DNA from: Rhizobium leguminosarum
GTDB lineage: Bacteria; Pseudomonadota; Alphaproteobacteria; Rhizobiales; Rhizobiaceae
DNA length: 64,000 nt
Direction: 5' to 3'
Assembly: GCF_001652265.1 (NCBI RefSeq)
Contig: NZ_LWBS01000109.1
Span: 1 to 64,000, forward strand
Both the position numbers and the translations under genes were made by a program. Positions 1 to 64,000 of the stretch are shown one piece after another. Each line of letters begins with the position of its first letter. The stretch's first letter is position 1. The notes beneath the pieces were generated by a model. It saw only the letters and a program-made list of their open reading frames with translations. It made no database searches and was not told where the DNA came from.

Positions 1-1
1 G

Positions 2-1525
2 CGGCTGGCACAGCTTGCGTCGCCGGCGTGGAAAGAGCGCGAAGCCATCCTGCGGCCGCTGCTGGAGAAGATCTATCGTGACCCGGATGCGGCGCTGTCA
101 GCGCTGAACGCGCTTTCATCGGATATGAGCATCGAACCGCGCAGGCTTGCCGACGATCTTGCCGCAGCACCGGATCGGCTCGGCCGGCTGCGTGGTTCAG
201 ATCTGATCGCCGACGGCCGTGCGGCCCGCGACGAACGAAATGCCGCGATCACCGCCTTGACGGACCTGCTGCCGCTCGCCCGCGCCCATGCCACCGAGTT
301 CCGAAGAAACGCCGAGCGGTTCGAAAGCCGCGAGCAACAACGCCGCGCCCATATGTCATTGCCAATCCCGGCGCTCTCCGAAAAGGCGATGACACGTCTT
401 GCGGAGATCGAGGCGGTGCGCAGGCAAGGTGGTGACGATGCTTACAAGACCGCCTTTGCGCTTGCCGTCGAGGACCGATCCATCGTGCAGGAGGTCAAGG
501 CGGTCAGCGAGGCGCTGAGCGCCCGCTTCGGCTGGAGCGCCTTTACCTCGAAGGCCGATGCGGTTGCCAAACGCAACATGATCGAGCGTATGCCGGAAGA
601 CCTTACGGATGAAAGACGCGGAGAGCTTACGCGGCTGTTCGAGGCCGTGAAGCGCTTTGCCGACGAGCAGCATCTGGTCGAGCGGCGGGATCGTTCGAAG
701 ATCGTTGCGGCGGCCAGTGCCGATCAGGGGATGGAGGCAAACAAGGAGAATGCCGCCGTGCTGCCCATGCTTGCCGCCGTCACCGAGTTCAAGACCCCGA
801 TCGACGAGGAGGCGCGCTCGCGGGTGCTCTCAGATCCTCTCTATCGCCAACAGCGTGCCGCTCTGGCGGCCGTGGCAAGCACGATCTGGCGCGATCCGGC
901 CGACGCCGTCGGCAGGATCGAAGAACTGCTTGCCAAAGGTTTTGCTGGCGAGCGCATAGCGGCTGCGGTGATCAATGATCCCGCCGCCTATGGGGCCTTG
1001 CGCGGTTCCGATCGCCTGATGGACCGGATGCTGGCCGCCGGGCGGGAGCGGAAAGCGGCGGTGCAGGCCGTGCCTGAAGCCGGAGCCCGCCTGCGCGCGC
1101 TCGGTTCGGCCTACGTCAATGTGCTCGATGGCGAACGCCAGGCTATCGTCGAGGAACGACGGCGCATGGCAGTCGTCATTCCCGGCCTGTCCAAGGCGGC
1201 GGAAGAGGCGCTCACGCGCCTGACGGCTGAAGCGAAGAGCAATGGCCGCAAGCTGACGGGTTCCGGTGCTCCGCTCGACCCGGACATTCGCCGGGAGTTC
1301 GCCGCCGTCAGCAGGTCGCTCGATGAGCGCTTTGGTCGCAACGCCATCATTCGCGGCGAAAAGGATCTCATCCACCGCGTGCCACAGATGCAGCGCGATG
1401 CCTTCGAGGCGATGAAGGAAAAGCTGAAGGTTTTGCAGCAGGCGGTCCGCAAGGAAAGCAGCGAGAAGATCATCTCGGAACGGCGTCAGCGGGCTGTCAG
1501 GCGTGGTCGCGGCATCGATCTTTGA
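2..1525 (+). CDS. TraA-type conjugative relaxase, C-terminal part with two BID-like domains (5' cut by window edge)
   Basis: The frame is open from the first bases, so the gene begins outside the window; about 507 residues are visible. The visible part is almost all helical and falls into two repeats of roughly 240 residues. Each repeat has a RDPxxA segment, an LRGSDxL element followed by a charged helix, and then a stretch around an IP-x-LS motif. This is the pattern of BID domains, which in rhizobial relaxases and Bartonella effectors serve as type IV secretion signals. The protein ends in a basic tail (RRQRAVRRGRG), also typical of substrates of such systems. No nickase or helicase motif is present because that half lies upstream. 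Its role would be DNA transfer initiation and delivery through the mating channel. The domain call rests on pattern recognition, not a profile search. Confidence 0.75.
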   Translation, partial: RLAQLASPAWKEREAILRPLLEKIYRDPDAALSALNALSSDMSIEPRRLADDLAAAPDRLGRLRGSDLIADGRAARDERNAAITALTDLLPLARAHATEFRRNAERFESREQQRRAHMSLPIPALSEKAMTRLAEIEAVRRQGGDDAYKTAFALAVEDRSIVQEVKAVSEALSARFGWSAFTSKADAVAKRNMIERMPEDLTDERRGELTRLFEAVKRFADEQHLVERRDRSKIVAAASADQGMEANKENAAVLPMLAAVTEFKTPIDEEARSRVLSDPLYRQQRAALAAVASTIWRDPADAVGRIEELLAKGFAGERIAAAVINDPAAYGALRGSDRLMDRMLAAGRERKAAVQAVPEAGARLRALGSAYVNVLDGERQAIVEERRRMAVVIPGLSKAAEEALTRLTAEAKSNGRKLTGSGAPLDPDIRREFAAVSRSLDERFGRNAIIRGEKDLIHRVPQMQRDAFEAMKEKLKVLQQAVRKESSEKIISERRQRAVRRGRGIDL

Positions 1526-1664
1526 GTCCATCCGAGAAGGTGCGCCATAATCTTAGTCGTGCTTCTTTGCCTGTTCACCGAATCCGACGCAAATTGAAAG
1601 CTCGACCGCATCAGATCGTGTCGACTTCAGAAGGGCTATTGCCTGAGCTAGGAGAGGAGGTTGT

Positions 1665-1925
1665 TTGACAGACGAGCAAATGTGGAAGCGCGGAGGTAAA
1701 AGGCTTGATCCGCCAGTTCAGTTGATTACTCCGTTTAGCCAGCCTGTATCGTTGAAGTGCCAGTACCTCGCTTATCGATTTGCCCTGGCAATCGGGGCGA
1801 AGGACCGGCGGTCAATCGTCTTCACTCGGAAATCCCAGTTGGCGCCACGCGAGGGTTACTTATACACCAATTGGCGAGGTTGTATCGATTCGACCATTTT
1901 TGGTTCCGGAGACCTTGTAACCTAG
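1665..1925 (+). CDS. small hypothetical protein (86 aa)
   Basis: A TTG start at 1665 follows a good purine-rich ribosome binding site (AGGAGAGGAGG, 1650-1660). The product has no motif I recognise, and its base composition is lower in GC than the main metabolic blocks. It is the first frame after the relaxase, separated by about 140 bases. It may be a real accessory gene or the start of a decayed one. Confidence 0.35.
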   Translation: MTDEQMWKRGGKRLDPPVQLITPFSQPVSLKCQYLAYRFALAIGAKDRRSIVFTRKSQLAPREGYLYTNWRGCIDSTIFGSGDLVT

Positions 1926-2031
1926 TGATTTAATGTAATAAAATATGCACCGGATTTTCGGGCTCCCGCACGTCGTGCTAGATGCTCGGCTAGATTTTGC
2001 CAAGGGTGGATGGTCGGTGGTTTGAAGGCAC

Positions 2032-2055
2032 AAAAAAAGGCCCGAAAAACGGGCC
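2032..2055 (-). terminator. rho-independent terminator, minus strand
   Basis: A perfect 6-bp stem GGCCCG/CGGGCC with a 5-base loop is followed on the minus strand by seven Ts. It would end leftward transcription. The only leftward coding signal nearby is the nuclease pseudogene at 2446-2960, so it may be a relic terminator of a deleted gene. Confidence 0.75.
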
Positions 2056-2279
2056 TCCAAAACCTTGACGCGGATCAAAGTAAGCCGTGTGGCTCGACAT
2101 CAACTTTCCGATAAAACCTGGCAATTTGACGATGGCCGCCGAAAAGCGGTTAGACCCGCACACTGCCAATTGTCGACTAATGTCGTGACTGTCCCGTCTG
2201 TGGATTATGGCGAATTCGTCGAGTTGAACGTGGGGCGAAAATCGAATACGCGAGTGTCAATGCCTCTGACGAGGCTGGC

Positions 2280-2561
2280 GTGGCATTCGGGATCATCCTC
2301 GTGGTCTTCGCAACGATTGGTGCCACCAGCGGTTTCGTTGCAAGCGGAATTGTGTTGATCGGCCGCACGACTCGGCTGCGGGGGCTACGGGCCGTATTTG
2401 TGCTTCCTACCGTCTTCATCGTAGGCTTCGGAAGTTATTTCGCAGTCACCTGGACCCAGCAGAAAACCAGGGAGGCTCGCTATGCACCGCCCTCTGGAGA
2501 AGTTCGGCGTAGAGGTTTAGCTGAAGTACCGTACCGCCTTTCGTCTCTCGGGAGAGCTTAG
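2280..2561 (+). CDS. small membrane protein, hypothetical, C-terminus probably scrambled
   Basis: The frame starts at a GTG and encodes two hydrophobic segments (about residues 3-27 and 37-54) joined by a basic loop, as in a small inner-membrane protein. The frame is open back to 2181 but I see no better start. The last 20 or so residues run over the nuclease pseudogene on the other strand, which suggests the original 3' end was lost at a junction near 2505. I do not recognise a family. Confidence 0.4.
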   Translation: MAFGIILVVFATIGATSGFVASGIVLIGRTTRLRGLRAVFVLPTVFIVGFGSYFAVTWTQQKTREARYAPPSGEVRRRGLAEVPYRLSSLGRA

Positions 2562-2960
2562 TATCGATGATCTCGTACGACCACGGACCCACGTCACTGG
2601 TTCGTTCCACCCTCCGCAGAACGTCCGCCCTCCCGATCCATCGGCCGTCGCGAAGCGCCGCCTGCACCACGATCTGCTGCCCTGAACGCATCGCGTCCAT
2701 GGTCGCGCCGAAGCTCTCATCGTTCACGTCATCCCGTCTATGACGGTAGCATCGAGGCCTTGCGTTTTCAGATTATCGATGAATCCCTGTTCATGCTTCA
2801 GCCCACGCTCCTACAGGACCTCGAGCAGCGGGTCCCAGTGGACTGGCTTGGCCAAAGCTCCTTCCGCAACCTGGAGATCGAGCGCCGTCAAATGGCGACA
2901 GCTCAGATGCCCGATCAGATCATGCGCGCTGAGGATGAGTTGAGTGCCGACTCGCTGCAC
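2446..2960 (-). pseudogene. TM0106-type RecB-like nuclease, N-terminal remnant
   Basis: Reading leftward from a GTG at 2960, the translation resembles the N-terminus of the TM0106 family of RecB-like nucleases: a segment around LSAHDLIGHLSCRHLT, then EGALAKPVHWDPLLEVL, a conserved GLKHEQ helix, and the signature GRADVLRRVE...WSYEIIDTKL...LQLNLYAELL. The frame is interrupted by a TAG at 2811-2813 and by a frameshift near 2725-2732. Recognisable similarity stops near 2505, after about 150 residues, whereas full-length members are many hundreds of residues longer. The gene is therefore broken in three ways. Such nucleases are common on mobile DNA of rhizobia. Confidence 0.75.
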
Positions 2961-3082
2961 GATTCAACTGTAAGGAGTGCGAAGCAGCTTGTCGAATCTT
3001 CGGGCACAGTGCGTCGTCGCACTTGTGCAAGAGGTGGACTGGAAAGCCCAGCACCAATCGAGACGAACACTGCGAGAGGTCG

Positions 3083-3349
3083 TTACTCGCGAACTTCGAG
3101 ACTGTCTCCGTATTTCAGGGCGAGCCGCCTGCAATCTTCGCAATCAAGCTCGATGCCGTCCAGTGTGACTGTCGCAGCCGCCGTGCTGCAAACAGACTGA
3201 TCCAACCTGGCGACACGAAGAATGGCGTTGCCAAGCAGCATATCACATGGAGCATGTTCTACTTCAGGGCCGCCGACGCTATGCGTGACAATACCCCGCA
3301 CCGTGGCAAGCCATTTTCGCTTTCGTATGATATTTCTGTCCTCGACCAT
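3083..3349 (-). CDS. hypothetical protein (88 aa)
   Basis: The start at 3349 has a plausible ribosome binding site (GTAGAGG, seven bases upstream). The product has a basic N-terminus and a C-terminal half with two closely spaced cysteines in DCEDC. No domain is recognised. The overlapping frame on the other strand (3023-3490) looks less like protein. It lies in the decayed region, so it may be a fragment. Confidence 0.4.
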   Translation of the reverse strand: MVEDRNIIRKRKWLATVRGIVTHSVGGPEVEHAPCDMLLGNAILRVARLDQSVCSTAAATVTLDGIELDCEDCRRLALKYGDSLEVRE

Positions 3350-3607
3350 GATCGTGCCTCTACCGGAAACCCGGTTTGCTCACCTCGACCTGACCGAGTC
3401 ACTGCTAGGAAAACCCGTTTAAGAAATCCTTGTTCCGGGGGGCAACCACTCTCGATCAGCTCGATTGAACCATTGCATCGCCGAGATTGAGTACCGCGCC
3501 TGGGCACACGATGGGAACCTGCGACACGCCTCGTACACAAGGGCTTGCGCGAGCGCCAGGACAGGCCGCCGTTTACACGATTGACTGAAGATCGCCGCGA
3601 CTTGGGA

Positions 3608-3637
3608 CACAGCCCGACGAGAAGTCGCCGGGCTGTG
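3608..3637 (-). terminator. hairpin downstream of the tRNA-like element
   Basis: A 9-bp perfect inverted repeat, CACAGCCCG/CGGGCTGTG, with a 12-base loop. It lies about 20 bases beyond the 3' end of the tRNA-like sequence on the minus strand, where a tRNA terminator would be expected, but it lacks a T tract. Confidence 0.4.
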
Positions 3638-3658
3638 TTCGTTGATATCGAAATTGGG

Positions 3659-3766
3659 GGTCGGGGCAGGGATTCGAACCCCGCGTCACAGCTCGAAGGC
3701 TGGAAGCAACCTCGAATACCCGAGGGATGGGGAGAGCGCCGCGCTCCGATTGCGCTTACGCCCGAC
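3659..3766 (-). tRNA. degenerate tRNA-like element
   Basis: On the minus strand the 3' portion contains a canonical T arm: stem CGGGG/CCCTG around the loop TTCGAAT (about 3665-3682). The following CCCCGAC can pair at six of seven positions with GTCGGGC at 3760-3766. Between them I cannot fold a proper D arm and a 7-base anticodon loop; the best candidate, CAGC-CTTCGA-GCTG, has a 6-base loop. It is more likely a decayed tRNA or integration-site remnant than a working tRNA. Confidence 0.35.
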
Positions 3767-4132
3767 TGAACCATTAACTCGTGGCCCTTGCAATTGTTCC
3801 AGATAGGTGGCCAACCCACGAGCCCAGCATTGGCCACCGAGCTTTCCCAGGCTCCGTCGCCGAACTTTTGTTTTTTGGATCAGAGGCGTCAAGGTCGGCG
3901 GTCAAAATCAATGGATGGTCTGGTCACTGATTGCGCTCGGGTTCCGGGGAGTTATCCTATCGCGTGATCGTGACACCTGTGCATCGGCTGAGCGCGGTGA
4001 ACCATCCGCTCTCGGGTGCGCCCATAAGCGGATTTCGCAGGCCTACCATTGAGAATGCCGAGGCGCACCAGAGCGACGTTGAGCGTGCCATAGGCATCAA
4101 TTGAGGCCCGCACCCGCTTCTTTTCCTCGTTG

Positions 4133-4399
4133 TCATCGCTGAACGACAGTCAGCGCGGCGATACCTGCCTCATCGGCCGCACGCAGAAACGCGTCCCAAA
4201 ATTGCTCCGGAGCGATCTGACCACTGATCACGTCGACGCAAGCCTTCACCGCAGTGACATATTCTTCGCCGTCATCGGAAGGCCAGTCCTTGAGCAGCAT
4301 ATATGCGGCGTCGCGGAGGGTGCGTACGATCCTGTGAGCTGGCTGACCGCGCAGAGCCAGCCCGACGGGTGTGAATGCAGACGTTGCGTCCCAGTCCAT
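4133..4399 (-). CDS. DUF982 domain protein
   Basis: This 88-aa protein matches the pattern of the DUF982 family, a small rhizobial family usually present in many copies: a central LRDAAYMLLKDWP segment, then a Tyr-Val...Ala-Cys helix and a C-terminal helix with AADEAGI. The start at 4399 has a TGAGG ribosome binding site. The function of the family is unknown. The gene appears intact, in contrast with the broken genes on either side. Confidence 0.75.
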   Translation of the reverse strand: MDWDATSAFTPVGLALRGQPAHRIVRTLRDAAYMLLKDWPSDDGEEYVTAVKACVDVISGQIAPEQFWDAFLRAADEAGIAALTVVQR

Positions 4400-4797
4400 T
4401 GTCGTCGACCTCAGGTCAGGGATCGCTATCCCCGAGGGGTAATATACGCGTGTATTCCAAAATCGTAATTGACGATTGGTTACCCGGAGTGACCGGGTGT
4501 GAAGGTATGCCGCTGAAAAGGAGTGGGCGCTCTACGACGTCGAATCGGAGCGCCCCAAGCTGCATCGGGCTCGTCTCAATCTTGGGTGACAGCAAGGCTT
4601 GCTTCCGGATGGTTGATGGATCATCGTTGATGCTGCGAGAGACAATCCGATGTCGAGGAAGGAACTGCGGACCGCTGCCTATGTGGCCGCAGCTTGGTCG
4701 ATCTCGCGTCGCGACCGTCCGCCCCTTTGAACCCGAGCCAACAAAGTTTTTGGCACGACCATTGGTTAGCCGTTCTATTGTATCGTTGGAGCAGCCA

Positions 4798-5349
4798 GTG
4801 AAATCGAATGAGCCGATCGAGATATGTGACTGGTCTGCCGAATGGGCGGAGAAATTCCGCGTGATGGCGGCCGTGATCCGCACCGCGCTCGGTGCTCGCG
4901 CGAAGCGCATCGATCATATCGGATCGACTGCCATTAACGGCCTCGCGGCCAAGCCAATCATCGACATTCAAGTATCGGTCGTTGACTTTGACCCTTTGGA
5001 CAGCCTGATCGAACCCTTGAAAGCCATTGGTTATGTTTGGCGATCTTCCAATCCGGAGCTGCCAAAGCGATATTTTCGGGAGAGCCCAGGCCAGGAACGG
5101 AGACATATTCATGTCCGGCGTCTAGGGAGTTGGCACGAGCAGTGGCCGCTGCTGTTTCGAGACTATATGCGCATCCATGTCGAGGAGCACGAACCGTACG
5201 TCGACTTGAAGCGCAGACTGGCTGCGCGGTTCCAAAACGACCGGGTGGCTTACACTATAGGCAAAGAGGATCACCTTTGGCAGATTATTCGCCGTGCGGA
5301 CCGTTGGGCGGCTGCGACCGGGTGGATGTCGCGTGTTTCCGACGCCTAG
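4798..5349 (+). CDS. GrpB family protein (predicted nucleotidyltransferase fold)
   Basis: The protein carries the GrpB signature HIGSTAINGLAAKPIIDI (residues about 39-56) and a later RHIHV element, and ends near the usual length of about 180 residues. I chose the GTG at 4798 because a GGAG lies eight bases upstream and because the frame further upstream has no protein-like character; a TTG at 4786 is the alternative. The family belongs to the nucleotidyltransferase superfamily and its substrate is not known. A second nucleotidyltransferase-type gene, broken, follows at 5398. Confidence 0.8.
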   Translation: MKSNEPIEICDWSAEWAEKFRVMAAVIRTALGARAKRIDHIGSTAINGLAAKPIIDIQVSVVDFDPLDSLIEPLKAIGYVWRSSNPELPKRYFRESPGQERRHIHVRRLGSWHEQWPLLFRDYMRIHVEEHEPYVDLKRRLAARFQNDRVAYTIGKEDHLWQIIRRADRWAAATGWMSRVSDA

Positions 5350-5397
5350 TCGAGAGAACTTGATTTCCTGAAGCCTTGGCAAACTTCGAGAGATGAT

Positions 5398-6002
5398 ATG
5401 GAAGAACATCTTCGTTACGCAGATATTGATGACAACCAGCAACGCTCTCGTTTGGCCTCCCTGATATTGCAGGTTCCAGAACTGGTGAAGGTTCTCCGGC
5501 ACCTGGAGGCGATGAGACTGCCGGACTACCTTGTTGGGGGAGGCGCAATCTACCAGACGGTTTGGAACGCGCTGACAGGACGGCCCCGCTGGTATGGCGT
5601 CAAGGATGTCGATGTCATCTATTTCGACGATAGCGACCTGTCCTACGAGGCCGAAGACCGTGTTATCCGTGCGGTACTCCCTGTCGCAAGGGACTTGCCG
5701 ATCCCGATTCAGATCAGAAACTAGGCGCGTGTCCACCTCTGGTTCGAGGAGCGATTTGGTTTTTCGGTGGAGCCACTAACGTGTTCGAAAGACGCTCTCC
5801 TTCGATACTCGACAAAGACGCATTCTGTCGCCGTGCGATTGGCGGACGACGACCAAATGCACATCGAAGCCCCTTCGGTCTAAATGACATGTTTTCATTC
5901 CGGGTCGTGCCAAACTATGCATTGGATAACCGAAACACTCACGAGGAGAAGGCTGCGAGGGCAAAAACACTGTGGCCGGAGGTACGCGTCCATCACTGGT
6001 GA
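5398..6002 (+). pseudogene. nucleotidyltransferase family protein (PF06042/DUF925 type), inactivated
   Basis: The first 108 codons encode a recognisable N-terminal half with the GGGAIYQTVWN and DVDVIYFDD motifs; the latter contains the metal-binding aspartates. A TAG at 5722-5724 interrupts a segment that otherwise continues in frame (ARVHLWFEERFG...). A one-base loss near 5868-5875 then shifts the frame, after which the conserved tail NDMFSFRVVPNYALDN...THEEKAARAK and WPEV follow to a stop at 6002. Restoring both changes gives about 200 codons, the normal family length. Two lesions with otherwise well-kept sequence suggest recent loss. Confidence 0.85.
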
Positions 6003-6318
6003 AGAGACTGAACGATTTCAGCTTGTATTTGAGTCGAGTGTCGTAAGCCTCCGTTGAGGCCGCAGGTTCGGCCGCTTGATCGTTGAGCCTAGTGCGGCTG
6101 CCAATTCCACGGAATAATCCACCGGCGGCGAAAGTACATTTGTCGAATGACGGTGGGTTCTCAAGAGGGTTTTCAACCCGGTCGTTATCTCCATCCGATG
6201 GAGGCGCGTGAACGAATCTACCCTTTCTCGCGTAAGTGATAACCTTCAGCTAAATTCGAAACGATCAGAATTTCGCTAGAATGCGGACGTATTCGCGCTA
6301 TGATGAGTCGGTTGGTAT

Positions 6319-6609
6319 TTGGGTGCCAGCTTGGGAGATGTTTACGCTCTCTGCCTCTGTCTGCGGGGGTGGGAATTGGGCCTGCTTTCTGATTTCGCGA
6401 TTGACATTGACGATCTCGAATTCCTCCAGGAGATACTCGTCGACGCATGCAATGAGCTGAAGATTCCTCCAGACCATCAGGGCTTCGTGGCACGGGTTGT
6501 AGACCTGCGCTTCCAAGGTCACTCCCGGGAGGAAATCCTTCGAAGCCTTAGGGTGGAGTTCGCGAGTCTCCCTGACCGTGGGCAGAAACATGCCGCCATT
6601 AATCCATGA
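6319..6609 (+). CDS. hypothetical protein or fragment
   Basis: From about 6390 the frame encodes an amphipathic acidic-helical stretch (DIDDLEFLQEIL...ACNELKI...FVARVVDLRFQG) that resembles small conserved rhizobial proteins of about 60-70 residues without known function. The first 25 residues look unlike protein, so the original start may be lost. The antisense frame at 6298-6711 looks like a shadow. Confidence 0.35.
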   Translation: MGASLGDVYALCLCLRGWELGLLSDFAIDIDDLEFLQEILVDACNELKIPPDHQGFVARVVDLRFQGHSREEILRSLRVEFASLPDRGQKHAAINP

Positions 6610-7499
6610 GGACCTTGACGGCGGCGGACCAAGACGCTTCGCGAACTGATCCCAGAGTGCGAGTGGCCGGAGCCGATCATCTAAGGAGGCTGCGCGCAGG
6701 GTCTTTGACACTCACAGGGCTCAAGTTGCCCGCCCGTGTCATCGCCAGATAGCTCTTCGACCATGAGGATCGTGGTCTATCTGCGAACCGGTGACGGCAG
6801 GTGCGGTCGTCGCGCTCTTACACTCTTCTGCCGACGATGTATTCCAGCACATGTTCCCGCCCCAACGCACAGGCACGGCGTTTCCTGCCTGCAGTATAAC
6901 TGCACATTTTATACGTTGAATTTTAAAAATATGTGAGGGGACTGCTTGGCCGCGAAGATTTCCACTTACAGAAGAAGAACAGTCTACACGTTATTCGGCC
7001 GCGATGAGCTGTGTCGAAGATTGTTGCCTACCAGAAGCGCCACAAGGGGCGCTTTGAAAGCGGCGGCGGCGAAGTTGAAACCATTTCCGAAATCCGATTG
7101 CCGTCCGGACCGTATGCTCTCCGTCGTCGCCTTGGCCTTCGACTATGGGGTCGGACGAACGTACATCATTTATTGCTTCGCACCTGCGGTAATTGTCATA
7201 CGATTCAAAACGCTAAATAATAACAAAAATCAGTTGCTTACTCGAACTTTCTCGACTACGTTTTTTAAAGAAGAGTTCCGAAATAACCGGCCCTCGCCGG
7301 CGATACTCAGTGGTCGTTTGACTCGCTTGAGGGAGGATGATGACTTTGTTTATCGGACTTCGTTTCTTCGCAATGGTGCAGCGAGTGCGTGATCTCGTCT
7401 CGATCCGATACCGACCTACGACGGCAATCTGACGCGTCGTAAACCCTTTGTTCCACTTTTCTAAGATGGTGCTCCCTTGTGGCGCGCCCGAGGTTTGTT
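6610..7499. other. no supported gene
   Basis: This stretch contains several short open frames, including one of 148 codons at 6946-7392, but none has a recognisable motif or a convincing ribosome binding site. It is locally AT-rich near 6890-6940 and 7200-7280, unlike the rest of the window. I see no transposase remnant or tRNA in it. Confidence 0.5.
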
Positions 7500-7694
7500 A
7501 TGCAAAAGCAAGCTGTCGTATTCAACGGTCAGGAAGTCGGGATCGCGGTCCCTGTCGAAAACCGCCTCAAATTCATCGCTGTCCGCTTCAATGTCATCGA
7601 CTTGGACAACAGGCTCTTCGACACGGTTACCGAAATCCGGCGCGCCATTACCGAGCATCTCGCGTCCAGCGGTCGTGCGATCACCTCGCACTGA
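7500..7694 (+). CDS. small hypothetical protein (64 aa)
   Basis: The ATG at 7500 is preceded by CGAGG; an upstream ATG at 7479 is possible. The product is compact with alternating hydrophobic residues (VVFNGQEVGIAVPV, then FIAVRFNVIDLD) and a C-terminal helix, which looks like a folded domain. No family is recognised. Confidence 0.5.
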   Translation: MQKQAVVFNGQEVGIAVPVENRLKFIAVRFNVIDLDNRLFDTVTEIRRAITEHLASSGRAITSH

Positions 7695-7979
7695 CTGTCA
7701 GGAGATATTCTTCAACGCCACGGCAGAACTGGGATTGCAGGCTCGTTTATGAAACCCTGCAAAGCTGCCGCTTCACAACGCTGCGCGTTTGCGAGAACTC
7801 AAAGGTGAATATCGCGCTTGCCCCACCACCCACTGCATCCTGATGCTTAGCGCGATGCGGGTTATCGTGCCGTGACGCGATTGTCGTCGAAGTGGAAAGA
7901 AGCTGGACCACAATCCCGATCGAGCTTGTGACGTGCCGAGGACCGATATCGGCCCGTTTGGCGTGACTGCGCGGACGGG

Positions 7980-8219
7980 TTACCGTGGCGGACGCTTCCC
8001 AGAGAGCAGTTCCCAAGCACGACGTATCTTCTCGAGCCTGGAGGAAATCCGCTCCTTTGCGGGAGGAATCAACATGCCGTTGCGGAAATCAGCCAGGGCT
8101 TGGGCTTCCAACCTGGTCCTATCGCTTGCCCCCTCACGGTCAGCGATCGGCTTGCCGGTCTGGCGATCCATGACCGACCACATCCCGTTCTCAAGTGCTT
8201 GTATTTCGAAGCGCTGCAT
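7980..8219 (-). CDS. small hypothetical protein (79 aa)
   Basis: The sequence has a strand-rich N-terminal half (MQRFEIQALENGMWSVMDRQ, then TGKP) and a helical second half (RLEAQALADFRNGMLIPPAKE). This has the look of a conserved small rhizobial protein, but I cannot name a family. It lies apart from other genes, and nothing in the sequence indicates its regulation. Confidence 0.5.
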   Translation of the reverse strand: MQRFEIQALENGMWSVMDRQTGKPIADREGASDRTRLEAQALADFRNGMLIPPAKERISSRLEKIRRAWELLSGKRPPR

Positions 8220-8428
8220 ATTGAAGCCCTGGTGTAAGCGTCCACGTCAGCCTGAAATCCCTTTGAAATCAACTGGGGCGGCGGATTGCTTCACACATAT
8301 TTCGGTGAGATGGTGAACCGCGGGTTACCCGTGGACAAGCCTGGAATGAATCTCCATACCCGTGTCCGCGACGGTGCCAAGGAGGTGTGCTAGGTCCGTG
8401 GCGGCAGCTTCTTTCTCAGGAGAATGAC

Positions 8429-8989
8429 ATGATCACTCGACGCTCCGCCCTGATAGTATTTGCGAGCGCTGTGTTCTCTGGCGGCGTATACGCACAGGAT
8501 CAGGTTACCGACGGCCGGTCTCCAGGGTCGCTTGCCTTCAAGATCACCCAGCTGCCCGTTAAATCGGACACCGATGACCTCGCCTTGATGGCGTCGTATG
8601 GTGATGGCGACTACCAAACGAAATTCGCTATCGAACTGCAGAGCGAATCGCGTGGTAGGTTTCTCCATGTTGCAGGCGGCGCGCGACCCACGCATTTCAT
8701 TTCCGAACTGGGCAAAGCCCTGGAAGCGAGCGATCCTCGCCTTTCAAACGCCAAGCAGGACACGCTAGCATTCGATATAGCATTTCTCGGACCACCGACC
8801 GTCCGCTCCTGGGGAGGCGGTTTCGGCGGCGGCCCCGGAGACTGGTACACTACCAAGATTTTCTTCGGAGAAGATCAAGCCGAGGTCTACTTTAACTTCA
8901 ATCTCGTGTCCGGTGAGGCGGAGTTCAGCATCAAGGACGAGAGCTATGGCAACGCTGTCCTCTCCGAACTGTCCAAGGTGATCTGGTAG
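8429..8989 (+). CDS. secreted protein of unknown function (186 aa)
   Basis: The ATG at 8429 is chosen because CAGGAGA lies a few bases upstream and because the protein then begins with a typical Sec signal peptide (MITRRSALIVFASAVFSGGV, cleavage likely after AYA/QD or nearby). The mature part includes a glycine-rich segment with several tryptophans (RSWGGGFGGGPGDWYT) and an acidic C-terminal half. No enzymatic motif or known family is apparent. It is probably periplasmic. Confidence 0.65.
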   Translation: MITRRSALIVFASAVFSGGVYAQDQVTDGRSPGSLAFKITQLPVKSDTDDLALMASYGDGDYQTKFAIELQSESRGRFLHVAGGARPTHFISELGKALEASDPRLSNAKQDTLAFDIAFLGPPTVRSWGGGFGGGPGDWYTTKIFFGEDQAEVYFNFNLVSGEAEFSIKDESYGNAVLSELSKVIW

Positions 8990-9028
8990 GGGCAATGCCG
9001 ATTCAGCGGCCAATGCCGGATCCACCAC

Positions 9029-9349
9029 CTAGACGCGGGCTGATGGCATATCGGGAATGGCGGGGGTCAAACCTTCCGCCACCGTGGACAGCAGCCGGGA
9101 GACATCGTGGAGTTTGCTGCCGCTCTGCTGCCATCTGGCCACAGTCTTGGCAACTTCTTCCGCACGGTCCATTCGCTCAGACAGAAGCGACAGATCGAGT
9201 GTGCCATACTCACCATTAACAATCCGATCCGCCTCAGCCTGTGACTTTGCTCGCATTATCTCGTGAGACGCTTTGTGCATCCGCAGCCTCATCTTGATCG
9301 AAAGTTCGCGGAATCGTTCTGAGTGATTGTCTGGCCTGCCATGTTTCAT
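9029..9349 (-). CDS. hypothetical protein (106 aa)
   Basis: The ATG at 9349 has an excellent ribosome binding site (CGAGGAAA on the minus strand); the frame is open further upstream but reads as non-protein there. The product is basic at the N-terminus (MKHGRPDNHSERFRELS) and mostly helical. No domain is recognised. Confidence 0.55.
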   Translation of the reverse strand: MKHGRPDNHSERFRELSIKMRLRMHKASHEIMRAKSQAEADRIVNGEYGTLDLSLLSERMDRAEEVAKTVARWQQSGSKLHDVSRLLSTVAEGLTPAIPDMPSARV

Positions 9350-9586
9350 CGCGTGGTTTCCTCGTTTCACAGACAATGCTCCACGAGCTTGCAAGAGACG
9401 AAACGGCAAAATCCTCACAACGCTCCCGCTGAATTCAACCCGTCCAATCGCCCTTTCAAGGTGCCGAAAACCCTCTTGGCCACGCCAGACCTCCTTTTGG
9501 GACACCAACCCCGCGGTCTGGGCCATGCGAGAGTGCCTTATACAAACAAACATGACTTGACGTCTGTCGCTCTTTGAGAAATGCTA

Positions 9587-9600
9587 AGATGTCAGACCAA
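9587..9600. promoter_or_regulatory. candidate FadR/GntR-family operator
   Basis: The sequence ATGTCAGACCA contains the GT-N3-AC core common to operators of FadR-type GntR regulators. It lies about 40 bases before the start of the GntR gene at 9639, which fits autoregulation. Only one copy is seen. Confidence 0.4.
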
Positions 9601-9638
9601 TTTCGGGGCCTGACTGCCTGCTAAGAAAATGGGGAACC

Positions 9639-10361
9639 ATGAAGGCAAATCGTAGCGACAGGCCGGTGATCCGGCCGCTTCCGGTCATGGACCGCGCGCG
9701 TCAGGTGACCGATGCACTGGCGGATTATGTGGAGGAAGCGCGGTTGAAGGCGGGCGATCGGCTGCCGGCCGAGCGCGAGCTGATGGCAGCCCTTGCCGTC
9801 GGCCGCTCGACCATTCGCGAGGCGATCCGCCACTTCCAGGCGCTCGGCGTCATCGAGACGCGCAAGGGCAGCGGCACCTATCTGCTGAAGCCGGTTTCCA
9901 GGGCGACGATCCACATGCCGCTGTCGCTCGACACGGTCCATTTGCGCGACGCGCTGCTGCAGACGCTGGAGGTTCGCCGCGGCATCGAATGCGAGGCGGG
10001 CATGGTTGCGGCCCGGCGGCGCACGAGCACGGATCTCGGCGTCATCGAGGAAAAGCTGGACGCGATGGAACGGGTGCACTTGGAGAAGGGCACCTCCGGG
10101 CCGGAGGATCTTGCCTTCCATCTCGCCGTCTACGACGCCACCCACAATCCGCTGTTTCGCCAGCTTCTCGAACAGATGCGCGAGACCTTCGAACGCTTCT
10201 GGGAACATCCGTTCGACCGGCAGGATTTCGCGCGCCGGTCCTTTCCCTTTCACCGCACGCTTTTCAACGCGATCGCTGCCGGGGATCCCGAGGCGGCGCG
10301 CGCCGAAACATTGAAAATTCTCGATATCGTCGAGGAAGACATCAAGGAAATGTCCAAATGA
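9639..10361 (+). CDS. FadR-subfamily GntR transcriptional regulator
   Basis: This 240-aa protein has an N-terminal winged helix-turn-helix (about residues 15-80, with GDRLPAERELMAALAVGRSTIR, trimmed here, as the recognition region) and a C-terminal FCD helical domain (about 95-230) that normally binds a carboxylated ligand. Its stop codon overlaps the start of the next gene (ATGA), so it is co-transcribed with the enzyme and transporter it presumably controls. The effector cannot be told from the sequence. Confidence 0.9.
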   Translation: MKANRSDRPVIRPLPVMDRARQVTDALADYVEEARLKAGDRLPAERELMAALAVGRSTIREAIRHFQALGVIETRKGSGTYLLKPVSRATIHMPLSLDTVHLRDALLQTLEVRRGIECEAGMVAARRRTSTDLGVIEEKLDAMERVHLEKGTSGPEDLAFHLAVYDATHNPLFRQLLEQMRETFERFWEHPFDRQDFARRSFPFHRTLFNAIAAGDPEAARAETLKILDIVEEDIKEMSK

Positions 10362-11530
10362 GCAACGGCTCTGAACCGTTCGATCTTGCTTCCCTCATCA
10401 CGGCGCATGACGAAGGCAACTTCGCAGACGCCGTCGTGCCGCCGATTTTCCAGACCTCGCTTTTCACCTTTTCCGATTACGACGACATGATCGCCTCTTA
10501 TCGCGGCGAGAAGGTGCGGCCGATCTATACGCGCGGCCTGAACCCGACGGTGCGTGCCTTCGAGGAAATGCTGGCCAAGCTTGAAGGGGCGGAGGATGCG
10601 TTGGGTTTTGCAAGCGGCATGGCGGCGATCTCGTCGGCGGTCTTAAGCTTCGTAGAGCCGGGCGACCGCATCGTCGCGGTCAAGCACGTCTATCCCGATG
10701 CCTTTCGCCTGTTCGGCACCATCCTGAAGCGGATGAAGATCGAGGTGACCTATGTCGACGGGCGCGACGAGGAAGCGGTCGCCAAGGCGCTGCCCGGCGC
10801 CAAGCTCTTCTACATGGAAAGCCCGACGAGCTGGGTGATGGAGGCTCATGACGTCGGTGCGCTCGCAGCACTCGCTAGGCAACACGGCATCGTCTCGATG
10901 ATCGACAACAGCTGGGCGAGCCCGTTCTTCCAGCGGCCACTGACGCTCGGCGTCGATCTCGTCATCCATTCGGCCTCGAAATATCTCGGCGGCCACAGCG
11001 ATGTGGTGGCGGGCGTCATCGCCGGCTCGAAGGCGATGATCGCGCGCGTCAAGGCCGAGGCCTATCCCTATCTCGGCGGCAAGCTTTCGCCGTTCGACGC
11101 CTGGCTGCTGATCCGCGGGTTGCGCACGCTGCCGCTGCGCATGCGAGCCCACGAGACATCGGCGCTTGAAATCGCCAGGCGCCTGCAGAAGCTCGACGTG
11201 GTGGAGACAGTCTGCCATCCGGGGCTTACCAACCGTTTGCCCGCCGGGCTCAACGGCACCTCGGGCCTGTTTTCCTTCATATTCCGCGAAGGCGTCGATA
11301 TCCGCACCTTCGCCGATCGCCTCAAGCTCTTCAAACTGGGCGTAAGCTGGGGTGGACATGAAAGCCTGATCGTACCGGGCGAGGTGGTGCTCCAGCAGAA
11401 GGCACAGCCGAATTCCGCACATGCCTTCGGCATCCATGCGCGATCCGTACGTCTCCATGTCGGCCTCGAAGGAACCGAGGCCCTGTGGAGAGACATCGAG
11501 GAGGCGCTCGCCGCCGCCTCACAATCCTGA
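10358..11530 (+). CDS. cystathionine beta-lyase/gamma-synthase family PLP enzyme
   Basis: A fold-type I PLP enzyme of the Cys/Met metabolism family, 390 aa. Visible landmarks are YTRGLNPT (phosphate-binding Tyr and Arg), FASGMAAIS, DNSWASP (the PLP-ring aspartate) and SASKYLGGHSD with the Schiff-base lysine, in the standard order. The start at 10358 overlaps the regulator's stop, although the frame is open much further upstream. Its position between a GntR regulator and a sugar-type ABC transporter suggests that it processes an imported compound, perhaps a sulfur-containing or amino conjugate, rather than serving housekeeping methionine synthesis. The exact reaction is unknown. Confidence 0.85.
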   Translation: MSNGSEPFDLASLITAHDEGNFADAVVPPIFQTSLFTFSDYDDMIASYRGEKVRPIYTRGLNPTVRAFEEMLAKLEGAEDALGFASGMAAISSAVLSFVEPGDRIVAVKHVYPDAFRLFGTILKRMKIEVTYVDGRDEEAVAKALPGAKLFYMESPTSWVMEAHDVGALAALARQHGIVSMIDNSWASPFFQRPLTLGVDLVIHSASKYLGGHSDVVAGVIAGSKAMIARVKAEAYPYLGGKLSPFDAWLLIRGLRTLPLRMRAHETSALEIARRLQKLDVVETVCHPGLTNRLPAGLNGTSGLFSFIFREGVDIRTFADRLKLFKLGVSWGGHESLIVPGEVVLQQKAQPNSAHAFGIHARSVRLHVGLEGTEALWRDIEEALAAASQS

Positions 11531-11565
11531 AACCCGAGAGAAACCTAATAAGGGGGAACTGAGCC

Positions 11566-12825
11566 ATGAAAAAACTAATAATCTCGACGCTCTTTGCTTC
11601 GATGATGGCGGGTACGGCCTTTGCCGATACGACGCTCAAGCTTGTCGAAGTCATCACCAGCCCGGAGCGCACCGAAACGCTGAAATCGATCGTCGGCAAA
11701 TTCGAAGCCGCCAATCCGGGCACCAAGGTCGACATCATCTCGCTGCCCTGGAACGAAGCGTTCCAGAAGTTCGCGACCATGGTGTCGGCCGGCGACGTGC
11801 CCGATGTGATGGAAATGCCCGATACCTGGCTGTCGCTCTATGCCAATAACGGCATGCTCGAGAGCCTGGAGCCCTACCTCGAAAAGTGGGAACACACCAA
11901 GGAGCTGACGCCGCGCGCGCTCGAACTCGGCCGCGACGTCAAGAATACCGCCTATATGCTGCCCTACGGCTTCTATCTGAGGGCGATGTTCTACAACAAG
12001 AAGCTGCTTTCGGAAGCCGGCGTCGCCGCGCCGCCGAAGACGTTGGAAGAATTTACCGCCGCTTCGGAGAAGGTTTCCAAACTGTCCGGCAAATACGGCT
12101 ACTGCATGCGTGGCGGCCCGGGCGGCCTCAATGGCTGGATGATCTTTGCCGCCTCGATGGCCGGCTCGAACAAGTATTTCAACGATGACGGCACCTCGAC
12201 GATGAACAGCCCCGGCTGGGCCAAGGGCATCGAATGGATGGTCGATCTCTACAAGAAGGGCTATGCGCCAAAGGACAGCGTCAACTGGGGCTTCAACGAA
12301 GTCGTCGCCGGCTTCTATTCCGGCACCTGCGCTTTCCTCGACCAGGATCCCGATGCGCTGATCGCCATCGCCGAACGCATGAACAAGGACGATTTCGGCG
12401 TCATGCCGCTGCCGAAGGGCCCTGACGGCAAGTCCTTCCCGACGATCGGCTATGGCGGTTGGTCGATGTTCACGACAAGCGGCAACAAGGATCTCTCCTG
12501 GAAGCTGATTGCCACCCTCGAAGGGCCGGAAGGCAATATCGAGTGGAACAAGCGCATCGGCGCCCTGCCGGCCTATACGGCGGCCGAAAAGGATCCTTTC
12601 TATGCCGGTGACCAGTTCAAGGGCTGGTTCGAGGAACTGGCGGACCCGAACACGGTACCGACCGTCATGCCGACCTACCTCGAGGAATTCGCCTTCTTCA
12701 AGGATTCGCTGGCGATCAAGACCTCGCAGCAGGCATTGCTCGGCGATATCTCGGCAAAGGATCTGGCCGACCAGTGGGCGGACTACCTCACCAAGGCACA
12801 GCAGAAGTTCCTCGCCAAGAAATAA
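11566..12825 (+). CDS. extracellular solute-binding protein of a CUT1-type ABC transporter
   Basis: A 419-aa family 1 solute-binding protein with a clear signal peptide (MKKLIISTLFASMMAGTAFA) and the family pattern of a GTKVD strand, an EAFQKFATM helix and a later FPTIGYGGWSMF segment. The gene has a good ribosome binding site (AAGGGGGA). It is followed by two permeases and an ATPase, so it is the periplasmic receptor of the system. Family members bind sugars, polyols or glycerophosphodiesters; the ligand here is not evident. Confidence 0.9.
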   Translation: MKKLIISTLFASMMAGTAFADTTLKLVEVITSPERTETLKSIVGKFEAANPGTKVDIISLPWNEAFQKFATMVSAGDVPDVMEMPDTWLSLYANNGMLESLEPYLEKWEHTKELTPRALELGRDVKNTAYMLPYGFYLRAMFYNKKLLSEAGVAAPPKTLEEFTAASEKVSKLSGKYGYCMRGGPGGLNGWMIFAASMAGSNKYFNDDGTSTMNSPGWAKGIEWMVDLYKKGYAPKDSVNWGFNEVVAGFYSGTCAFLDQDPDALIAIAERMNKDDFGVMPLPKGPDGKSFPTIGYGGWSMFTTSGNKDLSWKLIATLEGPEGNIEWNKRIGALPAYTAAEKDPFYAGDQFKGWFEELADPNTVPTVMPTYLEEFAFFKDSLAIKTSQQALLGDISAKDLADQWADYLTKAQQKFLAKK

Positions 12826-12835
12826 GCAACGGACT

Positions 12836-12869
12836 GACGGCGGCGGCTCTTCGAGACGGGGCCGCCGTC
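12836..12869 (+). other. intercistronic hairpin after the binding-protein gene
   Basis: GACGGCGGC and GCCGCCGTC form a 9-bp perfect stem around a 16-base loop immediately after the stop codon. No T tract follows. Such hairpins commonly stabilise the binding-protein part of ABC transporter transcripts and reduce read-through. Confidence 0.55.
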
Positions 12870-12894
12870 GCTTCTTGGATGACACAGACGGCGC

Positions 12895-13860
12895 ATGAAC
12901 GCCGCGAATGGGAACTTCTGGCCGATGACCATTTCCGCCGATACGCTCGACATGCGTCGCGACCGCAGGCCATGGCTGCGTCGCGTTGCCGATGCTTCGG
13001 AGCCCTACCTCTATAGCGCGCCGTCGCTGATCCTGATCATTGCGGTCATGCTGGTGCCGCTGACGATTGGCATTTCCTACGCCTTCCGCGATATCCAGCT
13101 GCTCAATCCGTTTTCCGGCGGCTTCATCGGGCTCGATCATTTCCGCGAGCTTGCCGGCGATGCCGCCTTCTATGGCGCGCTGCGTAACACGCTCTGGTGG
13201 ACAGGCGCCTCCGTCGTCCTGCAATTCGTCTTCGGGCTGATCCTGGCGCTGCTGCTCGACAAGCCGTTCAAGGGCAGGGCAATCGCGCAGGCTCTGGTTT
13301 TCCTGCCCTGGGCCGTGCCGTCCTTTCTTGCCGGGCTCAACTGGGCCTGGCTGTTCAATCCCGTCATCGGGCCGATCCCGCACTGGCTCTTCGCCCTCGG
13401 GCTGATGCATGAGCCGGGCAATATCCTCTCCGATCCGAACTATGCGATGTGGGGGCCGATCGTCGCCAATGTCTGGTGGGGCATCCCGTTTTTCGCGATC
13501 ACGCTGCTTGCCGCCTTGCAGGCGATCCCGCGCGATCTCTACGAGGCGGCGTCGATCGACGGCGCCGGCTGGTTCCAGCGTTTCCGTTCGATCACCCTGC
13601 CGTTTCTGGCGCCCACAATCGCCATCACCGTGCTGCTGCGCACCGTGTGGATTTCCAATTTCGCCGATCTCATCGTCGTCATGACCAGTGGCGGACCGGC
13701 CGACCGGACGCAGATCGTCGCCAGCTATATCTTCACGACAGCCTTCAGGCGGCTCGATTTCGGTTATGCCTCGGCGATCGCGCTGGTGCTGCTGGTACTG
13801 CTGCTTGCCTATTCGATGCTGATCATCCTGCTCCGGCAGACGCTGCTGAACAAGGATTGA
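12895..13860 (+). CDS. ABC transporter permease (MalF/UgpA type)
   Basis: A 321-aa inner-membrane permease with six predicted membrane segments and the EAA loop (YEAASIDGAGWFQRFRSITLP, trimmed) that contacts the ATPase near residues 218-238. An ATG at 12925 is an alternative start giving 311 residues; neither has a strong ribosome binding site. It pairs with the next gene as the heterodimeric channel. Confidence 0.88.
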   Translation: MNAANGNFWPMTISADTLDMRRDRRPWLRRVADASEPYLYSAPSLILIIAVMLVPLTIGISYAFRDIQLLNPFSGGFIGLDHFRELAGDAAFYGALRNTLWWTGASVVLQFVFGLILALLLDKPFKGRAIAQALVFLPWAVPSFLAGLNWAWLFNPVIGPIPHWLFALGLMHEPGNILSDPNYAMWGPIVANVWWGIPFFAITLLAALQAIPRDLYEAASIDGAGWFQRFRSITLPFLAPTIAITVLLRTVWISNFADLIVVMTSGGPADRTQIVASYIFTTAFRRLDFGYASAIALVLLVLLLAYSMLIILLRQTLLNKD

Positions 13861-13864
13861 GATC

Positions 13865-14695
13865 ATGAGACGATCCGTCATTCCCACCATCGCACACCGC
13901 CTGGCGATCATTTGCTATATCGCCTTCGCGCTCTTTCCGCTGTTCTGGCTGCTCAAGGTGTCGGTGACGCCGAACGACCTGCTCTATAGCGAGGGCGTGC
14001 GCATGTGGCCGTCGCGCACGACATGGGATCATTATGCCTTCGTGCTGCGGCACAGCGCCTTTCCGACCTTCTTCAAGAACAGCCTGATCGTCTCGGCCTC
14101 GACGGCAGTCACCGTGACGATCTGCGCCTCGCTGTCCGGCTACGCGCTGTCGCGCTTCAATTTCCGGGCAAAATACTGGATCGTCGCCCTGATGCTGCTG
14201 ACCCAGATGTTCCCGCTGGTCATGCTGGTGGCGCCGATCTTCAAGATCCTGTCGCCGCTGCATCTGACCAACAGCCTGACCGGGCTCGTCATCGTCTACA
14301 CCGCCTTCAACGTGCCTTTCGCCACCTTCCTGATGCAGTCCTTCTTCGACGGCATTCCGAGGGATCTCGAAGAGGCGGCGAAGATCGACGGGGCGACGCA
14401 GTTCACGGCGTTTCGCCAGATCATCCTGCCGCTGACCCTGCCGGGAATCGCCGCCACCCTCGGCTTCGTTTTCACGGCCGCCTGGAGCGAGCTGCTCTTC
14501 GCGCTGATGCTGATCAATGGCAATGATGCGGCGACCTTCCCCGTCGGCCTTCTCACCTTCGTTTCGAAATTCTCGGTGGATTTCGGGCAGATGATGGCGG
14601 CGGGCGTCATGGCGCTCATTCCGGCCGGCCTCTTCTTCCTGCTCATCCAGCGCTATCTCGTCCAGGGCCTGACGGCCGGCGCGGTCAAGGGTTAA
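13865..14695 (+). CDS. ABC transporter permease (MalG/UgpE type)
   Basis: A 276-aa permease with the usual N-terminal membrane anchor, a long periplasmic loop, and the EAA motif ([21 protein letters not shown], trimmed) near residue 175. It starts four bases after the preceding permease and is followed four bases later by the ATPase, so the three genes are translationally linked. It is the second half of the channel for the binding protein at 11566. Confidence 0.9.
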
Positions 14696-14699
14696 ACAA

Positions 14700-15758
14700 A
14701 TGGCATCGATCGATATCCGGAATATCCGCAAAGCCTATGGCCATGTGCAGGTGCTGCACGGCGTCGACCTCGAAATCCAGGACGGCGAATTCGTCGTGCT
14801 CGTCGGCCCGTCCGGCTGCGGCAAGTCCACGCTGCTGCGCATGATCGCCGGGCTGGAGGAGGTCACATCAGGCGAGATCCGCATCGCCGGCAATAGGGTG
14901 AACGAGCTGCATCCCAAGGACCGTGACATCGCCATGGTGTTCCAGTCCTATGCGCTCTATCCGCATATGAACGTCGCCGGCAATATGAGCTACAGCCTGA
15001 GGCTCCGGAAGGTGGCGAAGGAGAAGATTGCAAGCGCGGTGGCCGCGGCCGCCGCCAAGCTTGGCCTCGATCCGCTGCTCGAACGCAGGCCGAAGGCGCT
15101 TTCGGGCGGCCAGCGCCAGCGCGTCGCCATGGGTCGCGCCATCGTGCGCCAGCCGAAGGCCTTTCTGTTTGACGAACCGCTGTCGAACCTCGATGCCCGC
15201 CTGCGCGAGCAGATGCGCGCCGAAATCAAGAAACTGCATGGCGACCTGAAGGCGACCTCGATCTACGTGACCCACGACCAGATCGAGGCAATGACGCTGG
15301 CGGACCGGATCGTCGCCATGCATGGCGGGGTGGTCCAGCAGGTTGGCAGTCCCCTGGAACTCTACGACCGCCCCGCCAATCTCTTTGTTGCCGGCTTCAT
15401 CGGCTCGCCGGGGATGAATTTCCTCGAGGCCAGCTATGATGCCGGCGGCGTGAAGCTGAAGGACGGCACGATCGTGCCGCTTGCAAAGCCGCTGCCGCTT
15501 GTCGACGGCGCAAAGGTGACGCTCGGCATCCGGCCGGAGCATGTGCTGATGAGCGACGGGGGGGCAGGGCTTGCCGCGGATGTGGAACTCGTCGAGCCCA
15601 CAGGCTTCGGCATCATCCTGCACCTTGCCCTGCATGGTCTGCCATTCAAGATCTTCACGCTGAACCGCGACGCGCTGAAGGCAGGTCCGAAAACCAATGT
15701 GGCCTTCCCGGCCCAGTATCTGCACGTGTTCGATGCGGAAGGAAAACGCGTCGATTGA
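14700..15758 (+). CDS. ABC transporter ATP-binding protein (UgpC/MalK type)
   Basis: A 352-aa ATPase with Walker [10 protein letters not shown] (about residues 38-46), Q loop, signature LSGGQRQR, Walker [11 protein letters not shown] and the switch histidine in THDQ. The C-terminal third is the TOBE/OB regulatory domain of CUT1 ATPases. It energises the two permeases just upstream. The 72-base gap to the phosphoesterase leaves open whether that gene belongs to the same operon. Confidence 0.92.
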
Positions 15759-15830
15759 ATGGTCGGAGGCCGGTAGCCCGACGCTATCGGTTTCGGCATA
15801 CTGTCTCCGGTAGGGGCGGGGAGGCAGAAT

Positions 15831-16577
15831 ATGCTCGTTGCGCAGATATCCGATATCCATGCAGGGCCGGACCTTTCGTCGCTCCAGGCGCTGGAGCGAG
15901 CGATAGGCTGGCTGAAGATGTTCCGCCCGGATGCGCTTGTTGTCACCGGAGATCTGGTGGACGACGGATGGAGGCAAGGCTATCGCCTGGTCGCCGAAAG
16001 CCTGCGGTCGCTGGACTTCCCCGTCTACCTGTTGCCGGGCAACGCTGACGATGTGCAATTGATGCGCTCCGAACTTGCCGCCGTCGGCACGTGGATCAAA
16101 GCGACGGGACCGATGCATTTCCGGGCAGCCGTCGACGGGCTGGCCCTCTTCGGTGTCGATGTGACCGTCGCCGGTCAGAGCCACGGCGACGTCCTGCCGC
16201 ATCTGCCGTGGCTGATGAGCGCGCTTGCGGACGTGACGACCCCTGCTCTTCTGTTCATGCATCAGCCGCCATTCACGATCGGCATCGAGGCGCTGGACCG
16301 GGTCGGATGCAGGAACGGCAGTGCCCTTTTCAGCGCTCTGGAGACAATGCACAGGCTGCCGCTGGCAATTCTCTGCGGCCATGTTCACCGACCTGCATTC
16401 GGTCGGCTGGGAATAATCCCTGTCCAGACTCAGCGACGGCGGGCTGGTTTCACATGTGGTATCGATTCCGGCATCCGATGGCAGCGCATAAAGTGGATTG
16501 AATGGGGAAACCCTCACGCGCTGCGAGCCGAAAAATCTTTTGCCGCATCGCCCATGAGGGCTATATCCTTCGCGTGA
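15831..16577 (+). CDS. metallophosphoesterase (calcineurin-like), C-terminus atypical
   Basis: The protein has the metallophosphoesterase motifs in order: D8-I-H10, GDLVDDG, GNAD (usually GNHD), a histidine in MHQPP and the closing GHVHRP. It most resembles class III cyclic-nucleotide or glycerophosphodiester phosphodiesterases of about 250-270 residues. The ATG has a strong site, GGGGAGG. After IIPV the last 50 or so residues are rich in Arg and Trp and do not look like the family's usual final strands, so a frameshift near 16415-16440 is possible. It may hydrolyse a product of the transport system upstream. Confidence 0.75.
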   Translation: MLVAQISDIHAGPDLSSLQALERAIGWLKMFRPDALVVTGDLVDDGWRQGYRLVAESLRSLDFPVYLLPGNADDVQLMRSELAAVGTWIKATGPMHFRAAVDGLALFGVDVTVAGQSHGDVLPHLPWLMSALADVTTPALLFMHQPPFTIGIEALDRVGCRNGSALFSALETMHRLPLAILCGHVHRPAFGRLGIIPVQTQRRRAGFTCGIDSGIRWQRIKWIEWGNPHALRAEKSFAASPMRAISFA

Positions 16578-16596
16578 TCTTGCTGGACTGGATGCT

Positions 16597-17829
16597 ATGA
16601 CCGACACTGTTCTCGACCGCTTTCTCCGTTATGTCGTTATCGACACGCAATCCGACCCTGCCTCGTCGACGCAGCCGACCACCGACAAGCAGAAGGATCT
16701 CGGACGGGTTCTGGTCGATGAACTGCTGAAGATCGGTCTTGCCGACGCGCATCTCGATGAGCACGGCTATGTCTACGCGACCATTCCGGCCAACAGCGAC
16801 AAGACGGTGCCGGTCATCTGCTTCTGCTCGCACATGGATACGGCGCCCGATTTCAGCGGCACCGATGTCAAGCCGCAGATCGTCAGGAACTATGCTGGCG
16901 GTGATATCAAGCTTGCCAGTGATACGAGCCGGGTGATCCGCGTCAGCGACCATCCCGAACTGAAGTACCAGATCGGCAACGATATCGTCACGACCGACGG
17001 CACGACATTGCTCGGTGCCGACGACAAGGCCGGACTCGCCGAAATCATGACCGCGGCTGAGATGCTCGTCGGCAATCCCGATATCAGGCACGGGACGATC
17101 AAGATCCTGTTCACGCCCGACGAGGAAGTCGGGCGCGGCGTCAACAAAGTCGACCTGAAGAAACTCGGTGCCGACTTCGCCTATACGATGGACGGCGAGA
17201 CGGCTGGCCATATCGAGGACGAGACCTTCTCGGCCGACGGCGTCGAGATTAGCATATCAGGTGTGGCAATCCATCCCGGCTTTGCCAAGGACCGCATGGA
17301 AAACGCCATCAAGATCGCAGGCGCCATCATCGACCGGCTGCCGAGGGATCTTGCCCCCGAGGCCACCGAAGGCAAGCAGGGCTTCATCCATCCGACAGGC
17401 GTGACCGGCTCGATGGAGAAGGCGTCGCTGAGCCTCATCATCCGTGACTTCACCGACAAGGGGCTGACGGAAAAGGAAACGATGCTCCAAGCCATCGTTA
17501 AGGACGTGTTGGCTGGCTATCCCGGCTCGACCTATCGTTTTGAGGTGAAGGAGCAGTATCGCAACATGAAGGTGGTGCTCGATCGTCACCCGGAGATCGT
17601 CGACAACGCGATCGAGGCGGTGCGTCGGGCCGGCATGACGCCGGTGCGCGGAAGCATACGCGGCGGCACGGATGGCTCGCGCCTTTCCTTCATGGGACTG
17701 CCGTGCCCGAACATCTTCGCCGGCGGCCATGCTTTCCACTCGCCGCTCGAATGGGTGAGCCGCCAGGACATGGAAAAGGCGGTCGAGACGATCGTGGAAC
17801 TGGCGAGGGTCTGGGAAGAGCGCGCTTAA
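16597..17829 (+). CDS. pepT: peptidase T (tripeptide aminopeptidase)
   Basis: A 410-aa M20 metallopeptidase. H79 and D81 lie in CSHMDTAPD, the bridging Asp in GADDKAG, the catalytic Glu pair in TPDEEVG, a metal ligand in TMDGE and the final His in GGHAFHSPLEW, in the spacing of PepT. It removes N-terminal residues from tripeptides in the cytoplasm. It starts only 19 bases after the phosphoesterase but appears functionally independent. Confidence 0.93.
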   Translation: MTDTVLDRFLRYVVIDTQSDPASSTQPTTDKQKDLGRVLVDELLKIGLADAHLDEHGYVYATIPANSDKTVPVICFCSHMDTAPDFSGTDVKPQIVRNYAGGDIKLASDTSRVIRVSDHPELKYQIGNDIVTTDGTTLLGADDKAGLAEIMTAAEMLVGNPDIRHGTIKILFTPDEEVGRGVNKVDLKKLGADFAYTMDGETAGHIEDETFSADGVEISISGVAIHPGFAKDRMENAIKIAGAIIDRLPRDLAPEATEGKQGFIHPTGVTGSMEKASLSLIIRDFTDKGLTEKETMLQAIVKDVLAGYPGSTYRFEVKEQYRNMKVVLDRHPEIVDNAIEAVRRAGMTPVRGSIRGGTDGSRLSFMGLPCPNIFAGGHAFHSPLEWVSRQDMEKAVETIVELARVWEERA

Positions 17830-17841
17830 AGCAAGTCCAGC

Positions 17842-17885
17842 AAAAGTGCGCAGCGGTTTTGCGTCCGGAATTGCGCAGAAACAAA
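17842..17885. repeat. dispersed rhizobial intergenic repeat (copy 1)
   Basis: The element starts AAAAGTGCGCAGCGGTTTTGCG and resembles a short sequence often seen after genes in Rhizobium. A related copy lies at 24261-24302 (AAAAGTGTGAGCGGTTTTCGG). Both are in 3' intergenic positions. Confidence 0.45.
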
Positions 17886-17915
17886 AACGCGCTTCCATCT
17901 AACCCATACCGGAAG

Positions 17916-17930
17916 GGCGGTTTAACCGCC
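17916..17930. terminator. palindrome at convergent gene ends
   Basis: GGCGGTT-T-AACCGCC is a perfect 7-bp palindrome that overlaps the stop codon of the cell wall hydrolase and faces the end of pepT. It has no T tract, so termination is only a possibility. Confidence 0.35.
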
Positions 17931-18758
17931 GTTCGTCGGGAGGCTTTCACGCAGCATCACGCTGTCATAGGCGGGCCGGGGAATAGGGATCGCGATGGGC
18001 ATTCCCGGCTCGGGCTCGACCGACGTTACAGGTGATGTTTCCGGCGCGGTCACCGGCGCCGTTATTCGCATCTGCCCCGTGCTCGCCGTCGCCATGGGGT
18101 CCGGAGCCGGCAGAGGAACAGGAACTGTCGAAGGTATCAATGCTTCGAATTGCGGCGGCAGCATGCTTTCGCCGGGCACATAGTTCATCGCCACCTCGTA
18201 GGAGGGCAGCGGCGGCGGCGTTTCAAGCATGCCGTTGGAGTCGCGCTTCTCGTAGAAGGCGTTACCGCCGGCAACCGTTACATAGTGCATATTGTCGTAA
18301 GGGAATTTCAGCCCATCGGTGTGGAAGAACATCGCATCCTTCACCGCAGGATGGCGTGCGCCTTTAACAAGGATTGCATCCGCCGCGCTCGCAAGCTCTG
18401 TTTCCGCCTGCGGTTTGACTTCGCGCGTCATCACGCCGGGCGCGAACTGCCTTTTCTGGGCCACCACGCCGCAGATCGATGCGGGATAGGCGCCGGAGGT
18501 GAGCCTGTTCATCACGACGGTCCCGACCGCCATATAACCGTCCTCGTCCGAATGCTGCGATTCGAAATACATCGCGCGCTGCAGGCACTCGCGGTCTTTG
18601 GCCGTATAATTGAACGTGACTTTCGCCGCTTGGCCCTGCTTCGTCTTGGTGTTCGCCGCCGTTGCCGCCGGTTTCGATGTCGTCGTGCAGCTTGCCGCTG
18701 CCAGTCCTACGAACAAAATCCCGATCAGGGATTTTCCAAAGGAAATCTCCGCCCTCAA
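17922..18758 (-). CDS. SleB-type cell wall hydrolase, putative lipoprotein
   Basis: A 278-aa protein with an N-terminal hydrophobic segment ending in LAAASC, a probable lipobox. A central domain of about residues 50-165 has the pattern of the SleB/CwlJ hydrolase family (PF07486): DRECLQRAMYFESQ with the catalytic Glu, GYMAVGTVVMNR, and Asp-rich and His-bearing motifs (FFHTDGLKFP). The C-terminal 100 residues are rich in Pro and Thr and probably disordered. It would act on peptidoglycan in the periplasm. It is transcribed alone, convergent with pepT. Confidence 0.82.
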   Translation of the reverse strand: MRAEISFGKSLIGILFVGLAAASCTTTSKPAATAANTKTKQGQAAKVTFNYTAKDRECLQRAMYFESQHSDEDGYMAVGTVVMNRLTSGAYPASICGVVAQKRQFAPGVMTREVKPQAETELASAADAILVKGARHPAVKDAMFFHTDGLKFPYDNMHYVTVAGGNAFYEKRDSNGMLETPPPLPSYEVAMNYVPGESMLPPQFEALIPSTVPVPLPAPDPMATASTGQMRITAPVTAPETSPVTSVEPEPGMPIAIPIPRPAYDSVMLRESLPTNGG

Positions 18759-19024
18759 CGCCAGGTGCCTCCTATGGGATTAGTCCAGCCCTTAATGATT
18801 AAGCGAAAACGTTTTACTCGTCATATGACTGAAATACAAACAACCTTAGATAACAAAAACCTTAAGGGGCTCTCGCCAAATACGATTCCGGCGATGAGCC
18901 ATTCCTTAATTCCTGAGATCGGAATCGATCCAAGGGTAAAATTATGCAGCAATTCAAAGTGTTACAGCTTCTTTTGCGGCTCTCGGAAGACGCGCGGCGC
19001 TGCGGGCGGCAGGCCCAATCTCCA

Positions 19025-20065
19025 TCAGCTGCGGAACAGTTTCCAGCGGGTTGGCTTGAAAGCTACCCGGTTGCGGTCGAGCCTGTCCGCCTCGCTCGGC
19101 GGCAATTCGATCTCGATATGCGGGCGGTCTTTGCCGATATCCAATTCGATATGGCGGGTGCCCGCCACGCGGCGGCTGGAGACCGGCTGGCCGGCGATAC
19201 AGTTTTCAGCTGATTCGCAGAGCCTGACATCATGCGGGCGGAAGTAGAGCTGCGCAGTCCCATCCGGTTCGTCATCGGCATTGAGGCCGAGCGAGCGGCC
19301 TTCGAAGCGAATGTCGCCGTCTGATATCTCGACCTCAAGGCAGTTCGATTGGCCGATGAAGCCGAAGACGAAGGGAGAATTGGGATTGTCGTACACCTGG
19401 TCCGGCGTGCCGACCTGTTCGATCGCGCCCTGGCTCATGACGACGACGCGGTCGGCAAGCTCCAGCGCTTCATCCTGGTCGTGGGTGACGAAGACGGTGG
19501 TGTGGCCGGTACGGTCGTGGATATCGCGCAGCCACTTGCGCAGGTCCTTGCGCACCTGGGCGTCGAGCGCGCCGAAGGGCTCGTCGAGCAGCAGCACGTT
19601 CGGCTCGACAGCCATGGCGCGGGCGAGCGCCACACGCTGGCGCTGGCCGCCGGAAAGCTGGGCCGGGTAGCGTTTTTCGAGACCGGAAAGCTGGACGAGG
19701 TCGAGCAGTTCGAGCGCCCGCTTGCGGATATCGGCCTTCGGCGGCCGCCGCGCGCTGTTTCTGACTTTGAGGCCGAAGGAGACGTTTTCGAGCACCGTCA
19801 TGTAGCGGAAAAGCGCATAGTGCTGGAAGACGAAGCCGATATTGCGCTGCTGCACCGATTTCTTCGAGGCATCCTCGTCGCCGAAGAAGATCAGCCCCTC
19901 CGTCGGGCTTTCGAGGCCGGCGATCAGGCGCAGCAATGTCGTCTTGCCGGAGCCCGAGGGGCCGAGCAGTGCGATCAGCTCGCCGGAGCGGATATCGAGC
20001 GAGACATCGTGCAGCGCCGGAAAACGATCGAATTCCTTGCGTATGTTTTGAACGCGTACTTCCAT
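19025..20065 (-). CDS. cysA: sulfate/thiosulfate ABC transporter ATPase CysA
   Basis: A 346-aa ATPase with Walker A GPSGSGKTT, a Q loop, [14 protein letters not shown], Walker B LLDEPFGALD and the H-loop THDQDEALELAD, plus a C-terminal regulatory domain. It is the last gene of the four-gene sulfate operon, 10 bases after cysW. Together with CysT and CysW it imports sulfate or thiosulfate delivered by Sbp for cysteine synthesis. Confidence 0.93.
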   Translation of the reverse strand: MEVRVQNIRKEFDRFPALHDVSLDIRSGELIALLGPSGSGKTTLLRLIAGLESPTEGLIFFGDEDASKKSVQQRNIGFVFQHYALFRYMTVLENVSFGLKVRNSARRPPKADIRKRALELLDLVQLSGLEKRYPAQLSGGQRQRVALARAMAVEPNVLLLDEPFGALDAQVRKDLRKWLRDIHDRTGHTTVFVTHDQDEALELADRVVVMSQGAIEQVGTPDQVYDNPNSPFVFGFIGQSNCLEVEISDGDIRFEGRSLGLNADDEPDGTAQLYFRPHDVRLCESAENCIAGQPVSSRRVAGTRHIELDIGKDRPHIEIELPPSEADRLDRNRVAFKPTRWKLFRS

Positions 20066-20075
20066 TCCAAATCCT

Positions 20076-20948
20076 TCAGTGCCGCCGGCTGGCGGCGATT
20101 TCGGCGCTATAGCGCATTTCCAGCAGCGTCTTCAAAACAAGAGTCAGGAGCGCGAGCAAGGCCAAAAGCGTGGCGACGGCAAAAGCGCCGGTAAAATTAT
20201 ACTCGTTATAGAGAATCTCCACCTGCAGGGGCATCGTGTTGGTCTGGCCGCGGATGTGGCCTGATACCACCGAGACGGCGCCGAATTCGCCCATGGCGCG
20301 GGCGTTGCAGAGAAGCACGCCATAGAGCAGGCCCCATTTGATATTCGGCAGCGTCACGTGCCAGAAGGTCTGCCAGCCGCTGGCGCCGAGCGAAAGGGCT
20401 GCCTCCTCGTCGGCCGTTCCCTGTTCCTGCATCAGCGGGATCAGTTCGCGGGCGACGAAGGGGAAGGTGACGAATATGGTGGCGAGGATCAACCCCGGCA
20501 CCGCAAACAGGATCTTGATGTCGTGAGCGCTGAACCATTGGCCGAGCCAGGTATTGGCGCCGAACAGCAGAACGAAGACCAGGCCCGATATGACGGGCGA
20601 GACCGAGAAGGGCAGGTCGATCAGCGTCGTCAGGAAGGCCTTGCCCTTGAACTCGAACTTGGCGATCGCCCAGGCGGCGACGACCCCGAAGACGAGGTTG
20701 AGCGGCACGCTGACGCCGGCAACGATCAGCGTCAGGCGGATCGCCGAGAAGGTCTCGGCGTCTGCGAGCGCTTCGAAGAAAGGGCCGGCTCCCTTGCGGA
20801 AGGCCTCGACGAAGACGGCGGCGAGCGGCAGAAGCAGGATCAGCAGCAGGAAAACGAGCGAGAGGATGATCAGGGTGAAGCGCGCGATCCTGTTTTCGGT
20901 GGTCACCGACCGCAGCTTTGTTGGTTGAGCGGTCGCATCAAGCGCCAT
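20076..20948 (-). CDS. cysW: sulfate ABC transporter permease CysW
   Basis: A 290-aa permease with six membrane segments and an EAA loop ([21 protein letters not shown], trimmed). I chose the ATG at 20948, whose first codons overlap the end of cysT by 11 bases; the frame is open further upstream but inside cysT. The sequence [16 protein letters not shown] near residue 205 is a CysW hallmark. Confidence 0.92.
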
Positions 20949-21795
20949 AGCCGTACCTCCGCCTGCTCCAGCTCTGGATGAGATTGATGACGAGCAGCAG
21001 GGCAAACGAGAGGACAAGCATGATCGCCGCAATGCCGGTCGCTGCCGCATAATTGTATTCTTCGAGTTTGATGATGATCAGCAGCGGCGCGATCTCCGAT
21101 TTGAACGGCAGGTTGCCGGCGATGAAGATGACCGAGCCGTATTCACCGACGCCGCGGGCAAAGGCGAGCGCGAAGCCGGTGAGCACGGCGGGCGCCAGCC
21201 CCGGCAGCAGCACGCGGAAAATCGTCTGGAAGCGATTGGCGCCGAGCGTTGCCGCGGCCTCCTCCACTTCCTTGTCGATTTCCTCCATGACGGGCTGCAC
21301 GGTGCGCACCACGAAGGGCAGGCCGACGAAGATCAGCGCCACGACGATACCGGCAGGCGTAAAGGCGATCTTGATGCCGAGCGGCGTCAGGAACTGGCCA
21401 ATCCAGCCGTTCGGCGCGTAGAGCGTCGCCAGCGCGATGCCGGCAACGGCGGTCGGCAGCGCGAAGGGCAGGTCGACCATGGCATCGATGATGCGCTTGC
21501 CGGGAAAACGGTAACGTACCAGCACCCAGGCGAGGACGATGCCAAACACGGCATTGACGATCGCGGCGATGAAGGCGCTGCCGAAGCTGATGCGCAGGGC
21601 GTTCAGCGTGCGCTGATCGAGCGCGATCGACCAGAATTTCTCCCAGCCGAGCGCGCTCGACCGGACGGCAAGGCCCGAGAGCGGGATGAGGATCAGAAGG
21701 GTGAGCCAGGTCAAGGTAAGGCCGAGCGCCATTCCGAAACCCGGAATGACGCTCGGCCGTTTGAACCGCCACCGCGTGGGGCTATGTGCTTTCAT
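20938..21795 (-). CDS. cysT: sulfate ABC transporter permease CysT
   Basis: A 285-aa permease with about six membrane segments and the conserved [15 protein letters not shown] and [16 protein letters not shown] motifs of CysT/CysU proteins. It begins eight bases after sbp and overlaps cysW. It forms the membrane channel with CysW. Confidence 0.92.
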
Positions 21796-21803
21796 GAAGT
21801 CTA

Positions 21804-22829
21804 TTATTGGGCCGGCTTGTAGATTTGGTCAAATACGCCGCCGTCGCCGAAGAATTTAGGCTGTGCGCTCTTCCAGCCGCCGAAGTCGTCGATCGTCGCC
21901 AGCGTCAGCTTCGGGAAGCGGGCGATGTCAGCCGGATCGGCGGCTTCCGGCTTGAACGGCCGGTAGAAGTGCTTGGCGGCGATTTTCTGGCCTTCGTCCG
22001 AATAGAGGTAGTTAAGATAGGCTTCGGCGACCTTGCGCGTGCCTTTCTTGTCGACATTGCCGTCGACGATGGCGACCGGCGGGTCGGCGCGGATGGAGAA
22101 GGCCGGCGTCACGATCTCGAACTGATCGGGACCGAGTTCCTCGAGCGAAAGATAGGCTTCGTTTTCCCAGGCGAGCAGCACGTCCCCGAGACCGCGCTGG
22201 ACGAAGGTGGTCGTGGCGCCGCGCGCGCCGGTGTCGAGAACCGGAACGTGCTGCAGCAGTTTCGCAACGTAATCCTGCGCCTTGGCTTCGTCGCCGCCGT
22301 TGGCCTGCTTGGCCCATGCCCAGGCGGCGAGGAAGTTCCAGCGTGCGCCGCCCGAGGTCTTCGGGTTCGGCGTGATAACCTGCACGTCGTCCTTGACCAG
22401 GTCGCCCCAGTCCTTGATGCCCTTCGGGTTGCCCTTGCGCACGAGGAAGACGATTGTCGACGTATAGGGCGTCGAATTGTTGGGGAACTTGGTCTTCCAG
22501 TCGGCCGGGATCTTGCCGGTCGCCTTGGCGATGGCGTCGATATCACCTTCGAGGGCAAGCGTGACGACGTCGGCGTCGAGGCCGTCGATGACGGAGCGGG
22601 CCTGGGCGCCGGAACCGCCATGCGAAGCCTGGATCGTCACTGTTTCACCGCTGTCCTTTTGCCACTTGGCGGCAAAGGCGGCATTGAAATCCTTATACAA
22701 TTCGCGGGTCGGATCGTAGGAAACGTTAAGAAGCGTCTGATCTGCGAATGCCGGAGCAATGCTTCCGATCGCGAAGCTGCCTGCCATGACCGCCGCCGCG
22801 AGGAGCCGGGTGAGCCGTTGTGTGTGCAT
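21804..22829 (-). CDS. sbp: periplasmic sulfate-binding protein
   Basis: The ATG at 22829 is preceded by CAGGAGGG and gives a 341-aa protein with a signal peptide ending AFADQ. The mature part has the Sbp/CysP pattern: [45 protein letters not shown] and [18 protein letters not shown], which include the sulfate-coordinating backbone segments. The frame is open to 23186, but that part is intergenic in character. As first gene of the operon it should be the most highly expressed and induced by sulfur limitation. Confidence 0.93.
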
Positions 22830-23190
22830 GGGAACCCTCCTGTTTTTCTGTCTTAACTCTATCAAGTCAGTCGTATAATGAAACAAAGGTTCTTCCGGTT
22901 CCGGCATGGCTGTTAGAATGCCATTCCATTTAATAGGCAATTTGGAAATGGACGTGCCGAAGTTGGCCGCGGCCAATTGGTCGCCAAGCCGTCCTGCCGC
23001 AGGGCCGTGTTTTTTTGGCCACAGTTCCTCCACGAAAACAACATGGTACTGCTGATTTTTGCCAAGATTTTGCCGCGATGGCACTTGCGGATTCCTATAT
23101 GGCCTCCGTTGCGGCCGTATTCGCCGACCGCAACGCGGGGGCAACCCTTGAAGTGCGCCTCGCATTCCAAACCTGTTAAGGGCCATTCAA
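22830..23190. promoter_or_regulatory. divergent promoter region between sbp and the porin gene
   Basis: This 361-base gap separates divergent genes. It holds the sbp ribosome binding site and AT-rich sequence at 22852-22890 suited to the sbp promoter (TATAC on the minus strand). It also has an imperfect inverted repeat CCATTT-N14-AAATGG at 22926-22951. I see no SAM riboswitch-like fold. Confidence 0.4.
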
Positions 23191-24207
23191 ATGAATATCA
23201 GGACTATCCTTTTTGCCTCCGTTGCCGCCCTTGCCGCGGCCTCCGGAGTTCGCGCAGCCGACGCCATCGTGGCGGCGGAACCCGAGCCCGTGGAATATGT
23301 TCGCGTTTGCGACGCCTACGGTACCGGCTATTTTTATATTCCGGGGACGGAAACATGCCTTTCGATCGGCGGTTACATCCGTACCGAAGTGCGTTTTGGT
23401 GACGATATTTCCGGCGATTCCGACGTAGACTTCTGGACTCGCGGTCAGGTCACCTTCCAGGCCAAGAACGACACCGAGTACGGCACGCTCACCGGCGTTA
23501 TCACGCTGCGTTACAATGTCGACGATGCCTCCGATCAGGAAGCATTGCTCGATGAGGGCTATCTCGACATTGCCGGTTTCCGCGCCGGTATGATGTATAG
23601 CTGGTGGGATGACGACATGAGCGGCGAGACCGATACGCTCGCCAGCAACGAGACGAACCACAACTCGATCCGCTATCAGTACGAGGCCGGTGCGTTCGCG
23701 GCCGGCATCTCGGTCGACGAACTGGAAGAAGACTACGCCACCAAGCCGGGCGACGGCCCGAACAACTATGGTGTCGCAGGCCAGGTCTCCTACAAGGCCG
23801 GCGCCATCAGCGCTTACCTGCTTGCCGGTTATGACACCGACACCAGCGAAGTCGCTGTCCGCGGCATCGTCTATGCCGACATCGGCCCTGGCACGCTCGG
23901 CATTGCCGGCGTATGGGCAAGCGGCGCCAACTACTACTACGAAGAGTCCGAATGGACGATCGCAGCACAGTACGCCTTGAAGGTCAACGACAAGTGGTCG
24001 GTCACCCCGGGCTTCCAGTACTTCGAGAACATTGCTCTCGAGGCTGACGGCAACGGCTTCACCGGCGGCAGCGCCTACACGACCGGTGTCACCATCGACT
24101 ACCAGATCGTCGAAGACCTGCGTTCGAAGCTCAGCGTGCAATATCACGATGAGGACGAAGGCGACGACGAAGTGTTCGGCTTCCTGCGCTTCCAGCGCGA
24201 TTTCTAA
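23191..24207 (+). CDS. outer-membrane porin (rhizobial RopA-like, Porin_2 family)
   Basis: A 338-aa protein with a signal peptide (MNIRTILFASVAALAAASG, cleavage near RAAD) and the family opening EPVEYVRVCDAYGTGYFYIPG followed by two cysteines (positions about 38 and 54) and CLSIGGYIR. The rest alternates short beta strands with acidic turns and ends in phenylalanine, the outer-membrane assembly signal. It forms a diffusion pore for small solutes. The gene is monocistronic, followed by a terminator. Confidence 0.9.
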   Translation: MNIRTILFASVAALAAASGVRAADAIVAAEPEPVEYVRVCDAYGTGYFYIPGTETCLSIGGYIRTEVRFGDDISGDSDVDFWTRGQVTFQAKNDTEYGTLTGVITLRYNVDDASDQEALLDEGYLDIAGFRAGMMYSWWDDDMSGETDTLASNETNHNSIRYQYEAGAFAAGISVDELEEDYATKPGDGPNNYGVAGQVSYKAGAISAYLLAGYDTDTSEVAVRGIVYADIGPGTLGIAGVWASGANYYYEESEWTIAAQYALKVNDKWSVTPGFQYFENIALEADGNGFTGGSAYTTGVTIDYQIVEDLRSKLSVQYHDEDEGDDEVFGFLRFQRDF

Positions 24208-24230
24208 GATAGTCTGATTGCAGACGAGCG

Positions 24231-24258
24231 GGCGCGACCTTCGGGCCGCGCCATTTTT
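24231..24258 (+). terminator. rho-independent terminator of the porin gene
   Basis: GGCGCG and CGCGCC form a stem around a 10-base loop, followed by ATTTTTAT. It lies 24 bases after the porin stop codon. Confidence 0.75.
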
Positions 24259-24260
24259 AT

Positions 24261-24302
24261 GATGCCGAAAAGTGTGAGCGGTTTTCGGACGACATCATGC
24301 TC
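24261..24302. repeat. dispersed rhizobial intergenic repeat (copy 2)
   Basis: The sequence from GATGCCGAAAAGTGTGAGCG through GGACGACATCATGC has the form of a short repeat common downstream of genes in Rhizobium. It shares the AAAAGTG...GCGGTTTT core with the copy at 17842. Confidence 0.45.
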
Positions 24303-24321
24303 TCGCTATTGAATTTGGACG

Positions 24322-24777
24322 TCACACCCGTGAATCGGCGATGAAATCGGAATAGAATTCGTCGACCGTTCTTGCCTTGCGCATGGCGACAAGCACGCCG
24401 TCCGATTGCAGCCGCCTGGCGATGGCGGACAGCACGTTCAGATATTCGCCGCGATTGTTTTCTCCAAAGAGCAGCACGAAGGCGATATCGGTCGGGATAT
24501 CGTCGATCGCCTCGAAATCCAGCGGTTGGGCGAAGCGGAGGAGAAGGCCGCGCGGGCTGGTCATGCCGTCGATCGCCGCATGCGGGATGGCGATACCGTT
24601 GCCGATCCCCGTCGAGCCGAGCTTCTCACGCGCTTCGAGCGCCTTCAGGATGGTCTGGCCGTCGACGGAGAACGCCTTGGCGGCCTTGTCCGCGATGGTC
24701 TGCAACGCTCGCCATTTGGTCGGCGCCGACACGCCGATGAAGGTGTGTTCCGGCCGGATGATGTTGGGAAGGTTCAT
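24322..24777 (-). CDS. PtsN-like EIIA(Ntr) protein in the kdp operon
   Basis: A 151-aa PTS EIIA domain of the nitrogen/fructose type. The phosphorylated histidine is H66 in GIAIPHAAID, preceded by the EAREKLGSTGIGNG turn. The ATG at 24777 is used; the frame further upstream lies inside kdpE. It begins 41 bases after kdpE and points the same way, so it is probably the last cistron of the kdp operon. In E. coli, unphosphorylated PtsN binds KdpD and stimulates kdp expression, and it also inhibits TrkA. A dedicated paralog here suggests a built-in link between PTS(Ntr) phosphorylation and potassium uptake. Confidence 0.88.
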   Translation of the reverse strand: MNLPNIIRPEHTFIGVSAPTKWRALQTIADKAAKAFSVDGQTILKALEAREKLGSTGIGNGIAIPHAAIDGMTSPRGLLLRFAQPLDFEAIDDIPTDIAFVLLFGENNRGEYLNVLSAIARRLQSDGVLVAMRKARTVDEFYSDFIADSRV

Positions 24778-24818
24778 GTCATTCTCAATACTGTTCGGGC
24801 AGCGGGAGGGAAGGGAGG

Positions 24819-25511
24819 TCAGTCCGGTTCCCTGAGCCGGTAGCCGACGCCGGTCTCGGTGGTGATATAGTGCGGCTGGTCCGGAAGCTGCTCGACCTTT
24901 TGCCGCAGCTGCCTGATATAGACGCGCAGATACTGCACATCCGCCGCCGGCCCCCATACCTGCTTTAAAAGAAACTGGTGTGTCAGCACCTTCCCGGCGT
25001 GCTGGGCGAGCACGCGCAGGATGTCGTATTCCTTCGGCGACAGCTTTATTTCCATGCCGTCGACCTTGACGATGCGCTTGACGAGATCGATCGACAGCCC
25101 GCCGGTCTGGAAGATCGGCTTTTCTCCCTGCTGCTGCAGGCGGTGGCGCAGCGCCACGCGGATGCGGGCGCCGAGCTCGTTGATGCCGAAGGGCTTGGTG
25201 ACGTAATCGTCGGCGCCGCTTTCCAGCGCCTTGACGATACCGGCCTCGTCAGTGCGGCTGGACAGAATGACGACCGGCATGGAAAGCCCTTCGTCGCGCC
25301 ACGCCTGCAGCAGGTCGTGGCCTGATGTGTCGGGCAGGCCGAGGTCGAGCACGATGAGATCGGGCATGTCGTCGGCGACCGACTGGCGGGCAGCGCTGGC
25401 GTTTGGCGCCTCCTGCACCTCGTAGCCCTGCGCGGTCAGGCCGACGCGGAGCAGCTTGCGGATCGGAGGCTCGTCGTCGACGACGAGGATTTTGACGGCT
25501 GAACCGGTCAT
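24819..25511 (-). CDS. kdpE: response regulator KdpE
   Basis: A 230-aa OmpR-family regulator. Acidic residues D12 and D13 and the phosphoacceptor D56 (LIVLDLGLPD) are present, as are the conserved Thr/Ser and the K in VTKPF. A winged helix with RVYIRQLRQKVE occupies the C-terminus. It overlaps the end of kdpD by four bases (ATGA). It activates the kdp promoter under potassium limitation after phosphorylation by KdpD. Confidence 0.95.
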   Translation of the reverse strand: MTGSAVKILVVDDEPPIRKLLRVGLTAQGYEVQEAPNASAARQSVADDMPDLIVLDLGLPDTSGHDLLQAWRDEGLSMPVVILSSRTDEAGIVKALESGADDYVTKPFGINELGARIRVALRHRLQQQGEKPIFQTGGLSIDLVKRIVKVDGMEIKLSPKEYDILRVLAQHAGKVLTHQFLLKQVWGPAADVQYLRVYIRQLRQKVEQLPDQPHYITTETGVGYRLREPD

Positions 25512-28216
25512 GTGAGTTCATCCAGTTTCGGAATGTCGTTGGGTTTGGGCAGACGGATGGTGAAGACGGCACCGGAGCGGTCCCTCCGGTTGCTGGCGGT
25601 GATCGTGCCGCCCATCGCCTCGATGAAGCCGCGGCAGATAGAAAGGCCAAGCCCGGTGCCGGCGCGCACCTGATCGCTCTTGCGCACGCGGTAGAAGGTG
25701 TCGAAGACGCGGCCAAGATCAGCCGGCGGGATGCCGGGGCCTTCGTCCTGGACCTGGACGACGACGTTGTCGGCATCGGCCCAGCCCTCGATGTGGATGA
25801 CCGAACCCTCGGGCGCGTATTTGGCGGCATTGTCGAGCAGGTTGAAAATCACCTGCTCGAATAAGACAGGATCGACGCGCACCATCGGCAGGTCGGCGGG
25901 AATGTTCATCTCGGTCTTATGGCCGTCGAGGATCTTGGTGGCGCGGCGCAGCGCACTGCCGACGATGTCGCCGGCATAATGCAGTGCATAGTTCGGCTCC
26001 ATCGCACCGGATTCGATCTTGGTCATGTCGAGCAGATTGGCGATGAAGCGGTTGAGGCGCTCGGATTCATCGACGACGGTCGACAGCAGGTCGCTGCGGT
26101 CCTCCTCCGGCATCGAGGCGAAATAATCGCGCAACGTGCCGGCGGCGCCGAGAATGGCGGCAAGTGGTGTCTTCAGGTCGTGCGAAATCGAGGTCAGCAG
26201 GGCCGAGCGCAGCCGGTCGGCTTCGGCCGCAAGTCTTGCCCGGTCGACATCGGCGACGAGCTGGATGCGTTCGATGGCAAGGGCTGCCTGGTCGGCGAGC
26301 GCATCCAGCAGCCGCTGTTGCTCGGGCGTCAGCAGCGGGCCGTCGCGGCGGTCGCTGTCGAGGCCGATGACGCCGACAGCGGTGCGCCCGGTTCTCAGCG
26401 GCACATAGAGGCGCTTGGCGCCGGGCAGGGTATCGGCGCCGCGGCCGGCGGCATGATTGTGCTCCCAGGCCCAGCGGGCTGCGGCGATATCGGCATCGTC
26501 GAGTGTGTCATCGGGCGGATAACCGGCCTTGACGGCGATGGTGCCGTCTTCCGGCAGCAGCAGCACGACGCGGACTTTCAGCATCGAGGCGAGCTGGAAG
26601 GCCGTCGCCCAGAGCACGTCGTCGAGCGTGCCGGTGCCGGCGAGTTTTTTAGAGAAGAGATAGAGGTCCTCGGTCGTGCGCGCCCGCTGGCGGGCGGCGG
26701 CTGCCTGGCGCTGCACGGTCGCGGTCAGGTTGCTGGCGATGATGGCGACGCCCAGGAAGAAGAAGAGCGCAAGCACGCTTTCCGGATCGCTGATCGTCAA
26801 CGTGTAACGCGGCGGCAGGAAGAAGAAATTGAAGGAAAGCGCGCTGAGGATGCAGCTGTAAAGGGCCGGCCGCAGGCCGTGGAGGACGGCCGAGGTCAGC
26901 ACCGCCATCAGGAAGACGAGGGCGAGGTTGCGCACGTCGAGCACCTGGTCGAGCACGACGCTGACGCCGAGCGCGATAGCGACATAGCCGGTCGCCAGAA
27001 GATAGGCCCTGAAATCCAGTTGCGGCGGGCTGGCCGCCGCCCTGACGCCGCGCGCGGTGGTGCCGTCCTTCTCATTGCCTGAAATGACATGGACGCTGAT
27101 CTCGCCGGTCTTGCGGATGAGCTCGTCGGTGATCGAACGGCTCCACCAGTCGCGCCATGTCGGCTTCTTCGGGGCGCCGATGACGATATGGGTGACGTTG
27201 TTGGCGGTGGCATGACGAACGAGCTCCTCGGCCACTTCGCGGCCGGGAATGGTGATCGCTTCGCCGCCGAGCTGCTCGGCAAGGCGCAGCGTGGCGGCGA
27301 CGATATCGCGCTCGGCTTCCGTCAGATTGATCGAGCGGTTGGTCTCGATATAGACGGCAGCCCAGGGCGCGCGCAGCCGTGAGGCCATGCGGGCGCCATA
27401 ACGCACCAGCGAGGCTGAGCGCGGATGGTGGTCGACCGAGACGAGAACGCGTTCGCCCGCCGCCCAGGGGCCCGATATGGCATGGGCCTGCATATGCGTG
27501 AGCAACTGGTCGTCGACGCGCTGGGCAGTCTTGCGCAGCGCAAGCTCTCGCAGTGCCGTCAGGTTGCCCGGGGTGAAATAATTGCTCAGCGCCCGTTCGG
27601 CGGTGCGCGGCATGTAGACCTTGCCGTCATGCAGGCGCTTGATCAGATCATCCGGCGTCAGGTCGATGATCTCGACGTCGTCGGCAAGGTCGATGATCGA
27701 GTCCGGCACCGTCTCGCGCACGCGGATGCGAGTGATCTGCGAGACGACGTCGTTTAGGCTCTCGACGTGCTGGATGTTCAGCGTCGTGTAGACGTCGATG
27801 CCGCGATCGAGCAATTCCTTGACGTCGAGATAGCGCTTCGGATGGCGGCTGCCATCTGCATTGGTGTGGGCGAGTTCGTCGACCAGCACAAGATCCGGCC
27901 TGCGGGCGAGGATGCCGTCGAGGTCCATTTCCTCGAGCGGCCGACCCTTGTAGCTGATTTCGACGCGGGGGATGATCTCGAAGCCGGCGACGAGCGCTTC
28001 GGTCTCCTTGCGGCCGTGGGTCTCGACAACGCCGATGACGACGTCGAGACCGTCGGCCATCTTGGCTCGGCCGGAGACGAGCATCTCGTAGGTCTTGCCG
28101 ACGCCGGGGGCCGCTCCGAGAAAGATCTTCAGACGGCCGCGCATTTCGGCCCGGGCTTTTTCGAGAAGCGCATCGGGCGAGGGCCTGCCGGCCTGGTCGC
28201 GGTTGTCGTCTGGCAT
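25508..28216 (-). CDS. kdpD: sensor histidine kinase KdpD
   Basis: A 902-aa kinase of normal length. The N-terminal KdpD domain has Walker A GAAPGVGKT (34-42) and a Walker B-like LVDELAHTN. A USP-like domain follows, then four closely spaced membrane segments around residues 405-510, a GAF-like domain, and the HisKA/HATPase core with the phosphorylated His at about 679 (SHDLKTPL) and the N, G1 and G2 boxes at the C-terminus. It senses potassium or ionic conditions and phosphorylates KdpE. Confidence 0.95.
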   Translation of the reverse strand: MPDDNRDQAGRPSPDALLEKARAEMRGRLKIFLGAAPGVGKTYEMLVSGRAKMADGLDVVIGVVETHGRKETEALVAGFEIIPRVEISYKGRPLEEMDLDGILARRPDLVLVDELAHTNADGSRHPKRYLDVKELLDRGIDVYTTLNIQHVESLNDVVSQITRIRVRETVPDSIIDLADDVEIIDLTPDDLIKRLHDGKVYMPRTAERALSNYFTPGNLTALRELALRKTAQRVDDQLLTHMQAHAISGPWAAGERVLVSVDHHPRSASLVRYGARMASRLRAPWAAVYIETNRSINLTEAERDIVAATLRLAEQLGGEAITIPGREVAEELVRHATANNVTHIVIGAPKKPTWRDWWSRSITDELIRKTGEISVHVISGNEKDGTTARGVRAAASPPQLDFRAYLLATGYVAIALGVSVVLDQVLDVRNLALVFLMAVLTSAVLHGLRPALYSCILSALSFNFFFLPPRYTLTISDPESVLALFFFLGVAIIASNLTATVQRQAAAARQRARTTEDLYLFSKKLAGTGTLDDVLWATAFQLASMLKVRVVLLLPEDGTIAVKAGYPPDDTLDDADIAAARWAWEHNHAAGRGADTLPGAKRLYVPLRTGRTAVGVIGLDSDRRDGPLLTPEQQRLLDALADQAALAIERIQLVADVDRARLAAEADRLRSALLTSISHDLKTPLAAILGAAGTLRDYFASMPEEDRSDLLSTVVDESERLNRFIANLLDMTKIESGAMEPNYALHYAGDIVGSALRRATKILDGHKTEMNIPADLPMVRVDPVLFEQVIFNLLDNAAKYAPEGSVIHIEGWADADNVVVQVQDEGPGIPPADLGRVFDTFYRVRKSDQVRAGTGLGLSICRGFIEAMGGTITASNRRDRSGAVFTIRLPKPNDIPKLDELT

Positions 28217-28329
28217 GCGTATGGTCTTTCTGCAGATGGCTGCCGAGGACGGGCGCCATGTCTTCCTATCCTTCGTCCCTGCGACGCGCGCAGCGATGGG
28301 AAGAAAAGGGGGCGCCCAGCCTGCCAGGG

Positions 28330-28899
28330 TTACTGAGTCATAGAAGCATCAAGGCCCTGGTTCAACGCCAGAACATTGACTGTGGGTTCGCCGAGAATGC
28401 CGATTTCGCGGTCTTGAACGGCACTGTCGACCAGCGCCTTGACCTTGGCCTCATCGAGGCTTCGCGCCTTGGCAACACGCGCCACCTGGAAATAGGCAGC
28501 CTCCGGCGAGATATCGGGATCGAGGCCGCTGGCCGAAGCGGTGACGAGGTCGGCGGGGACATCGGCCGTCGGGTTCGCCGCCTTGGCTGCCTCGTAGTCA
28601 CCCTTGACGCGGTCGATCAGCTTCTGGCTGGTCGGGCCGAGGTTAGAGCCGCTGGAGGCAGCCGCATTGTAGCCGTCGCCGGCGGCCGAAGGGCGGCCGT
28701 GGAAATACTTGTCGCTGGTGAAGGCCTGGCCGATCAGCGTCGAGCCGATCACCTGGCCGTTCTTCTCGATCAGGCTGCCGTTCGCCTGGGTCGGGAAGAG
28801 GGCCTGGGCAGCACCCGTCATGGCGAGGGGATAGAGAAGGCCGGTGATGACGGTGGTAGCGACGATCATGACGATTGCCGGACGAAGTTCTTTCAACAT
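28330..28899 (-). CDS. kdpC: potassium-transporting ATPase subunit KdpC
   Basis: A 189-aa single-span protein: an N-terminal membrane segment ([20 protein letters not shown]) and a periplasmic domain with [16 protein letters not shown]...SGGSNLGP-type sequence (here [11 protein letters not shown]) and SGLDPDISP. It stabilises the KdpFABC complex. It is separated from kdpB by 75 bases with a strong hairpin and from kdpD by 113 bases. Confidence 0.95.
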
Positions 28900-28930
28900 T
28901 GTCTTACTCCTTGGAGTGTTCTTTTGCGAA

Positions 28931-28967
28931 GAGCCCCGGTTCCGATCCTCTCGGAACCGGGATGGCT
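28931..28967 (-). other. strong hairpin between kdpB and kdpC
   Basis: CCCGGTTCCGA (28935-28945) and TCGGAACCGGG (28951-28961) form a perfect 11-bp stem with a 5-base loop, and outer GAGCC/GGCTC can extend it. It starts 14 bases after the kdpB stop codon. There is no T tract, so it is more likely an mRNA processing or stabilising element or attenuator than a full terminator. Confidence 0.65.
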
Positions 28968-28974
28968 CCAGGCC

Positions 28975-31035
28975 TTAGGCGAGGCCGAGGGCTGCGACAG
29001 CCATGTCGATCGCCTTGATGCCGATGAAGGGGACGATGATGCCGCCGGCACCATAAATCAGCAGGTTGCGGGACAGTAGCGCGCCGGCGCCGATCGGACG
29101 GTAGCGGACACCCTTCAATGAAAGCGGGATCAGCGCGATGATGATCAGCGCATTGAAGATGATCGCCGAGAGGATGGCGCTTTGCGGCGTCGACAATCCC
29201 ATGATGTTGAGCACGCCGAGCTGCGGGTAGAAGGTCAGGAACATCGCCGGGATGATGGCGAAGTACTTGGCAATGTCGTTGGCGATCGAAAACGTCGTCA
29301 GCGCGCCGCGCGTCATCAGGAGCTGCTTGCCGATCTCGACGATCTCGATGAGCTTCGTTGGATCGCTATCGAGATCGACCATGTTGCCGGCCTCGCGGGC
29401 GGCGACCGTGCCGGTGTTCATGGCGACGCCGACATCGGCCTGGGCAAGCGCCGGCGCATCGTTGGTGCCGTCGCCGCACATGGCGACGAGCTTGCCCTTC
29501 GACTGCTCCTCGCGCATCAGCGCCAGCTTCATCTCCGGTGTTGCCTGGGCGAGGAAGTCGTCGACCCCGGCTTCGGCTGCGATGGCGGCCGCCGTCAGCG
29601 GGTTATCGCCTGTTATCATCACCGTGCGGATGCCCATGCGGCGAAGCTCGGTGAAGCGCTCGCGGATGCCGCCCTTGACGATATCCTTCAGCTGGATGAC
29701 GCCGAGCAGCCTGCCGTCGCGGGCAACTGCCAGCGGCGTGCCGCCTGATTTGGCGACTTCGTCGGCGATCGACTGCAGTTCGCGCACGACCTCGCTGCCG
29801 TTTTTCGAGGATGAATCGCCGTTGACATAGGTCAGCACGGCATCGACCGCACCCTTGCGGATCGAGGCTCCTTCGAGATCGACGCCGCTCATGCGGGTCT
29901 GGGCGGTGAAGGGCACGAAGGTTGCTTTCAGGCTTGCCATGTCGCGGCCGCGGATCGCGTATTTCTCCTTGGCGAGCACGACGATGGAACGACCTTCCGG
30001 CGTTTCGTCGGCAAGCGAGGCGAGCTGCGCGGCATCGGCGAGATCCTGTTCGGGAACGCCGCGTACCGGACGGAAGGTCGTCGCCTGGCGATTGCCGAGC
30101 GTGATCGTGCCCGTCTTGTCGAGCAGCAGCGTGTCGACGTCGCCGGCGGCTTCGACCGCGCGGCCGGACATGGCGAGCACGTTGAAGCGGACGAGGCGGT
30201 CCATGCCGGCGATGCCGATTGCCGAGAGCAGTGCGCCGATCGTCGTGGGGATCAGGGTGACGAAGAGAGCGACGAGCACGATGATCGGGATCGAGCCGCC
30301 GGCATAAATGGCAAAGCTCGGGATCGTCGCGGTGGCGAGCACGAAGATCAGCGTCATGCCGGCGAGCAGGATGTTAAGCGCGATCTCGTTCGGCGTTTTC
30401 TGGCGTTCGGCGCCTTCGACGAGCGCAATCATCCGGTCGATGAAGGTCGAGCCGGCAGCGGCGGTGATGCGGACACGGATCCAGTCGGAGAGTACCTGCG
30501 TGCCGCCGGTGACGGCCGAGCGGTCGCCGCCGGATTCGCGGATGACAGGGGCGGATTCACCGGTGATCGCCGCTTCGTTGACGGAGGCCACACCTTCGAT
30601 CACTTCGCCATCCGAGGGGATGATGTCACCGGCCTCGACCAGCACGATATCGCCGACCTTGAGGCTGGTGCCCGGCACCATGCGGTAGCCGCTGCCGTTG
30701 TTGGCGGTGAGTAGCTTCGCCTGGGTTTCGGTGCGCGCTTTGCGCAGCGAATCCGCCTGCGCTTTGCCGCGGCCTTCGGCGACGGCTTCGGCGAAATTGG
30801 CGAAGAGGACGGTGAACCAGAGCCAGAGATTGATCTGGAACGAGAAGCCGAGATTGCCGTTGCCCGCTACCAAATCGCGCAGGAAGAGGACGGTGGTCAG
30901 CACCGAGACCGTGGCCACCACAAACATGACCGGGTTTCTGGCAAGCGCCCGCGGGTTGAGCTTCTTGAAAGCGGCGCCCACGGCCGGAACGAGGATGCGA
31001 GAATCCATGATGCTCGCGGATTTTGCCTGGCTCAT
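28975..31035 (-). CDS. kdpB: potassium-transporting ATPase ATP-binding subunit KdpB
   Basis: A 686-aa P-type ATPase. It has the actuator TGES motif, the phosphorylation motif DKTGTIT (Asp near 305), and the hinge [19 protein letters not shown]. About seven membrane segments are predicted. The start at 31035 has a GGAG site. It hydrolyses ATP to drive potassium moved by KdpA. The TGES serine, a site of inhibitory phosphorylation in E. coli KdpB, is conserved. Confidence 0.96.
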
Positions 31036-31079
31036 AAGAGACTCCAGCTTTGAAACGAGGATGGCGAACCGGCGGCCGG

Positions 31080-31232
31080 TCAGCCCCGTAGGATTTTGAA
31101 GATGGCGGCGATGACGAGGAGGCCTGCCATCATCACCAGGATGTCGGAGGCGCGGGTCGTCGGGCCGTTCCCTCGTCCTGGCGCACCGGGACGAGGGTGG
31201 AAGGCGTTGCGAAGCCTGTGACGGAGGATCAT
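31080..31232 (-). CDS. small single-span membrane peptide between kdpA and kdpB (50 aa)
   Basis: Starting ATG at 31232 just after the kdpA stop, with a GAGGTG ribosome binding site that overlaps the end of kdpA, this frame encodes a very basic N-terminal half (about ten Arg/His) and a C-terminal hydrophobic segment of about 16 residues ([16 protein letters not shown]). It fills most of the kdpA-kdpB gap. I do not know a named family. It may be an accessory Kdp peptide or chance coding in the spacer. Confidence 0.45.
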
Positions 31233-31241
31233 GGCATCACC

Positions 31242-32945
31242 TCAGAAGGTCTGGCCGGCAATCATGACCAGGTGCTCGACGATAGGGCCGAGCGCCAAAG
31301 CCGGAAAGAAGGTCAGGCCGCCGACGATCAGGATCGTGCCGACGAGCAGGCCGACGAAGAGCGGTCCATCCGTCGGGAAGGTGCCTGCCGAGGCCGGAAC
31401 CGTCTTCTTGGCGATCAGCGAGCCGGCGATGGCAAGCGTCGGGATGATGACCAGGAAGCGGCCGGCGAGCATGCCGATGCCGAGCGTCACGTTGTACCAG
31501 GGCGTATTGCCGGTCAGGCCGCCGAAAGCCGAGCCGTTGTTGGCCGCAGCCGAGGTATAGGCATAGAGGATTTCGGAGAAGCCGTGCGGGCCGGCCGTGC
31601 CGATCGAGGCGACGGCGGAGGGCAGCACGGTGGCGATCGCGGTAAAGACCAGCATGGCGAGCGGCAGGCAGAGGATGGCGAGAACGGCCATCTTCATTTC
31701 CTTCGCCTCGATCTTCTTGCCGAGATATTCCGGCGTGCGGCCGACCATCAGGCCGGCGACGAAGACGGCGACGATGATGAAGAGAAGGATGCCGTAGAAA
31801 CCCGCGCCGACACCGCCGACAATGATTTCGCCGAGTTGCATGTTGATCAGCGGGATCAGGCCGCCAAGCGCGGTAAAGCTGCCATGCATGGCATTGACCG
31901 CGCCGCAGGAAGCGGCCGTGGTAATGACCGCAAAGAGCGAAGACAGGGCGACGCCGAAGCGGACTTCCTTGCCTTCCATATTGCCGCCGCCGAGACCGAA
32001 AGCGTGCATCAGCGGGTTGCCGGCAGCTTCGGCCCAATAGGTGACGATGACACCTGCGAGGAACAGCACGCCCATCGTGGCAAGGATCGCCCAGCCCTGG
32101 CGCTGATTGCCGACCATGCGGCCGAAGACGTTGGTCAAAGCCGCGCCGATCGCGAAGATCGAGATCATCTGGATGAGATTGGAGATCGCGTTGGGATTTT
32201 CGAACGGATGGGCCGAATTGGCGTTGAAGAAGCCGCCGCCGTTGGTGCCGAGCATCTTGATCGCAAGCTGCGAGGCGACGGGCCCGACGGCAATCGTCTG
32301 CTGCGCGCCTTCGAGCGTGGTGGCATTGACATAGGGCCCAAGCGTCTGCGGTACGCCGAGATAGACGTAGACGATCGTCAGCACGATGCAGGTCGGCAGC
32401 AGGATGTAGAACGTGCCGCGGATCATATCGACCCAGAAATTGCCGATCGCCTTGCCCGACGCCCGTGCGAAGGCACGAATGAAGGCGACAGCGATCGCCA
32501 TGCCGGTCGCGGCCGACAGGAAGTTCTGCACCGTGAAGCCGGCCATCTGGGTCAGATACGACATGGTGCTTTCGCCGCCGTAATTCTGCCAGTTGGTGTT
32601 TGTGGGAAAGCTGACGGCAGAGTTGAACGAAAGCTCCGGCGGGACGGCGGCCATGCCGGCCGGATTATAGGGCAGGGTGTCCTGCAGGCGCAGGAGCGCG
32701 TAGAGGACGAGGACGCCGAGCAGGTTGAACATCAGCATCGCGAAGGCATAGGAGGTCCAATGCTGCTCCTCGCGCTCGCTGGTGCCCGCAATAAGGTAAA
32801 GCCCCCGTTCGATCGGAACGAGGACCGGGGAGAGGAATGTGCGCTCGCCGTTATAGACACGCGTCATGTAGCCGCCGAGCGGTTTGACGAGCACGAGGAC
32901 GATCCCGCAGTAAAGCAGGATCTGAAGCCATCCGTTGAGGGTCAT
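31242..32945 (-). CDS. kdpA: potassium-transporting ATPase channel subunit KdpA
   Basis: A 567-aa channel-like subunit with ten or so membrane segments and the four pore-loop repeats of the SKT superfamily; the first is visible as [11 protein letters not shown] and another as [19 protein letters not shown]. It selects and conducts potassium within KdpFABC. The start codon lacks a good ribosome binding site, and a large hairpin lies 27 bases upstream, so translation may be coupled to structure or to kdpF. Confidence 0.96.
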
Positions 32946-32971
32946 GGAGGTAAACTTTCAATACCCGGCTG

Positions 32972-33003
32972 CTTCTGAGGTCACGCATGCGCGACCTCAG
33001 AAG
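32972..33003 (-). other. 32-bp near-perfect palindrome between kdpF and kdpA
   Basis: CTTCTGAGGTC and GACCTCAGAAG are 11-bp arms, and the centre CGCATGCG is itself palindromic, so the element forms an almost complete hairpin with one A/C mismatch. It lies 12 bases beyond kdpF and 27 bases before kdpA. No T tract follows. Confidence 0.7.
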
Positions 33004-33015
33004 CGCCAGTTCTCT

Positions 33016-33105
33016 TCAAAAGCGTTCTGGGCGAAGGAGAGCGTAGGTGAGATAAACGGTGAGAAACACGGTCACGGCACCGCTCAAGACATAGTCGAGG
33101 GTCAT
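33016..33105 (-). CDS. kdpF: Kdp complex small subunit KdpF
   Basis: A 29-aa hydrophobic peptide (starts MTLDYVLSG, ends LLRPERF) with one membrane helix and the terminal Arg-Pro-Glu-Arg-Phe seen in KdpF proteins. It has the same length as E. coli KdpF and a strong AGGAG site eight bases upstream. It acts as a stabilising single-helix subunit of the ATPase. Confidence 0.85.
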   Translation of the reverse strand: MTLDYVLSGAVTVFLTVYLTYALLRPERF

Positions 33106-33119
33106 CGTCGGTTCTCCTG

Positions 33120-33203
33120 TCAAAGCCTGTCGCAGGCTCGGGTGTAGGCAAAGCACAGCGCAAAGAATATGATCGCCGTGCCAAGTAGAATAATATCCAT
33201 CAT
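33120..33203 (-). CDS. 27-aa membrane peptide preceding kdpF
   Basis: An ATG at 33203 with an AGGAGT site seven bases upstream opens a frame for a single hydrophobic helix ending in AYTRACDRL. Short peptides ending in a similar A-Y-x-x-x-CDRL motif precede kdpF in other bacteria, as far as I recall. Its stop codon overlaps the kdpF ribosome binding site, implying translational coupling. Its function is unknown. Confidence 0.65.
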   Translation of the reverse strand: MMDIILLGTAIIFFALCFAYTRACDRL

Positions 33204-33592
33204 GATCGTGACTCCTGTTGTTCTTGGAGTCAGACAAGATAAAGGGCGCTGGGAGGCCGCCTTTCATGCTTTCTGGCGTGGAGATGATCTTTCGATCTCT
33301 CGGCGATCAATATGGAGCCGAAGCGCATAAAGGTTCGAGACGGACGACAGGCCATCTATATAAAAATCTTATAAATGCCCTTGCGGGGCCGATCGTCGTC
33401 GGACCAGGCTGGCGCAGTTTTCGGGCGGGCCGCTGCCGGCACTGAGCCTCGGCAAATCTGCGTGAGCATTTTATCATCTGTTGAGCAAAAGCCTTCTCAA
33501 TCTGGTTGAATTGGGAAGGCTTCGGGCTTTATAGTCGGTTTCAACGGTGCCCGATGGAGTCATGGGCAAGCCAATAGGGAAGGAAACCGACG
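33204..33592. promoter_or_regulatory. divergent promoter region, kdp operon and polyol dehydrogenase
   Basis: No gene is seen in these 389 bases. The most AT-rich part is at 33355-33376 and contains the tandem repeat described separately. The kdp leader would be about 100-150 bases. A purine-rich GGGAAGGAA site precedes the dehydrogenase start. Confidence 0.5.
33359..33375 (-). promoter_or_regulatory. candidate KdpE binding site
   Basis: On the minus strand TTTATA occurs twice with an 11-base period (33375-33370 and 33364-33359), flanked by more A/T. Tandem half-sites one helical turn apart are how OmpR-type regulators bind, and the E. coli KdpE box is likewise an AT-rich TTTATA-type sequence. 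It lies about 155-170 bases upstream of the first kdp-operon start codon. Confidence 0.5.
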
Positions 33593-34636
33593 ATGACCAA
33601 AGTCCGCGCGCTTGTCCTCGAGCGCCAGCATGAGCTTGCGCTCCGCGATATCGATCTGCCGCTCGAAACCGGCCCCGGCGAGGTGAAGGTCAGGATCCAC
33701 ACGGTCGGCGTCTGCGGTTCGGACGTGCATTATTACACGCACGGCAAGATCGGCCCATTCGTCGTCAACGCGCCGATGGTGCTCGGCCATGAGGCGGCGG
33801 GCACGGTGGTCGAGGTCGGTGCCGGGGTCACACATCTGAAAGTCGGCGACCGCGTCTGCATGGAGCCTGGCATTCCCGATCCGAATTCGAAGGCAAGCCG
33901 GCTCGGCATGTACAATATCGACCCGGCCGTCACCTTCTGGGCGACCCCGCCGATCCATGGCGTGCTGACGCCAGAGGTCGTGCATCCCGCCAATTACACC
34001 TTCAAGCTGCCCGACAATGTCAGCTTCGCCGAAGGCGCTATGGTCGAGCCCTTCGCCGTCGGCATGCAGGCGGCCGCCAAGGCGAAGATTACGCCTGGTG
34101 ATACTGCCGTCGTTCTCGGCGCCGGGCCGATCGGCACGATGGTGGCGATCGCGGCGCTTGCCGGCGGCTGCGCCCGCGCGATCGTCGCCGATCTTGCCCA
34201 GCCGAAGCTCGATATCGCCGCACAATACCAGGGCGTCATCCCGGTCAATATCCGCGAGAAGAACCTGGCCGAAGAAGTTGCCCGGCTGACCGACGGCTGG
34301 GGCGCCGATGTCGTCTTCGAATGCTCCGGTTCGCCAAAGGCCTGGGAGACGATCATGGCTCTGCCGCGCCCGGGCGGCGTCATCGTCGTCGTCGGCCTGC
34401 CGGTCAACCCGATCGGCTTCGACGTCTCGACAGCATCCACCAAGGAAATCCGCATCGAGACGGTGTTCCGCTACGCGCACCAGTATGAGCGTTCGATCGC
34501 GCTGCTCGGCTCGGGTCGCGTGGACCTGAAGCCGCTGATATCAGAGACCTTCAAGTTCGAAGATTCGATCAAGGCGTTTGATCGCGCCGTCGAAGCCCGG
34601 CCGAGTGACGTGAAGCTGCAGATCGTGATGGAGTAA
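33593..34636 (+). CDS. zinc-dependent polyol (xylitol/sorbitol-type) dehydrogenase
   Basis: A 347-aa medium-chain dehydrogenase. Catalytic zinc ligands are visible in VCGSDVHYY and GHEAAG, and the NAD-binding fold has GAGPIGTM. The sequence pattern is that of xylitol, sorbitol or L-idonate dehydrogenases. The loop that usually carries four cysteines for a structural zinc (after EPGIP) reads [13 protein letters not shown] and has none, so the structural metal is absent, as in some known members. It probably oxidises a sugar alcohol to a ketose with NAD+. A decayed copy of its 3' end lies at 36311. Confidence 0.85.
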
Positions 34637-34649
34637 ACGCGATCGTCGG

Positions 34650-34967
34650 CTAGGTTGCGTTGACTGCTCCGTGGCTGAGAATGTTGCGGTCTCCGGCACA
34701 GGATTCCACGAACAAAGTCATTGTTTTCCCGGTGGAGATGGCCGTGAGGCTAACCGCGGTCACTTCCTTGAAATTAGCGCGATTGCGCTGGATATGGAAA
34801 AATTTCGAACCGCAGGCTCCTGCGACATCCAGTTCAATGACAAAATCGCTCGGATCGGCGTAGAGGTTGACGACCCTTCCGTGAACAACGGTAAGCGCCG
34901 CCTGGGCAGGTGGCGTGACAGCTGCTAGGAAGCCGATACCGGCAAATAGAACAGGCACGATTCTCAT
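34650..34967 (-). CDS. small secreted protein (105 aa), unknown function
   Basis: The protein has a signal peptide (MRIVPVLFAGIGFLAAV, cleavage near AQAA) and a mature part of about 80 residues with two cysteines, in VAGACGSKF and VESCAGDR, that could form a disulfide. It follows the cytochrome-like gene by about 30 bases on the same strand and is likely co-transcribed. No known family is recognised. Confidence 0.6.
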   Translation of the reverse strand: MRIVPVLFAGIGFLAAVTPPAQAALTVVHGRVVNLYADPSDFVIELDVAGACGSKFFHIQRNRANFKEVTAVSLTAISTGKTMTLFVESCAGDRNILSHGAVNAT

Positions 34968-34996
34968 TTGCGACTCCTTCGGCAGATTGATTGGGA

Positions 34997-36214
34997 TCAG
35001 GGAAGCACATTGGAATAGATGATCGGACTTTGGTCCGGCATGTTATCTAGGTAATCGACTATCACGCTGGATATGGAAGGCGTCGGGCCGTTATTTCCAT
35101 GGACAGGAGGCCCATCCCATGGGACGCCGAGCGGTGTGACCACGCATCCCGCAGGAGCGTTGGTAAAGTCGCTTTGTGCAAAGGCGACCGCGCAATCGTG
35201 GTATTTTTTTGCACTGGCCTCGGCGCCGGCATTGTAGACAATTTGGCCCGGCCGCATCCAGATCGGTGAGGAGGGACTATGGTCGGCCTTGGATGCCTGA
35301 TGTGCCGCCGTTGCAATCGGTGCGAAAAGGGCCGCAGTTCCGAAATTTATGCCGCCGCGTGGATGATTGTTCACGCCAAGCCGATGGCAGGAATTGCAAG
35401 GCAACCCATTGTCTGTATCTGCACGTGGCGTGACAACCGACCAGCTTCGGTTTGAGTCGAAGTCAAGCCCAACATATTTCAGCGGCGACGTTGAATTCGA
35501 ATAACCGTCCGCTTCGCTTGGCATGCTATTGGGCGGCGTCTTGAGCTGCCGAATATAGTTTGACCGTATGAAGCCGCCATTGTCATGACACGCGGTGCAT
35601 CCAATCGCTTCGGTTCCGTGCGGGCTGATCCAATGCCTTTCGCCGTCAGCCCATATCGCGGTATCCCCTTCTGCAGGGGAGGGGATATTATTTCCTGGTA
35701 GATTGCTAAGTGCCTGATAGTAACAGACGGCACCATTCTTCTTATTGTATTGGATAATCGCAATATCGTTATACTGAGTGCCCTCTATTGGAAGGCCGAC
35801 TTTTCGGCAGTGTGCTACTGCTACGGAATCGGATGTCCGCCCAGCGAGCACCTGGAATCGGCTTCCAGGATCACATTGACGATTCAGAGAGTTGGGAGCG
35901 TCGCACAGCGTACCGGCCGGGGCTGTACCTTGGCCGGGCACTTCTACACCGGCACTGCAACTGAAGCGCGGTATAGTAATACCAGTCGCTGCTGCGCATT
36001 TCGCAGCATAATCGGCCAAGCTGTCATGTTGGCCTGTCGTAGAACTGCGCAAAACTTGCCGTTGAAGATATTCTTGAAGATTTTGGTAAAGGACCGATTG
36101 TCGTTGTGCGCCTGTTATATCTTGCGCCGCAACCTTTATGCCAAAGGCGGCAGTTCCCACACAGAGAACAGAGATGGATAATAGCACATGAAATATTCTG
36201 ATTGAGTTGGCCAT
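34997..36214 (-). CDS. secreted diheme cytochrome c-like protein (405 aa)
   Basis: An N-terminal hydrophobic segment serves as signal sequence (about residues 8-30, ending VAAQD). Two heme-binding CXXCH motifs are present, CTACH at 206-210 and CNSCH at 273-277. Seven or more additional cysteines lie in the first 170 residues. Between the motifs the sequence is rich in Ser, Asn and Pro. It is exported and should receive two covalent hemes. I recognise no named family, and no oxidase or peroxidase partner is nearby. The gene is less GC-rich than its neighbours, suggesting acquisition. Confidence 0.7.
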   Translation of the reverse strand: MANSIRIFHVLLSISVLCVGTAAFGIKVAAQDITGAQRQSVLYQNLQEYLQRQVLRSSTTGQHDSLADYAAKCAAATGITIPRFSCSAGVEVPGQGTAPAGTLCDAPNSLNRQCDPGSRFQVLAGRTSDSVAVAHCRKVGLPIEGTQYNDIAIIQYNKKNGAVCYYQALSNLPGNNIPSPAEGDTAIWADGERHWISPHGTEAIGCTACHDNGGFIRSNYIRQLKTPPNSMPSEADGYSNSTSPLKYVGLDFDSNRSWSVVTPRADTDNGLPCNSCHRLGVNNHPRGGINFGTAALFAPIATAAHQASKADHSPSSPIWMRPGQIVYNAGAEASAKKYHDCAVAFAQSDFTNAPAGCVVTPLGVPWDGPPVHGNNGPTPSISSVIVDYLDNMPDQSPIIYSNVLP

Positions 36215-36310
36215 TGCAGTGTCCTCGCGGCCTATACAATCGTATCTAGCATTTTATACACAATACATCTAGGGGTCATAATTTCTTTATAAGCATATTT
36301 CGATCGCCTT

Positions 36311-36430
36311 CGGTCTGCCGGGCAATCCGGTCGGCTTCCACCGAGCAAATTCCGCATTGAGACGGAGTTCCGCTGCGCGCACCAGTACGACCGCTCGACT
36401 GCGCTTCACGGATCAGGAGATTGGAGTAAG
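36311..36430 (+). pseudogene. decayed 3' fragment of a polyol dehydrogenase (copy of 34390-34640)
   Basis: The DNA from GGTCTGCCGGGCAATCCG through GACGGAGTTCCGCTGCGCG and GCGCACCAGTACGACCGCTC parallels the intact dehydrogenase at 34398-34500 with substitutions and small deletions. A further internal deletion then joins to GATCAGGAGATTGGAGTAAG, which matches the intact gene's last codons and stop. The frame is broken. It shows that a second dehydrogenase copy once lay here. Confidence 0.7.
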
Positions 36431-36436
36431 CGGTCC

Positions 36437-37006
36437 CTACGGGGGCCTGACACCGGCTTTCGTCTTGCGAAACAGCAACACCGCGCCTGCGACGACAGCC
36501 GCGGCTCCGACTGCGATCAGCAGGTGGCGGTGAAGGGGAAGGTGGCCCAATGTCTGTTCGATGCCATGCCCGAACACGTAACCGAGTCCTGTGAACAGCT
36601 GCCCCCACACCAGCGCGGCCGCGGCATTCAGGATGACGAATTTACCGGTCGCAATTCGCGTTGTGCCGATGACGATCGGGCTGATCGTCCGCAATCCCAC
36701 CAGGAAACGAAACGCAAGGATGAAGCCTGTGGGATATCTTTCCAGAAGCCGGGTGGCGCGCGCCAGCGCCGGTGTTTCCATCAGCCGGCGGACGAGACCC
36801 CATCGAGCGGCATAACGGCCGGCGAAGAACCAGAACTGATCGCCGGCGAAGGATCCTGCCGTTGCCGCAAGCGACGCCGACCAATAGGTCAGCAGCCCGC
36901 GGTGGGAAATGACGCCGCCAAGGAAGGCGGCTGTTTCGCCCTCGAAGGCTGCACCCAAAAATATCGCCAACAGGCCGTAGTGCTCGATCAGCAGTTCGAT
37001 AGACAC
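36437..37006 (-). CDS. DedA family inner-membrane protein
   Basis: A 189-aa membrane protein with the DedA/SNARE-associated pattern: an N-terminal FEGE motif (AAFEGETAAFLGG), a central GDQFWFFAGRYA segment, and the conserved FRFLVGLRTISPIVIGTTR stretch with its key arginines. DedA proteins act as lipid flippases or transporters linked to membrane potential and envelope stress. It is transcribed on its own. Confidence 0.9.
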   Translation of the reverse strand: MSIELLIEHYGLLAIFLGAAFEGETAAFLGGVISHRGLLTYWSASLAATAGSFAGDQFWFFAGRYAARWGLVRRLMETPALARATRLLERYPTGFILAFRFLVGLRTISPIVIGTTRIATGKFVILNAAAALVWGQLFTGLGYVFGHGIEQTLGHLPLHRHLLIAVGAAAVVAGAVLLFRKTKAGVRPP

Positions 37007-37036
37007 GTAGCTGTCCTCGGCCCGGGTTTTCTACAG

Positions 37037-38398
37037 TTAAACCGGCTTCAAATCCCCAAGCAGCGTCGGGATCAGCTCCGACACCGTCGGATGGATCGGC
37101 ACCGACCATTGCAATGCGGGATACGTCGTTCCCGCATTCATCGCGTCTATGATGCCGTGGATCACCTCGTCGCCTTCGATGCCGAGGATCGCCGCACCGA
37201 GGATTTTTTTGGTCTCGGCGTCGGCGATCACCTTCATGAAGCCCTTGGTCTCGCCGCGCTCGTTGGCGCGGCCGACGCGGCTCATCGGCCGGGTCGAGAT
37301 CATGATCTTGCGTCCCGAGGCGCGCGCCTGCTTCTCCGTCATGCCGACGCGGCCAAGCGGCGGGTCGATATAAAGCGCATAGGCCAGGATGCGGCTCGAG
37401 ACCTTGCGATCGTCGCCGTCGAGCAGATTGGCGGCGGCGATCTCGAAATCATTGTAGGAAGTGTGGGTGAAGGCGCCGTGGCCGTTGCAGTCGCCGAGCG
37501 CCCAGATGCCGTCGACATTGGTGGCAAGCCTGTCGTCGACGGTGATATAGCCGTGCTTGTCGGTGATGACGCCGGCGGCATCGAGGCCGAGATCGTCGGT
37601 GTTCGGCTTGCGGCCGGTGGCGATCAGCACATGGCTCGCATCGATCCTCGCTGAATCGGTGGCGACCAATATTCCGTCGCCGCTCTTGGCGAAGGCGATG
37701 TCGCTGGCGCCGGTATGAATGTCGATGCCCTCCGAGCGCAGGACATCGGCGATCGCATCGGATATATCCTCGTCCTCGCGCGACGCGAGCTTCGGGCCAT
37801 GCTCTATGACGCTGACTTCGGCGCCGAAGCGGCGATACATCTGTGCGAATTCCAGCCCGATATAACTGCCGCCAATGACGGCCAGATGCCGCGGCAGCGT
37901 GTCGAGATGGATGATCGAGGTGCTGGTGAGATAGTCGATATCGTTGATCCCGGGCAGGTCGGGGATGACCGGCCGCGCGCCGACATTGAGGAAGATGCGC
38001 GGTGCGGTCAGTGTCTCGCCGTTGACGCTGACGGTCTTCGGGCCCTCGAAACGGGCGTGGCCGTAAATCATGGTCATGCCGTCCATGCCGGCGAACCAGC
38101 CGAGCAGGCCGTTGCGGGCGTTCATGGTCACGGTTTCGGCACGCGCCCTGACCACCTTCATGTCGATGGCGATCTCGCCCTGGAGATTCACGCCGTAAAC
38201 GGCGCCGTTTCTCGCGACATGGGCGGCGCGGGCGCTGGCGACCAGCGTCTTCGTCGGCATGCAGCCGGCATTGACGCAGGTGCCGCCGAGGAATTTGCGC
38301 TCGATCAGCGCCACCTTCATGCCCTTTTCGACCATGCGGGCGGCGAGGAAGGGGCCGGCCTGACCGGCGCCGATAACGATGGCGTCGAAGCTCTTCAT
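37037..38398 (-). CDS. FAD-dependent pyridine nucleotide-disulfide oxidoreductase (mercuric reductase-like)
   Basis: A 453-aa flavoprotein with GxGxxG FAD-binding start (VIGAGQAGPFLA), the redox-active disulfide CVNAGCMPTK, a second nucleotide-binding fold (VIGGSYIGLEFAQM), a GALGDC-type FAD motif (IWALGDCNGHG) and a C-terminal dimerisation domain ending with HPTVSELIP. It lacks the N-terminal metal-binding domain and C-terminal Cys pair of true MerA. The start at 38398 overlaps the DUF4126 gene by four bases, so the two are co-translated. The substrate is unknown. Confidence 0.87.
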   Translation of the reverse strand: MKSFDAIVIGAGQAGPFLAARMVEKGMKVALIERKFLGGTCVNAGCMPTKTLVASARAAHVARNGAVYGVNLQGEIAIDMKVVRARAETVTMNARNGLLGWFAGMDGMTMIYGHARFEGPKTVSVNGETLTAPRIFLNVGARPVIPDLPGINDIDYLTSTSIIHLDTLPRHLAVIGGSYIGLEFAQMYRRFGAEVSVIEHGPKLASREDEDISDAIADVLRSEGIDIHTGASDIAFAKSGDGILVATDSARIDASHVLIATGRKPNTDDLGLDAAGVITDKHGYITVDDRLATNVDGIWALGDCNGHGAFTHTSYNDFEIAAANLLDGDDRKVSSRILAYALYIDPPLGRVGMTEKQARASGRKIMISTRPMSRVGRANERGETKGFMKVIADAETKKILGAAILGIEGDEVIHGIIDAMNAGTTYPALQWSVPIHPTVSELIPTLLGDLKPV

Positions 38399-38853
38399 GA
38401 CACGGCCACGATCAGCAGCGCGCCGATGACGGCGACGGCATCCTCGATAAGGGCGGCCGGCAGATCCTTGCCGAAGGACGCTGCGAGCCTGCCGCGGACG
38501 GCAGCACCGCCATATGTGCCGATCACGGCGCCGATCACCCCGACAATCAGCCCGCCGAAGAGCAGGCTGTTGGCCGCGCCGATCGTTGCACCTGCCAGCG
38601 CGCCCATGACGATGCGAGCACCGAACTGCACCGGCACCTTGCGCGACGGCGTCGATGGTAGCTGGTCGGTAATCAGTTCGACGACGGCGAGAAGCGTGAA
38701 GATCCACGGCGTCCATTGGTAACCCGTGAACGCAAGCGGCGTCTGCGAGACATCGAACCAGCCAAGCGCCGCGCCCCAGGCGACGGCGGCCGGCGCCGTC
38801 ATAGCGCGAAGCCCGGCAATGACACCAATCAGCAATGCAAGGAGCAGAAACAT
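38395..38853 (-). CDS. DUF4126 family membrane protein
   Basis: A 152-aa protein with four or so membrane segments and the family features LRAMTAPAAVAWGAALGW and KVPVQFGARIVMGALAGA. It overlaps the flavoprotein gene by ATGA. The family's role is unknown, but translational coupling points to joint action with the reductase, for example as a membrane electron or ion component. That is inference. Confidence 0.8.
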   Translation of the reverse strand: MFLLLALLIGVIAGLRAMTAPAAVAWGAALGWFDVSQTPLAFTGYQWTPWIFTLLAVVELITDQLPSTPSRKVPVQFGARIVMGALAGATIGAANSLLFGGLIVGVIGAVIGTYGGAAVRGRLAASFGKDLPAALIEDAVAVIGALLIVAVS

Positions 38854-38944
38854 GCATGATCCCCCTTTTTGCCGGCTCTTGCCGCCGTCAGGGAAAGTTG
38901 CACATTGTCAGGCGCGTGGCAATTCGTCCTTTCGCGCCAAGAGG

Positions 38945-40132
38945 CTAGTTCGCAAAGGCGGCAATGCCGGTGATCGCCCGGCCGATGATCAGCGCGTGGA
39001 TGTCGTGCGTGCCCTCATAGGTGTTGACCACTTCGAGGTTGACCAGATGACGGGCGATGCCGAATTCGTCGGAGATGCCGTTGCCGCCGAGCATGTCGCG
39101 GGCCGCCCGCGCAATCTCCAGCGCCTTGCCGCAGCTGTTGCGCTTGAGGATCGAGGTCAGCTCCACCGGCGGATGGCCGTCCTCCTTCATGCGGCCAAGC
39201 CGCAGGCAGCCCTGAAGGCCGAGCGAGATTTCCGCCGCCATGTCGGCGAGCTTCTTCTGGATCAGCTGGTTGGCGGCAAGCGGCCGGCCGAACTGCTTGC
39301 GCTCGAGCGTGTATTGCCGGGCTCTCGCATAACAATCCTCGGCAGCACCGAGTGCGCCCCAGGCGATGCCGAAACGGGCCGAGTTGAGGCAGGTAAACGG
39401 TCCCTTGAGGCCGGTCACATCAGGCAGAAGGTTTTCCCCAGGCACGAAGACCCCGTCCATCACCACTTCGCCGGTGATCGAGGCACGCAGTCCCACCTTG
39501 CCGTGGATCGCAGGCGCCGAAAGCCCTTTCCAGCCCTTTTCGAGAATGAAGCCGCGGATGAGGCCATCCTCGGTCTTTGCCCAGACGACGAAGACATCGG
39601 CGATCGGTGCGTTGGAGATCCAGGTCTTCGAGCCGGTCAGGCTGTAGCCGCCGTCGACCTTTTTGGCACGTGTCACCATCGAGCCGGGGTCGGAGCCGTG
39701 ATCCGGTTCGGTCAGGCCGAAGCAGCCGATCCATTCGCCGCTGGCGAGTTTCGGCAGGTATTTCAGCTTCTGCGCCTGAGACCCGAAGGTTTCGATCGGC
39801 ACCATCACGAGCGAGGACTGGACGCTCATCATCGAACGATAGCCGCTGTCGACCCTTTCGACTTCGCGGGCGATCAGGCCGTAGGCGACGTAACCGAGGC
39901 CGGCGCCGCCATAATCCGGCGAGATCGTCGGGCCGAGCAGGCCGAGTTCGCCCATTTCGCGGAAGATCTCAGGATCGGTCTTTTCATTGCGGAAGGCGTC
40001 GAGAACGCGGGGCGCAAGCTTTTCCTGCGCATAGGCGTGGGCGGTGTCCTGCACCATGCGCTCTTCGCTGGTCAGCTGCTCCACCAGGCGGAACGGATCG
40101 GCCCAGTCGAAAACTTCGCGCGTATGCTGCAT
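38945..40132 (-). CDS. gcdH: glutaryl-CoA dehydrogenase (acyl-CoA dehydrogenase family)
   Basis: A 395-aa FAD enzyme with acyl-CoA dehydrogenase signatures [16 protein letters not shown] and GGNGISDEF, and the catalytic base Glu in [12 protein letters not shown] near the C-terminus. The Arg-containing and [11 protein letters not shown] segments are typical of GcdH, which oxidises and decarboxylates glutaryl-CoA to crotonyl-CoA in lysine and tryptophan breakdown. It stands alone, divergent from the cupin gene. Confidence 0.9.
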
Positions 40133-40295
40133 GGCGGTGTCTCCTCAGCTTGCCTCGCTCAAGTTGGCCATAGACCCGCCAGCCGACCGCGTCAACAGAA
40201 GGTGGTCGCACCGAAAAGACGGGCCACGCCATCTTTTCAAAAGCGTCGGCATGATCCACTTTGCCCGCGATCGATTCTGGAACGAGGAGGCGGAA

Positions 40296-40634
40296 ATGTC
40301 GTCAAGCGATCTGTTCGTATCGGCCGAAGGCGCCGAATGGGTCAATCCCGAGCCCGGCGTCGTCAGGCGCATCATGACCTATCTGCCCGAGATGATGATG
40401 GTGGAAGTGGCCTTCGAAAGCGGCGCCGTGGGTGCGGCCCATTCGCATCCGCACATCCAGGCCAGCTACGTCGCCGAAGGCAGTTTCGAAGTGACGATCG
40501 ATGGCCGGACCGAGGTGCTCAAGCAGGGCGGCAGCTTCATCGTACCCCCCAATCTGGTCCATGGCGTCAAGGCGCTGGAAAAGGGCAGACTGATCGATGC
40601 ATTCACCCCGCACCGGGCCGAATTCCTGAAATAG
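40296..40634 (+). CDS. cupin domain protein (KdgF-like)
   Basis: A 112-aa single cupin with the metal-binding motif HSHPHIQASYVAEG (His, His, Gln/Glu) and the second-motif residues in FIVPPNLVHGV. It resembles KdgF, which converts 4,5-unsaturated uronate to its linear ketone form. The ATG at 40296 follows a GAGGAGG site. No pectin or alginate pathway genes lie nearby, so the substrate is uncertain. Confidence 0.8.
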   Translation: MSSSDLFVSAEGAEWVNPEPGVVRRIMTYLPEMMMVEVAFESGAVGAAHSHPHIQASYVAEGSFEVTIDGRTEVLKQGGSFIVPPNLVHGVKALEKGRLIDAFTPHRAEFLK

Positions 40635-40656
40635 CTGGCACGATGCCACTCATGAT

Positions 40657-41610
40657 CTAAACGTCCGCTCTTGTCCGGCGCGCCGGGCCGGCGGCGGTGA
40701 CATAGGGCGGCACGAAGCGCGCATCCTCGCCGCGTACCGCCTCGCGGAGGAAATCGATGACGGCGCGCACGCGGGGCGCCTGTTTCAGGTCGCGATGGCA
40801 GGTGATCCAGTAGTGGCGCTTGAGGTCGATTTCGTCTGGCAGCACGCGCACGAGTTCGGGATAACGGCTGGCAAAGAAATAGGGCAGGATGCAGAGGCCG
40901 AGGCCGTTTCTCGTGGCAGTCAGCTGCGCGAAGATGCTGGAGCTCTGGAACTGCGGCTTGATGCGCGGGTGCACATCGCCCAGATAATCCAGGCCCGGCG
41001 CGAAAATCATTTCCTCGATATAGCTGACGAAGGGATGGCTGAGCAGGTCTTCGCGGGAGTTGATGTCAGGCGCCTTGGCCAGATAATCCCGCGAGCCGTA
41101 GACCTGCAGGTGGTAATCCGTCAGCTTCTCGGCGAAATACGCCCCGCCCTTCGGTTCGTCGAGCACGACGGAAAGATCGGCCTCCTTGCGCGACAGCGAC
41201 ATGATCTGCTGGATCGTCACCAGTTCCAGCGCCAAGTGCGGATGCTGGGCGGCAAACTGCGGCAGCACGGTTGCGAAGAAGAAATTGGCAAAACCCTCCG
41301 GCGCGCTTAGCCGCACAAGGCCGCGCTGCGCCATCGAGCCGTCGGCGAGGTCGGCACGCAGCCGCTCGGTCTCCTGCTCCATCCTTTCGGCCGTCTCGAC
41401 GAAGCGCGTGCCCATGGCGGTCAGCACGTAGCCGCGCGGATTCCGCTCGAACAGCTTGACCTTGAGGGTGAACTCCAGCCGATCGATGCGGCGCGAGACG
41501 GTGGCATGGCTGGAGCGCAACTGGCGAGCCGCCGTCGACAGCTGTCCGGTGCGGGCGACGGCTAGAAAAAACTGCAGATCGTCCCAAGTAAACTGCGATG
41601 GATTGTTCAT
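40657..41610 (-). CDS. LysR family transcriptional regulator
   Basis: A 317-aa LysR regulator with an N-terminal helix-turn-helix (ARTGQLSTAARQLRSSHATVSRRI, trimmed; about residues 17-42) and an effector-binding domain. It diverges from the ABC transporter operon at 41785 and is the likely regulator of that operon. A palindromic site lies 10 bases upstream of its start codon. Confidence 0.9.
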   Translation of the reverse strand: MNNPSQFTWDDLQFFLAVARTGQLSTAARQLRSSHATVSRRIDRLEFTLKVKLFERNPRGYVLTAMGTRFVETAERMEQETERLRADLADGSMAQRGLVRLSAPEGFANFFFATVLPQFAAQHPHLALELVTIQQIMSLSRKEADLSVVLDEPKGGAYFAEKLTDYHLQVYGSRDYLAKAPDINSREDLLSHPFVSYIEEMIFAPGLDYLGDVHPRIKPQFQSSSIFAQLTATRNGLGLCILPYFFASRYPELVRVLPDEIDLKRHYWITCHRDLKQAPRVRAVIDFLREAVRGEDARFVPPYVTAAGPARRTRADV

Positions 41611-41620
41611 TGCGATCCTC

Positions 41621-41640
41621 TCTGTTCAAATATGAACAGA
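41621..41640. promoter_or_regulatory. LysR operator candidate (20-bp palindrome)
   Basis: TCTGTTCA-AATA-TGAACAGA is a perfect inverted repeat with 8-bp arms and contains the T-N11-A pattern of LysR boxes. It sits immediately upstream of the LysR gene in the divergent promoter region. A half-site is repeated at 41743-41750. Confidence 0.7.
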
Positions 41641-41742
41641 TACTGTTTGGAATTAGTTGTAAACCACCCGTTGCCTCAGGGCGGAATTTCCGTGATCGTA
41701 GGGTGAGGGTCCGTCGTTCTGAGGAGGACGGCTGGCCAAATT

Positions 41743-41750
41743 TGAACAGA
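41743..41750. promoter_or_regulatory. second LysR half-site
   Basis: TGAACAGA repeats exactly the right arm of the palindrome at 41621-41640 and lies about 35 bases before the binding-protein start. LysR proteins often contact a strong recognition site and a weaker activation site like this one. Confidence 0.5.
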
Positions 41751-41784
41751 TCCGCAATCTGGCCAATCTCTGGGAGGAGAGAAT

Positions 41785-42990
41785 ATGCGAAAGAATCTCA
41801 TTGCATCAGTTGCATTTCTGCTTGCAAGCAGCACAGCGGTGCTCGCGCAGGGCGCGACCGACGGCAAGGTCAAGATCGGCATCCTGAACGACCAGTCGGG
41901 TGTCTATGCCGATTTCGGCGGCAAGTCTTCCGTCGAGGCCGCCAAGATGGCGGTTGAGGATTTCGGCGGCAAGGTGCTTGATGTGCCGGTCGAGATCGTC
42001 GATGCCGACCACCAGAACAAGGCGGATATCGCCTCCAACATCGCCCGCCAGTGGTACGACACCGAGCAGGTGGATGCGATCATGGAGTTGACGACCTCGT
42101 CGGTGGCGCTTGCCGTGCAGGCGATCGGCAAGGAGAAGAAGAAGATCGACATCGTCACGGGTGCTGCGACGACGGATCTGACCGGCAAGGCCTGCTCGCC
42201 TTACGGTTTCCACTGGGCTTATGACACGCATGCGCTCGCCGTTGGCACCGGCGGCGCGCTCGTCAAGCAGGGCGGCGACAGCTGGTTCTTCCTGACCGCC
42301 GATTATGCCTTCGGCTATTCGCTGGAGCAGCAGACCAGCGATTACGTCAAGGCGAGCGGCGGCAAGGTCGTCGGCGCCGTGCGCCATCCGCTATCGACCC
42401 AGGACTTCTCGTCCTTCCTGCTTCAGGCGCAATCGTCTGGCGCCAAGGTGATCGGCCTTGCCAATGCCGGCCTCGATACCTCGAACGCCATCAAGCAGGC
42501 GGCTGAATTCGGCATCACCCAGGGCGGCCAGCATCTGGCGGCGCTGCTCTTCACATTGGCCGAAGTCCACGGCCTCGGCCTCGAGGCGGCGCAGGGGCTG
42601 ACGCTGACGGAAGGCTATTACTGGAACCGCGACGACGAAAGCCGCGCCTTTGCGAAAAAGTTCTTCGCCCGCACCGGCAAGATGCCGAACATGATCCATA
42701 CCGGCACCTATTCGGCGGTGACGCAATATCTGAAAGCCGTGCAGAAGGCCGGCACCGACGAGACGGAAGCCGTCGCCAAGCAGCTGCATGAAATGCCCGT
42801 CGACGACGTCTTTGGTCGCGGCGGCACGGTCGGCGCCAATGGCCGCATGATCCACGACATGTACCTGCTGCAGGTGAAGAAGCCTTCCGAAAGCAAGGAG
42901 CCGTGGGATTACTTCAACGTGCTCGCCACCATTCCCGGCAAGGAAGCCTATATCGATCCCGCCAAGAGCGGCTGCGATCTGGTGAAGTAG
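41785..42990 (+). CDS. ABC transporter substrate-binding protein, branched-chain (HAAT) family
   Basis: A 401-aa periplasmic binding protein with a signal peptide (ends AVLAQ) and the type I fold pattern of the LivJ/AmiC group (KIGILNDQSGVYADFGGKSS, trimmed; ELTTSSVALAV). It is followed by two ATPases and two permeases, so it is the receptor. Members bind amino acids, amides, short-chain acids or alcohol-derived compounds. The downstream oxidoreductases argue against simple amino acid uptake. Confidence 0.88.
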   Translation: MRKNLIASVAFLLASSTAVLAQGATDGKVKIGILNDQSGVYADFGGKSSVEAAKMAVEDFGGKVLDVPVEIVDADHQNKADIASNIARQWYDTEQVDAIMELTTSSVALAVQAIGKEKKKIDIVTGAATTDLTGKACSPYGFHWAYDTHALAVGTGGALVKQGGDSWFFLTADYAFGYSLEQQTSDYVKASGGKVVGAVRHPLSTQDFSSFLLQAQSSGAKVIGLANAGLDTSNAIKQAAEFGITQGGQHLAALLFTLAEVHGLGLEAAQGLTLTEGYYWNRDDESRAFAKKFFARTGKMPNMIHTGTYSAVTQYLKAVQKAGTDETEAVAKQLHEMPVDDVFGRGGTVGANGRMIHDMYLLQVKKPSESKEPWDYFNVLATIPGKEAYIDPAKSGCDLVK

Positions 42991-42995
42991 CAACG

Positions 42996-43777
42996 ATGGC
43001 GGTTTCCGCAATTGAAACTCAGGAAAAGCCGCGGGTGGTCTTGTCCGCCCGCGGCCTGCGCCGCGATTTCGGCGGCTTCACGGCCGTCAAGAACGTCGAT
43101 CTCGATGTGCACGATGCAAGCGTGCATGCACTGATCGGCCCGAACGGCGCCGGCAAGACGACAGTCTTCAACCTGCTGACCAAATTCCTGCAGCCGACAT
43201 CAGGTACGATCACGCTGATGGGCACCGATATCACCAAGACGCCTCCCGACAAAGTGGCGCGCATGGGGCTCGTTCGCTCCTTCCAGATCTCCGCGGTCTT
43301 CCCGCACCTGACCGTCCTCGACAATGTCCGCGTGGCGCTGCAGCGGCCGAACAATCTTTCCACACAGTTCTGGCGGCCGCTCTCGGCACTCGATCGGCTG
43401 AACGAGCGAGCCGAGCAACTGCTCGCCAGCGTCGGGCTTTCCAAGGAGCGCGATCATATCGCCGCCGATCTTTCCTATGGCCGCAAGCGCGTGCTGGAGA
43501 TCGCCACCACGCTGGCGCTCGATCCCAAGGTGCTGCTGCTCGATGAGCCGATGGCTGGCATGGGGCAGGAGGATGTCGGCGTCGTCTCGTCGATTATCCG
43601 CGAGGTCGCCCGCGACCGCGCCGTATTGATGGTCGAGCACAATCTCTCCGTCGTCGCCAATATCTGCCAGCACGTCACCGTGCTGCAGCGCGGCGAGATC
43701 CTCGCCGAGGGCGATTATGCCACCGTCAGCCAGGATGAGCGCGTACGCGTGGCCTATATGGGCACGGAGGAGCATTG

Positions 43778-43778
<1 letters not shown>
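42996..43778 (+). CDS. ABC transporter ATPase, LivG type
   Basis: A 260-aa ATPase with Walker A GPNGAGKTT, signature LSYGRKRVLEIA (in place of LSGGQ), Walker B LLLDEPMAGMG and the switch His in VEHNLSVV, as in LivG. The ATG at 42996 lies five bases after the binding-protein gene. It pairs with the next gene to power the LivHM-type permeases. Confidence 0.9.
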
Positions 43779-44479
<701 letters not shown>

Positions 44480-44483
44480 CCAG

Positions 44484-45371
44484 ATGACGATGATCTTCGG
44501 CATTCCCCTGCAGGCGCTGTTCGGCCAGCTTCTGATCGGCCTGATCAACGGTTCGTTCTACGCGCTGCTCAGCCTCGGCCTGGCCATCATCTTCGGCCTG
44601 CTTAGGGTGATCAACTTCGCCCATGGCGCGCAATATATGCTCGGCGCCTTCGTCGCCTACCTGCTGCTGACCTATGCCGGCATCGGCTACTGGCCGTCGC
44701 TGATCCTGGCACCCGTTATCGTCGGCTTCGCCGGCGCTGTCATCGAGCGGCTGTTCCTGCGCCGGCTCTATGATCTCGATCCGCTCTACGGGCTGCTCTT
44801 CACCTTTGGGCTGGCGCTCGCGGTCGAGGGCACCTTCCGTTATCTCTACGGCTCTTCCGGCCAGCCCTATGCGACGCCGGCAGCGCTCGCCGGCGGAGCC
44901 AATCTCGGCTTCATGTTCCTGCCGATCTATCGCGGCTGGGTGGTCGTCGTTTCGCTGGTCGTCTGCCTCGGCACCTGGCTGCTGATCGAGAAGACCAAGC
45001 TCGGAGCTTACTTGCGTGCTGCCACTGAAAACGCCGTTTTGGTGCAGGTCTTCGGCGTCAACGTGCCGGTGCTCTTGACGCTCACCTATGCGCTCGGCGC
45101 CGGTCTCGCGGCCTTTGCAGGCGTGCTGGCGGCGCCGATCTACCAGGTCTCGCCGCTGATGGGCTCGAACATGATCATCGTCGTTTTCGCAGTGGTCGTC
45201 GTCGGCGGCATGGGATCGATCATGGGCGCGATCATCACCGGTTACGTGCTCGGCATTGCCGAGGGCCTGACCAAGGTCTTCTATCCCGAGGCGTCCAACA
45301 TCGTGATCTTCGTCATCATGGCGATCGTGCTTCTCATCAGGCCCGCGGGCCTCTTCGGACGGGATGCTTGA
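44484..45371 (+). CDS. ABC transporter permease, LivH type
   Basis: A 295-aa permease with about eight hydrophobic segments and the opening GLINGSFYALLSLGLAIIFG followed by RVINFAHG, which is characteristic of LivH. The ATG at 44484 is four bases past the LivF stop. The open frame further upstream lies inside livF and is not used. Confidence 0.9.
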   Translation: MTMIFGIPLQALFGQLLIGLINGSFYALLSLGLAIIFGLLRVINFAHGAQYMLGAFVAYLLLTYAGIGYWPSLILAPVIVGFAGAVIERLFLRRLYDLDPLYGLLFTFGLALAVEGTFRYLYGSSGQPYATPAALAGGANLGFMFLPIYRGWVVVVSLVVCLGTWLLIEKTKLGAYLRAATENAVLVQVFGVNVPVLLTLTYALGAGLAAFAGVLAAPIYQVSPLMGSNMIIVVFAVVVVGGMGSIMGAIITGYVLGIAEGLTKVFYPEASNIVIFVIMAIVLLIRPAGLFGRDA

Positions 45372-46362
45372 CATGGCCGACATCACCGACGCCGTTGGAA
45401 CGGAAAAAAGCCGAACCGCCCTTTCGGTGCAGGCGGGTTTCCTGCTGGCCGGGCTGCTGCTTCTGCTGCTGGCGCCGTTCTTTTTCTACCCGATCTTCCT
45501 GATGAAGCTGCTCTGCTTCGCGCTCTTTGCCTGTGCCTTCAATCTGCTGCTCGGCTATACCGGCCTGCTTTCCTTCGGCCACGCCACTTTCTTCGGCGGT
45601 GCGGCCTATTTCACCGCCTATACGGTGAAGGCATGGGGCTTGCCGCCGGAACTCGGCATCCTGATCGGCGTGGCGGGGGCGGCCTTTCTCGGGCTCGTCA
45701 TGGGTTTCTTCGCCATCCGCCGGCAGGGCATCTATTTCGCGATGATCACGCTGGCGCTGTCGCAGATGTTCTTCTTCTTCTGCCTGCAGGCGAAGTTCAC
45801 CGAGGGCGAGGACGGCATCCAGTCGGTGCCACGCGGTCATCTCTTCGGCTTCATCGATCTGAACAGCTCGACCAACATGTATTATTTCGTGCTGGCTGTT
45901 TTCATCATCGGCGTGCTGATCATCTGGCGCTTCATCAATTCGCCTTTCGGCATGATCCTGAAATCGATCCGCGAAAACGAGCAACGGGCGATCTCGCTCG
46001 GCTATTCCGTGGCGCGCTACAAGCTCGGCGCCTTCGTCATGTCGGCATCGCTTGCCGGGCTCGCGGGCGCGGTGAAATCGATCGTTTTCCAGTTTGCAAC
46101 GCTGACCGACGTCGCCTGGCAGATGTCGGGCGAGGTGATCCTGATGACGCTGCTCGGCGGCATCGGCACGCTGATCGGTCCGCTGTTTGGCGCCGGCCTG
46201 GTGGTGGCGCTGGAAAACTACCTCGCCACGTCGGAATTCCCGGTGACGATCATCACCGGCATCGTCTTCATGGTCTGCGTGCTGATCTTCCGCCGTGGCA
46301 TCATCGGCGAATTCTACGCCTCTCGGCTGGGGCGGAAACTGGGCTTCGTCTATCGCCGCTGA
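45364..46362 (+). CDS. ABC transporter permease, LivM type
   Basis: A 332-aa permease with the LivM segment [20 protein letters not shown] and an EAA-like region around [13 protein letters not shown]. It overlaps the LivH gene by eight bases; the ATG at 45373 is an alternative start. With LivH it forms the channel. Confidence 0.9.
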
Positions 46363-46395
46363 ACGGGCGGACCTCTCTCTCTCCGGAAAGAATTA

Positions 46396-46465
46396 CTTTT
46401 CCCGGGAAAAGAGACGGACGGCGGCGCTGCGACTCTCCCTCTCCCCGTGCAGCGGGGAGGGGGAA
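46396..46465. repeat. RIME-like palindromic element
   Basis: Two palindromes lie between the permease and the GMC gene: CTTTTCCCGGGAAAAG (46396-46411, perfect) and CCTCTCCCCG-TGCAG-CGGGGAGGGG (about 46437-46463). This layout matches rhizobial intergenic mosaic elements. It sits inside a likely operon and may affect distal expression. Confidence 0.55.
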
Positions 46466-46495
46466 GCGGCAAGCATCTGGAGTCTCGTGCGCGGC

Positions 46496-48091
46496 ATGGA
46501 TCGTTACGACTACATCATCATCGGGGCAGGCAGCGCCGGCTGCGTGCTCGCCAACCGGCTGTCGGCCGATGGCAGGAGCCGGGTGCTGCTGCTCGAAGCC
46601 GGCGGCAGCGACAATTATCACTGGATCCATATTCCGGTCGGGTATCTCTATTGCATCAACAACCCGCGTACCGACTGGTGCTTCACCACGGCGCCGGAAG
46701 CGGGGCTGAACGGCCGGGCGCTGAGCTATCCGCGCGGCAAGGTGCTCGGTGGCTCCTCGTCGATCAACGGCATGATCTACATGCGCGGCCAGGCACGCGA
46801 TTACGATCTCTGGCGGCAGATGGGCTGCACCGGCTGGGGCTGGGATGATGTTCTGCCCTTCTTCCGCCAGTCCGAGGATTTTTACCGCGGCGAAGACGAG
46901 ATGCATGGTGCCGGCGGCGAATGGCGCATTGAGAAAGCGCGGGTGCGCTGGGCCGTGCTCGATGCCTTCCAGCAGGCTGCCAGGGAAGCAGGCATTCCGG
47001 AGACCGCGGATTTCAACCGCGGCAGCAATGAGGGCTCCGGCTATTTCGACGTCAATCAGCGTTCCGGCATCCGCTGGAACACCTCGAAGGCCTTCCTGCG
47101 CCCGGCGATGAAACGCTCCAACCTGACCGTCCTGATCAAGGCACAGGTCCGGCGGCTGCTGGTGGAGGAGGGCGCCGTTGCCGGTGTCGAGTTCCAGCAC
47201 GGCGGCGTGGCGAAACGCGCCTATGCAGCGAGAGAAACCGTCCTTTCCGCCGGTTCGATCGGTTCGCCGCATATCCTGGAACTATCAGGCATCGGCAGGG
47301 GCGAGGTTCTCAGCCAAGCGGGCGTCGATGTCGTCACCGAGGTCAAGGGCGTTGGCGAGAACCTGCAGGACCATCTGCAGCTGCGTCTGGCCTACAAAGT
47401 CTCGGGCGTTCCGACGCTGAACGAGAAGGCGACGAAGCTGATCGGCAAGGCGGCGATCGGGCTCGAATATCTCGTCCGCCGCTCCGGGCCGATGGCGATG
47501 GCGCCGAGCCAGCTCGGCATCTTCACCCGATCGGGCCCGGACCGGGAAACGCCCGACTTGCAATATCACGTGCAGCCGGTGTCGCTGGAGAAATTCGGCG
47601 ATCCCGTCCACCCTTTCCCGGCAATCACCGCGAGCGTCTGCAATCTGAGGCCGGAAAGCCGGGGTTCGGTCCACCTGTCGAGCCCGGATTTTGCCGCCCA
47701 GCCGACGATCAGCCCAAAATACCTCTCGACGCAGCGCGATCGTGACATAGCTGTCCGTTCAATACGGTTGACGCGCAAGATCGTCGCGCAGCCTTCCTTT
47801 GCCCGTTTCAAGCCGGAGGAATTCAAGCCGGGGCCTGCCTATCAGACGGAGGCCGATATGGAGCGGGCGGCGGGCGAGATCGGCACGACGATCTTCCATC
47901 CCGTCGGCACCTGCCGCATGGGCGCCGACAGGGATAGCGTCGTCGATCCCAGGCTGAGATTCCGGGCGCTCGGCAAGCTCAGGATCGCCGACGCCTCGGT
48001 GATGCCGTCGATCACCTCGGGCAACACCAATTCGCCGACCATCATGATCGCCGAAAAGGCGGCAGCAATGATCCTCGAAGACAATCGATAG
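46496..48091 (+). CDS. GMC family FAD-dependent alcohol (choline dehydrogenase-like) oxidoreductase
   Basis: A 531-aa flavoenzyme with an N-terminal dinucleotide-binding [14 protein letters not shown], the GMC signature [20 protein letters not shown], the second signature [15 protein letters not shown] and the C-terminal catalytic HPVGTCRMG with [13 protein letters not shown]. It oxidises primary alcohols to aldehydes. The start at 46496 is chosen because sequence upstream is a repeat. Its position after the transporter suggests that it acts on the imported compound. Confidence 0.88.
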
Positions 48092-48100
48092 GAGAAGACC

Positions 48101-48982
48101 ATGGCAAGGATCGCATTCATCGGCCTCGGCAACATGGGTGGGCCGATGGCGGCCAATCTGGTCAAATCAGGCCACGAGGTCCTGGGCTTCGATCTCGCGG
48201 CTTCGGTTCTGAAGGCGGCCGAGGAGAGCGGCGTCAAGCCGGCAAGCAATGCCAGCCAGGCGGTCAAGGACGTGGAGATCATCATTACCATGCTGCCGCA
48301 GGGCAGACACGTGCTGACGGCCTGGACCGATATCCTGCCGTCCGCGGCTCAGGGCACGCTGGTCATCGATTGCTCGACCATCGATGTCGAAAGCAGCCGC
48401 AAGGCGCATGAAATGGCCCAGGCCGCCAGTTGCCTGTCGCTCGACGCCCCGGTCTCCGGCGGCACGGGCGGGGCGACTGCAGGCACGCTGACCTTCATGG
48501 CCGGCGGCTCGGAAGACGCCTTCGCCAAGGCAAAGCCAATCCTCGAGGCCATGGGAAAGAAGATCGTCCATTGCGGCGAGGCCGGCGCCGGCCAGGCGGC
48601 GAAGATCTGCAACAACATGATCCTCGGCATTTCGATGGTGGGCGTCTGCGAGGCCTTCGTGCTCGCCGAGAAACTTGGTCTCTCGCATCAGGCGCTGTTC
48701 GACGTCGCCTCGACCTCGTCAGGCCAGTGCTGGTCGATCAATACCTATTGCCCGGTGCCCGGACCGGTCCCGACCTCGCCGGCAAATAATGACTACAAAC
48801 CGGGTTTTGCCGCGGCACTGATGCTGAAGGATCTCAGGCTGTCCCAGGAAGCGGCGCTGGCGAGCGGCGCCTCCACGCCGCTCGGCGCGGAAGCAGCGCA
48901 GCTTTATGCGCTTTTTGAAAAGCAGGGCAACGGCGGAAGGGACTTTTCCGCCATCATCGAGATGTTCCGCGAGAAGGCGTGA
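48101..48982 (+). CDS. mmsB: 3-hydroxyisobutyrate dehydrogenase family protein
   Basis: A 293-aa beta-hydroxyacid dehydrogenase: NAD-binding GLGNMGGPMA at residues 8-17, substrate-binding DAPVSGGTGGATAGTL, catalytic lysine in GAGQAAKICNNM, and the C-terminal KDLRLS helix. The closest pattern is MmsB of valine degradation, which oxidises 3-hydroxyisobutyrate to methylmalonate semialdehyde. It starts nine bases after the GMC gene. In this context it may act on a related hydroxyacid formed from the imported substrate. Confidence 0.87.
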   Translation: MARIAFIGLGNMGGPMAANLVKSGHEVLGFDLAASVLKAAEESGVKPASNASQAVKDVEIIITMLPQGRHVLTAWTDILPSAAQGTLVIDCSTIDVESSRKAHEMAQAASCLSLDAPVSGGTGGATAGTLTFMAGGSEDAFAKAKPILEAMGKKIVHCGEAGAGQAAKICNNMILGISMVGVCEAFVLAEKLGLSHQALFDVASTSSGQCWSINTYCPVPGPVPTSPANNDYKPGFAAALMLKDLRLSQEAALASGASTPLGAEAAQLYALFEKQGNGGRDFSAIIEMFREKA

Positions 48983-48998
48983 GCGCCGCGGCGTCAAA

Positions 48999-49757
48999 TC
49001 AACCCTTCGACACCGAGAAGCTGAGGTGGGCCCTGCCGAACTCGATGTCGATCTCGCCGGGTTCAGTCAGTTCGATCGCGCCGCTCAACGTGCCTGTGGT
49101 GATGAGCGCACCCGTCTTCAGCGATGTCTCTGGGCGCAAGCCGTCATTGGCGTAATCGACGAGCCAGGTGAGAACATCGCCCTTCGGATGCTGTGCTGGA
49201 CCATCATAGATCGTGCGGCCGGCATGGGTGACCTTGAGCGGCGTTCCGCCGGCGGTGTCGACAACGCTCTTTTCGAGCTTCGGACCGAGCACATAGCCGC
49301 TATTGCCGAGCCGGTCGGCGACGAACAGCAGAAACGAAACGCTGCCGCTTTCCCTGACGGCACTCACCAGCAGCTCGGCACCGAGATGGACAGCGGCGAT
49401 CGCCTCGACCACCTCAGTGCGGCTGTAGGGAGCGCCTGTGCGGATCGGCAGGTCACGGCCAAGACGGACGGCGATCTCGGTTTCGAATTTCAGGCCCGGA
49501 TACCAGGGAATGTCGGCGCCCGAGACGGCTTCGGCATAGGGATGCAGCGGAGCGGTGACCGCCTGGCCCTGCGGCGAGACCGTCACTTTCCAGGCATTGC
49601 TCGAAATACTGTCCGCGGCGGGAAGCAAATCCTGCGCCTCCATCGCCTGATCGAGATCGGCTGGCAGCGCGAAAGTGTCTGTTGCCTCCTGACGGCCGGC
49701 CTGGCGCAGGCTGTGAAGCCTGGCTGCAACCGTGCGCGGATCGAATGTCTCTGTCAT
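48999..49757 (-). CDS. fumarylacetoacetate hydrolase family protein (2-keto-4-pentenoate hydratase-like)
   Basis: A 252-aa member of the FAH superfamily of the hydratase/decarboxylase branch, with the metal-ligand region around FETEIAVRLGRDLP and a later GDVLTWLV helix. I use the ATG at 49757. It converges on the mmsB-like gene, with only 16 bases between, and lies just downstream of rhaK on the same strand. It could work with either system; its substrate is not evident. Confidence 0.8.
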   Translation of the reverse strand: MTETFDPRTVAARLHSLRQAGRQEATDTFALPADLDQAMEAQDLLPAADSISSNAWKVTVSPQGQAVTAPLHPYAEAVSGADIPWYPGLKFETEIAVRLGRDLPIRTGAPYSRTEVVEAIAAVHLGAELLVSAVRESGSVSFLLFVADRLGNSGYVLGPKLEKSVVDTAGGTPLKVTHAGRTIYDGPAQHPKGDVLTWLVDYANDGLRPETSLKTGALITTGTLSGAIELTEPGEIDIEFGRAHLSFSVSKG

Positions 49758-49836
49758 GCTATCTCCTCGACCTGATTTTCGAGGTGCCACACTAACCAGA
49801 AGGCAGGGACGAACAAGGCCGCATTTGGAAAGACTC

Positions 49837-51216
49837 CTATTCCATCGCTGCGTACCAGCGGGTGCGATAGGCGGTCAGCCCCGGGATATCGGTCGGCGGA
49901 ACATGCGTCTCGGCGCCCGACACCGGCCGGATGCCGGTCAGAAGGGCGGCACCCTGGCTGGTGCCGGTCGAACCCGGAAGGGCCATGACCTCGCGGCCGG
50001 TTAGGGCGGCCAGCAGCTTGAGATAGGTCTCATTCAGCGCAAAGGGCCCTTCGACGATAACAGGGCCTTGGGCGCCGATCAGTCCGAGGCAGGCATCGGT
50101 CATCAAAGCGAGATAGAGGCAGGCAGCGGCAGAGCGCTCGTCGCGGCTTGCCTCTTCGGCGCCGATCCAGCGGCTTGTCTTTCCCGGAAAGGGCCCGGAA
50201 CCCGGGGCGATATTCGGAAGCAGCATCAAGCCCTTGCCGATGACCCGGCCGATTGCCGCTTGTGCGGCTTTTTCGTCGACAGGGCCGATTTCGGCCGACA
50301 GGATCTCGAATTCACGGCCGCCCATGAAACGGGAGGAGGGGACGGCCCGGCCATAGGCATCGACATTGGCGAGCGCATCGCGTTTCGGATCGAGATGATC
50401 GAGATCGCCGCCGACGCCGAAATTGATGACCCATGTGCCGGTGGAGACGACGGCAAAGGGTGCGGCCCGGTGGACCAGATGCGGCAGCAGCGAGGCATTG
50501 GAATCGTGAATGCCGCAATAGACCGGCACGGGTGCGGCAAGGCCGAGCTCAGCGGCGATATCCGGCAGGACCGGGCCAAGCGCATCGAAAGCGGAACGGA
50601 TCGGCGCCATGAGGTCGCCGATGGCGAGCCTGTCGACGAGTGAGGAATAGCGGCCGGCCCTAGGGTTCCAGAGGTCGGTATGGCAGCCGAGCGAGGTCAG
50701 CTCATTGGCGGCAACACCCGTCAGCCGCGCCGTCCAGTATTGCGCATAGGTGAGGATGGTCGCCACCCCGGCAAACTCCTCGGGAAAGGCGCTCTTCTGG
50801 TAGTGCAGCTGCGCGCCGATATTGAGACCCATAGCGAGGTGCGGCGAGAAGGTTTCGTCGAAGGAGGGGCGCAGCCGCGTATAGGCGTCGCGGATTTCCT
50901 GAGGATATTCGTGTTCATAGTCGACGACAGGCATGGCAAGCGTGCCGTCCCGGGCAAGGAGTGCCGCGGAGGCGCCATGGGTGGTGATCGAAATGGCGTC
51001 GAAGCCAGGCTCGCGCGCAAGGTTCTTCAGCGCATCGAGCGCAAAGGACCAGAGAGCCTCTACGTCGTAGTGCGGATAGAGACCGGTTTTGATCGAGATA
51101 TTCGGCCGTTTCAACATGGCGATCTCGGCGCCCGTCTCGCTGTCGAGGACGACGACCTTGGCGTTGGTCTTGCCGATGTCGAGGACGGCGATGCGGCGAT
51201 AGGAGGTGGCGTTCAT
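49837..51216 (-). CDS. rhaK: rhamnulokinase (FGGY family)
   Basis: A 459-aa FGGY-family kinase: N-terminal phosphate-binding [16 protein letters not shown], a central catalytic Asp in [14 protein letters not shown], and [10 protein letters not shown]. Its start overlaps rhaU by four bases. It phosphorylates L-rhamnulose; in R. leguminosarum RhaK is also reported to be needed for rhamnose transport. It is the last gene of the rhaRSTPQUK operon. Confidence 0.93.
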
Positions 51217-51533
51217 GGCATATGGAAGACGGTGACCAGGTCGCTCTGGACCGGTGAATTATCGGGATTGGTCGCCATGATATCGGCCATATAAGCCCAC
51301 CATTTTTTCACGACCGGATGCTCCGGCAGGCTCGCCATCGTGTGGTCGGCCGGCCGCGTCAACACGCCGAACAGCGTGTTGGTCTCGCGGTCGAGATGGA
51401 TGGAATAGTCGCTGGCCCCTGACTTGTGCAGGAGATCGACCAGTTCCGGCCAGATCTCGTCATGCCGCCGGCGGTATTCGGCTTCCATGCCGGGATTGAG
51501 CTGCATCTTGAAGGCGTGTTTTTCTAAAGTCAT
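51213..51533 (-). CDS. rhaU: L-rhamnose mutarotase
   Basis: A 106-aa protein of the RhaM/RhaU family: [20 protein letters not shown] with the catalytic-site histidine, [15 protein letters not shown], and a C-terminal WW pair ([11 protein letters not shown]). It interconverts the alpha and beta anomers of rhamnose. It overlaps both neighbours by four bases, showing tight translational coupling. Confidence 0.95.
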
Positions 51534-52537
51534 CGGGAGCTCATGACCTTGATGCGACGGGCGATGATCGGGATGGCGATGGTGATGATGAGAAGCAGGC
51601 CGATGAAGATCGACATGACGATGCCGGGCACGTTGAGCAGGCCGAGGCCGAAGGTGACGAGGCCCATGACGAAGGCAGCGATGACGACGCCGACGATCGT
51701 GCCGGAGCCGCCGAGGATCGAGATGCCGCCGAGCACGACCATGGTGACGACCTCGAGTTCCCAGCCCTGGGCAATCGACGGCCGGGTCGAGCCGAGGCGT
51801 GAGGTCAGGCAGACGGCGGCGATGCCGCTCATGACGCCGGTCAGCAGGAAGAGGATGAATTTGACGCGTTCGACCGGAATACCCGAAAAGCGGGCGGCGA
51901 AGTCGTTGTTGCCGATCGCGTAGACCTGCCGGCCGAAATTCGTCGCATGCAGCAGGACGGCGAAGAGGATCGCCAGCACAATGAAGAGCACGAATTCGAA
52001 GGAGAATACCCAGACGACATAACCCTGGCCGAAATAGGCGAAATCCGCCGGGTATTTGCCATAGGCCTGGTCGCCGAGGACGATATAGGAAATGCCGCGG
52101 AAAAGGCTCATCGTGCCGATGGTGACGACGATCGACGGCAGTTTCAGCACCGAGACCAGAACGCCGTTGAAAATGCCGCAGGCAAGGCCGGTGCCGATGC
52201 CGATCGCGACCAGACCCGGTGTGCCGATGCCGACCTGCGCTGCCGCGCCCATTGCCGTCGAGGCGAGCGCGATGATCGCGGCGACCGAGAGATCGATCTC
52301 GCCTGATATGACGAGCAGCGCCATGGCGAAGGCAATCATTGCCTTTTCGGTGAAATTGAAGGTGGCGTCCGAAAGGTTCCAGGCATCGAGGAAATAGGGC
52401 GAGGCGAGCGAATTGAAGATGAAGATCAGCACGGCGACGGCAAAGAGCAGCACTTCCCAGCTCGCGAGGATGCGGCGGAAGGGTGTGCCGAGGCGGTCGG
52501 GAATGACCCGCTTTTCGTGGGTGGACACGGTGCTCAT
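51530..52537 (-). CDS. rhaQ: rhamnose ABC transporter permease RhaQ
   Basis: A 335-aa CUT2 permease with about nine hydrophobic segments and the family loops [20 protein letters not shown] (trimmed) and [15 protein letters not shown]. It overlaps rhaP and rhaU by four bases each. It forms the membrane channel with RhaP. Confidence 0.92.
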
Positions 52538-53535
52538 GCTGCGGCCTCCGTTCTGATCTCGGCCGCGGCGCGGTCGCGCAGGATGATGCGGCCGCGGTTG
52601 CGCTCACGCCTGGCGTTGAAGGCGACGGCGAGAATGATGACGGTTCCGGAGATCGCCATTTGCGTGAAGGGTGAAATGCCGATCACCGGCAGCGCATTCT
52701 TGATGACGCCGAGGAAGAGCGCGCCGAGCACGGTGCCGGCGACCGAGCCGACGCCGCCGGCAATCGAAATGCCGCCGATGACGCAGGCCGCGACGCTGTC
52801 GAGCTCGAAGCCGTTGGCGATATCGACATAGGCGACGGCATAACGCGATACCCAGAGATAGCTCGCGAGGCCGGCAAGCGCCCCCGATAGAACGAAGGCC
52901 AAAAATTTCGTCCAGCCCGTATCGATGCCGGCATAGACGGCCGCGGTCGGATTGCCGCCGGTGGCATAGGCCGAACGGCCGAACTGGGTGTATCTGAGCA
53001 GGACATACATCAGCAGCACGATGATGATGCCCACCCAGCCGAGAACCGGCAGGCCGAGGATCGGCGCGCGCGGCACCGACAGGAAGACCGGCGTCATCTG
53101 GTGGGCGTTCACCCACGCCCCGCCCGAGAGCACGAAGGCCATGCCGCGATAGATGGTAAGCGTGCCGAGTGTCACGACGATCGGCGGGATTTCGAGCGCC
53201 CAGACGAGAAAGCCGTTGATGGCGCCGAGGCAGGCGCCGATGACGATGGCGGCAAGGATCAGCACGACGAGCGGCAGGTCGGGATAGGCGGCATTCATCA
53301 TGGCGATCGCCATGCCGGTGAAGGCGAGGTTGGCGGCAACCGACAGGTCGATCGATTTCGTCAGGATAACCGTCATCTGCGCGAGCGCCAGGATGATCAG
53401 GATGGAGGTATCGTTGAAAATGCCGGCGAGGTTCTCCGGCGTTGCGAAATCGGCAGCGCGCGTCGAAAAGATCGCGATCATCACAACGATGATGAGGAAC
53501 AGCAGGGTTTCGCGTTTTCTGATCAGTTTTGCCAT
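52534..53535 (-). CDS. rhaP: rhamnose ABC transporter permease RhaP
   Basis: A 333-aa CUT2 permease with the [19 protein letters not shown] motif and [16 protein letters not shown]. It starts about 40 bases after rhaT and overlaps rhaQ. The order T-P-Q-U-K matches the R. leguminosarum locus. Confidence 0.92.
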
Positions 53536-53576
53536 GCTCTTACCTTACGAATTGCGGGCCTTGTGCATCGGGGGCC

Positions 53577-55115
53577 TCATGCATTGCCGGTGGCGGCGCG
53601 CACCAGCGCTTCCGGCGACAGCTCGGCGCGTTCGAAAATTCCGGCGGCGAGACCCTCCTTCATCACCAGGACGCGGTCCGACATGCCGATGATTTCGGGC
53701 AATTCGGAGGAGACCATGATGATCGACAGGCCCTCGGCGGCGAGTTCGCTGATGAATCCGTGCACGGCTGCCTTCGAACCGATGTCGATGCCCTTTGTGG
53801 GTTCATCGAGGATGATGACCTTCGGCGCAGTCGCCAGCCATTTGCCGATGACGACCTTCTGCTGGTTGCCGCCCGACAGCGTGCCGACCGGGACGGAAAG
53901 GGCTGCGGCGCGCAGGTCCAGCCGCTCGGCATATTTGCGGGCGAGCGCGAATTCTTCTGCCGCCCGGAGGAAGCCCCGGCGCGAGGTGCGGGTAAGCGAA
54001 GGCAGCGTCATATTCTGGAAGATCGGCATCGGCAGCGCCAGCCCGTGGCGGCCGCGTTCCTCCGGCACGTAGACGATGCCGGCCCGGATCGCATCCTGCG
54101 GCGAATGGATGGTGATTTCGCGGCCTTCGAGCATCATGGTGCCGGAGAGTGGCCTGGTGATGCCGAAGAGCGATTGGGACAGTTCCGAACGGCCGGCGCC
54201 GATCAGGCCGTAAATACCGAGAATTTCGCCCTGGCGCAGGGTGAAGGAGATGTCGCGGAATTCAGTGCGATGGCTGTAGTTGCGGATCTCCAGAACCGGG
54301 CCGCCGATGGCGACATCGACCTTCGGAAAAGCATTCTCGACGTCGCGGCCGACCATCATGCGGACGATCTCGTCCTGCGGCGTCTCCTTGAGCCGGCCCT
54401 GGCCGACGGCGCGGCCGTCGCGGAAGACGACGAAATCGTCGGCGATCTCGTAGACCTCGTCGAACTTGTGGCTGATGAAGAGGATCGCCTTGCCCTTTTC
54501 CTTCAGGCCCCGGACGATGCGGAAGAGATCGTCGATCTCCTTGCGGGAAAGGGCTGCCGTCGGTTCGTCCATGATGACGATGCGGGCCTCGATCGACAGA
54601 GCGCGCGCAATCGCCACCAGATGGCGCTGCGCAATCGAGAGGTCCTTCAGCCGGATCGTCGGATCGATATTGCTTTCAAGCGCGGTCAGCAGCGCCTTCG
54701 CGCGGCTGTTCATCACCTGCCAGTCGATGGTGCGCAAACGCGTGCGCGGCGCATGGCCGAGGAAAATGTTTTCGGCAACCGTCAACTCGTCGAACAGCAC
54801 GGTTTCCTGATGGATGGCGGTAACGCCGGCATCGATCGCAGCCTGGGCGCTGGCAAAGGTCACCGGCTGGCCGTCGACCAGGATCTCGCCTTCGTTCGGC
54901 CTGTAGATGCCGGTCAGGATCTTGACCAGCGTCGATTTGCCGGCGCCGTTTTCGCCGATCAGCGCAGTCACCGTGCCGGGATGCAGCGCGATGTTGACAT
55001 TGTCGAGCGCCTTCACGCCCGGAAAGATCTGGGAGATGCCGCGCATTTCCAGAATGGCGGGCGCATCACCGGTTTTGCTGTCCGTGGCGGTTTGTTGAAA
55101 GGCGGCGTTCATCAA
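53577..55115 (-). CDS. rhaT: rhamnose ABC transporter ATPase RhaT
   Basis: A 512-aa double ATPase of the CUT2 type. The first half has intact Walker A GENGAGKST, signature LSIAQRHLVAIARAL (degenerate) and Walker B VIMDEPTAAL; the second half has a degenerate Walker A (GLIGAGRSE) and signature LSGGNQQKVVIGKW, the usual asymmetry in this family. It powers RhaPQ. Confidence 0.94.
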   Translation of the reverse strand: MMNAAFQQTATDSKTGDAPAILEMRGISQIFPGVKALDNVNIALHPGTVTALIGENGAGKSTLVKILTGIYRPNEGEILVDGQPVTFASAQAAIDAGVTAIHQETVLFDELTVAENIFLGHAPRTRLRTIDWQVMNSRAKALLTALESNIDPTIRLKDLSIAQRHLVAIARALSIEARIVIMDEPTAALSRKEIDDLFRIVRGLKEKGKAILFISHKFDEVYEIADDFVVFRDGRAVGQGRLKETPQDEIVRMMVGRDVENAFPKVDVAIGGPVLEIRNYSHRTEFRDISFTLRQGEILGIYGLIGAGRSELSQSLFGITRPLSGTMMLEGREITIHSPQDAIRAGIVYVPEERGRHGLALPMPIFQNMTLPSLTRTSRRGFLRAAEEFALARKYAERLDLRAAALSVPVGTLSGGNQQKVVIGKWLATAPKVIILDEPTKGIDIGSKAAVHGFISELAAEGLSIIMVSSELPEIIGMSDRVLVMKEGLAAGIFERAELSPEALVRAATGNA

Positions 55116-55140
55116 GCTTCTACCAGTGTCGAATGAGAAT

Positions 55141-55164
55141 CCCGGCGGCCATCAGGCCGCCGGG
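55141..55164 (-). other. hairpin between rhaS and rhaT
   Basis: CCCGGCGGCC and GGCCGCCGGG form a perfect 10-bp stem with a 4-base loop, 22 bases after the rhaS stop. It has no T tract in the direction of transcription. It probably protects the rhaS message and dampens expression of the downstream genes. Confidence 0.7.
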
Positions 55165-55185
55165 CTTTTATGCGTCGGCTCCAGA

Positions 55186-56181
55186 TCAGAAGACCTTGGA
55201 GAACTGGTCGATATTCGAAGCATTGTAGACGAAGGGATCGGCCATGGCGGCTTCACCGTTGTCGCCGACCTTGATCTTGCCCATGCGGCCGGCTTCGATC
55301 TCGCTGCCTGGCTTGCCGTCGGTCTCGCCCTTGACGAGGCGATAAGCGATCTGCGTCGCGGAATAGCCGAGATCGATCGGGTTCCAGATGGCGAATTCCT
55401 TCGTGGCGCCCGACTTGATCGCGCCGGCCATTTCGGACGGCAGGCCGAGACCGGTGACGTAGACCTTGCCGACAAGGCCCTTGTCTTCGACGACCTTGGA
55501 AGCGGCGAGAACGCCGACTGTCGTCGGAGCGACGATGACCTTGATGTTCGGGTTGGCCTTCAAGAGGCCCTCGGCTTCACGATAGGACTTGTCCGAGAGG
55601 TCGTCGCCATAGACCGTGGTGACGAGGTTGAGGCCCGGGAAATCCTTGAGCTGCTTCTTCATCTGGTCGATCCAGATGTTCTGGTTGGTCGAGGTGGTCG
55701 TTGCCGACAGGATGGCGAAGTCACCCTTGCCGCCGTCGAGATGGTCCTTGACGAGCGTCAGGCACATCTTGCCGATCAGTTCGTTGGACGACGGGTTGAG
55801 CTGCAGGATACGGCCTTCAGGTGCGACGCCGGAATCCCAGGAGATGACCTTGATGCCGCGCTGTGTTGCCTTCTTCAGCGCCGGAACGAGAGCGTCGGGA
55901 TCGTTGGCCGAAACAGCGATGGCACTGACGCCCTGGGCGATCAGCGAATTGATGACTTCGATCTGGCCTTCGGCCGTCGTCGTCGTCGGACCGGTATAGA
56001 TGACCTCGACGCCGCCGAGTTCCTTGGCGGCTTCCTGCGCACCCTTGTTGGCAGCATCGAAGAAGCCGTTGCCGAGCGACTTGACGACGAGACCGATCTT
56101 GATGTCGGCAGCGCTGGCCGTGCCGGCCATCATGGCGACGGCAAATGCCACGCCGATTGCGAGTTTCTTTGCGAGTTTCAT
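55186..56181 (-). CDS. rhaS: rhamnose-binding periplasmic protein RhaS
   Basis: A 331-aa CUT2 sugar-binding protein with a signal peptide (ends GTASAAD) and the pattern IKIGLVVKSLGNGFFDAANKG (trimmed), AIAVSANDPDALVP, and a hinge SWDSGVAPEGR. The start at 56181 follows GGGAGGA. It delivers L-rhamnose to RhaTPQ. Confidence 0.94.
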   Translation of the reverse strand: MKLAKKLAIGVAFAVAMMAGTASAADIKIGLVVKSLGNGFFDAANKGAQEAAKELGGVEVIYTGPTTTTAEGQIEVINSLIAQGVSAIAVSANDPDALVPALKKATQRGIKVISWDSGVAPEGRILQLNPSSNELIGKMCLTLVKDHLDGGKGDFAILSATTTSTNQNIWIDQMKKQLKDFPGLNLVTTVYGDDLSDKSYREAEGLLKANPNIKVIVAPTTVGVLAASKVVEDKGLVGKVYVTGLGLPSEMAGAIKSGATKEFAIWNPIDLGYSATQIAYRLVKGETDGKPGSEIEAGRMGKIKVGDNGEAAMADPFVYNASNIDQFSKVF

Positions 56182-56229
56182 GCTTTCATCCTCCCACTTG
56201 ATTGACACTCTTCACACCTCCCCGGCGCC

Positions 56230-57042
56230 TTATGCGACCGACGAGGAATCCTCCTTGATTGCCTGGGTGACCGGGCTCGCGACAATGAGCCTGATGCCGG
56301 CATTCTCGATCATCCTGACGGCTTCCTCTGGAATGCCGTCATCGGTGATGATTGTAGACACACGCTCGAGCGGGCACAGAATGAGGCTCGACCGGCGATG
56401 GAACTTGCTGGAATCAGCCATGACGACCAATTCGTCGGCCTGATGCATCAGCTTCTGTTCGCTCTGGATGATCAGCGCGTCGGCTTCCATGATGCCGAGC
56501 GGGCCGATGCCCTGCGCGCCGATGAAGAAGCGGCGGGCGTAGAAATTGCGGATCGCGTCATTGTCGAAAGGGGAGAGGATCAGGCTCTGTTCGCGATAGA
56601 TCGCGCCGCCCGGCACCGTTACCGTGTTCTTCGAATGCTTGACCAGATGTTCGGCGATCGCGAAGGAATTGGTCATCACCTGCAGGCGGTGCGCCGCCAT
56701 GAAATGCACCATCTGGAAGGTGGTCGTGCCGCCGTTGATGATGATCGCGTCGCCCGGATCGCAAAGCTCGACGGCCTGGCGGGCGATTGCGCGTTTCTTG
56801 TCGATATTGACCGATTCCGAAACACGGAAGGGGCGGCCGGCGAGATTGCCGAGCTGCGGCGGATGCACGGCCTCGGCGCCGCCGCGGACCCGCCGGATCT
56901 TGCCCTGGACATGAAGAGCCGCGATGTCGCGCCGGATCGTCGCCTCGGAAGCCTCGGTCAGTTCGGAAATATCCTGAACCGTCACGACGGACTTTTCCTG
57001 GACGGCGCTCAGAATGATGCGATGGCGTTCGCGTTCGTGCAT
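56230..57042 (-). CDS. rhaR: DeoR family regulator of rhamnose catabolism RhaR
   Basis: A 270-aa DeoR regulator. The N-terminal helix-turn-helix (about residues 20-40, EASEATIRRDIAAL) is followed by a sugar-phosphate-sensing domain with NGGTTTFQM. The ATG at 57042 has a perfect AAGGAGGAG site; the frame beyond it is intergenic. It leads the rhaRSTPQUK operon and in R. leguminosarum acts as a repressor of both rha transcripts. Confidence 0.93.
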   Translation of the reverse strand: MHERERHRIILSAVQEKSVVTVQDISELTEASEATIRRDIAALHVQGKIRRVRGGAEAVHPPQLGNLAGRPFRVSESVNIDKKRAIARQAVELCDPGDAIIINGGTTTFQMVHFMAAHRLQVMTNSFAIAEHLVKHSKNTVTVPGGAIYREQSLILSPFDNDAIRNFYARRFFIGAQGIGPLGIMEADALIIQSEQKLMHQADELVVMADSSKFHRRSSLILCPLERVSTIITDDGIPEEAVRMIENAGIRLIVASPVTQAIKEDSSSVA

Positions 57043-57084
57043 GGGGCTCCTCCTTGGACCGTTTATTTCGCACATATGACAATG

Positions 57085-57157
57085 TGTCAATCAAAAACGA
57101 TCATAAATTTTCATATTGCGCTGCACAATAATCGAATTTGATCGTTTTCGATTGACA
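57085..57157. promoter_or_regulatory. divergent rha promoters with RhaR operator arms
   Basis: A 17-bp sequence at 57087-57103 (TCAATCAAAAACGATCA) recurs inverted at 57139-57155 with one mismatch. The left arm overlaps TTGACA on the minus strand (57090-57085, rhaR side) and the right arm overlaps TTGACA on the plus strand (57152-57157, rhaD side). Binding at either arm would cover one -35 box. Confidence 0.75.
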
Positions 57158-57240
57158 ACCTCCATTTTGATGAGCGATACCGTCAGCGAAAAGGGGCGCG
57201 AACTTTGCGTCTCGATGAAGATTTCATATGGGAGGATGAC

Positions 57241-59337
57241 ATGGCGGCGAACGTCCGGCTTCTGGAAAACCGGTGGGATGATGCTTACGCGGCAGGCCTC
57301 GATGAGCCTGGCAAGCTGCTCTATCGCTCCAACCTGCTCGGCGCCGACAAGCGCATCACCAATTATGGCGGCGGCAACACCTCGGCGAAGGTGATGGAAA
57401 CCGATCCGCTCACCGGCGGCAAGGTGAAGGTACTTTGGGTCAAGGGCTCGGGCGGCGACGTCGGCACGATCAAGCTCGACGGTTTCGCGACGCTCTACCA
57501 GGACAAGCTGGAATCGCTGAAGGGCATCTACAAGGGTGTCGAGGACGAGGACCGCATGGTCGGCTTCCTGCCGCACTGCACCTTCAACCTGAATGCCCGT
57601 GCCGCCTCGATCGACACACCGCTGCACGGTTTCGTGCCTTTCACCCATGTCGACCACATGCATCCCGACGCGATCATCGCGATTGCCGCGTCGAAGAATT
57701 CGAAGGAATTGACGCAGCAGATCTTCGGCGACGAGATCGGCTGGCTGCCCTGGCGCCGTCCGGGCTTCCAGCTCGGCCTCGACCTCGGCGCTTTCGTTGC
57801 AGCCAATCCGAATGCAAAGGGCGTCGTGCTCGAAAGCCACGGTCTCTTCACCTGGGCTGATGACGCCAAGGCCTGCTACGAGCTGACGCTCGACATCATC
57901 AACAAGGCGATCGTCTGGTTTGCCGAAAAGACCGAAGGCAAGACGATTTTCGGCGGCGCGGTCACGCAGAACCTGGCCGTTGCCGAACGCCGCGCCATCG
58001 CCGCCCGGCTGATGCCGGAGATCCGCGGTCGCATCGGCAAGCAAGAACGTAAGCTCGGGCATTTCGACGATCAGGACGCCGTGCTCGAATTCGTCAATTC
58101 CAGCGATTTGCGTCCGCTCGGCGCGCTCGGCACCAGCTGCCCGGATCATTTCCTGCGCACCAAGATCCGCCCGCTGATCGTCGATTTCGACCCGGCCAAG
58201 CCGGATGTCGACGTGATCGTCGCCGGTCTCGACAAGGCGCTGGAGGACTACCGCGCCGACTACGCCCGCTATTATAACGACTGCAAGCATGACAATTCGC
58301 CCGCCATGCGCGATGCCAATCCCGTCATCTTCCTCGTTCCCGGCGTCGGCATGCTGTCCTTTGCCCGCGACAAGGCGACGGCCCGCATTGCCAGCGAATT
58401 CTACGTCAACGCCATCAACGTCATGCGCGGCGCCTCGACGGTCTCCGAATATCAGGGCCTGCCCGAGCAGGAAGCCTTCGATATCGAATATTGGCTGCTC
58501 GAAGAGGCCAAGCTGCAGCGCATGCCGAAGCCGAAGAGCCTTGCCGGCCGCGTCGCCTTCGTCACCGGCGGCGCGGGTGGCATCGGCCGGGCGACGGCCG
58601 CACGCCTCGTCGGCGAAGGCGCCTGCGTGGTGCTTGCCGATATCGACCAGGCAGCGCTCGAGGGGACCGAAGCCGATTTCGTCAAGAAGTTCGGCGCTGA
58701 CGCCGTGCGCAGCGTCCGGCTCGACGTCACCAAGGAAGATGCGGTGATCGCCTCCTTCGCGGAAGCCTGCGTCGAATTCGGCGGCATCGATATCCTCGTC
58801 TCGAATGCCGGCATTGCCTCCTCCGCACCGATCGAAGCGACCGAACTGTCGACGTGGAACCGCAATATCGATATTCTGGCGACTGGCTATTTCCTCGTCT
58901 CGCGCGAAGCCTTCCGCCTGTTCCGCCGCCAGGCGCTCGGTGGCAACGTCGTCTTCGTCGCTTCGAAGAACGGTCTTGCCGCTTCGCCGAATGCGGCTGC
59001 CTATTGCACGGCAAAGGCTGCCGAAATCCATCTCGCCCGCTGCCTGGCGCTCGAAGGCGCGGATGCCGGCATCCGTGTCAATACTGTCAACCCGGATGCG
59101 GTCCTGCGCGGTTCGAAGATCTGGAGCGGCGAATGGCGCGAGCAGCGCGCCGCTTCATCCAAGATCGAGGTGGACGATCTTGAGGAACATTACCGCAAGC
59201 GTTCGATGCTGAAACTCAACGTGTTTCCGGAAGATATCGCCGAGGCGATCTATTTCCTCGCATCGGACCTTTCGGCAAAATCGACCGGCAACATCATCAA
59301 CGTCGATGCCGGCAACGTGCAGAGTTTTACGCGGTAA
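57241..59337 (+). CDS. rhaD: bifunctional rhamnulose-1-phosphate aldolase/lactaldehyde dehydrogenase
   Basis: A 698-aa fusion. Residues about 1-400 form a class II aldolase domain with the metal-binding His cluster in HVDHMHPDA and a GGGNTSAK phosphate site. From about residue 437 a short-chain dehydrogenase follows, with TGGAGGIGRA, SNAG and the YCTAK catalytic Tyr and Lys. It cleaves rhamnulose-1-phosphate to DHAP and L-lactaldehyde, and the second domain presumably oxidises the lactaldehyde. The ATG at 57241 has GGGAGG eight bases upstream; a TTG at 57205 is less likely. Confidence 0.94.
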   Translation: MAANVRLLENRWDDAYAAGLDEPGKLLYRSNLLGADKRITNYGGGNTSAKVMETDPLTGGKVKVLWVKGSGGDVGTIKLDGFATLYQDKLESLKGIYKGVEDEDRMVGFLPHCTFNLNARAASIDTPLHGFVPFTHVDHMHPDAIIAIAASKNSKELTQQIFGDEIGWLPWRRPGFQLGLDLGAFVAANPNAKGVVLESHGLFTWADDAKACYELTLDIINKAIVWFAEKTEGKTIFGGAVTQNLAVAERRAIAARLMPEIRGRIGKQERKLGHFDDQDAVLEFVNSSDLRPLGALGTSCPDHFLRTKIRPLIVDFDPAKPDVDVIVAGLDKALEDYRADYARYYNDCKHDNSPAMRDANPVIFLVPGVGMLSFARDKATARIASEFYVNAINVMRGASTVSEYQGLPEQEAFDIEYWLLEEAKLQRMPKPKSLAGRVAFVTGGAGGIGRATAARLVGEGACVVLADIDQAALEGTEADFVKKFGADAVRSVRLDVTKEDAVIASFAEACVEFGGIDILVSNAGIASSAPIEATELSTWNRNIDILATGYFLVSREAFRLFRRQALGGNVVFVASKNGLAASPNAAAYCTAKAAEIHLARCLALEGADAGIRVNTVNPDAVLRGSKIWSGEWREQRAASSKIEVDDLEEHYRKRSMLKLNVFPEDIAEAIYFLASDLSAKSTGNIINVDAGNVQSFTR

Positions 59338-59347
59338 GAGGGACGCT

Positions 59348-59503
59348 CTTCTCCCCGGCGGGGAGAAGATGCCGGCAGGCAGATGAGGGGGACGCGGAGC
59401 GAAGCGATGCGTGTTCTGAGCGCGAAGCGAAGGACAATAGTGTCCTACCGTGCCGCCCCCTCATCCGACCCTTCGGGCCACCTTCTCCCCGCTGGGGAGA
59501 AGG
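59348..59503. repeat. RIME-like intergenic mosaic element between rhaD and rhaI
   Basis: Two similar palindromes face each other: CTTCTCCCC-GGC-GGGGAGAAG (59348-59368) and CCTTCTCCCC-GCT-GGGGAGAAGG (59481-59503). The 110 bases between include partly complementary stretches (ATGAGGGGG with CCCCCTCAT). This is the typical plan of the Rhizobium RIME elements. Confidence 0.75.
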
Positions 59504-59530
59504 GGAGAAAGAAACAATCGGGAGGAAGAT

Positions 59531-60823
59531 ATGGCCGAGTTCAGGATCGCGCAGGATCTGGTTGCGACGGATAACGACAAGCGGGTAAACTCGCTGAAAG
59601 CCGATTACGAGGCACTGGGCGCGACGCTTGCCCGTCGCGGCGTCGATATCGAGGCGGTCACCCGCAAGGTGGCCGAGTTCTTCGTCGCGGTTCCCTCCTG
59701 GGGTGTGGGAACGGGCGGCACGCGCTTTGCCCGTTTTCCCGGCGCCGGCGAACCGCGCGGCATCTTCGACAAACTCGACGACTGCGCTGTCATCAACCAG
59801 CTGACGCAGGCCACGCCGAATGTGTCGCTGCATATTCCCTGGGACAAGGCGGATGCACGGGAGTTGAAAGCCAAGGGCGATGCGCTCGGCCTCGGCTTCG
59901 ATGCGATGAATTCCAACACCTTTTCCGATGCGCCCGGCCAGGCCCATTCCTACAAATACGGCTCGCTCAGCCACACCGACTCGGCAACACGGGCGCAAGC
60001 GGTCGAGCACAATCTCGAATGCATCGAGATCGGCAAGGCGCTCGGCTCCAAGGCATTGACAGTGTGGATCGGCGACGGCTCGAACTTCCCCGGCCAGAGC
60101 CATTTCACCAAGGCTTTCGAGCGTTACCTCGCCTCGATGGCTGACATTTACAAGGCGTTGCCCGACGATTGGAAGCTCTTCTCCGAGCACAAGATGTACG
60201 AGCCGGCCTTCTATTCCACAATCGTGCAGGATTGGGGCACCAACTACCTGATCGCCCAGACGCTCGGCCCCAAGGCTTACTGCCTCGTCGATCTCGGCCA
60301 CCATGCGCCAAACACCAATATCGAGATGATCGTCGCCCGCCTGATCCAGTTCGGCAAGCTCGGCGGCTTCCACTTCAACGATTCGAAGTATGGCGATGAC
60401 GATCTCGACGCCGGCGCGATCGATCCCTACCGGCTGTTCCTCGTCTTCAACGAACTGGTCGATGCCGAGCAGCGCGGCGTCAACGACTTCAACCCGGCCC
60501 ATATGATCGACCAGTCGCACAACGTCACCGACCCGATCGAAAGCCTGATCAACAGCGCCAACGAAATCCGCCGCGCCTATGCGCAGGCGCTGCTCGTCGA
60601 CCGCAAGGCGCTCTCCGGTTACCAGGACGACAACGACGCGCTGATGGCGTCGGAAACGCTGAAGCGCGCCTATCGCGCCGATGTCGAACCGATTCTGGCC
60701 GAAGCCCGCCGCAGGGCCGGCGGCGCAATCGACCCGATCGCCGTCTACCGCGCCAGCGGCTATCGCAGACAAGTGGCGGCCGAGCGTCCGGCATCCGCTG
60801 CCGGCGGCGGCGGCATCATCTGA
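59531..60823 (+). CDS. rhaI: L-rhamnose isomerase
   Basis: A 430-aa sugar isomerase of the Pseudomonas-type L-rhamnose isomerase group with a TIM-barrel pattern and metal/substrate motifs TVWIGDGSNFPGQ, LFSEHKMYEPAF, VDLGHHAPNTNIE and GGFHFNDSKYGDDDL. The start follows GGAGGAAG. It converts L-rhamnose to L-rhamnulose. It is separated from rhaD by a repeat and may still be co-transcribed. Confidence 0.94.
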   Translation: MAEFRIAQDLVATDNDKRVNSLKADYEALGATLARRGVDIEAVTRKVAEFFVAVPSWGVGTGGTRFARFPGAGEPRGIFDKLDDCAVINQLTQATPNVSLHIPWDKADARELKAKGDALGLGFDAMNSNTFSDAPGQAHSYKYGSLSHTDSATRAQAVEHNLECIEIGKALGSKALTVWIGDGSNFPGQSHFTKAFERYLASMADIYKALPDDWKLFSEHKMYEPAFYSTIVQDWGTNYLIAQTLGPKAYCLVDLGHHAPNTNIEMIVARLIQFGKLGGFHFNDSKYGDDDLDAGAIDPYRLFLVFNELVDAEQRGVNDFNPAHMIDQSHNVTDPIESLINSANEIRRAYAQALLVDRKALSGYQDDNDALMASETLKRAYRADVEPILAEARRRAGGAIDPIAVYRASGYRRQVAAERPASAAGGGGII

Positions 60824-60838
60824 ACGACTGATTGTCTC

Positions 60839-60909
60839 GCATGGCCTGAAGCCATGCTGATCAGGGATGAGGGTTGCCGGCAGCGCAGGGGTGACGCGCT
60901 GCCGGCAAC
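60839..60909. terminator. tandem hairpins between convergent genes
   Basis: A 7-bp hairpin GCATGGC/GCCATGC (60839-60857) is followed by a 14-bp perfect stem GTTGCCGGCAGCGC/GCGCTGCCGGCAAC (60873-60909). They lie between rhaI and the convergent gene at 60918 and probably separate the two transcripts, although no T tract is present. Confidence 0.6.
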
Positions 60910-60917
60910 TTCGCCGT

Positions 60918-61394
60918 TTACGGCTTCCAGGCCCCGGCGATCTGGCGGGTGGCGATGTTCAGCCGGTTCCAGACATTGATGTTGGCGATGGCGATAACGA
61001 GTGCCGCAAGGCTCCTGCCGTCATAATGCCGGGTCGCTTCGTCCCAGATATCATCCGGCACAGGGTCGGCGCGGTCGCTGATGCGGGTCACCGCCTCGGT
61101 CAGCGCAAGGGCTGCCCGCTCGGCATCGCTGAAATAGGGCGAGTCGCGCCAGGCGCCGATGGCGAAGAGCCTTTCGTCGGTTTCGCCGAGCTTCTTTGCG
61201 ATGCGGGGATGACCGTCGACACAGACGCTGCAGCCGTTGATCTGGCTGGCGCGCAGGTTGACGAGTTCGAGCAGCTTCGGTGAGAGGCCGGTTTCGGCCG
61301 GCACCTTGCTGAGAGCATTGAGCGCTTGCATGGCTGCGGGAAGGACGAGGGCGGGATTTCCCATTCGCTCCTGCATGACCATTTTTTCCTGCAT
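60918..61394 (-). CDS. carboxymuconolactone decarboxylase/AhpD family protein
   Basis: A 158-aa protein of the AhpD-like alkylhydroperoxidase fold, with the redox pair C55 and C58 and H62 in CSVCVDGH, preceded by the conserved ELVNLRASQING helix. The ATG at 61394 has an AAGGAGA site. The gene faces away from an ECF41-like sigma factor, an arrangement known for this sigma group, and has its own matching promoter. It probably serves in peroxide or redox defence; the true substrate of these partners is not settled. Confidence 0.88.
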   Translation of the reverse strand: MQEKMVMQERMGNPALVLPAAMQALNALSKVPAETGLSPKLLELVNLRASQINGCSVCVDGHPRIAKKLGETDERLFAIGAWRDSPYFSDAERAALALTEAVTRISDRADPVPDDIWDEATRHYDGRSLAALVIAIANINVWNRLNIATRQIAGAWKP

Positions 61395-61439
61395 GGTATG
61401 TCTCCTTGATGCGTTTATGGTTCGACGATCCGCCGGCGT

Positions 61440-61466
61440 TGTCACATCGGCTGGGTTTCATTCGTC
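61440..61466 (+). promoter_or_regulatory. ECF41-type promoter driving the sigma factor gene
   Basis: TGTCACA (61440-61446), a 16-base spacer and CGTC (61463-61466) match the promoter described for ECF41 sigma factors. It lies 36 bases before the sigma start codon, so the sigma factor probably controls itself. Confidence 0.75.
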
Positions 61467-61474
61467 ATGGCCTT

Positions 61475-61501
61475 GACGGAACGCAGCGGAGGAATGTGAC
61501 A
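61475..61501 (-). promoter_or_regulatory. ECF41-type promoter driving the AhpD-family gene
   Basis: On the minus strand TGTCACA (61501-61495), a 16-base spacer and CGTC (61478-61475) repeat the same promoter in the opposite direction. It would give a leader of about 75 bases for the gene starting at 61394. Confidence 0.75.
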
Positions 61502-61502
61502 A

Positions 61503-62372
61503 ATGGACGAGAAAAAATGGCTGGCCGATGAATTCGAGGCGAACAGAGCGCATCTGAGGGCCGCAGCCTATCGCATGCTCGGCTCGCGCAGCGAGGCGGA
61601 GGATGCCGTTCAGGAGGCCTGGCTGCGGCTCAGCCGCACGGATACGACAGGGGTCGGCAATCTCGGCGGCTGGCTGACGACGGTGGTGGCGCGCATCTGC
61701 CTCGACATGCTGCGCACCCGCAAGACCAGGCGCGAGGAGCCGCTGGAGGCGCCGGTTCATGGCGGGATCGCCGATCCCGCGAACGATCCCGAGCGCGAAG
61801 CCGCCTTTGCCGATTCGGTCGGTCTGGCGCTGCTCGTCGTGCTGCAGACGCTGGCGCCCGCCGAACGTGTCGCCTTCGTGCTGCATGACATGTTCGATCT
61901 GCCCTTCGACGAGATCGCGCCGATCATCGGCCGTTCGTCCGGTGCCACCCGTCAGCTCGCAAGCCGCGCCCGCCGCCGGGTGCAGGGGGTGGACGAAGCG
62001 CCTGATGTCGATTTCGGCCGCAAGCGGACGATCGCCGAGGCCTTTCTGACGGCGTCGCGCAACGGCGATCTGGAAGGGTTGCTCGCGGTGCTTGCCCCTG
62101 ATGTCGTCTTCCGGCCGGATGCGACGGCGGCCCGCTTCGGCACCATTGGCGAAACGCGCGGCGCGGCTCACGTGGCTGAAGCCTTCAAGGGTCGGGCGCA
62201 GGCGGCAGAAATCGCCATCGTCGACGGCGAGCTCGGATTCGTCGTGCAGATCAAGGGCCAGCTCCGCGTCGTGGTGGCGCTGACGATCGCCGGTGGCAGG
62301 ATCGCCGCGATCGACGCCATCGCCGATCCGGATCACTTGGAACGGCTTGACTATTCGATCCTTCGGGATTGA
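61503..62372 (+). CDS. ECF41-like RNA polymerase sigma factor with SnoaL-like C-terminal domain
   Basis: A 289-aa sigma factor. Region 2 (about residues 12-80) contains YRMLGSRSEAEDAVQEAWLR, region 4 (about 112-160) LAPAERVAFVLHDMFDLPF (both trimmed), and the last 115 residues form a SnoaL-like domain. In ECF41 proteins that domain replaces an anti-sigma factor. Instead of the classical NPDKL motif near the end, DPDHL is found, and the DGGGR motif is not clear, so it may be a divergent member. GGAGGA precedes the ATG. Confidence 0.87.
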   Translation: MDEKKWLADEFEANRAHLRAAAYRMLGSRSEAEDAVQEAWLRLSRTDTTGVGNLGGWLTTVVARICLDMLRTRKTRREEPLEAPVHGGIADPANDPEREAAFADSVGLALLVVLQTLAPAERVAFVLHDMFDLPFDEIAPIIGRSSGATRQLASRARRRVQGVDEAPDVDFGRKRTIAEAFLTASRNGDLEGLLAVLAPDVVFRPDATAARFGTIGETRGAAHVAEAFKGRAQAAEIAIVDGELGFVVQIKGQLRVVVALTIAGGRIAAIDAIADPDHLERLDYSILRD

Positions 62373-62468
62373 AAATAAAGGCGAATTTGCCGGATCTTCG
62401 AAACAGGCGCGCTTCGCAAGGAGCGTGCCGCTTGCGTTTCCTAAGCGATGGCGACCGCGTCATTTCCC

Positions 62469-62496
62469 TTGACAGCGTCGTCTTCGGTCTTATTCT
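62469..62496 (+). promoter_or_regulatory. sigma-70-type promoter candidate for the amidohydrolase gene
   Basis: TTGACA at 62469-62474 is followed after 16 bases by TATTCT (62491-62496) in an AT-rich stretch. The next gene starts at 62647. The 264-base gap holds no other gene. Confidence 0.45.
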
Positions 62497-62646
62497 ATTA
62501 TAAAGCCTTATGTATCATAGTTATGGAATTTCCGGTACAGCGCCCTGAGAGACCATCTCTAGCTTCCCCATTACTCTTCCATAATGACCCGCAGACGGAT
62601 GGCCGAGGCGTGATCCCGGTCCGAAACTTCGAAAGGAATGCATGTC

Positions 62647-63855
62647 ATGCCCGGCGACCAGACGAAGAAGCCGCTTCTCCTCACCAATGTCAAACCGATG
62701 GCTTTTGGTGCGGAAACACAAGAGGGCGCAATCGACATTCTCGTCAATGCCGACGGTAGGATCGCCGAGATCGGTCCGTCGCTCGCGGTCTCGCAGGATG
62801 TTGCGCGCATCGACGGCAAGGGCGCCTTCATTTCGCCGGGCTGGGTCGATCTGCACGTGCATATCTGGCACGGCGGCACCGATATTTCCATCCGTCCGTC
62901 CGAATGCGGGGTCGAGCGCGGCGTCACCACGCTGGTCGATGCCGGTTCGGCCGGGGAGGCGAACTTCCATGGCTTCCGGGAATATATCATCGAGCCCTCG
63001 CGCGAACGCATCAAGGCCTTCCTCAATCTCGGCTCGATCGGTCTTGTGGCCTGCAACCGGGTTGCGGAATTGCGGGATATCCGCGATATCGATCTCGACC
63101 GCATCCTTGAAGTCTATGCCGAAAACAGCGAGCACATCGTCGGCATCAAGGTGCGCGCCAGCCATGTCATCACCGGGTCCTGGGGCGTCACGCCGGTGAA
63201 GCTCGGCAAGAAGATCGCCAAGATCTTGAAAGTGCCGATGATGGTGCATGTCGGCGAGCCGCCGGCGCTCTATGACGAAGTGCTCGAGATCCTCGGCCCC
63301 GGCGACGTCGTCACCCATTGCTTCAACGGCAAGGCCGGTTCGAGCATCATGGAAGACGAGGACCTCTTTGCTCTCGCCGAGCGCTGCGCCTCCGAAGGCA
63401 TCCGCCTCGACATCGGCCATGGCGGCGCCTCCTTCTCGTTCAAGGTCGCCGAGGCGGCGATCGCGCGCGGGCTTCTGCCGTTCTCGATCTCGACCGACCT
63501 GCACGGCCATTCGATGAATTTCCCGGTCTGGGATCTGGCGACGACGATGTCGAAGCTGCTCAGCGTCGGCATGCCCTTCGACAAGGTGGTGGAGGCCGTC
63601 ACCCATGCGCCGGCATCCGTCATCAAGCTGTCGATGGAGAACCGGCTTTCGGTCGGCTCGCAAGCGGAATTCACCATTTTCGACCTGGTCGATTCCGATC
63701 TCGAGGCGACGGATTCCAACGGCGACGTCTCGGTCCTCAATAAGCTGTTCGAGCCGCACTATGCGGTGATGGGCGCCGATGCCTTCGCCGCCAGCCGTTA
63801 CGTGCCGCGGGCGCGCAAGCTGGTGCGCCACAGCCACGGCTATTCCTACAGATAG
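62647..63855 (+). CDS. amidohydrolase/deacetylase family metallohydrolase
   Basis: A 402-aa dihydroorotase-like amidohydrolase. Metal ligands are visible as DLHVHIW, a lysine in GIKVRASH, the strand-ending histidines in MMVHVGEP and THCFNG, and the final aspartate in ISTDLHGHS. I chose ATG 62647 because GAAAGGA is nine bases upstream; ATG 62638 is too close to it. The family includes D-aminoacylase-like and formimino-hydrolase-like proteins, and no specific substrate can be assigned. A likely IclR regulator follows on the other strand. Confidence 0.83.
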   Translation: MPGDQTKKPLLLTNVKPMAFGAETQEGAIDILVNADGRIAEIGPSLAVSQDVARIDGKGAFISPGWVDLHVHIWHGGTDISIRPSECGVERGVTTLVDAGSAGEANFHGFREYIIEPSRERIKAFLNLGSIGLVACNRVAELRDIRDIDLDRILEVYAENSEHIVGIKVRASHVITGSWGVTPVKLGKKIAKILKVPMMVHVGEPPALYDEVLEILGPGDVVTHCFNGKAGSSIMEDEDLFALAERCASEGIRLDIGHGGASFSFKVAEAAIARGLLPFSISTDLHGHSMNFPVWDLATTMSKLLSVGMPFDKVVEAVTHAPASVIKLSMENRLSVGSQAEFTIFDLVDSDLEATDSNGDVSVLNKLFEPHYAVMGADAFAASRYVPRARKLVRHSHGYSYR

Positions 63856-63860
63856 GATCG

Positions 63861-63881
63861 GCTGACGCAGCAAGCGTCAGC
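63861..63881. terminator. hairpin between convergent genes
   Basis: GCTGACGC-AGCAA-GCGTCAGC is an 8-bp perfect hairpin that overlaps the stop codon of the leftward gene and lies six bases past the amidohydrolase. It lacks a T tract. Confidence 0.5.
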
Positions 63882-64000
63882 GGTTGCGCCAGCCCATCAA
63901 CTTTTCGATCCGTTCCGCTGAACTGCGCACATGCGCCGTATAGTGGTTTTCGTCGGAAAACGCCTTCTGTTCAGGCAGCACGATGGAAATGGTGGCGACG
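63877..64000 (-). CDS. C-terminal end of a probable IclR-family regulator (cut by window edge)
   Basis: The last 40 codons of a leftward gene are visible: a strand (VATISIVLPEQKAF), then a helix (HYTAHVRSSAERIEKLMGW). This matches the end of the IclR effector domain, where a short strand is followed by the final helix. It converges on the amidohydrolase and could control it. The identification rests on 40 residues only. Confidence 0.5.
   Translation of the reverse strand, partial: VATISIVLPEQKAFSDENHYTAHVRSSAERIEKLMGWRNR

Follow-up and report, generated by a model that had tools for sequence, protein, structure and literature searches.

The EIIA(Ntr) protein PtsN of E. coli belongs to the same family as the protein described here, while its gene lies in the rpoN operon (PMC3665714). 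This unlinked PtsN binds the sensor kinase KdpD (PMC3665714, PMC13104625), as the initial annotation of our locus had also stated. Its reported contact site is the HisKA part of KdpD; PtsN1 and PtsN2 of Sinorhizobium fredii, in contrast, contact KdpD via its GAF domain (PMC9239096). According to a 2026 review, about 10% of alphaproteobacterial genomes carry an additional ptsN that shares an operon with kdpABCDE, and the ptsN copy in the kdpDE cluster of root symbionts is named ptsN2 (PMC13104625). For R. leguminosarum 3841, PtsN1 and PtsN2 were both reported as KdpD binders, and a ptsN1/ptsN2 double mutant showed a low-K+ growth defect severe like that of a kdpA mutant (PMC3665714). S. fredii KdpD was bound by PtsN1 and PtsN2, not by PtsN3; at low K+ the effects of PtsN1 and PtsN2 were cumulative, with the ptsN12 double mutant growing worse than the ptsN1 mutant, while a ptsN2 single mutant grew without delay and formed fewer nodules than the wild type (PMC9239096). 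A ptsN2 mutant of R. leguminosarum was reported to be free of the motility defect of other PTS(Ntr) mutants. For the two rhizobia, a positive effect was reported, with PtsN taken to be active when unphosphorylated (PMC3665714, PMC9239096); in the case of P. putida, it is phosphorylated PtsN that the review names (PMC13104625).

In this study, we analyzed a stretch of 64,000 nucleotides of Rhizobium leguminosarum (contig NZ_LWBS01000109.1), in the following called the window, which carries a kdp operon ending with an EIIA(Ntr)-like gene. The assembly containing it is 93.4% complete with 5.4% contamination. The gene is the ptsN2 of the R. leguminosarum complex, and its kdp-linked arrangement is already known. 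The initial annotation had interpreted it as a regulator encoded inside the kdp operon and connecting the PTS(Ntr) state with potassium uptake; it was right about the arrangement, the H66 site and the connection with KdpD, but all three had already been published (PMC3665714, PMC9239096, PMC13104625).

The kdp operon of the window and its last gene

All genes of the operon lie on the minus strand in the order kdpF, kdpA, kdpB, kdpC, kdpD, kdpE, ptsN2. The 29-aa kdpF product (33016..33105) was recognized from its translation, and the kdpF of plasmid pRL11, equal in length (90 bases), likewise precedes kdpA. By NCBIfam search, kdpA (31242..32945), kdpB (28975..31035) and kdpC (28330..28899) were assigned. 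kdpD (25508..28216) encodes a sensor kinase of 902 aa with the Pfam domains KdpD, GAF, HisKA and HATPase_c, scores 798.6 bits against the NCBIfam KdpD model, below the cut-off of 1123, and overlaps by 4 bases with kdpE (24819..25511). The latter encodes a response regulator of 230 aa (PF00072 and PF00486), and its best NCBIfam match is the KdpE model with 211.2 bits, below the curated cut-off of 325. After a gap of 41 bases (24778..24818), ptsN2 follows with its ATG at 24777 and its TGA at 24322 (24322..24777, minus strand; 151 aa). The initial annotation had placed an EIIA(Ntr)-like gene with H66 at the end of the leftward kdp operon, 41 bases past kdpE, and our ORF, codon and gap coordinates agree with this; the span given there, 24322..25511, correctly comprises kdpE plus ptsN2.

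A longer ORF of 211 aa in the same frame with a start at 24957 was rejected. It overlaps kdpE, and in 55 kdpE-linked named loci the aligned part starts at the residue encoded at 24777, there with a methionine (MNL, MDL, MAL, MYL); for these two reasons, 24777 was taken as the start of ptsN2. With dN/dS values of 0.08–0.26 in comparison to six relatives, ptsN2 is no chance ORF.

The PtsN2 protein matches PF00359 (PTS_EIIA_2) over residues 6–143 with 97.6 bits (cut-off 27), and the PDB entry matching it best is 1a6j, IIA(Ntr) of E. coli (residues 3–146 aligned, E 2e-24). H66 (CAT, 24580–24582) and R50 (24628–24630) align with the phospho-acceptor histidine and the nearby arginine of E. coli PtsN, which are numbered H73 and R57 in the structure paper (PMC1201152). 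The second conserved histidine (E. coli H120) is absent, Tyr112 (24442–24444) being found instead, and residue 68 is an alanine (24574–24576). Since the score with the NCBI PtsN equivalog model TIGR01419 is 105.8 bits and thus under the cut-off of 138.7, the protein is classed here as a PtsN paralog and not as a PtsN equivalog. The canonical PtsN1 of the order, which is not kdp-linked, shares PF00359, H66, R50 and most of the loop 50–66 with PtsN2 of the window, but usually has H112 and a basic residue 68 instead of Y112 and A68.

The closest named relatives of PtsN2 come from R. leguminosarum and kin and are up to 99% identical. The PtsN2 encoded on plasmid pRL11 of R. johnstonii 3841 is 97% identical, with few differing residues and none differing in kind; on pRL11 also the order kdpF-A-B-C-D-E-ptsN2 is the same, followed as in the window by porin and sulfate ABC genes. 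More distant is PtsN2 of S. fredii CCBAU45436 (44% identical over residues 1–142), which also follows kdpE and has H66, A67 and the same KdpD docking residues, but keeps His112 and has P68 where the protein of the window has Tyr112 and A68.

A scan of positions 24150–25000, including the kdpE-ptsN2 gap, found no sigma-70-like promoter and no intrinsic terminator, which is a weak test, and one promoter-like site was found upstream of kdpF (33500–33473, minus strand, 9/12 matches). The absence of such signals in the gap fits co-expression of kdpE and ptsN2 without being a proof.

Predicted docking on KdpD and the phosphate route to H66

D517 and D570, named as key residues for PtsN docking in the GAF domain of S. 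fredii KdpD (PMC9239096), are present under the same numbers in KdpD of the window (675 identical residues over 902 alignment columns); R588, listed in the same article among other polar residues, corresponds to a histidine. By analogy with the binding reported for the 3841 ortholog, PtsN2 of the window is predicted to dock on KdpD. A histidine at residue 112 is not needed for this, because PtsN2 of R. leguminosarum (Tyr112) and of S. fredii (His112) were both reported as KdpD binders.

The genome to which the window belongs has two EIIA genes above the family cut-off, namely ptsN2 and a canonical ptsN1 located behind an S30AE/hpf gene. Two EI matches, among them an EI of 755 aa, and two HPr matches were found, and the gene of a 91-aa HPr (NPr) sits behind putative hprK and manX genes, as read by eye. 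Since EI and NPr genes are thus carried by the same genome, the gene content indicates that a phosphate route to H66 exists. The second HPr match adjoins the second EI match (G000:C450:195421-196051). This pair is perhaps part of a DhaM-type protein.

We consider PtsN2 to be probably a Kdp-dedicated EIIA(Ntr) paralog, which serves as a positive low-K+ amplifier of KdpD gated by PTS(Ntr) and has been released from the other partners of PtsN1. At high PTS(Ntr) flux, NPr would phosphorylate H66 of PtsN2, while unphosphorylated PtsN2 would dock on the GAF domain of KdpD and thereby favor activation of KdpE. Since ptsN2 comes last, behind kdpFABCDE, inducing kdp would also yield more PtsN2, and the loop would be a positive, K+-limited amplifier under PTS(Ntr) gating. 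The gene travels with kdp and would be relieved of constraints acting on PtsN1 near helix 4. For orthologs, other groups reported that KdpD is bound and that PtsN acts when unphosphorylated, and co-transcription and feedback are what we infer for the operon of the window. In the accessible parts of the published ptsN2 work, we met no demonstration that kdp induction raises PtsN2; the RT-PCR in S. fredii spanned kdpF-A-B-C.

A feedback of the opposite sign, with PtsN2 competing with PtsN1 for KdpD or draining phosphate from NPr and thus damping the induced kdp operon, appears quite improbable. The place behind kdpE and the altered surroundings of helix 4 would allow such a weaker competing ligand, but the low-K+ growth of the S. 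fredii ptsN12 mutant was worse than that of the ptsN1 mutant, so PtsN2 adds to the output there (PMC9239096).

Spread and phylogeny of kdp-linked EIIA genes

The initial annotation had proposed to survey the kdp loci of the Rhizobiales for the gene. In a sample of 121 genomes of the order, KdpD was present in 35, and an EIIA gene directly downstream of kdpE was found in at least nine genomes (7% of the sample; nine of the 35 with KdpD), which is a lower bound, as EIIA matches were listed up to E 1e-6. These nine genomes (G000, G023, G117, G076, G092, G090, G034, G027, and G087) were obtained by comparing positions and confirmed by BLAST. Among the 56 loci of named relatives, kdpE lies just upstream on the same strand in 55 (L003–L057), the exception being Metarhizobium album (L058) without kdpE upstream. 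A search of 385 genomes of the class at E 1e-53 yielded only two matches, both inside the order and one of them from the genome of the window itself; the cut-off is strict and might miss diverged linked copies like L198–L200. Near-identical copies sit in different families (L066, L068, L132), which suggests that the gene has moved between families.

The linkage is not absolute. G246, which belongs to the same genus, has an intact ptsN2 (L187, 6859–7311) in the synteny of the window, between sulfate transport genes and an alcohol dehydrogenase gene; within the 15 kb read, no kdpA-E genes were found beside it, and KdpD of G246 is encoded on another contig. On plasmid p42e of R. etli CFN 42, the ptsN2 following kdpE (L203, 5001–5454) lacks an annotated CDS and is interrupted close to its 3′ end, so that it may be a pseudogene or reflect a sequencing error. 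Given this orphan and this broken copy, ptsN2 is not tied to co-transcription and can be dispensed with. The ptsN2 match in Sinorhizobium sp. B11 (CP091033.1) is also split in two pieces.

Further neighborhoods were noted for unlinked EIIA genes. The EIIA gene of M. album (L058, 4408–6456), placed near the kdp-linked group in the tree, follows the gene of a CNNM-CBS-CorC protein; in E. coli, the CorC domain of YcgO is a reported target of PtsN (PMC11808508). Two unlinked genes (L188, 6881–8945; L191, about 5900–7250) adjoin dihydrodipicolinate-synthase-like genes, with Pfam run on the L188 gene only. Another neighborhood of an EIIA gene and a two-component gene was seen in L189 (4100–7277), where the EIIA gene comes after that of a hybrid histidine kinase containing two receiver stretches.

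These loci bear on the reading that PtsN2 acquired a target outside Kdp and is only carried along by the operon. The orphan of G246 is intact, with dN/dS values of 0.14–0.19 in comparison to three sequences, and related unlinked EIIA genes have the CNNM/CorC and dihydrodipicolinate-synthase-like neighbors just mentioned, as could be expected for such a protein; but the linkage to kdpE recurs across families and KdpD binding has been reported (PMC9239096, PMC3665714), and we regard this reading as quite improbable in comparison to a PtsN2 serving Kdp.

From the EIIA proteins of the order, both linked and unlinked, maximum-likelihood trees were calculated with columns 67, 68, and 112 excluded. 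L183 and L184 (both Phe112) and six near-identical canonical rows were left out, and the Rhizobium-like linked rows of named relatives together with L002 were thinned to seven. One branch separated all 43 linked rows and five unlinked ones (48 in total) from the rest. The branch holding all linked rows had a bootstrap value of 100 but an SH-aLRT of only 10, and the bootstrap was not settled. PtsN2 of the window was placed among the kdp-linked rows on starred branches. On the best tree, the kdp linkage label requires at least five changes, and a split containing just the linked rows occurred in 0 of 200 bootstrap trees; when the 43 linked rows and three of the five unlinked ones were constrained to form a clade, this was not rejected (AU p 0.239). 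This topology is compatible with a single old kdp-dedicated lineage with later escapes, although it does not prove it.

Residue pattern of the kdp-linked proteins

For a comparison of conservation, 39 columns with a uniformity of 95% or more among 62 canonical rows were inspected in the 43 linked rows. R50, E51, G54, T56, G57, G59, A63, P65, and H66 were kept in 43/43 linked rows, and L53 (41/43), S55 (37/43), G61 (42/43), and I64 (23/43) to varying extents. Ten positions (22, 23, 26, 104, 109–112, 114, and 115) dropped to 44% or less. E. coli PtsN agrees with the canonical rows at just two of the ten, K22 and H112, so most of the ten columns are alphaproteobacterial features and not general features of PtsN.

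The histidine at residue 112 (E. coli H120), a tyrosine in the window, was found in 13/43 linked and 65/68 unlinked tree rows. After six unlinked rows were set aside (L058, L162, and L105 with H112; L093 and L099 with Tyr; L069 with Gln), it was present in 62/62 unlinked rows, and among 165 distinct proteins in 13/89 linked and 71/76 unlinked ones. Its state changed at least 11 times within the side of 48 rows (43 linked, five unlinked) and once in the other 64. A sign test for kdp linkage and H112 loss had just four independent pairs, too few for significance, and the case for H112 loss therefore rests on these change counts. Residue 68 is Lys or Arg in 67/68 unlinked and 10/43 linked tree rows, and Ala in the window. 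Altogether, the kdp-linked proteins appear to be a specialized group often devoid of features that ordinary PtsN rarely loses; faster evolution of the linked group could explain part of these losses.

Loss of phosphorylation is not claimed from the loss of the second histidine, as H66 and R50 are kept and structural work doubts a role of this histidine in transfer: it points off the active site of IIA(Ntr) and hardly transfers phosphate (PMC1201152, PMC13104625). For K75D in Salmonella, which corresponds to residue 68 here, functional properties were reported as unaltered (PMC5024086). Given the orientation of the second histidine and the neutrality of K75D, the losses are more plausibly read as release from a binding surface than as lost phosphorylation. 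In the accessible parts of the published ptsN2 work we did not meet this residue pattern, although the alignment in Fig. 1C of PMC9239096 may already show it. The pattern, which names testable positions, is thus the possibly new content of our analysis.

The same comparison can be used to judge whether PtsN2 is a redundant spare of PtsN1, with the same partners and the same phosphorylation and kept for dosage. The invariance of H66 and R50 in the linked rows agrees with this, as do the cumulative ptsN1/ptsN2 phenotypes in S. fredii (PMC9239096) and the defect of the double mutant in R. leguminosarum (PMC3665714). A mere spare is nevertheless unlikely in our view, since the linked proteins appear to group apart from most PtsN1, ten near-uniform canonical positions are at 44% or less in them, the PtsN equivalog score stays below its cut-off, and the ptsN2 mutant was reported without the motility defect of other PTS(Ntr) mutants.

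The reading of PtsN2 as a Kdp-dedicated amplifier is directly supported by the gene and its position, H66 and R50, the docking residues of KdpD, the apparent grouping apart from most PtsN1, and the frequent loss of the second histidine; from the same pattern, we infer the loss of PtsN1's other partners. Against it count the mild ptsN2 single mutants (low-K+ growth in S. fredii, PMC9239096; motility in R. leguminosarum), the orphan ptsN2 of G246, the weak uniting branch, the sharing of only two of the ten positions by E. coli, the possibly faster evolution, and the literature on the second histidine and K75D (PMC1201152, PMC5024086). A further-reaching reading would be that of an old kdp-dedicated EIIA(Ntr) subfamily, in which the phospho-switch (H66, R50, most of the loop 50–66) was retained and ten positions held by alphaproteobacterial PtsN1 were shed. 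PtsN2 would then be a separation-of-function EIIA linking PTS(Ntr) to potassium alone, and the shed positions would map the face of PtsN1 for non-Kdp targets. We put this forward tentatively, as rather doubtful; our confidence both in it and in the amplifier was lowered by the two positions shared with E. coli and by the weak uniting branch.

PTS(Ntr) is reported to steer many processes through one small protein. We know of no assignment of PtsN faces to particular targets. SpoT is one of the non-Kdp targets of PtsN. The ChvG/ChvI system (PMC13104625) and ABC transport (PMC3665714) were described as others. The gene of the window is one more member of a published case, and the useful part is the comparative one: a paralog line tied to one target, together with a list of dropped canonical positions, names direct mutants. 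If such a dedicated subfamily exists, its natural loss at ten positions would map the face of PtsN1 for ChvG/ChvI, ABC transport or SpoT.
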